A stretch of DNA of 33,534 bases, from IMG/VR virus record IMGVR_UViG_3300033553_000450, positions 1 to 33,534 of that record; one strand, written 5' to 3'. The stretch comes from a virus. The notes under the pieces were generated by a model. The model had not been told where the DNA came from and searched no databases. It saw only the letters and a list, made by a program, of their open reading frames with translations. Numbering within the stretch: position 1 is the first letter of the stretch; the number at the start of each line of letters is the position of its first letter. Positions 1 to 33,534 of this stretch are shown piece by piece. The position numbers were made by a program, and so were the translations under genes.

Positions 1-2
1 AC

Positions 3-80
3 GAGGATCATCTGAACACCTTAAAAGACTGTCTGAAATGGTGGCATGCTGAGCGTAAACAGCAGTTGGTCGAGAGTTGA
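3..80 (+). CDS. C-terminal end of an unidentified protein (partial)
   Basis: An open frame runs in from before the window and stops with TGA at 78-80, leaving only about 25 residues, ending KWWHAERKQQLVES. That is too little to assign a family. It reads towards the prophage and could be the disrupted or neighbouring host gene, or the end of a preceding mobile-element gene. No terminator-like hairpin follows directly. Confidence 0.4.
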   Translation, partial: EDHLNTLKDCLKWWHAERKQQLVES

Positions 81-495
81 CCTACGCTCCATCACGGAGG
101 ATTTACGGGGAGAGGAAAACATGGCGGCATTATAGGACACTGTCAAGCGAGCGCCCTTTAAACCGCAAATTTATGGTCACCAGGGTTTGAACCTTAGTGG
201 TCTTCTCATATGTCAGCCCATTTGTCATCATAGTTGTCTCCTCAAACTTGTGAATTACTGACTGGTATGGCACTAGACGGGAATGAATGGGATTGAGCGG
301 GCGGCTGCGGGAAAAGCCCGTTTAATGGGAGTTTAAAAGGTATTGCGTGCGTGGATTTTTTTAAAGTGGTGCCAAACCAGAAAAAGCAGAAATTTAGGGA
401 TATCTTATTAGTTTTTCGTTTGATTTGGCACCAGCCAAAATCGGCCCGGAATTTCCAAGCCGATCATTTTTATTTGTATGTAGCCACCTATAAAT
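81..495. other. Non-coding stretch upstream of the DinD-like gene; possible prophage left-end region
   Basis: No convincing gene lies here. The only ORF, at 351-536, has no ribosome-binding site and overlaps the dinD 3' end in antisense. The stretch holds a GC-rich patch around 295-330, including CGGG-AAAAG-CCCG, and a 10-bp inverted repeat at 367-433 listed separately. Mu-family prophages begin with a 5'-TG end followed by transposase-binding sites, so the left end may lie here. The exact junction cannot be placed without the right end. Confidence 0.4.
367..433. repeat. 10-bp perfect inverted repeat, candidate transposase-binding pair
   Basis: TGGTGCCAAA at 367-376 is the exact reverse complement of TTTGGCACCA at 424-433. 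Reading inward, both arms continue into similar A-rich tracts (CCAGAAAAAG on the left, TCAAACGAAAAAC on the right arm's complementary strand), so similarity extends past the 10 bp. The spacer is AT-rich. This could be a pair of end-binding sites of the Mu-like transposase or an unrelated regulatory dyad. No second copy is visible in the window. Confidence 0.35.
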
Positions 496-1299
496 CTATT
501 TGTCCTCTTTCAACATCTTACGATAACCAGCTTTGATCTCTTTTTTTAAATCAGGAATTGGGCGCTCAACAGGGAGCTGCTCAGGCTTCTTCCCAGTTTC
601 AGATTCAACAAAATCTCTGATCTTACGGCCGACATCGAAATGGGTTTTTTCAAGGGAATACTGCCCTTTAACCTTTTGGTTCTTTATTTTCTCCTCTGTC
701 ATCGTGGTGCGAAACAGGTTGGCGGCAAGTTCCGCGCGCCCCATGTGATTCAACAGGTTCTTAGCTTCCACCCCACGACTGCGGGCTAGTTGCCAGTTTT
801 GCATATTGTACATACCAAGGTATCCAGCATTAGTGAATTTAGCAAAATCACTGACGCCAGCCCCCTTTGCAGCAGAATTCAGAGATTTGTTACTGTCAGT
901 CAACTCATCTCTAATCAAAAACCTTTCAAAATCATTGCTGTTTTTGAAGGATAGTTCGAAACGCCTGGTTTGTTCAGCAAAGTACAGTTGAGCTGAGGCG
1001 ACTTCCTCTTTCTTGGGATCGCCGTTCATAACTGTCATGTAACAAGCAAATCGCGTCAGCTTGCAATCTTCCACCTCGACACCTGCGACCAACCTGGTCG
1101 TTGGCATAAAGTTTATAAAGTGGTCTATGTTTAATGAGATGCAAGCCTTTATTGCTCTATCTATAGACTTTTTAAAAGACTTATAATTTGAGTATCCAAG
1201 CATCTCCTGTAAATCGGAAGCAAGCCAGTATACCTGACCATTTTGCCGTTTAAAATCCTCAAAAGAGACAGGTAAAAGCTCTTGCTGACCATCACTCAT
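496..1299 (-). CDS. dinD: DinD-family DNA-damage-inducible protein (BRO-N type)
   Basis: The 267-residue product matches the DinD family: an N-terminal BRO-like part (YWLASDLQEMLGYSNYKSF), the RFACYMTVMNGDPKK segment typical of DinD (compare SRYACYLVVQNGDPAK in E. coli DinD), and a C-terminal EKTHFDVGRKIRDFV segment. E. coli DinD is SOS-induced and inhibits RecA filaments in vitro; that role here is only inferred. The start is taken at the internal ATG because GGAG lies six bases before it; an ATG four codons upstream overlaps this site. The gene is AT-richer than the phage operons and points away from them. No obvious LexA box was found in the roughly 150 bases upstream. It may be a phage-carried moron or host DNA. 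Confidence 0.8.
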   Translation of the reverse strand: MSDGQQELLPVSFEDFKRQNGQVYWLASDLQEMLGYSNYKSFKKSIDRAIKACISLNIDHFINFMPTTRLVAGVEVEDCKLTRFACYMTVMNGDPKKEEVASAQLYFAEQTRRFELSFKNSNDFERFLIRDELTDSNKSLNSAAKGAGVSDFAKFTNAGYLGMYNMQNWQLARSRGVEAKNLLNHMGRAELAANLFRTTMTEEKIKNQKVKGQYSLEKTHFDVGRKIRDFVESETGKKPEQLPVERPIPDLKKEIKAGYRKMLKEDK

Positions 1300-1449
1300 A
1301 CATAACTCCATATTTATTAAACGAGATAGAATTTCTTGTAAAGCATTGATATTGTTAAATCAAAATGCCAATCTAACCTTTACATCATAAAAATGACTTT
1401 TTAATGTGGTTACATTTTATACCATGGTTAAAGATGTGCTTGAATCCAT

Positions 1450-1656
1450 TTATTCATCTTCAACATAATAATTGCTTTCGCCTTCGGGACATTCTTCCCT
1501 TATCATGACAAGGCATCTACTCACGCTTGCATCTGAAGTCCCGAAACTCATTGTTTCATGGCCGCATTTGCTGCATGTAGCCCGAATGCAATCGACTTCA
1601 TAGCCATCTTCGTTGTAGTCAGAATCTTCAATGATGTCGCATTTTATTCTTGCCAT
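1450..1656 (-). CDS. Small zinc-ribbon-like hypothetical protein
   Basis: A 68-residue acidic protein beginning MARIKCDIIEDSDYNEDG. It has C6, then a C-x4-C-x2-C cluster (CIRATCSKCGHET) and two later cysteines (SRCLVMIREEC), so metal binding is plausible but unproven. The start was chosen at this ATG because GAGGGG lies a few bases upstream; a longer in-frame start at 1686 would overlap the preceding lipoprotein gene. It lies 26 bases downstream of the lipoprotein gene on the same strand, so the two are probably co-transcribed. No family is recognised. Confidence 0.6.
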   Translation of the reverse strand: MARIKCDIIEDSDYNEDGYEVDCIRATCSKCGHETMSFGTSDASVSRCLVMIREECPEGESNYYVEDE

Positions 1657-1682
1657 CTCAACCCCTCTATTAGATAGGAACA

Positions 1683-2018
1683 TCAATTAACTGTCTTAAC
1701 AGGGACAGTCCTTAATAGAGGAGAAGCTTCGAAAGTCAAAGGATGCACTCCTTGAGTGAGTTGCCCCCTTTCCATAATGAAACACCTGTATTTCTCGGTA
1801 TCCATCGAAACGAGATCTGAACAATACATGTGGACAGATTCGACCACATAATGAGTCAAATTTTGATTCTCATATAAAGTCTGCTGTCCAATATCCGTTT
1901 CTTTAGCCACAAGAGTTTTATGATTATCTTCTATTTTTGTGTAATCTGGGATATCCAATAAAACTGAAGGGAAACAGCCATTTAGTGATACCAGAAAAAT
2001 TAAATAAAGATATTTCAC
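1683..2018 (-). CDS. Small predicted lipoprotein
   Basis: The product has a short basic start, a hydrophobic stretch (YLYLIFLVSL) and a lipobox-like LNGC with Cys15, so it is a likely lipoprotein of about 111 residues with a mature part of about 97. GTG at 2018 is preferred because GAGGAG lies six bases before it; the ATG two codons upstream abuts that site. The mature part is polar, with two further cysteines, and matches no family known to me. Phage-borne lipoproteins expressed from a lysogen often alter the cell surface, but nothing here shows that role. It is transcribed with the zinc-ribbon-like gene. Confidence 0.6.
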   Translation of the reverse strand: MKYLYLIFLVSLNGCFPSVLLDIPDYTKIEDNHKTLVAKETDIGQQTLYENQNLTHYVVESVHMYCSDLVSMDTEKYRCFIMERGQLTQGVHPLTFEASPLLRTVPVKTVN

Positions 2019-2107
2019 GCTCATCTCCTCTAGTTTTTAACTACCCATCACCGTAATTTTAGCCAGGACGATCAAACCTTAAGCACGCACCTGGTCACTA
2101 ATGTTGT

Positions 2108-2842
2108 TCACATCCTACCGCCGCCCCAAACCACCTTGCCGATGATGTTTAGTTTTGCTACCTGGTCGCCGGGAACCAGTTGCTCGTCGTAAGCCGGGTT
2201 GTCGCTTTTGATCTTTACCCCTCCGTCGAACATGCGCTGCAGGCGCTTGGCTATCAGCTCGTGGTCGAACCTTAATATATAGATAGCGTCGCCGCCGACC
2301 TGGTGCTGGCGCAAGTCCACCAGGAGGAGAAAACCCTCGCGGATCGTCGGCTCCATACTGTCGCCAACCGCCGTGATCAGGGCGAGCTGCCCACCATCAA
2401 GGCCAAGGCGCTTGATCCACTTGCGCTTGAACGCCAGGTGATCGACAACCTGCTCGCTTGAAACCAGGGCGCCAGGGCCAGCGCTGGCCGTCACGTCGTA
2501 CCTTGGCACTAATACATACTCATCCGGAGAGAGCATTTCTCTGTCGGTAAAATACTCCGCTGCAGCCTCACATACCTGATCATCTCTTTCTCTCGGCCCT
2601 TCCCCTGTAGCCAGCCAACCTGCTCTTACTTCACCTGAGGTTGCGATTAATTCCAGCCGGTCAAGAGTGGGGAATGTGTTTCCGCGCAAATAGCTGCGCA
2701 ACACTGCTTCAGAAAGCCCACATTTAATTGCAAAGCTTCTTACACTTGAAGACCCTATAAGCTCTTTTAGCCGATCTGGGAAGCGTCCGAGTTCGTGGGT
2801 CGAACTCGGACGCTTGGCTTTATTGAACTCGGACGTGTCCAA
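2108..2842 (-). CDS. Immunity repressor, HTH plus S24 (LexA-like) peptidase
   Basis: The 244-residue protein has an N-terminal helix-turn-helix domain (about residues 21-80) and a C-terminal S24 peptidase domain. The nucleophile Ser162 is in VGDSMEPT, the base Lys199 in IAKRLQR, and the likely self-cleavage site is Ala121-Gly122 in ASAGPG. It should hold the early promoter off and be inactivated by RecA-stimulated self-cleavage, making the prophage SOS-inducible; this is family knowledge. The start is a TTG with GGGAGG nine bases upstream. An ATG seven bases earlier would give only a nine-residue peptide. Codons 3-20 are built from the operator-like repeats at 2781-2835, so the first 20 residues are probably a disordered extension. 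Confidence 0.9.
   Translation of the reverse strand: MDTSEFNKAKRPSSTHELGRFPDRLKELIGSSSVRSFAIKCGLSEAVLRSYLRGNTFPTLDRLELIATSGEVRAGWLATGEGPRERDDQVCEAAAEYFTDREMLSPDEYVLVPRYDVTASAGPGALVSSEQVVDHLAFKRKWIKRLGLDGGQLALITAVGDSMEPTIREGFLLLVDLRQHQVGGDAIYILRFDHELIAKRLQRMFDGGVKIKSDNPAYDEQLVPGDQVAKLNIIGKVVWGGGRM
2781..2815. promoter_or_regulatory. Perfect 15-bp inverted repeat, repressor operator candidate
   Basis: AAGCGTCCGAGTTCG at 2781-2795 and its exact reverse complement at 2801-2815 are separated by five bases. The core AACTCGGACG recurs at 2826-2835 and 2904-2913. The repeat lies inside the first codons of the repressor gene, a setting that fits autoregulation and DNA looping. In Mu the same operators also act as the internal enhancer bound by the transposase N-terminal domain; whether that holds here is inference. 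Confidence 0.75.
2825..2835. promoter_or_regulatory. Second copy of the operator core
   Basis: GAACTCGGACG repeats the right half of the inverted repeat at 2801-2815 in the same orientation. It overlaps codons 3-6 of the repressor gene and is followed by GTGTCC, giving a small GGAC-GT-GTCC dyad. Confidence 0.65.
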
Positions 2843-2903
2843 CTTTCATAACCTCCCGCAAATGCATAGTTTTTAAACAACACATAAAGAAATGAGAAAA
2901 ATC

Positions 2904-2914
2904 AACTCGGACGC
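2904..2914. promoter_or_regulatory. Third copy of the operator core, between the divergent genes
   Basis: AACTCGGACGC matches the other copies. It ends 12 bases before the -35 of the rightward early promoter and overlaps TTGATT on the minus strand, a possible -35 for the repressor promoter whose -10 is poor. Binding here would influence both directions. Confidence 0.65.
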
Positions 2915-2926
2915 GCATATTTCCAC

Positions 2927-2955
2927 TTGACGTGCGTTTATTTAAACGCTATCCT
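2927..2955 (+). promoter_or_regulatory. Early promoter (Pe-like), sigma-70 consensus
   Basis: TTGACG at 2927-2932 and TATCCT at 2950-2955 are separated by 17 bases. The promoter faces the ner-transposase operon and lies just right of the repressor operators, matching the position of Mu Pe. Transcription would start near 2962. Confidence 0.75.
2934..2949. promoter_or_regulatory. 16-bp perfect palindrome in the early-promoter spacer
   Basis: GCGTTTA-TT-TAAACGC fills almost the whole spacer between the -35 and -10. A protein bound there would block RNA polymerase. It differs from the repressor-type repeats, so it is a candidate site for the Ner-like protein, which in Mu represses early transcription by binding between the two divergent promoters. 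Confidence 0.6.
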
Positions 2956-2996
2956 CCTTTTTAAGAAAAGAGAACAAAAACAAAAAAAGGAGTCTT

Positions 2997-3425
2997 TTAT
3001 GTCAGCTCTTCAAACGGGAAAACACCTCCAAAAGGCCACGCTCCAAGACGATCTCCAAAACGTATCTCATGGTACACCTCGCTCGCAATCGGAATCAGAT
3101 CTCGAGGAGGGTGCTGTTGGTCAAAGGCTGCAGACTCCAGAACCTCAAACACCCGGATCGCCTCTAAAGTACAGAGCAACGCGCCAAGCAAGAAACGAAG
3201 CCGAACGGCAGCGACCTGATTACGAAGCTCGGCGCGCCTCTCGGACGGCGAGGCGGATGCGAGAGATTCAATGCGAAGCATGTTCTCGGCAAGCCACGTC
3301 ACCCAATCTCTCATGCCCATTAGTCGAAGGTCTTGGCGCAAGCTGGAAATATCTTCTTCGGAGAACTCGCCGCGCAGTTCTTGCTCGAATTCGAGGAACC
3401 TTCTCTTGATCGCTGAAACATCCAT
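2997..3425 (-). CDS. Hypothetical protein encoded against the early operon
   Basis: The 142-residue product, starting MDVSAIKRRFLEFEQELR, has balanced composition and predicted helices. The middle (VRLRFLLGALLCTLEAIRVFEVL) is a hydrophobic or amphipathic helix. AAGGA lies about ten bases before the ATG. Its third codon positions are clearly GC-richer than those of the opposite frame, which encodes an Arg-, Ser- and Gln-rich sequence typical of a shadow. The family is unknown. Its stop codon overlaps the rightward early transcript's first ATG (2999), which itself has a good AAGGAG site, so the plus-strand ORF at 2999-3409 cannot be fully excluded. Confidence 0.55.
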   Translation of the reverse strand: MDVSAIKRRFLEFEQELRGEFSEEDISSLRQDLRLMGMRDWVTWLAENMLRIESLASASPSERRAELRNQVAAVRLRFLLGALLCTLEAIRVFEVLESAAFDQQHPPRDLIPIASEVYHEIRFGDRLGAWPFGGVFPFEELT

Positions 3426-3455
3426 AAAAAACTGTCCTTAAAAAACGTCTTCACA

Positions 3456-3731
3456 ATGAAAGAAACTACGATGAAAAAAAACAGCGAAAAGCCGGACGAA
3501 ACACTCGAAAGAATTATTGGCGATCCCGCTTTGCGGCGCGAGTGGATCAAGTTCCAGCTGCGCATCCACAAAAGCTCTTTTGCGAGCCTGGCCAAGGAAC
3601 TCGGCACCTCGCCCCAGGCGGTGCGCGACGTGTTTAACCAGCCTTATCCTAAGATGCAGCGGGCGATCGCGGCCAAGATCGGCATGCGGCCCGAGGCCAT
3701 CTGGCCCGAACGATATCAGAAAGAGGGATGA
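3456..3731 (+). CDS. ner: Ner-like DNA-binding regulator of early transcription
   Basis: The 91-residue protein has the Ner/Nlp helix-turn-helix: SLAKELGTSPQAVRDVF followed by MQRAIAAKIGMRPEAIWPERY. This lines up well with Mu Ner (SLSALSRQFGYAPTTLANAL and ALETKPEVIWPSRYQ). Mu Ner is a small negative regulator of the early and repressor promoters during lytic growth. No strong ribosome-binding site precedes either ATG (3456 or the seventh codon), so the start is uncertain. It is the first conventional gene rightward of the early promoter, though about 450 bases with an antisense gene lie between. Confidence 0.85.
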   Translation: MKETTMKKNSEKPDETLERIIGDPALRREWIKFQLRIHKSSFASLAKELGTSPQAVRDVFNQPYPKMQRAIAAKIGMRPEAIWPERYQKEG

Positions 3732-3792
3732 CCGACAAGTTTAAAGCGCTTTTAACTGTCTGTTTTTGCAATGAGTTCAGGAGGAATTCGGG

Positions 3793-5976
3793 ATGCAGGG
3801 TGATAGCCCTAAAACACATTATACCGCCAAGGAACTGGCCGGCTTGCCTGGGATGCCAGGAACAGATAGGCGCGTCAGGTCCAAAGCTGATAATGAAAAT
3901 TGGATTTTTCTTAAACGCTCAGGACGCGGCGGCGGACGCGAGTATGCCGTTTCCGCCCTGCCCAAAATTACTCGCGATTATCTCACCGACCAGATGATCC
4001 AATCCCTCCCCGAAAAAGTTTGCGCCCTGCCCGAAGGCCACGGCCTTGCGCAAAACGCGATCGCCGTGCGCGAAGAGGCATCGCTTCCCGCCGTGATCGA
4101 AATCCCCGACCTGGGCAGCCTTAAAAGCTGGCAGACCGAGTGCATGGACGCCCGACTTACCTTTATTCGCCTGCTCGAACGTGGCGACTGCACTGTCGGC
4201 CTTACTAAAACAGTGAACGCCCTGGTCGAGAAAAGCGCGGACGGGGAGCTGCCCGAGAATCTGCAGGCCCTGGTTGCCGTGGCCAACGCCCGAAGCGGCG
4301 GCAAGGCCGGCAAGCGCAGCCTGTCGCGGCGCACCTTGATGCGCTGGTGGAGCGACTACAAGGCCGCCAGGGGAAACTATGCCGTGCTGGCCCCGGCCGC
4401 GAAAGAGAAAGATACCGTTCCGACCTGGGCTTCGGACTTTCTGACGCAGTACCAGGTGCCGCAAAAGATCAGCGTGGCCGATGCGATCAGCCGCATGGCC
4501 AGAGTCGCGGCTCCCGGTACCGAGATTCCAACCGAAGGCCAGGTGCGGCGCTTCCTGCGAAAATACTCGCGCCTCGACGTGCAGCGCGGCCGCAAGTCCG
4601 GCAGCGAGCTGCGCGGCCAGCGCATGTACCGCCAGCGCGATGTCAGCGAGTTCCAGCCCCTCGATATCGTGCAGATCGACGGCCATTCCTTCAAGGCCTA
4701 CGTAGCTCACCCGGCCCACGGCCGCCCCTTCCATCCCGAGGTGTGCGCGGTGATCTGCTGCGTGACCAAGGTTGTGGTTGGCTGGTCTGCAGGGCTGGCT
4801 GAAAGCTCCATGACGGTCGCCGACGCCATCCGCCACGCCTGCACCGTCGACGACGAAAAACCGGTTGGCGGACTGCCGCTCTTCGTCTATGCCGACAAAG
4901 GCGCCGGCAATATGGCCAAGGTCAATATCGACGAGGTCGCCGGCCTCTTCCCCCGCCTCGGGATCCGCTTCGAAAGCGGCCGCCCCGGCAACCCCCAGGG
5001 GCGCGGGTTGGTGGAGAATCTCAACAAGTCGCTCTGGATCTCTGCCGCGAAGAAGCTTGAGACCTACACCGGTAAGGACATGGACACCCTGGTGCAACGC
5101 CGCGTTTACCTGAAACTGCAGAAAGAGGTGCGCCAGTCGAAAAAAGAGGCACGGGAGATCCCTTCCGAGCTCCTGATCCCATGGCCCGAGTTTCTGGAAT
5201 TTGCGCAAACCGAAGCGGTCGATGCGTACAACCGCCGCCCGCACAGCGCCCTGCCGCGGATCACGGATCCAACGACCGGGTTGCGCCGCTACATGTGCCC
5301 GCTGGAGGCCTGGGCCTCGTGGCTTGCGCGCGGCTGGAAGCCCACACTGCTTAACGAGGCGGAGATCGCCCACCTCTTCCGCCCTCACGTGATGGTCAAG
5401 TGCGGCCGCGGCCTGGTGCGCCTCTGGAAAAACGTCTACACCGATGCCGCCCTCGAGCACTACCACGGCATGCAGGTCATGGTCGGTTACGACATCCACG
5501 ATCCCGCCCGGGTCAGCGTGCGCGATGAAGAGGGTCGCCTGATTGTTATTGCCAGGCGCGATGCCAATAAGAGCGCCTTCTTCCCCGTTTCCGCAGTGGA
5601 TAAAGCCCGGGAGGATCGTTACCAGAACCGCCGGCGCAACGTCGATCGGCGCATGGAGGAGATCGAGCTGGAACGCCGCGGCGGGCCGATCGAAGTGCAG
5701 GCCGCTCCCGAGTGTATCGAGATCTCGCCCGAGGTGATCGAGAACACCGATCGGATGATCGCCCGTATCAAGCAGCCGAAGATCTTCGCCAGTGCCTGGG
5801 AGCGCTACGAGGACATCTGCGATCGCGTGCGCCGCGGCGAGGCCAGCGATTATGAGCGGAAATGGATGAACGATTACGAGGCGTTTACCGAAACAGGCCG
5901 CCGCACCGGTCTGTATAAGACCGACGAGTTTTGTTTGCAGGATGCAATAGAAATTAGAGCGAAGGGAGGTGAATAA
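3793..5976 (+). CDS. Mu-type DDE transposase (MuA homologue)
   Basis: The 727-residue protein is close to Mu A in size (663). Residues 9-65 (TAKELAGLPGMPGTDRRVR through REYAVSALP) form the Mu-type winged-helix domain that in Mu binds the enhancer/operator. The retroviral-integrase-like core carries the DDE residues Asp296 (VQIDGHSF), Asp368 (VYADKGAGN) and Glu408 (GRGLVENLNKSLW). The Mu C-terminal beta-barrel follows at roughly 520-600, then a charged tail that in Mu contacts MuB and ClpX. It performs integration and replicative transposition. The start has AGGAGG about ten bases upstream. Confidence 0.97.
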   Translation: MQGDSPKTHYTAKELAGLPGMPGTDRRVRSKADNENWIFLKRSGRGGGREYAVSALPKITRDYLTDQMIQSLPEKVCALPEGHGLAQNAIAVREEASLPAVIEIPDLGSLKSWQTECMDARLTFIRLLERGDCTVGLTKTVNALVEKSADGELPENLQALVAVANARSGGKAGKRSLSRRTLMRWWSDYKAARGNYAVLAPAAKEKDTVPTWASDFLTQYQVPQKISVADAISRMARVAAPGTEIPTEGQVRRFLRKYSRLDVQRGRKSGSELRGQRMYRQRDVSEFQPLDIVQIDGHSFKAYVAHPAHGRPFHPEVCAVICCVTKVVVGWSAGLAESSMTVADAIRHACTVDDEKPVGGLPLFVYADKGAGNMAKVNIDEVAGLFPRLGIRFESGRPGNPQGRGLVENLNKSLWISAAKKLETYTGKDMDTLVQRRVYLKLQKEVRQSKKEAREIPSELLIPWPEFLEFAQTEAVDAYNRRPHSALPRITDPTTGLRRYMCPLEAWASWLARGWKPTLLNEAEIAHLFRPHVMVKCGRGLVRLWKNVYTDAALEHYHGMQVMVGYDIHDPARVSVRDEEGRLIVIARRDANKSAFFPVSAVDKAREDRYQNRRRNVDRRMEEIELERRGGPIEVQAAPECIEISPEVIENTDRMIARIKQPKIFASAWERYEDICDRVRRGEASDYERKWMNDYEAFTETGRRTGLYKTDEFCLQDAIEIRAKGGE

Positions 5977-5978
5977 GG

Positions 5979-6185
5979 ATGTCTGATTTTATCAACCACT
6001 GGCCGCAGGGAACCACTCCGCGAAGCCTGGCGTATCGGCAGGGATTCCAGGCCGGCCATGATCGCATCACGCAAGGGACGCGATCGCATCAGCCGTATCC
6101 GGCGGGGTCGCCCGAGTTTGATGCCTGGTTTGCCGGCTATCCGGCCGGGAAGCTTCTTGCCGAAACCGAGACTGAAAATCATTAA
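5979..6185 (+). CDS. Small RMF-like protein
   Basis: A 68-residue protein with the pattern SLAYRQGFQAGHD...QPYPAGSPEFDAWFAGYPAG. This resembles ribosome modulation factor (E. coli AHQRGYQAG...CPYQ...QWLGGW), which dimerises 70S ribosomes during hibernation. The Cys of CPY is replaced by Gln. Many Mu-like phages carry such short proteins between transposase and MuB; their function is not established. The gene starts two bases after the transposase stop, with the site GGAGGTG inside the transposase end, so the two are translationally coupled. Confidence 0.65.
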   Translation: MSDFINHWPQGTTPRSLAYRQGFQAGHDRITQGTRSHQPYPAGSPEFDAWFAGYPAGKLLAETETENH

Positions 6186-6187
6186 AA

Positions 6188-6228
6188 AAGCCGCGCTGCA
6201 ACGCGGCTTAGATCGCCCCTTCAGGGGC
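6188..6228 (+). terminator. Two adjacent intercistronic hairpins without a T-tract
   Basis: AAGCCGCG-(6 nt)-CGCGGCTT at 6188-6209 and GCCCC-TTCA-GGGGC at 6215-6228 stand side by side between the RMF-like gene and the MuB gene. Neither is followed by a run of T, so they look more like mRNA-processing or partial attenuation elements than a full terminator. Confidence 0.5.
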
Positions 6229-6258
6229 AAACCATTCGATTAACAAGGAGGATAACCG

Positions 6259-7008
6259 ATGCGACACAAAATGGCAATGACCAAGAATCTGAGGCGCTTC
6301 ATGGCCGCCGTCGACGAGCTCGTAAACCGCCCCAACGGGGCAGAAGGGATGGGGCTGCTCTGGGGGTTGCCCGGCGAGGGGAAAACCACCTCCCTGGCCT
6401 ATTTAGTCAACACCTTCGACGCCATCCATGTGCGGGCCATGAGCAGCTGGACGGTGACCAGCATGCTCGGCAAGATCTGCGAAGAACTCGGCGGCAAGCG
6501 CATGCTGCGCCGATCCGACATGATCGACTTCATCACCGAGCAGCTCGGCGTCAAGCCCCGTCCTCTTTTTGTCGACGAGGCCGATCACCTCTTCGACAAG
6601 CCGAAGAAATTCGAGATGGCCGAGAGCCTGCGCGATATTTACGACATCAGTAAATGTCCCGTCATTCTCTGCGGGATGGAAGACATCGCCCGCACCGTCC
6701 AGGCGCACGGCCGCTTCGCCCGGCGCATTACCCAGTGGATCGAGTTCCGCGGGGTCGATCTGGCCGATGCCCGCACGATTGCCGATCAACTCTGCGAGGT
6801 CGCCGTCTCCGATTGTCTGCTCAATCACCTGCACGAGTCGGCTCGTGGAAACATCGGCCGCATGGTTATCGCCCTGTCCAAGATCGAATCAATGGGCCGC
6901 TCCTCCGGGCTCGAAGAGGTTAGTCGCGAAGACTGGGGCGAGAGTCGCGAACTTTTTTATGATCAACCAGTATTCTCTGGCCGCATGGCGCAGAGCGGGA
7001 GGGTTTAA
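6259..7008 (+). CDS. AAA+ ATPase, target-selection partner of the transposase (MuB homologue)
   Basis: The 249-residue ATPase has Walker A GLPGEGKTT (36-44) and Walker B LFVDEAD (103-109), followed by a sensor-like CPVILCGME. Mu B is an ATP-dependent DNA-binding protein that forms filaments on target DNA, delivers it to the transposase and gives target immunity. This copy is shorter than Mu B (312), mainly because it lacks the N-terminal HTH extension, and is closer in size to B3-type partners. AAGGAGG lies seven bases before the ATG. It follows the transposase as in Mu. Confidence 0.93.
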   Translation: MRHKMAMTKNLRRFMAAVDELVNRPNGAEGMGLLWGLPGEGKTTSLAYLVNTFDAIHVRAMSSWTVTSMLGKICEELGGKRMLRRSDMIDFITEQLGVKPRPLFVDEADHLFDKPKKFEMAESLRDIYDISKCPVILCGMEDIARTVQAHGRFARRITQWIEFRGVDLADARTIADQLCEVAVSDCLLNHLHESARGNIGRMVIALSKIESMGRSSGLEEVSREDWGESRELFYDQPVFSGRMAQSGRV

Positions 7009-7010
7009 GT

Positions 7011-7412
7011 ATGCCGGGTGTGGAGGGAATGAAACATCGTAAAGGCCGGACGAAAGCCACCCGCCGCAAGATGTGGAATTCAATCAGGATTATTCGCCGT
7101 TTTACCTTGCCAGACATTTGCCGCACGGTCGAAGCAGCCCAGTACGCCAACGTGCGCAAATTCGTATCCTCTCTCGAGCGCCACGGCTACGTGGCAAAGG
7201 ACGGCCGCTATCGAGGCGGCCGTCCGGGAGAATATCAAACGTATCGGTTGGTGATCGACGCCGGCCCCGAATACCCAACCGTTTGCGGCCGCTGCCGCCA
7301 GTCTTTGGCCAGCGCGTGCAAAGAAACAGAGAAACAAAAAAACAAAAAAACAGAGACAAAAGAAGAAATAGAAAAAGAGGCCCCCGCGATTAAACGGGCA
7401 GGAGGTGAGTAA
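7011..7412 (+). CDS. Winged-helix-like phage protein
   Basis: A 133-residue basic protein. Residues about 15-75 (RRKMWNSIRIIRRFTLPDI...FVSSLERHGYVAKDGR) look like a winged helix used by small phage regulators. A CGRC pair follows near residue 91, and the C-terminus is a Lys/Glu-rich tail (TEKQKNKKTETKEEIEKE) encoded by an A-rich run at 7320-7380. GGGAGG lies eight bases before the ATG; a second ATG at 7029 with GGAGG is an alternative start. It is two bases from the MuB stop and overlaps the next gene by one base, so it is part of the early operon. Confidence 0.7.
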   Translation: MPGVEGMKHRKGRTKATRRKMWNSIRIIRRFTLPDICRTVEAAQYANVRKFVSSLERHGYVAKDGRYRGGRPGEYQTYRLVIDAGPEYPTVCGRCRQSLASACKETEKQKNKKTETKEEIEKEAPAIKRAGGE

Positions 7413-7750
7413 TGACCCAGGCCGATTTACTGATTCTGCTACGCAAGAAAGTGGCCGAGTTCAACGACGAACGTGGCCAGGGAGGGCAGAGCCGCGTGGC
7501 CGCCGAGCTGGGGTATTCCTCCGGGGCGATCAGCCAGGTGCTCAGCGGTAAATACCAGGGCGACATCACCAACATTCTCGCCCGGGTCGAAGAGGTCTAT
7601 GGCGGCACTTTTGTCGAATGCCCCGGCCTAGGCTATGAGATCTCTCTGGGCACGTGCGCCCAATGGCGGCAGAAGGCCAAAACCTTCGCTGCCACCAACC
7701 CCCAGCGGGTCGCCATGTTCAAGGCCTGCAAAAAATGCGATCGGAGATGA
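7412..7750 (+). CDS. Small helix-turn-helix protein
   Basis: The 112-residue protein has a Cro/C1-type helix-turn-helix at about residues 25-50 (GQSRVAAELGYSSGAISQVL SGKY) and a C-terminal half with four cysteines (ECPGLGYEISLGTC, CKKC) that could bind a metal. Such proteins are common between MuB and GemA in Mu-like phages and are annotated as transcriptional regulators; the target is unknown. It overlaps the upstream gene by one base. Confidence 0.75.
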   Translation: MTQADLLILLRKKVAEFNDERGQGGQSRVAAELGYSSGAISQVLSGKYQGDITNILARVEEVYGGTFVECPGLGYEISLGTCAQWRQKAKTFAATNPQRVAMFKACKKCDRR

Positions 7751-7756
7751 CAAATC

Positions 7757-7903
7757 ATGATTATCGGAGCTTTTATTCTGGGGTGGTCTGTGGGCGGCCT
7801 GTGCGGCGTCACGTTGATGTGTTTGCTGTTTTTTTCGCGCGAAAACGATGAACGCGCTCCCTATTTTATGTCGAGCGACAAAGAGGAGGAGGGCACGCCA
7901 TGA
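7757..7903 (+). CDS. Small membrane protein
   Basis: A 48-residue ORF with one transmembrane helix at the N-terminus (IIGAFILGWSVGGLCGVTL MCLLFF) and an acidic cytoplasmic-type tail (SRENDERAPYFMSSDKEEE). It begins six bases after the upstream stop and overlaps the next gene by four bases (ATGA), which supports it as a real gene. No function can be assigned. Confidence 0.6.
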   Translation: MIIGAFILGWSVGGLCGVTLMCLLFFSRENDERAPYFMSSDKEEEGTP

Positions 7904-8094
7904 TGATCCCGGACGAACGACTCGACTATCTGGCCAATTGCTTTATCGTTTTGGAGGTTGGCCCGTTACTGCAAGTAACCTTTGAGCAATACCTGCAGCA
8001 CACGCAGCGCTGCGACGAGCTGGCGATCGCTCTGCAGCAGGGGCATGGCATCAACTTTGACGGCACAGGAAGCAAGATTGTAACGATCCATTAA
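7900..8094 (+). CDS. Small hypothetical phage protein
   Basis: A 64-residue protein (MMIPDERLDYLANCFI...IALQQGHGINFDGTGSKI) with no recognised domain. GAGGAGGG in the preceding gene provides its ribosome-binding site, and it overlaps that gene by ATGA, so both are coupled. Confidence 0.6.
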   Translation: MMIPDERLDYLANCFIVLEVGPLLQVTFEQYLQHTQRCDELAIALQQGHGINFDGTGSKIVTIH

Positions 8095-8122
8095 AACCAC
8101 CTTTAAGAGGAGTTGAACCGTT

Positions 8123-8743
8123 ATGGAAAACACCGAAAACACAACGCCGGACGGCTACAAGAAAGACGGCCAGGGGCGACTGGTACCGATTGCCATGGTC
8201 AAGGAAATCGACGTCGCTCGCGACGATCTGGTGCGCGAGATTGTTGCTGAGGCGACGCGCATGTCGCATATGCTGGAGAACTTCAAAATGGCGGCCATGG
8301 GCGACGTCGCCGCGTTTGTCGAGCTGAGTGCGGAGAAGTACGGCGTCAAGCTGGGCGGCGTAAAGGGCAACACGACCCTGACCACCTATGACGGCGAATA
8401 CAAACTGCAGCTTGCCGTTGCCGAGCATTTAACGTTTTCCGAGCAGCTGCAGGCGGCCAAGGCGCTGATCGACGTTTGTCTGCACGAATGGACCAAAGAC
8501 AGCCGGGTCGAGCTGCGGGTGCTGATCAACGACGCCTTCCAGGTCGACAAGCAAGGCAACATCAACACCAACCGGGTGCTTGGCCTGCGCCGACTCGACA
8601 TCAAAGACCCGAAATGGCAGGCCGCCATGCAGGCGATCGGCGACAGTTTGCAAGTGGCCGGCAGCAAGTCTTATCTGCGGATCTACCGGAGACAGGGCGA
8701 CGGCGGATACAGCCTGGTTAACCTCGACGTGGCGAAACTTTAA
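8123..8743 (+). CDS. DUF3164 family phage protein
   Basis: The 206-residue protein matches the DUF3164 family found in the early region of Mu-like phages. It starts with a short PDGYKKDGQGRLVPIAMVKEID segment that is characteristic, then a long helical part (LVREIVAEATRMSHMLENF) and the conserved VNLDVA at the end. The biochemical role is not known. AGAGGAG lies upstream of the ATG with good spacing. Confidence 0.85.
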   Translation: MENTENTTPDGYKKDGQGRLVPIAMVKEIDVARDDLVREIVAEATRMSHMLENFKMAAMGDVAAFVELSAEKYGVKLGGVKGNTTLTTYDGEYKLQLAVAEHLTFSEQLQAAKALIDVCLHEWTKDSRVELRVLINDAFQVDKQGNINTNRVLGLRRLDIKDPKWQAAMQAIGDSLQVAGSKSYLRIYRRQGDGGYSLVNLDVAKL

Positions 8744-8787
8744 GGAGCACACGTTATGGAATATCACACGAAGGAAGGTGAATAATA

Positions 8788-9090
8788 ATGGTCAATTTTA
8801 ACGTATCAACGAATGCCGATTATTGGATAGGCGTGATTGTCAGAAGAGCGGAGAAAGAGGCGGCGGAGCATGACACCTCGCTGGATCCAGTGTCTCTAGC
8901 TATGGATCTGACCGCAATCCACGCCAACGGCTGCCCTTTGAAGTTGATGTCTTTCGCCGCAGCAGAACCCTATGATTTCGTTCATGACATCGTGGGAATT
9001 ACCAGCCACATAGACCGTAAAACCGGAAAGCTTACCGGGTGTTTTCTCCCACGTTTCGCTTTAACGGGCCAACAAGAGGAGGTCGCGTAA
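8788..9090 (+). CDS. Conserved hypothetical phage protein
   Basis: A 100-residue protein (NADYWIGVIVRRAEKEAAEHD...LDPVSLAMDLTAIHANGCPLKL) with mixed helices. Similar proteins are seen after DUF3164 genes in Mu-like phages, but I cannot name a function. GAAGGTG lies upstream. The codon use of the first half is slightly AT-richer than that of its neighbours. It overlaps the following gene by one base. Confidence 0.7.
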   Translation: MVNFNVSTNADYWIGVIVRRAEKEAAEHDTSLDPVSLAMDLTAIHANGCPLKLMSFAAAEPYDFVHDIVGITSHIDRKTGKLTGCFLPRFALTGQQEEVA

Positions 9091-9293
9091 TGGACCCGTA
9101 TCGTCACGCCATAGACCCCGTGGATCAACTGCTTGGATCCAGCGCCGAGGATCTGAAAAGCACTCTGCAGTATGTAGCTGACGTGGCCTTACTCCGCCGA
9201 GCTCATCATGTCAGCGTTGCCAGGGGCTTGATCACGAAAACCTTATTTATCGAACGGCGGCTCAAGCAGCTGCGAAAGGAAGGTGTGCAATGA
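9090..9293 (+). CDS. Small hypothetical phage protein
   Basis: The 67-residue product is largely helical (DQLLGSSAEDLKSTLQYVADV...IERRLKQLRKEG). The start is the ATG overlapping the upstream stop (TAATG), with AGAGGAGG about eight bases before it; an upstream in-frame start at 9039 would lie inside the previous gene. Function is unknown. Confidence 0.6.
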   Translation: MDPYRHAIDPVDQLLGSSAEDLKSTLQYVADVALLRRAHHVSVARGLITKTLFIERRLKQLRKEGVQ

Positions 9294-9448
9294 AAGCCAG
9301 CGAGGTGATCGAGCTTTTGCAGGAGTTGATCAACGATTACGGCGACAAAAACGTTTCCATCGACGACGGGATCGGGTTGGCCGAAATTACCGAGATCAAT
9401 CTCGGCTCCGAGGAAGACGACGCGATTGTGATCTGGTTTCAACTTTAG
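9290..9448 (+). CDS. Small acidic hypothetical protein
   Basis: A 52-residue ORF (MKASEVIELLQELINDYGD...IGLAEITEINLGSEEDDAIVI) that overlaps the upstream gene by four bases. The pattern of an N-terminal helix of the type MKxxELIxxLQ followed by short beta-strands recurs in many small phage proteins of unknown role. AAGGAAGG lies upstream of the ATG. Confidence 0.6.
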   Translation: MKASEVIELLQELINDYGDKNVSIDDGIGLAEITEINLGSEEDDAIVIWFQL

Positions 9449-9461
9449 GCTTGAACGCGAA

Positions 9462-9495
9462 ACGATCTATTTGCCGACGCCGGCAAACAGATCGT
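9462..9495. repeat. Long near-perfect hairpin (15-bp stem, one mismatch)
   Basis: Bases 9462-9476 pair with 9481-9495 around a 4-nt ACGC loop; the only mismatch is A9469 against C9488. It lies right after a stop codon in the 156-base gap within the early operon. There is no T-tract, so it is more likely an RNA stability element or protein-binding dyad than a terminator. Confidence 0.6.
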
Positions 9496-9549
9496 CGTCC
9501 GGGGGTGGTGCTCCGGGCCTGATGAGCAACCAACGTCAGCCCTTGAATC

Positions 9550-9588
9550 GCCCGGCGGCTTCCTCCTCCTGGCCGCCGGGCACTTTTT
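9550..9588 (+). terminator. Rho-independent terminator in the early operon
   Basis: GCCCGGCGGC at 9550-9559 pairs perfectly with GCCGCCGGGC at 9572-9581, followed by ACTTTTT. It splits the early operon into a replication part (ner to 9448) and a second part (9605 to mor), so expression of the second part may depend on read-through or antitermination. Confidence 0.65.
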
Positions 9589-9604
9589 ACAAGCAGGAGG
9601 ACGC

Positions 9605-9817
9605 ATGGCGATCAACTGGAAATATGAAACCGCCGCTGATCAGGCGCGGCGCTTCTGGCAGAGCATAAAAGAACGTTGCTATCAAGAGGGGCTCATGGCG
9701 CTACCTGATACGCGCTGCCCTTACCCAGGGACCTCGTTTGCCGGGCAGCACTGGCGACGCGGGCAGATTGAGAGAGAAGGAGATCGATATGGGAACGATA
9801 CACGCAGCCAGGATTGA
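9605..9817 (+). CDS. Second small RMF-like protein
   Basis: The 70-residue protein carries ARRFWQSIKERCYQEGLMA...TRCPYPGTSFAGQHWRRGQIE. The CPY motif and the downstream W-x2-G are spaced as in ribosome modulation factor and related phage proteins, and here the Cys of CPY is kept. Function is inferred only from this pattern. GCAGGAGG precedes the ATG; its 3' end overlaps the next gene by 29 bases. It is the first gene after the internal terminator. Confidence 0.6.
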   Translation: MAINWKYETAADQARRFWQSIKERCYQEGLMALPDTRCPYPGTSFAGQHWRRGQIEREGDRYGNDTRSQD

Positions 9818-10028
9818 AAGCAGCCCACGTTTAAAGCGCGTACACCAGTTTTTGAGCGACGGCAAATGGCACACTACCCGTGAGATCGTGCGCGGAGCGG
9901 ATGTGTGTGCAGTCAACTCGATCATTACCGAACTGCGCGCTAATGGCTACGATATCGGCAGCCGCTGCACCGGCCGGGGACGGTATGAATACCAGTTGAT
10001 CATCGAGGGGCAGGGAGGGTTGTTCTGA
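9789..10028 (+). CDS. Small winged-helix protein
   Basis: A 79-residue protein with the pattern RVHQFLSDGKWHTTREIVRGADVCAVNSIITELRANGYDI, a winged-helix fold in which the recognition helix is followed by a beta-hairpin (RCTGRGRYEYQL). Many phages carry this family next to recombination or regulatory genes. AAGGAG before the ATG at 9789 decides the start, although it overlaps the upstream gene. Confidence 0.75.
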   Translation: MGTIHAARIESSPRLKRVHQFLSDGKWHTTREIVRGADVCAVNSIITELRANGYDIGSRCTGRGRYEYQLIIEGQGGLF

Positions 10029-10453
10029 TGACAAAGGAAGAGTGGGTACAAGTTGAGAAGGCTTTGTCGGGGCTGTATGGCCATGCCAAATTAAAAATAG
10101 GAGGCTACGATATTACCCTCCAGCGCAGTCTGATCAAAAAGAACCAGTTGGGCGTCGTGGTTTTTGTTAATGGCCAATGGAAAGGCGAATGGGTAGGTAA
10201 AGAGAATGACTGCCCCGAGCAGACGTTTCTGTGTCCGCGAGATCGTTACGTCTACACCGCAAAAAGTCGCGCCGAACAAAAGAAGCTTATCAAACGGTAT
10301 GGAAAGCGCCGCAGCGATTCCCTTTTTGGCGTCGGCGATCCAGACAAGAAAATCCGAATCTTCTTGCCTTGGTTCCCTTCCGGCAAAGCTGCTCGCCTGT
10401 ACTACCAGAAAAAGTTCGTCGGAATCGAGCTGATCGAGGTGGTCGGATGTTGA
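10028..10453 (+). CDS. Conserved hypothetical phage protein
   Basis: A 141-residue basic protein with beta-rich N-terminal sequence (KIGGYDITLQRSLIKKNQLGV VVFVNGQWKGEW) and several positively charged segments. Comparable proteins occur in early regions of transposable phages of Gram-negative hosts, with no known role. It overlaps the upstream gene by one base and the next by seven. Confidence 0.65.
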   Translation: MTKEEWVQVEKALSGLYGHAKLKIGGYDITLQRSLIKKNQLGVVVFVNGQWKGEWVGKENDCPEQTFLCPRDRYVYTAKSRAEQKKLIKRYGKRRSDSLFGVGDPDKKIRIFLPWFPSGKAARLYYQKKFVGIELIEVVGC

Positions 10454-10611
10454 GCGACGAGCGGCTAATCCAGCTGATGGAGGCAGCGCCAGAGTGCTGC
10501 CAGGAACGCACCGAAGTCTATTCACGGGTGTGCGGGTTCTTTCGTCCGGTGCAACAATGGAACAAGGGAAAGCGGGAAGAATTCCGCCAGCGTAAGGAGT
10601 ACAAGCCATGA
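10447..10611 (+). CDS. Free-standing peptide like the C-terminus of anaerobic ribonucleotide reductase (NrdD)
   Basis: The 54-residue ORF contains CCQERTEVYSRVCGFFRPVQ followed by QWNKGKREEFRQRKEY. This resembles the C-terminal RVxGYxxPVxxWNxGKxxEF segment of class III ribonucleotide reductases, where it follows the zinc-binding cysteines and lies near the glycyl radical loop. Here the large catalytic domain and the usual paired CxxC ligands are missing. It overlaps its neighbours on both sides (seven bases upstream, ATGA downstream), so it is translated. Whether it affects the host enzyme is unknown. Confidence 0.6.
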   Translation: MLSDERLIQLMEAAPECCQERTEVYSRVCGFFRPVQQWNKGKREEFRQRKEYKP

Positions 10612-11045
10612 AAGACGCGAAACGTGGTGCCGAGTTGGCTAAAATCCACATTGCCAAGAAAGATTTAACGCTCGATGACGCCACCTATCGCGCCATGTTG
10701 TTTGAGATCGGCGGCAAAGAGTCGGCCGCAGATCTCGACCAGAGAGGCCGGCGTGCCGTGCTTGAACACCTGCGCCAGCTTGGCTGGCAACCTCAAGTTA
10801 AAGGCCGCAAGAAGCCGCACAATCTGAATGCCGGCCGCAGCAGCCGCAGCGAACAGCTGAAAAAAATCGAAGCGCTCTTGACCGTCGGCAAGCTGCCCTG
10901 GGGATATGCCGACGCCTTGGCGTTGCGGATCTGCAAGGTCGATCGCATTGAGTTCGTGCCGAGCGGGGAATTGTATAAAGTTATTACGGCGTTGAGGAAA
11001 CAAGCTTTGCGCGATGGGTGGGACTTGAGTGGGGAAAAAGGGTAG
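10608..11045 (+). CDS. gemA: GemA-family regulatory protein (DUF1018, Mu gp16)
   Basis: A 145-residue protein matching the GemA family: IHIAKKDLTLDDATYRAMLF, then RRAVLEHLRQLGW, a basic linker and a C-terminal helical domain (KIEALLTVGKLPWGYADALAL). Mu GemA alters host gene expression and DNA topology, reportedly through gyrase or nucleoid effects. The position before mor fits Mu's semi-essential early region. ATGA overlap with the upstream peptide supports the start. Confidence 0.88.
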   Translation: MKDAKRGAELAKIHIAKKDLTLDDATYRAMLFEIGGKESAADLDQRGRRAVLEHLRQLGWQPQVKGRKKPHNLNAGRSSRSEQLKKIEALLTVGKLPWGYADALALRICKVDRIEFVPSGELYKVITALRKQALRDGWDLSGEKG

Positions 11046-11048
11046 AAA

Positions 11049-11198
11049 ATGGGATTCGTGCCTTTTCCAATGCAACCGATTGCTAAAGACGCCACTCCAG
11101 AGGAAAGACTGAAAGCATACGAGAAATCAGTCGCTGAGCTTGAAATGTTCAGACCTTTGCCTTTGCGATGGCTGAAGCGGTCATTACCAAGGAGGTAG
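11049..11198 (+). CDS. Small hypothetical protein
   Basis: A 49-residue ORF (MGFVPFPMQPIAKDATPEERLKAYEKS... ending WLKRSLPRR) that starts three bases after gemA. The central EERLKAYEKSVAELEM is probably helical and the end is basic. It has no family I recognise. Its last codons contain the AAGGAGG that serves the next ORF. Confidence 0.45.
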   Translation: MGFVPFPMQPIAKDATPEERLKAYEKSVAELEMFRPLPLRWLKRSLPRR

Positions 11199-11204
11199 GC
11201 GTAA

Positions 11205-11321
11205 ATGAAGAAGAAACAGCAGCAGTGCAAATGCAAACAGCCAACTCCCTATCCGAACGGTGATTGTTCCGAATGCGGACTTCCGACCGGGAGAGGATTG
11301 GTTTGCGCCCAAGATTTATAA
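11205..11321 (+). CDS. Very small cysteine-rich (zinc-binding-like) protein
   Basis: The 38-residue product has CKC, then C-SE-C ten residues later (QQCKCKQPTPYPNGDCSECG) and a further Cys, a plausible single-zinc knuckle. AAGGAGG about ten bases upstream supports translation. Its last codons and stop lie inside the first copy of the 31-bp direct repeat, so the repeat may have arisen from the end of this gene. Confidence 0.45.
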   Translation: MKKKQQQCKCKQPTPYPNGDCSECGLPTGRGLVCAQDL

Positions 11322-11341
11322 CAGAGAAAGCTAAACAGCAG
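11311..11341 (+). repeat. 31-bp direct repeat, left copy
   Basis: The sequence starting AAGATTTATAACAG and ending GCTAAACAGCAG is identical, base for base, to 12274-12304. Bases on either side differ, so the identity is exactly 31 bp. Together the copies bracket a 932-base AT-rich segment with two genes. Confidence 0.9.
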
Positions 11342-11393
11342 CCGTAGACTGTCGAATTTGAGCGCTGGGTTAGGCGCGGGAGATGGAGGATGT

Positions 11394-11888
11394 ATGAGTG
11401 ACGGATATTGTGAATGTGGGAAAGTTGCTAACTTTATTATCACAGATGTTTGTGAGGACTGCTTCGATGGATACTACGTCCACTATGACAAGGTAGTTGA
11501 AGTCTGCGGTGGTGGTGTTTATGGAAACGACCCTTTAGAGTTGATTACACAGAAAGACAACCGCATCTTTGACCTTGAGGCAGAGATAGACACCCTCCGC
11601 ATCCTTGTTGACGAGTGGGCATACAGGGCGGTTAAAACCGAGGCAGAGGTGGAGAAGGCTAGAGGAACAGCACAATATTGGAAGGATAACCATCTCGCAG
11701 GCAATCTAATAATTGAGCGATACCGTGAGGCGTTAAAAAAACTAAGGCTTATGTCATTAAAACCAGAATATGCGGAGTTTCCGGGTTCAGTATCTAGGTG
11801 TGGTTACGCAATACGGTCTGTTGATGTGCAGGAGATTACCGAGGAAGCACTTGAATTGAACGGCAAGATGCCGGAGGAGGATGTATGA
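11394..11888 (+). CDS. Cys-rich N-terminus plus coiled-coil hypothetical protein
   Basis: The 164-residue protein begins with a C-x-C...C-x2-C cluster (CECGKVANFIITDVCEDC), suggesting a zinc ribbon, followed by an acidic coiled coil (about residues 50-110: NRIFDLEAEIDTLRILVDEW). It is AT-richer than the phage core. GGAGG directly before ATGT-ATG sets the start; a start 12 codons upstream lacks a site. No family is recognised. It overlaps the next gene by ATGA, and the two share the same 13-base initiation sequence. Confidence 0.65.
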   Translation: MSDGYCECGKVANFIITDVCEDCFDGYYVHYDKVVEVCGGGVYGNDPLELITQKDNRIFDLEAEIDTLRILVDEWAYRAVKTEAEVEKARGTAQYWKDNHLAGNLIIERYREALKKLRLMSLKPEYAEFPGSVSRCGYAIRSVDVQEITEEALELNGKMPEEDV

Positions 11889-12274
11889 AATGCAAATGTG
11901 GATTTGAAAAGACACCAGAAAATGCAGAGAACCACAGAAGATGTATCTTGATACCAGATGAAACAACTGAACTTATAGAATCTCTCCGCGCCGAGGTGGA
12001 GAGGTTGAATGAAAAAGTTGAAGATGACCAGACCGCGTACGACACAATACATTCTTTATTAAAAGAAGCCGAGGCAAAGGTGGGCGGGTTGAAAGAAACA
12101 AAACGGTTACTTTTGCAGGACAAGTTAGACCTCTGCCATGACCATGCGTTGACCATCAACACAATGGTAGCAGTTAGGGAGCAATTGGGCGGCGGTGTAA
12201 TAAATCACACAATTGCTGACATCCTCTTTAATGGGGTTGATATATCAATCAAGGGTCCACAGACACGTACCTGA
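11885..12274 (+). CDS. Zinc-knuckle plus coiled-coil hypothetical protein
   Basis: The 129-residue protein starts MKCKCGFEKTPENAENHRRC, a compact CxC...HxxC pattern, followed by a long coiled coil (ELIESLRAEVERLNEKVEDD and KEAEAKVGGLKETKRLLLQD). The layout repeats that of its upstream neighbour: metal-binding N-terminus, then coiled coil. Its stop codon overlaps the first base of the right copy of the 31-bp repeat. The function is unknown; it is probably accessory cargo. Confidence 0.65.
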   Translation: MKCKCGFEKTPENAENHRRCILIPDETTELIESLRAEVERLNEKVEDDQTAYDTIHSLLKEAEAKVGGLKETKRLLLQDKLDLCHDHALTINTMVAVREQLGGGVINHTIADILFNGVDISIKGPQTRT

Positions 12275-12304
12275 AGATTTATAACAGAGAAAGCTAAACA
12301 GCAG
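12274..12304 (+). repeat. 31-bp direct repeat, right copy
   Basis: Identical to 11311-11341. Here it follows the coiled-coil gene and lies 25 bases before the tandem-HTH gene. In the left copy the TAA of GATTTATAA ends an ORF, while here the same bases are non-coding, which suggests the left copy is the original context and this one the duplicate. Confidence 0.9.
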
Positions 12305-12329
12305 ATTTGTCGGGAGAAAGAGGTTAACT

Positions 12330-12833
12330 ATGAAAACAGGGCTTGGTGAACGCTTAAAATCTTTGCGAGGAAGCGAGAAAATGTACAACCAGGCAAAACG
12401 GTTCGCAATTCATTCAAATACATTAGGGCGCTATGAACGTGAAGAGGTCTCTCCTCCTGCAGACTTCATCGCTATGGTCTCAGCTCTTTATGGTGCAACT
12501 GCCGACTGGCTTTTGTTTGGAAGGTTAAATCAAAAAACGAAAGTTCCGAGTAGCGTCTCTGTTTGCTACGGAGAGAATTCTGGCTTCCCAGAAAGACTTA
12601 AATATGCACTTGGCGCACGTTCTGTAAGGGGTTTAGCTAAAAATACTGGCATATCTGGAACTGCAATTGGGAAATATCTTTCTGGGGCAAGCGAGCCAAC
12701 GCGACCCGTGTTAATTTCGCTTGCAAGCGCCTTAGAGGTCCCTGTGGGCTGGTTAGTAGCTGGAAATATTGAGGAGGGCATGCTTGATGTAAGAATAAAC
12801 GGCGTCAAGTTTGTTTGTAAGGGCAAGGAATGA
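12330..12833 (+). CDS. Tandem helix-turn-helix protein related to the repressor DNA-binding domain
   Basis: The 167-residue protein holds two Xre-type helix-turn-helix domains in a row: residues 5-65 (GERLKSLRGSEKMY ... WLLFGR) and 86-146 (FPERLKYALGARSVRGLAKN ... VGWLVAGN). The second aligns with the immunity repressor's HTH (FPDRLKELIGSSSVRSFAIK ... AGWLATGE). There is no S24 peptidase domain. It could bind repressor-like operators as a single polypeptide, acting as an accessory repressor or antagonist. This is inference. The gene is AT-richer than its neighbours and ends with a four-base overlap with the next gene. Confidence 0.75.
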   Translation: MKTGLGERLKSLRGSEKMYNQAKRFAIHSNTLGRYEREEVSPPADFIAMVSALYGATADWLLFGRLNQKTKVPSSVSVCYGENSGFPERLKYALGARSVRGLAKNTGISGTAIGKYLSGASEPTRPVLISLASALEVPVGWLVAGNIEEGMLDVRINGVKFVCKGKE

Positions 12834-13606
12834 ACCTCACTTGCCCCTGTTGCCATGCAAAATACAGCCTCGACGCCGCCCTGGAGGGCGAAGCTGCCGG
12901 CGAGCTGCAGGTGCTCCTAGCCCAGGCCGGCCCGCTGGCCCGGCCGTTGATCGCTTATCTTGGCATGTTCCGGAGTAAAACCCGGGCGCTCTCCTTCGAT
13001 CGCGCGGTGCGGCTGGCCCGCGAGGTGCTGGAGATCCCCGGCGATCAGCGCGCCCTGGGCGTGGCTCTGGCCGAGACGGTCGAGTCACTGCGGGCCAAGC
13101 GCGACACCGGCGACGTGCGGCCGCTGACAAAACACAATTATCTGCGGCGGGTGCTGGAGTCGACCACGGCGCTGCCGGCGGGGCGAACTGAGGCGATCAG
13201 CCGCAAAAGCGCAACGCGCACGCTGCTGGCCGACCAGGTGCTGGAAGAGTGGGCCGGTGATGACTGGCTGCGCATTGAGATCAGCCATGGCCTGCTGGCG
13301 CTGCTGGCGCTGCCGCTCTACAAATCGCCGGATGGCGCCACTATCGATCGCACCGCCAGCCTGTGGGAGCGGGAACTGCGCAAAGGCAAGATCGTCCTGG
13401 TTGAGGGGATCGATCGCATACGCGTTCAAAAGGGGTTTAGTGTCCTTTTAAGCAAGGTTAAAGAGAAGTTCCCGGAACCCTCGATGCTCTCTGATCTGAT
13501 GCCGCGTCGGCCAGCTCAGGCCGCTCTGGAAGAACAGACGGAGATCTCCGAGGAAGTGGTTGAAGAAGGCCGCCAGATCTTGCGGAGTTTTTTTAGCAAA
13601 GGGTAG
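12830..13606 (+). CDS. Hypothetical phage protein with an N-terminal zinc finger
   Basis: A 258-residue protein starting MNLTCPCCHAKYSLDAALEG, a CPxC-type zinc ribbon like that in other Mu-like phage early proteins. A helical middle and an acidic C-terminal segment (EISEEVVEEGRQILRSFFS) follow. The role is unknown; a DNA-associated function is possible because of the zinc ribbon. Base composition returns to the GC-rich level of the phage core here, marking the end of the AT-rich block. It overlaps the tandem-HTH gene by ATGA. Confidence 0.7.
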   Translation: MNLTCPCCHAKYSLDAALEGEAAGELQVLLAQAGPLARPLIAYLGMFRSKTRALSFDRAVRLAREVLEIPGDQRALGVALAETVESLRAKRDTGDVRPLTKHNYLRRVLESTTALPAGRTEAISRKSATRTLLADQVLEEWAGDDWLRIEISHGLLALLALPLYKSPDGATIDRTASLWERELRKGKIVLVEGIDRIRVQKGFSVLLSKVKEKFPEPSMLSDLMPRRPAQAALEEQTEISEEVVEEGRQILRSFFSKG

Positions 13607-13616
13607 AGAGGTTAAA

Positions 13617-13766
13617 ATGTTGGAAATCTTACTTAAAATTATCGTGGTGTTGGCGGTGGGCTGGTTGACGTTGATTGTTGCCGGTGTTTGCTCCGAGGTC
13701 GCCGAGAGCCGCAGAGATCATCACCGTGACAAAATAAGCCCATTCGGCAGAGAGGACGAACTATGA
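13617..13766 (+). CDS. Small single-pass membrane protein
   Basis: The 49-residue protein has a strong transmembrane helix (EILLKIIVVLAVGWLTLIVA) and a charged, His/Arg-rich tail. AGAGAGG before the ATG at 13617 and ATGA overlap with mor downstream support it. Tiny membrane proteins next to mor or lysis genes can be accessory holins, but the sequence does not show this. Confidence 0.6.
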   Translation: MLEILLKIIVVLAVGWLTLIVAGVCSEVAESRRDHHRDKISPFGREDEL

Positions 13767-14110
13767 GCAGCCTGGCGCAAACGAAATACCCCGAGCCCCT
13801 GGTGGATCTGGTCGCAAAGATTGAAGAGCTGCTGATTGAGGATCATGGCGTTGCCGCGAATGAAGCCAAAAAGCAGGCGTGGGCGATCGTCAATCTGATC
13901 GCTGTCGACTGGGCTGGCCAGCAAATCTATATCGGCCGCGGCGTGGTGGTTTCCGAGCGCGATCGCGCCGTGGTGCGCGACCTGGATTCCGGCTTGCATC
14001 CGTCCGCTTTGGCTAAAAAATACGAGATGACTGAACGCCAGATCCACAACATCCGCAACCGGGTGCGCGCCGAGGAACTGGCCTTTCGGCAGCTGGCTTT
14101 GTTCGGATAG
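13763..14110 (+). CDS. mor: Mor-family transcription activator (middle/late operon switch)
   Basis: The 115-residue protein matches the Mor/C family: an N-terminal dimerisation part containing DWAGQQIYIGRG, then a helix-turn-helix (LDSGLHPSALAKKYEMTERQIHNI). In Mu, Mor binds a dyad upstream of the middle promoter and recruits RNA polymerase; C does the same for late promoters. Only one such gene is present here, so it may drive the whole lysis-head-tail operon. A matching dyad lies about 70 bases downstream of its stop codon. Confidence 0.9.
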   Translation: MSSLAQTKYPEPLVDLVAKIEELLIEDHGVAANEAKKQAWAIVNLIAVDWAGQQIYIGRGVVVSERDRAVVRDLDSGLHPSALAKKYEMTERQIHNIRNRVRAEELAFRQLALFG

Positions 14111-14149
14111 ATTGACAGCCAAGTCCTTTTTGTGAGATAGATGATTTTT

Positions 14150-14185
14150 AAGGCCCTTCCTTTCCCGGAGGGGCTTTTCTTTTTT
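14150..14185 (+). terminator. Rho-independent terminator after mor
   Basis: AAGGCCCTTCC and GGAGGGGCTT pair around TTTCCC (one G-G mismatch), followed by TTTTCTTTTTT. It closes the early/middle operon. Confidence 0.75.
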
Positions 14186-14226
14186 GAAGCCCTTCAAAAG
14201 ACCCCAAATCCCCTCTTCTATATTCT
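14182..14226 (+). promoter_or_regulatory. Candidate Mor-dependent promoter
   Basis: A perfect dyad TTTTGAA-GCCC-TTCAAAA (14182-14199) is centred about 28 bases upstream of TATATT (14219-14224). No -35 element stands at the expected spacing, as is typical for an activator-dependent promoter. With a start near 14231 the dyad centre falls at about -40, close to where Mor binds at Mu Pm. It faces the lysis genes. The dyad overlaps the T-tract of the upstream terminator. Confidence 0.5.
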
Positions 14227-14267
14227 AGACCCTGCCAAGCCGGGGTTCCTGTTGTAAGTCCAAACCA

Positions 14268-14290
14268 GGCGGGGAGAAAACCTCCCCGCC
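14268..14290 (+). terminator. GC-rich leader hairpin upstream of the endolysin gene
   Basis: GGCGGGGAG (14268-14276) pairs perfectly with CTCCCCGCC (14282-14290) around a five-base loop. No T-tract follows, so it is a leader hairpin, perhaps stabilising the mRNA, rather than a proven terminator. Confidence 0.5.
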
Positions 14291-14366
14291 ACCTCTTCCC
14301 GCTCGGCGCATTTAATTTATGGAAAAGCCGTCCACCTGGTCGGCTGATTGAGTAGGGGGTTTCTGT

Positions 14367-14954
14367 ATGTCAACAGGTTTGTATGGTCAGGAGTTCAGTG
14401 AGTTCTTCTCTCGCGTTATGCAAAAAGAAGGCACGCTCTCCATGGACCCGGATGACTCAGGCAACTGGACTGGCGGAAAGGTTGGCAAGGGCACCCTGGA
14501 GGGGACGAAGTACGGTATCTCCGCCGCGATGTTCCCGCATATCCAAATCTGGAGTTTAACCGTAGAGCAGGCCCGATTGATTTATTACGAGCGCTACTGG
14601 CAGGCCCCTGGCTTCTGGCGGCTGCGGGTACCGCTGTCAATCCGCGTGGCCGACGTAGGGGTTACCTCCGGGCAGCACACGGCAATCAAGATGCTGCAAC
14701 GGGCGGTGAACGCCGTCTGTACAGGCGAGATACCGGCCAGACGACTCGCTCCCTGGCGGCAGAAGGTGGTGCGTCTGCTTGGTGGTGGAACTCTACGGGT
14801 TGATGGCGTGCTTGGGCCGCTCACCGCAAGCGTGATTGCGGAGTGCCCGCATCTAACCGCTCTGCTGGTCGCCTTCCAGGGCGAAGCGTATCTGCATTAT
14901 CGGAGGTTGAACCCGCTCTATATTCCGGGTTGGCTGGAAAGGCTGGGCTCATGA
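14367..14954 (+). CDS. Endolysin, glycoside hydrolase family 108 with peptidoglycan-binding domain
   Basis: The 195-residue protein has the GH108 N-terminus: the catalytic Glu21 in QKEGTLSMDPDDSGNWTGG, followed by GTKYGIS. The C-terminal part (about residues 95-165, GQHTAIKMLQRAVN ... VDGVLGPLT) is the associated peptidoglycan-binding domain. It cleaves the glycan backbone of murein at the end of the lytic cycle. No signal peptide is visible, so it needs a holin. It is the first gene of the late operon, with AGGGGG upstream, and overlaps the next gene by ATGA. Confidence 0.92.
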   Translation: MSTGLYGQEFSEFFSRVMQKEGTLSMDPDDSGNWTGGKVGKGTLEGTKYGISAAMFPHIQIWSLTVEQARLIYYERYWQAPGFWRLRVPLSIRVADVGVTSGQHTAIKMLQRAVNAVCTGEIPARRLAPWRQKVVRLLGGGTLRVDGVLGPLTASVIAECPHLTALLVAFQGEAYLHYRRLNPLYIPGWLERLGS

Positions 14955-15331
14955 CGTTTGAACTGTATGCCCCACAAAGCTACGTCAACGCTTCGAATGC
15001 GGTCCGCGAAGGGCACGTCAATGGCTGCGGCTCCGGCGTGCTGGCCCTGCTGGTTCCGGACACCGTGTATGGCCTGTCGATCAAAGAAGCGTGCGACATT
15101 CACGACTGGATGTACGCCGAAGGCGAAACCGACGCTCACAAGGAAGACGCCGATCTGGTGTTTTTAAACAACATGATCCGCATCATCGAGGCGCGCACCA
15201 GCTGGAGTTTGCTGAAGCGGCTGCGACTGCGTAGAGCCCGTACTTATTACCTGGCCGTGCATCATTACGGCGGCCCCGCCTTCTGGCGGACCAAGAACCC
15301 CAGCCAGAATCTGTATCTGGCGGCCATCTAA
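14951..15331 (+). CDS. Phospholipase-A2-like protein in the lysis cassette
   Basis: The 126-residue protein contains EACDIHDWMYAEGET (Cys48, His51, Asp52, Tyr55) and a later Asp in KEDADLVFLNN (Asp68). This echoes the CxxHDxxY active-site helix and the second aspartate of secreted phospholipase A2 folds. The calcium loop is not clearly recognisable; NGCGSG (24-29) may take its place. Similar phage proteins are usually called hypothetical. A role in breaking membranes during lysis is attractive given its position between the endolysin and the holin-like gene, but unproven. The ATGA overlap sets the start. Confidence 0.6.
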   Translation: MTFELYAPQSYVNASNAVREGHVNGCGSGVLALLVPDTVYGLSIKEACDIHDWMYAEGETDAHKEDADLVFLNNMIRIIEARTSWSLLKRLRLRRARTYYLAVHHYGGPAFWRTKNPSQNLYLAAI

Positions 15332-15343
15332 GAAGGAGCCTTT

Positions 15344-15976
15344 ATGAAAGCCTGGTATCAATCGAAAACCTTGTGGGCCAACGCCCTGGGCATCGCGGCG
15401 ATGCTGCTGCAATCCGAAGTCGGCTACCTGATCGCGCCAGAATATCAGGCGGCTGGTCTGGGCCTGGTCAACATGTTGCTGCGGCCGATCACCAAGCAGC
15501 CGATCGGATGGAAAGCGCCTGGGACCGGAAGCCTTGGTATCGGCCTGATCATCGGCGGCTTAATGCTGACGCCGCTGCTCTCCGGCTGCGGGCTCAACCT
15601 GATTGAGGATCGGCCGGTGTTGACCGAACTGACGGTGCGGGTGGCCGCGGCCCGCGTGCTGGCAGAACATCCGGACTGGACCGAAAAAGCCCGCGACATT
15701 AGCCTCGACACCATCCGCGCGCTCGACGAAACCGAGCAGGTCGATCTGGCCGCCCTGGAGCAATCTGTGATGGATCAGGTCCCCTGGGACAAGCTGACCA
15801 TCGAAGAGCAGCAGTTGGTGGGCGTGCTGATCAGCGCGGTGCGTGCAGAGATCGAGGCGGAACTGTCGCTCCAGGGGATTGAGGTGCCGGAAAAAATCAA
15901 GGTGCGCGTGGCCACGGTGCTCGGCTGGATCTACCAGGTGGCCGATGCTCGTTTGCAGCGGGCGAGCGCGGGTTAG
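15344..15976 (+). CDS. Holin-like membrane protein fused to a lipoprotein-type domain
   Basis: The 210-residue protein begins like small phage holins (WYQSKTLWANALGIAAMLLQ, then a second hydrophobic stretch to residue 46). A third hydrophobic segment ends in a lipobox-like LSGC with Cys82 (TPLLSGCGLNL). A polar helical domain with coiled-coil character follows (about 90-200). One reading is a fused holin and spanin-type lipoprotein; another is a membrane protein that happens to carry LSGC. No ribosome-binding site was found before the internal ATG at codon 74, so separate translation is unlikely. AAGGAG precedes the start. Confidence 0.6.
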   Translation: MKAWYQSKTLWANALGIAAMLLQSEVGYLIAPEYQAAGLGLVNMLLRPITKQPIGWKAPGTGSLGIGLIIGGLMLTPLLSGCGLNLIEDRPVLTELTVRVAAARVLAEHPDWTEKARDISLDTIRALDETEQVDLAALEQSVMDQVPWDKLTIEEQQLVGVLISAVRAEIEAELSLQGIEVPEKIKVRVATVLGWIYQVADARLQRASAG

Positions 15977-15978
15977 CC

Positions 15979-16191
15979 GTGCCTGACGAGATCGACCGCG
16001 CCCAGCACCACAACGAGCAGCACCAGGCCCAGGCGCTCGACAATTGGCGGCGTAGCCAGGCTGCCAGCACAGGGTGCAGCCACTGTAAAGATTGTGGCGA
16101 AGAGATCCCCGCTGCCAGACGTGCAGCGAAACCGAACTGCACACGATGCATTGGTTGCCAGACGGCATTGGAACATGGAGGTGTTAGGTGA
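15979..16191 (+). CDS. DksA/TraR-type C4 zinc-finger protein
   Basis: The 70-residue protein has the TraR/DksA zinc finger CKDCGEEIPAARRAAKPNC ... CIGC: Cys36 and Cys39, then Cys57 and Cys60 after 17 residues. TraR-like proteins bind the secondary channel of RNA polymerase and redirect transcription without ppGpp. The acidic residues needed at the N-terminal coiled coil are partly present (PDEIDRAQ). It starts with GTG two bases after the previous stop, and overlaps the following gene. Confidence 0.85.
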   Translation: MPDEIDRAQHHNEQHQAQALDNWRRSQAASTGCSHCKDCGEEIPAARRAAKPNCTRCIGCQTALEHGGVR

Positions 16192-16616
16192 CAAGCCAAG
16201 CGATTGACTACACTGCCTGGCGGTTCTGGTTCGACGCATTGCAACTGATCGGCACCGGCGTAATCGGCGTCTATGTCTGGTGGGCCAATCGGGAAAAGGT
16301 CACCGCAACGAAATTCGCAGAGCTGGAGAAAAAGGTCGCCGCAAGAATCCAGACGACCGACCATAAAATTGTTGAAGACAAACGGAATGCCGATTGTCTC
16401 AGACACCAAACCAAGATGGGCGAGTTGGAGCTGAATATCGGCCGGATCGGATCGGAGGTCCGCAACATGCCCAGCCGACAGGAGATGGCGGTACTGAGCC
16501 ATGACATTAACGACCTGACCAACCAGCTCGGCCAACTGAAGGGCCGGCTGGAAGGGATAAACCGGGTCGCCGACCTGATCAATGAATTTTTGATCAACCA
16601 GGGAGCTAATAGATGA
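16188..16616 (+). CDS. DUF2730 family phage protein (Mu gp25-like)
   Basis: The 142-residue protein has one transmembrane helix near the N-terminus (DALQLIGTGVIGVYVWW), then a long coiled coil (about 35-135, e.g. AELEKKVAARIQTTDHKIVE and INDLTNQLGQLKGRLEGI). This matches DUF2730, which sits directly before the gp26 and small-terminase genes in Mu. Its role is not known. It starts with GTG overlapping the zinc-finger gene. Confidence 0.75.
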   Translation: MTSQAIDYTAWRFWFDALQLIGTGVIGVYVWWANREKVTATKFAELEKKVAARIQTTDHKIVEDKRNADCLRHQTKMGELELNIGRIGSEVRNMPSRQEMAVLSHDINDLTNQLGQLKGRLEGINRVADLINEFLINQGANR

Positions 16617-16903
16617 GTTATGCCGACATAGTTATTGCCGATATCCGCCTGGTGATCCTGCGCACCCTGGCCGAGGACCCCGGCTACAGCATGAACGAGT
16701 CAATCCTTCAGGAAGTGCTCGCGGCGTTCGGCCACACGGTCACCCGCGATCGGGTCCGCACTGAACTGCGCTGGCTGGAAGAGCAGGGATTGATCTCCGT
16801 TAAGGATGTTGTGGGCATCATGGTGTCCAAGCTCACCTCCCGTGGCTCCGAGGTCGCCAGCGGCGCCGCCCGAGTCGATGGCGTGAAGCGGCCAAGGCCT
16901 TAA
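16613..16903 (+). CDS. Winged-helix phage protein (Mu gp26-like)
   Basis: A 96-residue protein with a winged-helix pattern: DIRLVILRTLAEDPGYSMNE, then VTRDRVRTELRWLEEQGLIS. It corresponds in position and size to Mu gp26, a member of the VpaChn25_0724-like family, between the DUF2730 and DUF3486 genes. Function is unknown; DNA binding during packaging is possible. It overlaps the upstream gene by four bases. Confidence 0.8.
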   Translation: MSYADIVIADIRLVILRTLAEDPGYSMNESILQEVLAAFGHTVTRDRVRTELRWLEEQGLISVKDVVGIMVSKLTSRGSEVASGAARVDGVKRPRP

Positions 16904-16905
16904 CG

Positions 16906-17508
16906 ATGACTGCCAAACGCCGCCAACCCTCCACGGTCGACCTCCTGCCGATCGGAGTCCGCAAGCAACTGCAGGCGATGCTCGATGATCCGCGCATCAC
17001 GCAATTGCAGGCCGTTGACCGGGTCAACGAGATCCTCGACCAGCTGCGCGCCGCCGGGGATCCGGACGTGCTCGATCCTGCGTGTCCTTCGAGGCTCAGC
17101 AAGTCGGCGGTCAACCGTTACGATCTGCAGATGCGCGAGGTCGGCGACCGGCTGCGGCAATCGCGCGAGGTCGCCGATCGCTGGATCAACAAGCTCGGCG
17201 CCGCGCCCCAGGGACAGGTCGGCAACCTGATTAACGAGATTTTGCGCACGCTCTCTTTTGACGTGACGCTGTTTATGCAGGAGGACGCTCTCAATGCGGA
17301 GAACGCACCGGGCGTTGTGGGCATGCTCAAGGATTTAGCGTTAACGACGATGCGCCTGGAAAAGGCGGCGAACCTGAACGTAACACGTGAGAAAGAGATT
17401 CGGCAGCAGGCTATGGCAGACGCGGCAAAGACCGTTGATACGACTGCACGCAAAGCCGGGGTGACCCCGGAAACGATCGCACTGATTCATGAGGCCTTAG
17501 GGATTTGA
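16906..17508 (+). CDS. DUF3486 protein, candidate small terminase subunit (Mu gp27)
   Basis: A 200-residue, largely helical protein of the DUF3486 family: the start RQPSTVDLLPIGVRKQLQAM, the segment SKSAVNRYDLQMREVGDRLR, and a coiled C-terminal half. In Mu this gene precedes the large terminase and is taken as the small subunit that recognises the pac region. The segment from 50 to 75 acts as a putative HTH. It overlaps the terminase gene by one base. Confidence 0.88.
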   Translation: MTAKRRQPSTVDLLPIGVRKQLQAMLDDPRITQLQAVDRVNEILDQLRAAGDPDVLDPACPSRLSKSAVNRYDLQMREVGDRLRQSREVADRWINKLGAAPQGQVGNLINEILRTLSFDVTLFMQEDALNAENAPGVVGMLKDLALTTMRLEKAANLNVTREKEIRQQAMADAAKTVDTTARKAGVTPETIALIHEALGI

Positions 17509-18935
17509 TGGCTAAAGGCAACGCCAAAAATATTCCGATCAACCGAAACGGTATCTTCCTGCCCTATCAAGGGGCGTGGATCAAGGATCATAGCCGCTTG
17601 AAGCTGATGGAAAAGGCCCGCCAGATTGGTCTCTCCTGGAGCACGGCGTGGGCCTGCGATGAGCGCACGGCTATGCAGGGCAACAAGCACGATCAGTGGG
17701 TCTCTTCACGCGACGATATCCAGGCGCGACTGTTTATCGAAGATTGCAAGATGTGGGTCAAGGTGCTGGCACTGGCCGCCGAAGATCTTGGCGAGATCGT
17801 TATCGACCAGGAGAAAAGGCTCTCTGCCTACGTGCTGGAATTTGCCAACGGCAGGCGTATCCACTCCATGAGCAGCAACCCCGATGCCCAGGCCGGCAAG
17901 CGTGGCGGCCGCGTGCTCGATGAGTTTGCCCTCAACCCCGACCCGCGCAAGCTCTGGTCGATTGCTTATCCCGGCATCACATGGGGTGGCAGCCTGGAAG
18001 TGATCAGCACCCATCGCGGCAGCAAGAACTTCTTTAACGACCTGGTGCGGGAGGCCCGCGAACAGGGCAATCCGAAGAAGCTCAGTTTGCACCGCGTGAC
18101 CTTACAAGATGCGCTCGATCAAGGATTCCTTTGGAAATTACAACAGAGCCTTGCAGACGATGACGAACGCCAGGGGATGGATGAAGCCACCTATTTCGAT
18201 TTTACTAAGTCGGGTTGTGCCGATGAAGAATCGTTCCTTCAGGAGTTTATGTGTCAACCGGCCGACGATGATGTCGCGTTCCTGGAATACGACCTGATCG
18301 CCGCTGCCGAGTATGGCCGGGGCATCGATTGGCAGACCAAAGAAGGCGGGCGGCTGTTTGCTGGGGTCGATATCGGCCGCAAGAAGGATCTGACCGTGCT
18401 CTGGCTGTTGGAGCTGCTCGGTGATGTGCTGTACACCCGTGCAGTCATCTGTCTGCAGAACATGCGCAAAAGCGAGCAAGAGGCCATTATCTGGCCGATC
18501 ATGGAAAAATGTGACCGGACATGTATGGACTATACCGGACTCGGCATAGGCTGGGGTGATGATGCCGTTGACAAGTTCGGCGAAAGCCGCGTTGAGTGCG
18601 TCACCTTCACAGGGCGCGTTAAAGAGGCTCTGGCCTATCCCGTCCGCACGAAGATGGAAGATCGTCTATTGCGCATCCCTTACGACAAACAGGTCCGAGC
18701 GGATCTGCGCAGCGTGACCAAGCAGACCACAGCGGCCGGCAATATCCGCTTCACCGCCGAGCGCACGCCTGATGGCCACGCCGACCGCTTCTGGGCGCTG
18801 GCGCTCGCGGTTGAAGCTGCCAGCCAACCGGATTGTGAATACGCCTACGAATCTGTTCATCGCAACGTTGGCCGTGATCTCGATCGTCCCGTGCGGGCGA
18901 CGGCAGGTCTTAATGCCACGAAAGGACTCTGGTAA
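17508..18935 (+). CDS. Large terminase subunit (Mu gp28)
   Basis: The 475-residue packaging motor has an N-terminal ATPase with a Walker-A-like EKARQIGLSWST (35-46) and Walker B with Asp138-Glu139 (RVLDEFA). A C-terminal RNase-H-fold nuclease begins at GVDIGRKKDLT (286-296), where Asp288 is the likely first metal ligand; DYTGLGIGWGDD carries further acidic residues. It drives headful packaging, in Mu including flanking host DNA. The ATG overlapping the upstream stop is preferred to a TTG one codon before. Confidence 0.95.
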   Translation: MAKGNAKNIPINRNGIFLPYQGAWIKDHSRLKLMEKARQIGLSWSTAWACDERTAMQGNKHDQWVSSRDDIQARLFIEDCKMWVKVLALAAEDLGEIVIDQEKRLSAYVLEFANGRRIHSMSSNPDAQAGKRGGRVLDEFALNPDPRKLWSIAYPGITWGGSLEVISTHRGSKNFFNDLVREAREQGNPKKLSLHRVTLQDALDQGFLWKLQQSLADDDERQGMDEATYFDFTKSGCADEESFLQEFMCQPADDDVAFLEYDLIAAAEYGRGIDWQTKEGGRLFAGVDIGRKKDLTVLWLLELLGDVLYTRAVICLQNMRKSEQEAIIWPIMEKCDRTCMDYTGLGIGWGDDAVDKFGESRVECVTFTGRVKEALAYPVRTKMEDRLLRIPYDKQVRADLRSVTKQTTAAGNIRFTAERTPDGHADRFWALALAVEAASQPDCEYAYESVHRNVGRDLDRPVRATAGLNATKGLW

Positions 18936-20510
18936 ATGGCCCCTCTTTACGATGCATATGGCCGCCCGGTCGCAACCAAAGAACTGACCAGGCAGCACGC
19001 CGCGCCGACCATGGCCGGAGTCCGCTCGCTCTGGAACGATTCCGTCGCCAGCGGCCTGACCCCGGTCCGGCTGGCATCTCTGCTGCGCGAAGCAGCCGAG
19101 GGCGATCACGATGCGTTTCTGACTCTGGCCGAGGAGATGGAAGAGCGCGACATGCATTACGCCTGTGAGCTCTCCAAGCGCAAGCTGGCTGTAGGGCGGC
19201 TGCCTGTGACCGTCGAGGCGGTCAGTGACGACCAGCGCGATATCGATATCGCCGACGCCGTGCGCCGCCTGTTGCGTGGTGCGGGCTTCCGATTCCTGGT
19301 TAAAGACATGCTGGACGGGCTCGGCAAGGGCTACTCGGTGTGCGAGATCGACTGGGATCGCAGCAAACCGCGCTGGAAACCGCGGCAGTACGATTGGCGC
19401 GATCCGCACTTCTTTCAGTTCGATCGCATTCAGCGCCGCGAGATCCGGCTCAAAGATGAGGCCGGCGGCATGGATGGTCTGGCGCTGGCGCCGTTCAAGT
19501 TCATCACCCACGTGCCGCGCATCAAATCCGGCCTGCCTATTCGCGGCGGTCTGGCGCGTCTGGCCGCCTGGGCGTTCATGTGCAAGAGCTACAGCATCAA
19601 AGACTGGCTGGCGTTTGCCGAGGTTTACGGCATGCCGCTGCGCATGGGCAAGTACGGACCCAGCGCCAGCGAGGGCGACAAGGACGTGCTGCGCATGGCG
19701 GTGGCAAACCTTGGCATCGATGCCGCGGCGATCTTTCCGGAGAGTATGCAGATCGAGCTGGTCGAGGCGGGCGGCAAGACTGGCAGCGCCGATTTCTTCC
19801 AGCGCCTGGCCGATTACTTCGATGGCCAGGTCAGCAAAGGCATTCTTGGACAGACCGCCAGCGCCTCCGGAACGCCCGGCAAACTGGGCGACGAGAAGCT
19901 GCAGGCCGAAGTGCGCGACGACATCCGCGACGACGACGCCGAGCAACTGGCCGACACCCTGCAGCGCGACCTGATCAAGCCGTTTATCGATCTCAACTTC
20001 GGTCCGCAGGAAGAATACCCGAATCTGGAACTGCGCGCCGCGGACGCTTACGATGTGGCCGGCATGGCCGACGCGCTTGGAAAGTTGGTGCCGCTCGGAT
20101 TGCGGGTCGAGCAGAGCGTGGTGCGCGATCGCATGGGACTGCCGGACCCAGACAAGACGGCCGCACCGGAGGATCTGCTGCAGGTACCGACCACCGTGCC
20201 CCCAGAAAATTTGCCCGTTGGAATGAACCGGGCCATGAACCGGCAAGCCGACATCGAGAAAGAACAGGCAGATATCGATGCCGCCGCCGATGGCTTGACC
20301 TCAGAGAATCTGCAGGCCGAGATGGAGACCGTGTTGGCCCCTGTGATGACATTGCTGAACCAGGGCGAAGGGTTTAACGACATCCTTGCCGCGCTGGCGA
20401 CGGCCGAGCCGGATCTTCCGATCGAGGAGCTTCAGGAGCGCCTTGCCCGCGCCATCTTTGTTGGCGAGATGTACGGCCGACTCACCGCAACGGAGGCCCC
20501 GAGTGCCTGA
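18936..20510 (+). CDS. Portal protein, DUF935 family (Mu gp29)
   Basis: The 524-residue protein matches the Mu gp29 portal family. Characteristic parts are an N-terminal TPVRLASLLREAAEGD, EEMEERDMHYACELSKRKLAV, then FVEVYGMP-type sequence (AFAEVYGMPLRMGKYG) and the ILGQTASASGT loop. As a dodecamer it forms the DNA entry and exit vertex. It directly follows the terminase with no gap and overlaps the next gene by eight bases. Confidence 0.95.
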   Translation: MAPLYDAYGRPVATKELTRQHAAPTMAGVRSLWNDSVASGLTPVRLASLLREAAEGDHDAFLTLAEEMEERDMHYACELSKRKLAVGRLPVTVEAVSDDQRDIDIADAVRRLLRGAGFRFLVKDMLDGLGKGYSVCEIDWDRSKPRWKPRQYDWRDPHFFQFDRIQRREIRLKDEAGGMDGLALAPFKFITHVPRIKSGLPIRGGLARLAAWAFMCKSYSIKDWLAFAEVYGMPLRMGKYGPSASEGDKDVLRMAVANLGIDAAAIFPESMQIELVEAGGKTGSADFFQRLADYFDGQVSKGILGQTASASGTPGKLGDEKLQAEVRDDIRDDDAEQLADTLQRDLIKPFIDLNFGPQEEYPNLELRAADAYDVAGMADALGKLVPLGLRVEQSVVRDRMGLPDPDKTAAPEDLLQVPTTVPPENLPVGMNRAMNRQADIEKEQADIDAAADGLTSENLQAEMETVLAPVMTLLNQGEGFNDILAALATAEPDLPIEELQERLARAIFVGEMYGRLTATEAPSA

Positions 20511-21282
20511 TCTCGATCTTGCATACGCGCTGCGTCTGCCGCCGGAGAAGGCGATCGCCTATCTGCAGGCCAAGGGCTACGCCTTCAGCTGGGACTGGTA
20601 TGACGTCTGGCAGGAAGCTCATCGCAAGGCGTTTACCGTGGCCAAGGTCATGCGCAAGGATCTTCTGGACGATATCCGCAAGGCTGTTGAAACGGCGCTT
20701 GCGGACGGACAAACCTTCGCCGAGTTCCGCAAGGGACTGGAGCCGACCCTAAAAGCCAAAGGCTGGTGGGGCAAGGTGCCGCTTGGCGACGGCGATGGCG
20801 GCGTGGAGGTTGTACAGCTTGGCAGCCCGTGGCGACTGCGCACGATTTACCGGACCAACCTGCAGACCGCTTACCAGGCAGGGCGCTGGCAGACGCAGGT
20901 CGAAGGCAAAGAGGAACGGCCGTATCTTCAATTTGTGGCGGTGCTCGATGCCAGAACCAGGCCGAGCCATGCCGCCCTGAACGGCAAGGTCTTCCCGATC
21001 GATGATCCGTTCTGGGACACGTTTTACCCGCCGCTCGACTGGGGCTGTCGCTGCCGGGTGCGGGCGCTCTCAGTGGACAACGTTAAAGAGCGTGGACTCA
21101 AGATTGAAACCGGCGCCGGGCGGATTGAAACCGTCGAGCGACTGGTCAGCAAAACCACCGGCGAGCTGCGGCCGGCCACGCGGATCCGCGTGACCGACGC
21201 CGTTGGTCAGCCGGTTACCGTGGCCACCGGCCCGGGTTGGGCCTACAACCCCGGCAAGCAAGATTTTCAGGAGGCCTCATGA
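20503..21282 (+). CDS. Head morphogenesis protein (Mu F, gp30-like)
   Basis: The 259-residue protein contains the minor-head-protein core: RTNLQTAYQAGRWQ, LDARTRPSHAALNGKVF and the metal-type PPLDWGCRCRV. It is the Mu F / SPP1 gp7 family, present in a few copies in the capsid and possibly ejected with DNA. GTG at 20503 is chosen because GGAGG lies six bases before it; the longer frame from 20386 lies within the portal gene. It overlaps the next gene by four bases. Confidence 0.93.
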   Translation: MPDLDLAYALRLPPEKAIAYLQAKGYAFSWDWYDVWQEAHRKAFTVAKVMRKDLLDDIRKAVETALADGQTFAEFRKGLEPTLKAKGWWGKVPLGDGDGGVEVVQLGSPWRLRTIYRTNLQTAYQAGRWQTQVEGKEERPYLQFVAVLDARTRPSHAALNGKVFPIDDPFWDTFYPPLDWGCRCRVRALSVDNVKERGLKIETGAGRIETVERLVSKTTGELRPATRIRVTDAVGQPVTVATGPGWAYNPGKQDFQEAS

Positions 21283-21731
21283 AGCCTGAACTGATCGATA
21301 TCGATATCGACGATCGCCAGCTGCAAGCGCTGATGAAAAAGCTGGCGGGCCGAGTGCAGAACATGCGTCCTGCAATGCGCGCGACTGCCGGCATCATGCA
21401 CGACGAGGTTGAGGAAAACTTTGCCCGGGAGGGCCGGCCGGCCTGGGAGCCGCTGGCTGAATCCACCATAAAAAGCCGCGAGCGGCGCGGACACTGGCCA
21501 GGCAGCCTGCTCCAGGTGAGCGGTCAACTGGCCGCCAGCATCACGCAGAAATCCGATGCGGTCAGCGCGCGCGTGGGGACCAACAAGCGCTACGGCGCCA
21601 TCCAGCAGCTCGGCGGTTTCGCTGGTCGCGGTCTGAAGGTTTACATTCCGGCCCGGCCGTATCTGACGCCGACCGATGGCGGCATCAGACAGATCGAACA
21701 GGCCCTGGTCCGTTATCTGGATCGCGGCTGA
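21279..21731 (+). CDS. Virion morphogenesis protein (Mu G, gp31-like)
   Basis: A 150-residue protein of the phage virion morphogenesis / tail completion family: VEENFAREGRPAWEPLAEST, then LLQVSGQLAASIT, RYGAIQQLGG and the ending IPARPYLTPTDG. In Mu G is needed for head-tail joining or assembly. AGGAGG before the ATG at 21279 sets the start. A 170-base gap without a gene follows. Confidence 0.9.
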   Translation: MKPELIDIDIDDRQLQALMKKLAGRVQNMRPAMRATAGIMHDEVEENFAREGRPAWEPLAESTIKSRERRGHWPGSLLQVSGQLAASITQKSDAVSARVGTNKRYGAIQQLGGFAGRGLKVYIPARPYLTPTDGGIRQIEQALVRYLDRG

Positions 21732-21901
21732 TCGGCGGGTGCGAGAAATGCCCTGTAAGGCGCAAACGGGTCAAAACATAACCCAAGGTACGGGCAAGAG
21801 GTCGATCGTTGGATGCAGGGAAATTTAAAAAGGGTTTTAACACGGTTCACCATTACGGCGCGGGTCACGATTCGGGCTTTAAGGACGAGGATGGAGGGAA
21901 A

Positions 21902-22933
21902 ATGAAAATTCTGGTGATTGAAGATGACATTCGCACTGCCTTAAACGGCATGGATCTGCCCGAGGGTTGCGAGGTGATTGCGCTGAATTTCGAGCTACCG
22001 ACTGACGGCAGCGTGCCGGAGTCGATCGAGCTGCTGCAGAGCGGCGAGCGCATTGTCGGCCGCGATGGCCGGGAGTGGGTCAACGACGATCCGCAGGCGG
22101 TGATTGAATCGCTCAACGCTCGCGGCGTCGACCTGGTGATCGATTTCGAGCACGCCACTGAACTCAAGTCGCCCAACGGCGATCAGGCACCGGCTGCCGG
22201 CTGGGTCAACGGTTTCGAGCGGCGCGAAAACGGCTCGCTCTGGGGAAAAGTCTCCTGGACGCCGCGCGGATCGGCGGCGGTCGCCAATCGTGAATATCGT
22301 TATTTAAGCCCGGTGCTGCTTTATGAATCGACCTCGCGCCGGATTCGTTCGCTGTCCAGCATCGGGCTGGTCAACAAACCAAACCTGTTTAACGCCGCAC
22401 TGAATCGGCAACAGCAACCCGAACAGAAGGAGACAGACATGTTTAAAAAAATGCTTTTGAAGCTCGGCCTTGCCGAGACCGCCACCGAGGAGCAGGCGTT
22501 GAACGCCCTCTCGATCCTGCAGACCGACCTGCAGACCGCCCGCAACCGGGCGGAAACCCCCAGCCTCGACAAGTTTGTGCCGCGGCCCGACTACGATCAA
22601 GTATTGACCCGCGCCACCAACGCCGAGCAGGCGCTCAACGAAAAAATCAAAGCCGACCTGGAGACGGCCATCACCGCCGAGGTCGACGCGGCGGTCAAGG
22701 TGGGCAAGGTTACTCCGGCCACCAAGGAATTCTACGTCGGCATGTGCCGGCAGGAGGGCGGGCTCGAATCGTTCAAGAAGTTTGTTGCGGCCGCGCCGGT
22801 GATCTGCGATCCGTCGAAGCTTAACGGCAAGGAGATCCCCGTCGATGGCAAGGCGCTCAACGCTGAGCAGAAGCAGATCGCCGAGCTGTTTGGCAACAGC
22901 GAGGATGATCTTAAGAAATACGGCCAGGTCTAA
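21902..22933 (+). CDS. Prohead protease with fused scaffold (Mu I, gp32-like)
   Basis: The 343-residue protein has the Mu I protease part up to about residue 175, with the conserved DLVIDFEHATELK (His of the catalytic set), APAAGWV and RIRSLSSIGLVNKPN (candidate Ser). The C-terminal part is a helical scaffold with a final acidic tail. It cleaves scaffold and itself during prohead maturation. The start is the ATG with GGAGGG three bases upstream; an in-frame start at 21809 has no site. See the nested gene at 22439. Confidence 0.9.
   Translation: MKILVIEDDIRTALNGMDLPEGCEVIALNFELPTDGSVPESIELLQSGERIVGRDGREWVNDDPQAVIESLNARGVDLVIDFEHATELKSPNGDQAPAAGWVNGFERRENGSLWGKVSWTPRGSAAVANREYRYLSPVLLYESTSRRIRSLSSIGLVNKPNLFNAALNRQQQPEQKETDMFKKMLLKLGLAETATEEQALNALSILQTDLQTARNRAETPSLDKFVPRPDYDQVLTRATNAEQALNEKIKADLETAITAEVDAAVKVGKVTPATKEFYVGMCRQEGGLESFKKFVAAAPVICDPSKLNGKEIPVDGKALNAEQKQIAELFGNSEDDLKKYGQV
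22439..22933 (+). CDS. Nested in-frame scaffold protein (Mu Z-like)
   Basis: An internal ATG at codon 180 of the protease gene has AAGGAG exactly six bases before it, a better site than most genes in this window. It would give a 164-residue protein (start MFKKMLLKLGLAETATEEQA) equal to the scaffold domain. Mu gpZ is made the same way from inside gene I, and lambda Nu3 from inside C. Excess free scaffold is needed for head assembly. Confidence 0.8.
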   Translation: MFKKMLLKLGLAETATEEQALNALSILQTDLQTARNRAETPSLDKFVPRPDYDQVLTRATNAEQALNEKIKADLETAITAEVDAAVKVGKVTPATKEFYVGMCRQEGGLESFKKFVAAAPVICDPSKLNGKEIPVDGKALNAEQKQIAELFGNSEDDLKKYGQV

Positions 22934-22966
22934 GCGGGCCCCAACCCTTTTACGGAGGAATGAATC

Positions 22967-23362
22967 ATGAGTGAACGCAACACGTTTCGCAAGCACGGCA
23001 AGTTGATCCCGTTCCTGGTCGCCGCTGTTCTGATCGAGGCCGGCAAGCTGGTCGCGGTCAACGCCGCCGGTTACCTGGTCGAGGCCTCAGACGCTGCCGG
23101 CATCATCGTGGTCGGCATCGCCGATGAAACCGTCGATAACTCGGCCGGTAACGCCGGCGACCTGTCGTGCACCGTGCGGCGCGGTGAGGCCTATCTGCTC
23201 GCGAACTCGGCGACCAACCCGGTTGTTCAGGCGAGCGTCGGCAGCAACGTTTTTGTCGAGGATGACGAGACCGTCGCTGTGGCTGCTGGTCCGACCAACG
23301 ACATTGTCGCTGGTGTCTGTCTGGAGGTCGGCGCGGACGGCGTCTGGATCGCAGTCGGTTAA
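22967..23362 (+). CDS. Head decoration (capsid cement) protein
   Basis: A 131-residue beta-rich protein (IEAGKLVAVNAAGYLVEASD, then IIVVGIADETVDN and VRRGEAYLLANS) similar to DUF2190-type decoration proteins that stabilise capsids. It sits between the protease/scaffold and major capsid genes, the usual place. GGAGG about ten bases upstream. Assignment rests on composition, order and pattern. Confidence 0.75.
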   Translation: MSERNTFRKHGKLIPFLVAAVLIEAGKLVAVNAAGYLVEASDAAGIIVVGIADETVDNSAGNAGDLSCTVRRGEAYLLANSATNPVVQASVGSNVFVEDDETVAVAAGPTNDIVAGVCLEVGADGVWIAVG

Positions 23363-23400
23363 CCCATTTTTAACAACCCTTTTATGGAGGTCTAAACATT

Positions 23401-24459
23401 ATGAAACGATTTGCCCTGTTCTTCGGACTGCTGATGCTCGTTTTGGCGGTCGCCTCGGTCGCCTGCGCCGATCCGGCGCTGGCCGAACCGATCACCTGGA
23501 AGATGTTGCTCGGCGGCGGCGGTGCTTTGCCGGCGCTGCTGATTAACGCCTCGACGCTGTCGAACATTTTTATCAACCTGAAAACCACCTTTAACAAGGC
23601 CTTCGACGCCGCACCGTCGGTCTGGCCCAAGATCGCCATGCTGGTTCCGTCGAACGGCAGCCAGAATGATTATGCCTGGTTGGAAAACTTTCCTAAGATG
23701 CGTCAGTGGGTCGGCGACAAGGTGCTTAAAGCGCTGAAGGCCGGCAAGTACGTTCTGGTTAACCAGGAGTTTGAGGCAACGGTCTCGGTCGCGCGGCGGG
23801 ATATCGAAACCGATCAGCTCGGCGTCTACGCTCCGCAAGCGCAGAACGCCGGCTTCTCGGCCCGGCAGTGGCCCGACGAGCTGGTGATGGATATGCTCAC
23901 CAACGGCTTTACCAACCTGTGTTTCGACGGCAAGCCCTTCTACTCCACAACCCACCCGGTGGTTAACCCGGTCACCGGTAAACCGGCCAACGTCAGCAAC
24001 AAGTTGACCGTAGCGCTCTCGGCGGCCACCCAGGCCGCAGCGATCGCCAGTCTCGGCGCGGCACGAACCGCCATGAAAAAGTTTAAGGACGACGAGGGGC
24101 GGCCGCTCAACACCTCTCCGAACCTGCTGGTGGTCGGACCGGCTCTCGAGGACGTGGCCAACGTCCTGGCAATGAATGACCGCCTCGAGGACGGCAAGCC
24201 GAACCCCTTCAAAGGGACGGTCGAGGTGCTGGTCGATGCGCGGATCGACACCGACACCGAGTGGCATCTGCTCGATACCACCAAGCCGGTCAAGCCGATT
24301 GTCTTCCAGCAGCGCAAGGCGCCGGTCTTTGTTAGCCAGACCGATATGTCCTCGGACTCTGTCTTTATGCGCGGCGAGTACCACTTTGGTGCTGAAGCGA
24401 GTGGCGCGGCCGGGTACGGCTTCTGGCAGCTCGCGGTTGGTTCCACCGGCGCCGGTTAA
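23401..24459 (+). CDS. Major capsid protein (Mu T, gp34-like) with an N-terminal signal-peptide-like extension
   Basis: The 352-residue protein matches Mu gpT from about residue 49 on: NLKTTFNKAFDAAPSVWPKI, DYAWLENFPKMRQWVGD, FEATVSVARRDIETDQLG and the FDGKPFYSTTHPV loop. Its first 28 residues look like a Sec signal peptide: MKRF, a hydrophobic core (FALFFGLLMLVLAVASV) and an ALA-EP cleavage motif. Mu gpT has no such extension. The ATG at 23401 has GGAGG ten bases upstream, while the internal ATG at codon 35 (before LLGGGG) has none. HK97 fold is expected. Confidence 0.93.
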   Translation: MKRFALFFGLLMLVLAVASVACADPALAEPITWKMLLGGGGALPALLINASTLSNIFINLKTTFNKAFDAAPSVWPKIAMLVPSNGSQNDYAWLENFPKMRQWVGDKVLKALKAGKYVLVNQEFEATVSVARRDIETDQLGVYAPQAQNAGFSARQWPDELVMDMLTNGFTNLCFDGKPFYSTTHPVVNPVTGKPANVSNKLTVALSAATQAAAIASLGAARTAMKKFKDDEGRPLNTSPNLLVVGPALEDVANVLAMNDRLEDGKPNPFKGTVEVLVDARIDTDTEWHLLDTTKPVKPIVFQQRKAPVFVSQTDMSSDSVFMRGEYHFGAEASGAAGYGFWQLAVGSTGAG

Positions 24460-24492
24460 TCCCGCGCCACAACAACACCATGCAATGACCTG

Positions 24493-24520
24493 CCCGGGGG
24501 TGGCTACCTCCGCCCCCGGG
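24493..24520 (+). terminator. Hairpin after the major capsid gene
   Basis: CCCGGGGG at 24493-24500 pairs perfectly with CCCCCGGG at 24513-24520, followed only by AACTTTG. It is probably a partial attenuator or mRNA-stabilising hairpin that raises capsid over downstream expression. Two direct copies of CGCTAGCC follow between about 24530 and 24560. Confidence 0.55.
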
Positions 24521-24576
24521 AACTTTGAAACCGCTAGCCTCTCGTCGCTAGCCCCTGGTTAAAGGCTTAAAAAACC

Positions 24577-24999
24577 ATGTACACAACGCAAGACGACATC
24601 CTGGAGAGGATCCCCGAAGAGACGCTGACTCAGCTGACCGATGACGACAATGTCGGCACCATCGATGCCGACAAGGTGACTGCGGCGATCGCGCGCGCCG
24701 GGCAGGAAATCGACGCCTATTGCGGTGGCCGCTACAGCGTACCGTTTGCCACGGCTCCGGCTGTGATCAGTGGGTTGGCCACAGACATGGCGATCTATTT
24801 TCTCTACGGCAGAACTCAAGAAGAGATCCCGGAGACGCGCAAGGACGCCTACAAGAACGCCGTGCGTCAGCTCGAAAGAATCGCCGACGGCAAGAGCTCT
24901 CTGGGCGTTGATCCGACACCGGCCGCGCCGAGCGGATCGGGCGCCAGCTTTTCCGGCGGAACGCGGCGTTTTAATCGCGACACCCTGAAAGGCATGTGA
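24577..24999 (+). CDS. DUF1320 head-tail connector protein (Mu gp36)
   Basis: A 140-residue protein of the DUF1320 family: MYTTQDDILERIPEETLTQL, AAIARAGQEIDAYCGGRYSVP, then IYFLYGR. It is the Mu gp36 equivalent and probably an adaptor between portal and tail. The C-terminus is Gly/Ser-rich. It overlaps the next gene by one base. Confidence 0.92.
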   Translation: MYTTQDDILERIPEETLTQLTDDDNVGTIDADKVTAAIARAGQEIDAYCGGRYSVPFATAPAVISGLATDMAIYFLYGRTQEEIPETRKDAYKNAVRQLERIADGKSSLGVDPTPAAPSGSGASFSGGTRRFNRDTLKGM

Positions 25000-25415
25000 T
25001 GGCCGACATTACCGCAACCGAACAACTGCTGATCGATGCCCTGGTCGCGCTGGGATTTTTTCGCGATGTGTCCAGCGCGGGCCGTGATGGCGAGTTTACC
25101 CCCAAAAGCTACCCGGCGGCCGCTGCGGTGTTTTTGCGCGATCGCGACACCGGCGCCAGGCCTCGCTCGATCTGGGAAGAGACGTATGCCGTTTTGATCA
25201 GGGGACGCAACCTGGCCAGTGAAGCCGATGCCGCCCGCGGTGTTTACGGGCTACTCGACCAGGCACGCGATGCCATCCACGGCAAGACCCTGGGGTTGAT
25301 CGATATCGAGCCGTTTGCCTGCACAGAGCGGCGTCTGATCGACTACAACAAGGGCGTGATCGACTACCAACTTACGTTTACCTGCCGCCGGATCGGCGGG
25401 GTACCGGTCTGGTAA
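24999..25415 (+). CDS. Mu gp37-like (DUF1834) protein
   Basis: A 138-residue protein with the pattern ITATEQLLIDALVALG, YPAAAVFLRDRDTGARPR-like sequence, and a beta-rich C-terminal part (LIDYNKGVIDYQLTFTCRR) as in gp37 proteins, which follow gp36 in Mu-like phages and probably act as tail-terminator or joining proteins. The ATG overlapping the upstream stop is preferred to the GTG one codon earlier. Confidence 0.8.
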   Translation: MADITATEQLLIDALVALGFFRDVSSAGRDGEFTPKSYPAAAAVFLRDRDTGARPRSIWEETYAVLIRGRNLASEADAARGVYGLLDQARDAIHGKTLGLIDIEPFACTERRLIDYNKGVIDYQLTFTCRRIGGVPVW

Positions 25416-25479
25416 GGTGCCGGAGGTGCAGGTTTTGCCTGCAGCTCCGACCCCTACCCCAGCCATGAAGGAGAGCGCT

Positions 25480-25632
25480 ATGAGATCAGCTGGATCGTAC
25501 ATCAAAGATAAAGGAAAAACGGTCGCGAGCAAGGATATGGCTGCGCGGCACAAAACCGACGCCGAGGACGTGGCCGCCAAACGCGCCGCCCAGGACAAAA
25601 AGGAGGTAAGCCATGCCGTATCTGAAAAATAG
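25480..25632 (+). CDS. Small basic hypothetical protein
   Basis: A 50-residue Lys/Ala-rich protein (MRSAGSYIKDKGKTVASKDM, then helical). The start is set by AAGGAG six bases before the ATG; a GTG at 25417 in the same frame gives a Pro-rich extension and has no site. It overlaps the tail-tube gene by 20 bases. In Mu the gene at this place (gp38) is also small, but no similarity is evident. Confidence 0.5.
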   Translation: MRSAGSYIKDKGKTVASKDMAARHKTDAEDVAAKRAAQDKKEVSHAVSEK

Positions 25633-26551
25633 AGCTGTGGTTCTTGTGAAGATCGAGGCCGGCGGCTATGGCGTTGATGCAGCTCCGACCGCCGCAGCCA
25701 ACGCGATCCTTTGCAGCGAGCCCGAGATCGAGCCGATCGTCAAGGACATCGAGCGCAACCATGTGCGCCAGAGCTTTGGCTCCAAGCCCAAGCTGAAGAT
25801 CGGCGAAGGCTACAAGATCTCTTTAAAAACCGAGGTTATGGGAGGTGGCGCAGCGGGCACGCCGCCGCCGTTCGGGCCGCTGCTGCGGGCCTGTGGTCTG
25901 ACCGAAACCATCAACGTCGGCGTTGACGTCGATTACGATCCCAGCAGTGACAGCTTCAACGGCGAATCGGTCACTATCTGGTTTTATCGGCACGGCAAGC
26001 TGCATAAGGCGGTCGGCTGCCGGGGCACGGTTCCGGCGCTTGAAACGAAAGCGAACGAGCTGGCAATGCTGTCGTTCGAGTTCACCGGCATCTATGCCGG
26101 CCCGGTTGATGCTGCGCTGCCGGTTCCGGTTTATCCAGCCACCATCCCGCCGGGGTTCCGCTCTGCCGCTTTGACAATCCACGGCTACGCCGCGGTAGTC
26201 GAATCGCTGAAAATCTCCGATGGCGGCGCTGTGGCGCGACGCCCGGACGCAAACGCGGCCACCGGGATCCTGGAGTACTACATCAGCGATCGGATGATCA
26301 CCGGCGAGCTGGATCCGGAGGTGACCGCGATTGCCGACAAGGACTTCTGGGCGATCTGGCAGGCAGGGACCCAGGGTGCTTTCAGTGCGGCGATCGGCAG
26401 CGTGGTGGGCAACCGCTGCGTGATCAGCGGGCCGAAAGTGCAGCTCGACGATCTGAAATATGCGGATCGCGAGAATCTTCTGACCTATGCCATGCCGTTG
26501 ATTTTTATTCCTGACGCTGGCGACGATGAGATTCAATTCAAGTTCAACTGA
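25613..26551 (+). CDS. Tail tube protein (siphophage type)
   Basis: The 312-residue beta-rich protein looks like the long tail-tube proteins of B3-like transposable siphophages: SEPEIEPIVKDIERNHVRQS with KISLKTEVMGGG, PFGPLLRACGL, then ALTIHGYAAVVESLKISDGG in the second half. There is no sheath gene before it, as Mu would have. AAGGAGG precedes the ATG. Assignment is by pattern and by gene order (before chaperones and tape measure). Confidence 0.8.
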   Translation: MPYLKNRAVVLVKIEAGGYGVDAAPTAAANAILCSEPEIEPIVKDIERNHVRQSFGSKPKLKIGEGYKISLKTEVMGGGAAGTPPPFGPLLRACGLTETINVGVDVDYDPSSDSFNGESVTIWFYRHGKLHKAVGCRGTVPALETKANELAMLSFEFTGIYAGPVDAALPVPVYPATIPPGFRSAALTIHGYAAVVESLKISDGGAVARRPDANAATGILEYYISDRMITGELDPEVTAIADKDFWAIWQAGTQGAFSAAIGSVVGNRCVISGPKVQLDDLKYADRENLLTYAMPLIFIPDAGDDEIQFKFN

Positions 26552-26583
26552 TTTTTAACGGCACTTTAAAGAGGATTTTGCGG

Positions 26584-27003
26584 ATGCGGGATTTAACATC
26601 GAAAAAAAACATGCAGAACATCACAGACGCCATCGGCGGGCAGGTCGTGCAGATGTATTACCGGCTGCCGACCACCGAGGAGCGCTTCGGGTTCACCAAG
26701 GCCTGCCTTGAGCAAGATGGGGACGAAGTGAAATACAACCCCGGCCCCGCGCGCCTTGAGTATGGACTCAAGGTGTTGACCGGGTTCCGCGAGGGAGATT
26801 TCGGGGCCGACGGCAAGCCGATCAGCAGCGACCCGAAGAGCAAGGCCTATCGCAAGGACTGGAAAAAGCTGCTCGGACAAACCTCAGCCGACCTGGTAAT
26901 GGCTCTGGCTCTGGCGGTTTTCGAGGGTGCCAGGCTGCTCGGCCCAGGGGATCCAAAAAAGGAGGGAGCAGATCTCCCTTTGTCGACCAGCTCCGGCGAT
27001 TAA
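26584..27003 (+). CDS. Tail assembly chaperone, short form (lambda G-like)
   Basis: The 139-residue protein is helical, beginning MRDLTSKKNMQNITDAIGG, with a YRLPTTEERFGFTKACLEQ segment. It lies between tail tube and tape measure, where siphophages encode the chaperone. A slippery heptamer near its 3' end leads to the longer G-T type product. The ATG at 26584 with AGAGGA upstream is preferred to the TTG two codons earlier. Confidence 0.82.
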   Translation: MRDLTSKKNMQNITDAIGGQVVQMYYRLPTTEERFGFTKACLEQDGDEVKYNPGPARLEYGLKVLTGFREGDFGADGKPISSDPKSKAYRKDWKKLLGQTSADLVMALALAVFEGARLLGPGDPKKEGADLPLSTSSGD

Positions 27004-27251
27004 GGGAGCGCTGCACGCCGGAGAAAAAGAAACGCTGCGCCAAAAATGCAGGTCAGCACCTCGACGCGATGTGCAAGACCTGCCCGCACAATAAGCAGTT
27101 TCAAACCAGTGCCTGGTTTAACCATATCTGGATGATTTACCAACTGCAGCAGGGCGGTTACCCGTTTGCAAAAAACGACCTGGAAATAAGCGAGTGGTTA
27201 GCAATTGCCGAGATGAAACAGGCTGTTGAAACTCCTCCGGAGACACGATGA
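26584..27251 (+). CDS. Tail assembly chaperone, frameshifted long form (lambda G-T-like)
   Basis: After slipping at 26955-26961 the ribosome would read 96 more residues to a stop at 27249-27251, giving a product of about 222 residues. The T-like part has a Cys cluster (ERCTPEKKKRC and MCKTCPHNK) and an aromatic helix (SAWFNHIWMIYQL). The internal ATG at 27069 has no ribosome-binding site, so this region makes sense mainly as the T domain of a fusion. In lambda G-T joins tube subunits to the tape measure. It overlaps the tape-measure start by four bases. Confidence 0.82.
26955..26961 (+). promoter_or_regulatory. Programmed -1 ribosomal frameshift site A-AAA-AAG
   Basis: The heptamer A AAA AAG is in the right register with the chaperone frame (CCA AAA AAG). 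It is the most efficient -1 slippery sequence known in E. coli. A six-base stem AGGGAG/CTCCCT with a five-base loop (26963-26979) follows directly. The -1 frame is then open from 26961 to 27251. Confidence 0.85.
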
Positions 27252-29158
27252 GCAACCGAGCCGAAATTATTATCACCCTAAACGCCAAAGGTCAGCGCGA
27301 AGTGCAGGCTGCCTTTGGTGGGGTGCGTAAAGAGGCTGGCGAGCTTAACAATTCTGTTGGTGTGCTCGGAAGAGGGGCCTCTGGTTTAGCAACGACCTTT
27401 TCCAGGGTGCTTGGGCCTGCAGTCGCCGGACTCGGCTTGGTCACGCTCGGCAAGCAGATGGTCGATGTTTCGGCCAAATTCCAAACCTTAAACGCCTCAT
27501 TGATTACCGTCACCGGCAGCCAGGCCGCAGCCAACGAAAACTTTGCCTGGCTGCAGGATTTTGCCGCAGAGACGCCCTTCCAGCTCGACCAGGTGGTCGG
27601 GGCTTTTATAAAGATGGAGTCTCTTGGGTTGAACCCGACCCGTGAGGCGCTGACCAGTTTCGGTAACACTGCCTCGGCGATGGGCAAGAACCTCAATCAG
27701 ATGATCGAAGCGGTTGCCGACGCTTCTGTTGGTGAATTCGAGAGGCTGAAAGAATTTGGTATCAAGGCGCGATCTGAAGGGGACAACATTAAGTTTACCT
27801 TTAACGGCGTCACGACCACGATCAAGAAAGATGCCGCCGACATCACCAAATATCTGCAGCAGCTTGGTGACACCAAATTTGCTGGAGGGATGAGCCGTCA
27901 GATGGATACGATCGGCGGCTCGATGTCGAACCTTTCTGACAGCTGGGACTATTTCCTGGTGTCGCTTGGCAAGACTGGACCGATCGATGCTGCTGCCGAC
28001 AGCTTTAACACCCTTTCGACGGCACTGCGCAACTTTGGCCAATCGTTTGAGCTTTTCAAGGCCTATCAGGACGGCAAAATCGGCTTTTGGGATTTCCTGA
28101 CCGCTAACCCGGAAGACGCTAAAAAGCTGCTCGAGCAGACCGCCGGCATGGACGCCCAGCTGATCAAACTGCAGAACACCGTCAAAGAGCTCAAATCTGA
28201 CAAAGCCGGTAACTTCTGGTGGTCTGCTGCCGATGAAAGTGAGCTGCAGCAGGCTCAGCAGGCGCTTGAGTTTTACAAGCTCTCCCTGGGCGATATCGAC
28301 CGCCTCAAGCAAGCAGCCTTAAGCAACACCTTTGTGCCGACTGATATCACTCCTGATCAAAAAAAGTGGGAACCAAACGCCGACACTGTGGCGCTAGGGA
28401 TCGCTGCCGGCAACAACACCGAAGAAGATATGTGGCTCAAGCGCGTCGGCCTCGACGCCGGCGCGATCGAGCGCGAAAAGACCGCCCGCCTGGAGATCCG
28501 CCAGTGGCGTAGAGAACAGGATCTGATCGAAGCCCAGATGATGACCGACAACTGGGCGCTGCGCGATGAAGGCATGTCTCCGGCCGTCGATCGCGAGCTG
28601 GAAATACTTGAGCAGCAAGCCCAGGAGCGAGTCCGGATCGAGGAAGAAGCTAACGCGATGATCCTCAACATGAAGCAATCAAACATCAACTCGGCCTTGG
28701 GCTTGATGATGATGTTTACCGGGAAAAGCAAGGCTCTCGCGCTGGCTGCTCTGGTTGTGCAAAAAGGGTTGGCCATGGCCGAGACGTTTATTGTAACCCA
28801 GACTGCTGCAGCTGCGGCGTTGGCACCGCCGCCCTTGGGCCTTGGCCCAATCCTTGGTGCGCCTGTCGCGGCTGCCGTCGAAACTCAAGGCTATATTCGC
28901 ATGGGTTTGATCGCGGCAACCGGTCTTGCGCAGGCCGCACTTTCCGGAGGGGGTGGTGGAAACTATGGCGGCGGCACACCGTCAAGCCCAACCATCACCG
29001 CGCCGCAGCCGACCGCTTTTCCCCAGACGCCAGACGCCAACAATGGCCGGACCGTTAACGTGACGATCCTCGGGGGGGCGGTCTTTGGTGAGGATCGCAA
29101 CGAGATGGCCCGCCGTCTAAAAGAAGCGATCGACCAGGCAGAAAAGGATGGCTATTGA
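27248..29158 (+). CDS. Tail tape-measure protein
   Basis: The 636-residue protein has the tape-measure N-terminal domain (FQTLNASLITVTGSQAAANE, FAAETPFQLDQVVGAFIKM, GLNPTREALTSFGNTASAMG, then KEFGIKARSEGDNI). A helical middle follows and, near the C-terminus, hydrophobic stretches (ALALAALVVQKGLAMAETFI, PLGLGPILGAPVAAAVE) that may form a membrane pore at DNA injection. It sets tail length; this is a short one. The ATG overlaps the chaperone stop. Confidence 0.93.
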   Translation: MSNRAEIIITLNAKGQREVQAAFGGVRKEAGELNNSVGVLGRGASGLATTFSRVLGPAVAGLGLVTLGKQMVDVSAKFQTLNASLITVTGSQAAANENFAWLQDFAAETPFQLDQVVGAFIKMESLGLNPTREALTSFGNTASAMGKNLNQMIEAVADASVGEFERLKEFGIKARSEGDNIKFTFNGVTTTIKKDAADITKYLQQLGDTKFAGGMSRQMDTIGGSMSNLSDSWDYFLVSLGKTGPIDAAADSFNTLSTALRNFGQSFELFKAYQDGKIGFWDFLTANPEDAKKLLEQTAGMDAQLIKLQNTVKELKSDKAGNFWWSAADESELQQAQQALEFYKLSLGDIDRLKQAALSNTFVPTDITPDQKKWEPNADTVALGIAAGNNTEEDMWLKRVGLDAGAIEREKTARLEIRQWRREQDLIEAQMMTDNWALRDEGMSPAVDRELEILEQQAQERVRIEEEANAMILNMKQSNINSALGLMMMFTGKSKALALAALVVQKGLAMAETFIVTQTAAAAALAPPPLGLGPILGAPVAAAVETQGYIRMGLIAATGLAQAALSGGGGGNYGGGTPSSPTITAPQPTAFPQTPDANNGRTVNVTILGGAVFGEDRNEMARRLKEAIDQAEKDGY

Positions 29159-29913
29159 TGTTTCCCATTATCCTGCACGATAACCGCTTCGCTGATGCCG
29201 CTCCAGCCGCCAGCGCCACCGCGACCGGGTACGACGTTGCCAACCTGATCGATGGCCGTGCTTATACCTACTGGTCCGCCGCTGCTGCCGGTACCTTTTA
29301 TCTGAGTGTGGCCGCACCGGGCAGCGCCGACGCGCTTGGTCTGCTTGGCCACAACTTCGCCACCGCCGGCGCCACCGTGCAGGTGCAAAGCTCAAACGAC
29401 GGTGCGGCCTGGACAGATCGAAGCCCGGTTATCACCCCGCCCAACGGCAACAAGGCTTTTCTGCAGGTTTTCCCCCAGGCGATCGCCGCGCACAGCTGGC
29501 GCCTCAAGATCGTGGCCGCAACCGCTGCGCCCCGCCTGGCTGTAGCCCTGCTTGGCGTGCGCCTGCAGTTCCCGTTTCCGCCTGAGTCGCCCTATATCCC
29601 GTGCGTTGAAGCCCCGGTCAGTGAAGCCAGCAAGAGCCGCACCGGCCACCTTCTCGGCGAGGTGATCAACTACACCGAATTAACCATCAACCCGCGTTTT
29701 GCCAGTGTTGCGCGAAACTGGGCCCTGGTAGATTACCGGGCTTTCTGGAACAGCCACGGCCGCAACCGTCTGCCGTTTTTCTGGGCCTGGGATCTCGACG
29801 TCTTTCCCGAGCACGTCTACTGGGTGCGCCACGTCGGCAACCACCAGGAGCCGATCAGCGTCGCCAGTTATATCGATAATCTGGTGCTTGATCTGGAAGG
29901 GGTGGTCGAATGA
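29158..29913 (+). CDS. Tail tip protein with carbohydrate-binding-like N-terminus
   Basis: A 251-residue protein. Residues about 20-125 look like a discoidin (F5/8C) fold: ATGYDVANLIDGRAYTYW, DALGLLGHNFATAGATVQVQ, SWRLKIVAAT. The rest is aromatic-rich (FWNSHGRNRLPFFWAWDLD). It follows the tape measure and so takes the place of a distal tail protein in B3-like phages. Host-surface sugar binding is possible. The ATG overlaps the tape-measure stop. Confidence 0.7.
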   Translation: MFPIILHDNRFADAAPAASATATGYDVANLIDGRAYTYWSAAAAGTFYLSVAAPGSADALGLLGHNFATAGATVQVQSSNDGAAWTDRSPVITPPNGNKAFLQVFPQAIAAHSWRLKIVAATAAPRLAVALLGVRLQFPFPPESPYIPCVEAPVSEASKSRTGHLLGEVINYTELTINPRFASVARNWALVDYRAFWNSHGRNRLPFFWAWDLDVFPEHVYWVRHVGNHQEPISVASYIDNLVLDLEGVVE

Positions 29914-31658
29914 CCTATGCTGCAGAAATAGCCAAACTCTCGCGCACCCCGGTGGCGCTGCTGGTGATCCGCCTGGATCGCTGCGGCAACGTGTTCGGAT
30001 CTGCGCCCTGCACCGCCACCGGCGAGCCGTGCTACAACGGCTGGCAGACCTGCAAAGACCGGGCAAACTATACGCTCGAGACCATTGATCTGAAATTCTG
30101 CAGCGCTGAGGCTCCCGTGCCGTTTGCCGGTCCGCGCCCGTGGCTGCTCAAGGAAACTCAAGCCGCCACCGAGATCAAGGACAAGTTCTCCACCACGGCC
30201 CGCCTGACTTTTACCATGCACGATGAGCCCGACGCCGATGTCGGCCTCGATCCCTACCTGGCATTGCGCAGCGTGGTCCCGATCACCAGCTACTGGCGCA
30301 AGCTGATCGCCAGAAACCCGAACTATAACGGCCGACCGGTGCTCTATTATCGCGGCGTGCTCGGTATGGCCGAGGAAGACTTCGAGCTTGCCTGGCAGGG
30401 TCAGCTCGACGCCATCACCCTTGGCAACGGCCAGGCCAAGCTCGAGGTGGTTGATCCACTTAAAATGCTGGCCGATATCTCTGTGCCGCCCAAGCTGGCC
30501 GTGAAGCTGGCAGCCGATACGCAGGCCGCATCCGACAGCCTGAGCTTTGACAAGATCGACGGCTTGCCGAATGCTGGCGTCTTAAAGGTTGGTGAAGAGA
30601 TCATCACCTACACCGGCATCAACACCACCACGCGCATGGCCACAGGTTGCACCCGTGGCGCGCACGGCACCGTTGCCGAGACGCACAGCAGCGACACGAA
30701 AGCATCACTCTGCGTTTATTATCCGCCGACCAATCCTTTCGACCTGCTGGTGCAGATGCTTACCAACAGCAGCGACATCACGATCAGCAACCCGCCCGGC
30801 GCCGGAATCGCAGCGGCCAGCGTTGATGTGGCTGCTTTTGCCTTCTGGCGCGATTATCCGCACTGGGATGTGCCCTATTCGGCCCTGGTGACCGAATCGA
30901 CCAAGCTCGATAAGCTTTTTTGGGAAGTCGTGCAGCTGCTCGATTGCTCTGTGTGGTACAGCGAGGGCCAGCAGATCACCCTGCGGCGCAACATGCCGGA
31001 CGCGCCTGGCACAGCCTACCAGGGCTGGAGCGATAGCGCACACCTGGTCAGCAAATCCGTGTCGGTGGATCTCAACGAGGAAAGCCGCGTCGACCAGGTG
31101 GTGCTGCGCTATGACCTCACGCAGATCGGCAAGGCCAGCGATGAAACCGATTATCAATCAATCGATATCAGCGTCAACGCCGAGACGACAGGAGCCAACA
31201 GCTACAACAAACCAGCCGAGCAGGAGATCCTCTGCCGCTGGCTGCGCACGAGCTGGTCACCCTATCTGATCGAGGAAAAGATGCTCGCTTATATCCGGGC
31301 ACTGACCGCCAGACGCTTACTGAACCGCGCGGCCGCCATGGCGCTGGTCGATCTTGAAGTCGAGATCAAAGACGGCGGAGTGCGCACCGGGCAGAATGTG
31401 CGCTTGACCACCGACGCTCTGCTCATGCCCGACGGCTCGCCATTAGAAGAAAAACTCTTTCGCGTGGTTAAGCGTAATCCGAAAGGAGCCCGCCTGGCCT
31501 ATCGTCTTGTCCGCTTAACCGAGCAAAGGCTTGGCTATTTCGCCCCGGAGTCGGCTCCTGCTTATGCCGTTGCAAGTGATGCTGAGCGGGAATATGGATA
31601 TTTTAGCGACGCTGTTGGCCAGCTTCCGGATGGCAGCACCGGCCACGTTTATTTTTAG
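29910..31658 (+). CDS. Tail tip/hub protein with N-terminal cysteine cluster
   Basis: A 582-residue protein. The N-terminus has four close cysteines (CTATGEPCYNGWQTCKDRAN, then KFCSAEAP), a pattern common in tail-tip proteins of this phage group. Such clusters recall the iron-sulfur protein L of the lambda tail tip. A beta-rich hub follows, with a loop domain near 220-260 (VGEEIITYTGINTTTRMATG). It lies after the distal-tail-type protein and before the fibre genes, consistent with the central hub. It overlaps the upstream gene by four bases. Confidence 0.72.
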   Translation: MTYAAEIAKLSRTPVALLVIRLDRCGNVFGSAPCTATGEPCYNGWQTCKDRANYTLETIDLKFCSAEAPVPFAGPRPWLLKETQAATEIKDKFSTTARLTFTMHDEPDADVGLDPYLALRSVVPITSYWRKLIARNPNYNGRPVLYYRGVLGMAEEDFELAWQGQLDAITLGNGQAKLEVVDPLKMLADISVPPKLAVKLAADTQAASDSLSFDKIDGLPNAGVLKVGEEIITYTGINTTTRMATGCTRGAHGTVAETHSSDTKASLCVYYPPTNPFDLLVQMLTNSSDITISNPPGAGIAAASVDVAAFAFWRDYPHWDVPYSALVTESTKLDKLFWEVVQLLDCSVWYSEGQQITLRRNMPDAPGTAYQGWSDSAHLVSKSVSVDLNEESRVDQVVLRYDLTQIGKASDETDYQSIDISVNAETTGANSYNKPAEQEILCRWLRTSWSPYLIEEKMLAYIRALTARRLLNRAAAMALVDLEVEIKDGGVRTGQNVRLTTDALLMPDGSPLEEKLFRVVKRNPKGARLAYRLVRLTEQRLGYFAPESAPAYAVASDAEREYGYFSDAVGQLPDGSTGHVYF

Positions 31659-31667
31659 GAGGCTTTG

Positions 31668-32699
31668 ATGCCGGTTTTCGATCCAATTACAGAAACAGAG
31701 ATCACCCCTGGACAACCGATCGTCGGTTTGGGCGGCTTTGGGGAAAAGGCAAAGGAGAATTTTGATTATCTTTATGGCGCGGTCACCGGGTCTGCTGTCT
31801 CAGGGCTTCCAAACAACAGCTTTGAGGTTGATTCAGACAGCGATGGCACCCCGGACGGATGGACCAAGAATCTCTATGCCGGCGGCAGTGGCGGGATTGA
31901 TACGGTCAGCCCGATTCATGGTTCTGCCTGTATCAAGTTTGTGCATCCTGGTGGCGCCGGCAACGGTGGCGGCTACCTGACCTGTGATTATGTCTCTTGT
32001 AGTCCATTGGTCCCGGTGTTTTTGGAGCTCGCCCACTGGGTGACGAACGCGGCGATGCACAACCAGATCCAGCTGCTTTTTTACAATGCCGCAAAACTAT
32101 ATCTCAGCACGACAACGGTTTATGACGCCGCCCTCAACCCGACCACCCCGGGCCTGTTCTTGGTCGGCGCCACCCCACCTGCGTCGGCAAGATTTATGAA
32201 GGTGCGGCTGATCGGCGGGCAGACCGATGTGAACGCAGCAGGCTCAGCCTATTTCGACGGATCCACGCTCTCGCCGGTATTCGTAAACCGGAACCGTGCC
32301 GCCATTCAGGATTTTACTTTAAGCGAGGTAGGCTCCGGAACCAGCGACACATGGGTCAATGTTGGTGCCGCGCAAACGGCCATCCTGCCGATCAGCGGCA
32401 TCAAGCAGAACGTCTCATTCACGGCGGTAGGTCGCGGCTCGGTTTTCTGGGAGAATATTGAATCTGGCACTTCTGGATATTACAGCAGCTATGCGCGGTT
32501 CGTGGTTAACGGCCTGTATACATCAAATCAACAGTTTCTATCGACCAGTGGGACCAATCAGCTGTTGTCGTTTACCGTCGAGCTTCCTGCCAGCGTGGTT
32601 GGCCCGGTATCAATCCAGGCGCAGCTCTTCAGGGCGACCAGCGCAACGGCCTACATTGCCAAATCGACACAGGATATGGTCTGTGGCGCCAGCTTTTAA
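31668..32699 (+). CDS. Tail fibre/receptor-binding candidate with carbohydrate-binding module
   Basis: The 343-residue protein has an N-terminal attachment segment (FDPITETEITPGQPIVGLGG) and then a module of carbohydrate-binding type (LPNNSFEVDSDSDGTPDGW) that ends near 205. A C-terminal beta-rich part follows (SFTAVGRGSVFWENI). These point to a host-surface-binding fibre. AGGAGG before the ATG at 31668 is preferred to the upstream TTG. Confidence 0.7.
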   Translation: MPVFDPITETEITPGQPIVGLGGFGEKAKENFDYLYGAVTGSAVSGLPNNSFEVDSDSDGTPDGWTKNLYAGGSGGIDTVSPIHGSACIKFVHPGGAGNGGGYLTCDYVSCSPLVPVFLELAHWVTNAAMHNQIQLLFYNAAKLYLSTTTVYDAALNPTTPGLFLVGATPPASARFMKVRLIGGQTDVNAAGSAYFDGSTLSPVFVNRNRAAIQDFTLSEVGSGTSDTWVNVGAAQTAILPISGIKQNVSFTAVGRGSVFWENIESGTSGYYSSYARFVVNGLYTSNQQFLSTSGTNQLLSFTVELPASVVGPVSIQAQLFRATSATAYIAKSTQDMVCGASF

Positions 32700-32711
32700 C
32701 CGGAGGTTATT

Positions 32712-33062
32712 ATGGATGCACCCGTCACACACAACCTGACCATCTACCAGGGTCGCGACTTCCGGTTTTATATCGGTCTGCGCAACGATGACGACACCCC
32801 GATCGATTTGAGCTTGCGCACGAATAAAGCGCAGATCCGCGCTGCAAAGAGCTTGTCTTCTAGATTAATCGCTGAGTTTACCATTGATGATGAGTTGGCT
32901 GCAGATGGAGATCTTTATCTCATCCTGAACGATAGCCAAACCAAAGCGATCACCGACCTCGACGGCTGGTGGGACTATGCCACCAAGGATGCCAACGGCG
33001 TCGACGAGTCCTATGTGGCAGGTAAAGTGACTTTTGAGGGGAGTGCAACCGACAATGACTAA
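32712..33062 (+). CDS. Small tail/fibre-associated protein
   Basis: The 116-residue beta-rich protein (LTIYQGRDFRFYIGLRNDDD, TPIDLSLRTNKAQIRAAKSL) resembles small baseplate- or fibre-associated proteins such as BppU N-terminal domains, which join fibres to the tail tip. GGAGG precedes the ATG. It overlaps the next gene by eight bases. Confidence 0.6.
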   Translation: MDAPVTHNLTIYQGRDFRFYIGLRNDDDTPIDLSLRTNKAQIRAAKSLSSRLIAEFTIDDELAADGDLYLILNDSQTKAITDLDGWWDYATKDANGVDESYVAGKVTFEGSATDND

Positions 33063-33534
33063 AATACTGGTAAAAACAAACGAAGGCATCAAGGTTTTGG
33101 TCGGTCAAGGCGGCCCGGTCGGTCCAGCTGGCCCAGGAGTTCCCCTCGGCGGATCAAGTGGTCAGATTTTGCGGAAAAATAGCGCTGGCGACACTGACAC
33201 AGTATGGAGTAGCACTGCTCCGGATACCGACAAAGTATCAGGTGTCGCTGCGGCCACTGTTATCAGCCGGATCGGCGCGGTCGAGGTCGGCCAGGGTGCT
33301 GCGGTGATTGGTTACGCAACCAAGGCCTTGCTAAATGCTGACCTGGCGCATGGCGCCGGAACGGTTGCCTATGTGACCAATGACCCAACGCCCGCGAACA
33401 ACGGGACGTATTTGAAGGCAGGGGCCAGCGGGACTGGTTCTTGGGGTCAGTCGAGTTATGACCGGGTTGCTTTGGTTGAGGAACAATCTGACAAGACCAG
33501 CTCTAGAATCGTTACAGCGAAAGCCACTTTAAGG
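33055..33534 (+). CDS. Tail fibre protein, N-terminal part (runs off the window)
   Basis: An open frame of 160 codons continues past the end. It starts with a short beta segment, then a collagen-like GPVGPAGPGVPLGG, a typical fibre linker, and a repeat-like Gly/Ala/Thr-rich region (NDPTPANNGTYLKAGASGTG) often seen near phage fibre N-termini. GGGGAG lies upstream of the ATG. Its distal receptor-binding end is outside the window. Confidence 0.7.
   Translation, partial: MTKILVKTNEGIKVLVGQGGPVGPAGPGVPLGGSSGQILRKNSAGDTDTVWSSTAPDTDKVSGVAAATVISRIGAVEVGQGAAVIGYATKALLNADLAHGAGTVAYVTNDPTPANNGTYLKAGASGTGSWGQSSYDRVALVEEQSDKTSSRIVTAKATLR

Follow-up and report, generated by a model that had tools for sequence, protein, structure and literature searches.

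Tailed phages are taken to make their major capsid proteins as soluble proteins of the cytoplasm, and the capsid family of the Mu-like phages (gpT) is a known one. The solved capsid chains of Mu and JBD30 begin at or near the canonical position, and gpT is likewise short in D3112, Alteromonadaceae phage B23, Mushuvirus, and Rhodobacter phage RC1. The JBD30 structures resolve the N-terminus of gpT (residues 2-14), and at the portal interface the chain is seen from residue 2; its N-terminal arm, helical over residues 6-25 in the procapsid, becomes an inter-capsomer hook once the head has matured (PMC11445458). Membrane-bound procapsids are not described in the tomograms of JBD30, a phage of the short type. 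Elsewhere, T4 builds its heads on the inner membrane, with a connector chaperone as the anchor, and the M13 coat protein pVIII is membrane anchored (PMC3185693).

Here, we analyzed a viral stretch of 33,534 nucleotides (the window; IMG/VR record IMGVR_UViG_3300033553_000450), in which the forward-strand ORF at 23401-24459 encodes a 352-aa major capsid protein of the Mu gpT type, the one gpT copy found in this 33.5-kb record. The PF10124 (Mu-like_gpT) match to this protein (3.5e-90; 302.7 bits versus a curated cutoff of 20.1) begins at residue 54, the match to PHROG 371 "major head protein" begins at residue 47, and about 45-46 residues sit ahead of the canonical gpT start, defined by the aligned Met position. 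The initial annotation had counted about 48 residues there, close to the 45 measured here. These extra 45 residues are absent from every named member examined. In INPHARED, all of the matches listed for the window protein align from residue 48 on, and all of those listed for homolog L015 from residue 47 or later; the upstream frame was checked for some of these listed matches. No earlier description of a signal peptide on gpT or HK97-type capsid proteins was found in the searched open literature, and the signal-like N-terminal module, as opposed to the capsid family, appears to be the new part.

The capsid gene of the window

The gene order of the window is that of Mu-like phages (I protease, decoration-type protein, gpT, gp36), with the following features:

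21809..22933, + strand: Mu-like I protein, a prohead protease with a scaffold region and the candidate processing enzyme (Mu-like_Pro, 3.1e-60; phrog_328, 2.1e-86)
22967..23362, + strand: virion structural (decoration-type) protein, the 5' neighbor (phrog_1731), conserved in this place in relatives of both the extended and the short type
23386..23390, + strand: Shine-Dalgarno GGAGG of the capsid gene, seen in the sequence 10 nt 5' of ATG 23401
23401..23484, + strand: signal-peptide-like segment, residues 1-28, with an MKR n-region, a hydrophobic core, and a predicted helix at residues 2-21
23485..23511, + strand: linker, residues 29-37, nearly without K/R and rich in D/E, P, G, and A over 56 relatives; disordered in models
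23512..23538, + strand: Gly-rich hydrophobic motif GGGGALPAL, residues 38-46, where the extension meets the canonical gpT start; an inferred candidate prohead protease site
23536..24459, + strand: gpT capsid domain with the HK97 fold, beginning at the codon that aligns with the initiator Met of short gpTs and ending at the stop (Pfam/PHROG; Foldseek to JBD30 and Mu capsids)
24577-24999: gp36, the 3' neighbor of gpT

As read from the translation, the capsid ORF opens with MKRFALFFGLLMLVLAVASVACADPALA, followed directly by EPITWKMLLGGGGALPALLINASTLSN, and its N-terminal stretch is MKRFALFFGLLMLVLAVASVACADPALAEPITWKMLLGGGGALPALLIN-ASTLSN. Candidate AxA sites lie after A23 (ACA, before D) and after A28 (ALA, before E). 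No Shine-Dalgarno sequence was found at the internal ATGs 23434 and 23503 or at the in-frame codons around the usual gpT start (CTG 23536 and CTG 23539), nor does codon 35, named in the initial annotation as an internal start that would undo its reading, have a ribosome-binding site. Both AlphaFold models, one for the window protein and one for homolog L099, place a helix at the N-terminus (residues 2-21 and 3-23, respectively), followed by a disordered linker to about residue 50 and then the HK97 capsid domain, and in a Foldseek search, the JBD30 procapsid and Mu capsid rank first (8rkx, 9jod, and 8rkc).

The gap between gpT and gp36 in the window (24459-24577) is only 118 nt, and an extra small gene lies there in 69 of 89 loci of relatives. 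In L096, two adjoining genes 3' of gpT (L096:5166-5732 and L096:5823-6146) have signal-peptide-like starts and a cargo-like position. Farther away in the window, positions 15344-15976 encode a protein of 210 aa that has hydrophobic stretches as well as a lipobox-like LLSGC and may belong to the lysis module.

Recurrence and character of the extension

Homologs were taken from IMG/VR and GTDB genomes, and their starts were placed by frame and Shine-Dalgarno sequence. Among about 150 distinct gpT homologs, 56 usable ones are extended and 96 are without an extension, a share that is no estimate for the whole family because the search used conserved peptides of the window's own subgroup. With two protease-capsid fusions and one contig-edge truncation set aside, the length of the extension is bimodal, either none or 40-57 aa with no intermediates, and the short proteins are nearly uniform in their start (94 begin one residue before the canonical core and 2 one residue after). 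Frames of 529 and 528 aa (L131:319-1908 and L137, reverse strand), in which a gpT-like domain follows about 240 other residues, are apparently such fusions.

A Shine-Dalgarno sequence precedes the far ATG in 55 of the 56 extended genes and is missing from the canonical position in 54, exactly where 93 of the 96 short relatives have one. Judged from these sequence signals and from the pattern of substitution described below, the far start is shown to be genuine, and the extension of about 46 residues that follows it appears to be translated and under selection.

The signal-peptide-like character that the initial annotation saw in the first 28 residues is real and recurs. All 56 extended proteins have a basic n-region and a hydrophobic h-region, and 50 additionally have the small residues of an AxA site at -3/-1, as expected of type I Sec signals; the AxA rule is a simple one and also counts loosely placed sites. 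The same signature rule, basic start and hydrophobic core included, is satisfied by 8 of 610 neighboring ORFs, some of which are decoration-type proteins whose hydrophobic stretch lies further in, by 0 of 48 short gpTs, and by a mean of 3.3 of 40 shuffled extensions. Lipoprotein and Tat signals were considered and rejected (lipobox in 1/56, twin arginine in 0/56).

The distribution of charge is equally uneven. Over the 56 extended sequences, the n-region holds 109 K/R versus 3 D/E, the hydrophobic core has no charged residues, and the linker has K/R at 8 and D/E at 88 of 956 positions (binomial p ~7e-16 versus the gpT domain's own balance). This is the layout that the positive-inside rule predicts for a membrane-entering segment with the linker on the far side. 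The junction motif (consensus L-x-G-I-G-F-[AG]-G-[LM]-L-V-N) is almost uncharged, with 2 charged residues among 616 at positions -9 to +1, and has Gly at -2 in 49 of the 56 proteins. A two-helix hairpin of the M13 procoat kind is not supported, as the second hydrophobic segment passes a 19-residue hydropathy test in 3 of 56 sequences and is disordered in both models; being too short for a standard transmembrane helix and modeled as disordered, this segment gives no support to a return helix.

The signal-like segment, linker, and GG motif are also found in L288, L294, and L301, whose gpTs are just 36-51% identical to that of the window, and genome-derived extended gpTs come from Nitrosovibrio sp. 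Nv4 (L002), Methylotenera, a deltaproteobacterial MAG, and more genomes of the L002 family. These comparisons of predicted proteins confirm that the extension is a recurrent module and not a peculiarity of the window phage. Of the explanations first offered for it, a propeptide or membrane-anchored intermediate gains support, as the feature recurs in many relatives with its character conserved, while a one-off capture of a host signal sequence is not supported, given that the same architecture, Gly-rich junction included, is found in at least 56 distinct gpTs and in those of only 36-51% identity.

Evolution and distribution of the extension

Signal peptides typically keep their character and not their letters. 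In close pairs, dN/dS was 0.05-0.98 for the extension versus 0.02-0.33 for the capsid core of the same pairs, with broadly comparable dS, so that the extension is estimated to evolve several-fold to more than tenfold faster than the capsid domain. Taken with the conserved layout, these ratios show an extension that evolves fast yet is constrained, in the manner of a signal peptide.

In trees built on capsid cores with the extension left out, presence and absence changed at least 17 times among 89 cores (10 changes forced by well-supported branches) and 23 times among 151 cores (14 forced). In close pairs, one side has the extension between the neighbor gene and gpT and the other cleanly lacks it (L065 versus L064/L081, L096 versus L098, L033 versus L034, and L019 versus L013). 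Relatives lacking the extension had been expected, if the signal-peptide reading were wrong, to show a degenerate region; such relatives exist, and in them the region is cleanly absent. The gpT genes L013:2989-4029 and L014:2989-4029 are mosaic, with near-identical extensions and late capsid parts around a diverged middle, which indicates that phage-to-phage exchange can move the cassette, and the common junction motif speaks for a single type of module and against a series of unrelated captures. Fusion of a small signal-peptide gene through a lost stop was rejected as the origin, since the gap between the neighbor gene and gpT in most short relatives is about 10-110 nt and has no such ORF inside.

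No convincing neighbor gene separating extended from short phages was found within 3 kb (smallest Fisher p ~0.02, uncorrected, over ~20 clusters). One short-gpT phage (L114:1868-2917) has an upstream decoration-type protein with an N-terminal extension of about 60 residues, two hydrophobic segments, and its own AGGAGG. An extended neighbor protein was rejected as a general alternative to the gpT extension, as it occurs in only 1 of 149 loci, although this single case suggests that what matters is bringing a capsid component to the membrane.

A proposed membrane-targeting propeptide and its alternatives

The membrane-targeting signature predicted for the extension is well supported. We consider it somewhat better than an even chance that the first ~46 residues are a membrane-targeting propeptide, which would tether newly made capsid subunits to the inner membrane until it is cut off before or during maturation; the membrane stage of assembly, the protease and its cleavage site, and the order of steps are what we infer. 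At the inner membrane, SRP/Sec or YidC would receive the nascent chain by way of its MKR/hydrophobic segment, and the linker would enter or cross that membrane, while the gpT domain would fold on the cytoplasmic side and co-assemble there with scaffold and portal. Since the N-terminal arm of JBD30 gpT forms the inter-capsomer hook, the ~46 added residues must be removed or accommodated. Removal may occur through (i) signal peptidase I at an AxA site and/or (ii) the phage I protease at the G-[LM]-L-V-N junction, whose conservation is only suggestive of a prohead protease cut site, and would leave the N-terminal hook of a short gpT and free the head. One argument against docking is that a Sec signal in full working order would send the subunit out into the periplasm, an outcome that cannot be reconciled with packaging in the cytoplasm; the model assumes retention. 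A broader picture is put forward tentatively, as slightly less than an even bet: in a widespread group of tailed transposable phages, head building would pass through a membrane-bound stage, with a signal on each major capsid subunit; proteolysis of the anchor would release the procapsid, assembling or finished, and gain or loss of a ~140-bp cassette would switch the stage on and off among close relatives.

The extension might instead be an internal, scaffold-like propeptide that acts inside the procapsid, where it would cluster subunits or bind scaffold until the I protease removes it; any resemblance to a signal peptide would then be incidental. Extended and short types share the I protease/scaffold neighborhood, and cleavage at the conserved G-[LM] junction would give back the canonical N-terminus. 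However, short relatives with the same neighbors assemble without an extension, the charge asymmetry between n-region and linker and the frequency of AxA sites would be unexpected, and the HK97 delta domain, the model for such a part, is unlike the short, hydrophobic gpT extension; we regard this account as improbable. It is quite unlikely, even with a textbook type I signal that includes AxA in most members, that some or all of the capsid protein leaves for the periplasm or the cell surface to do a second job there (e.g., a superinfection block) while cytoplasmic copies build heads, since with one gpT found in the window's record, all copies would bear the signal, and export takes subunits away from the site of assembly.

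Leaky internal initiation, in which the subunit would be translated from around codon 46 and the long form would be minor or regulatory (dual-start or nascent-chain control), could draw on the ATG or CTG found at the canonical Met position in 49 of 56 extended genes. This preference for Met/Leu is accounted for by a conserved hydrophobic position, and the ribosome-binding site that nearly all short relatives have there is missing from 54 of 56 extended ones, leaving such initiation very doubtful. The window and most relatives are metagenomic, as would suit a frameshift, misassembly, or mis-called start, but the extension recurs across bacterial genomes and numerous independent contigs, is in frame every time, and comes with a Shine-Dalgarno sequence and signal-type evolution, which makes the chance of an artifact negligible.

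That the most abundant protein of the virion recurrently bears an export-type signal prompts the questions of whether heads assemble on the inner membrane and of what keeps a Sec-targeted capsid subunit out of the periplasm. An export-like front end across a large group of uncultured Mu-like phages implies a membrane step for the shell protein that is not seen in Mu, D3112, or JBD30. Closely related capsid proteins with and without the cassette offer a natural experiment, and annotators should not trim extended N-termini to the "usual" gpT start.

Comparison with known systems

The Mu-like gpT proteins (PF10124; Mu, D3112, and JBD30; PDB 9jod, 8rkc, and 8rkx) have the capsid domain, gene order, and HK97 fold in common with the window protein. 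The named members begin at the canonical N-terminus (e.g., M-[IL]-[IV]-[NT]), whereas in the window group 40-57 signal-like residues come first; the canonical N-terminal hook start is a usual gpT feature and no condition of PF10124 membership. The delta domain of HK97 is likewise an N-terminal stretch before an HK97-fold domain, and in the window group this stretch is possibly also cut by the prohead protease. In contrast to the delta domain, the window extension is short and hydrophobic, with a basic n-region and AxA, and Mu-like phages already own a separate scaffold.

The M13 procoat (the pVIII precursor) has a cleavable signal sequence, and it resembles the window group as a phage major coat protein that starts with a signal sequence and turns acidic behind AxA. 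The two differ in that M13 has an unrelated fold and virion, and the second hydrophobic segment of the window group is short and not predicted to be helical. Bacterial type I Sec signal peptides resemble the extension in their n-, h-, and c-regions, AxA, fast evolution, and K/R-poor following segment, while the predicted signal of the window sits on a protein with a known job in the cytoplasm.
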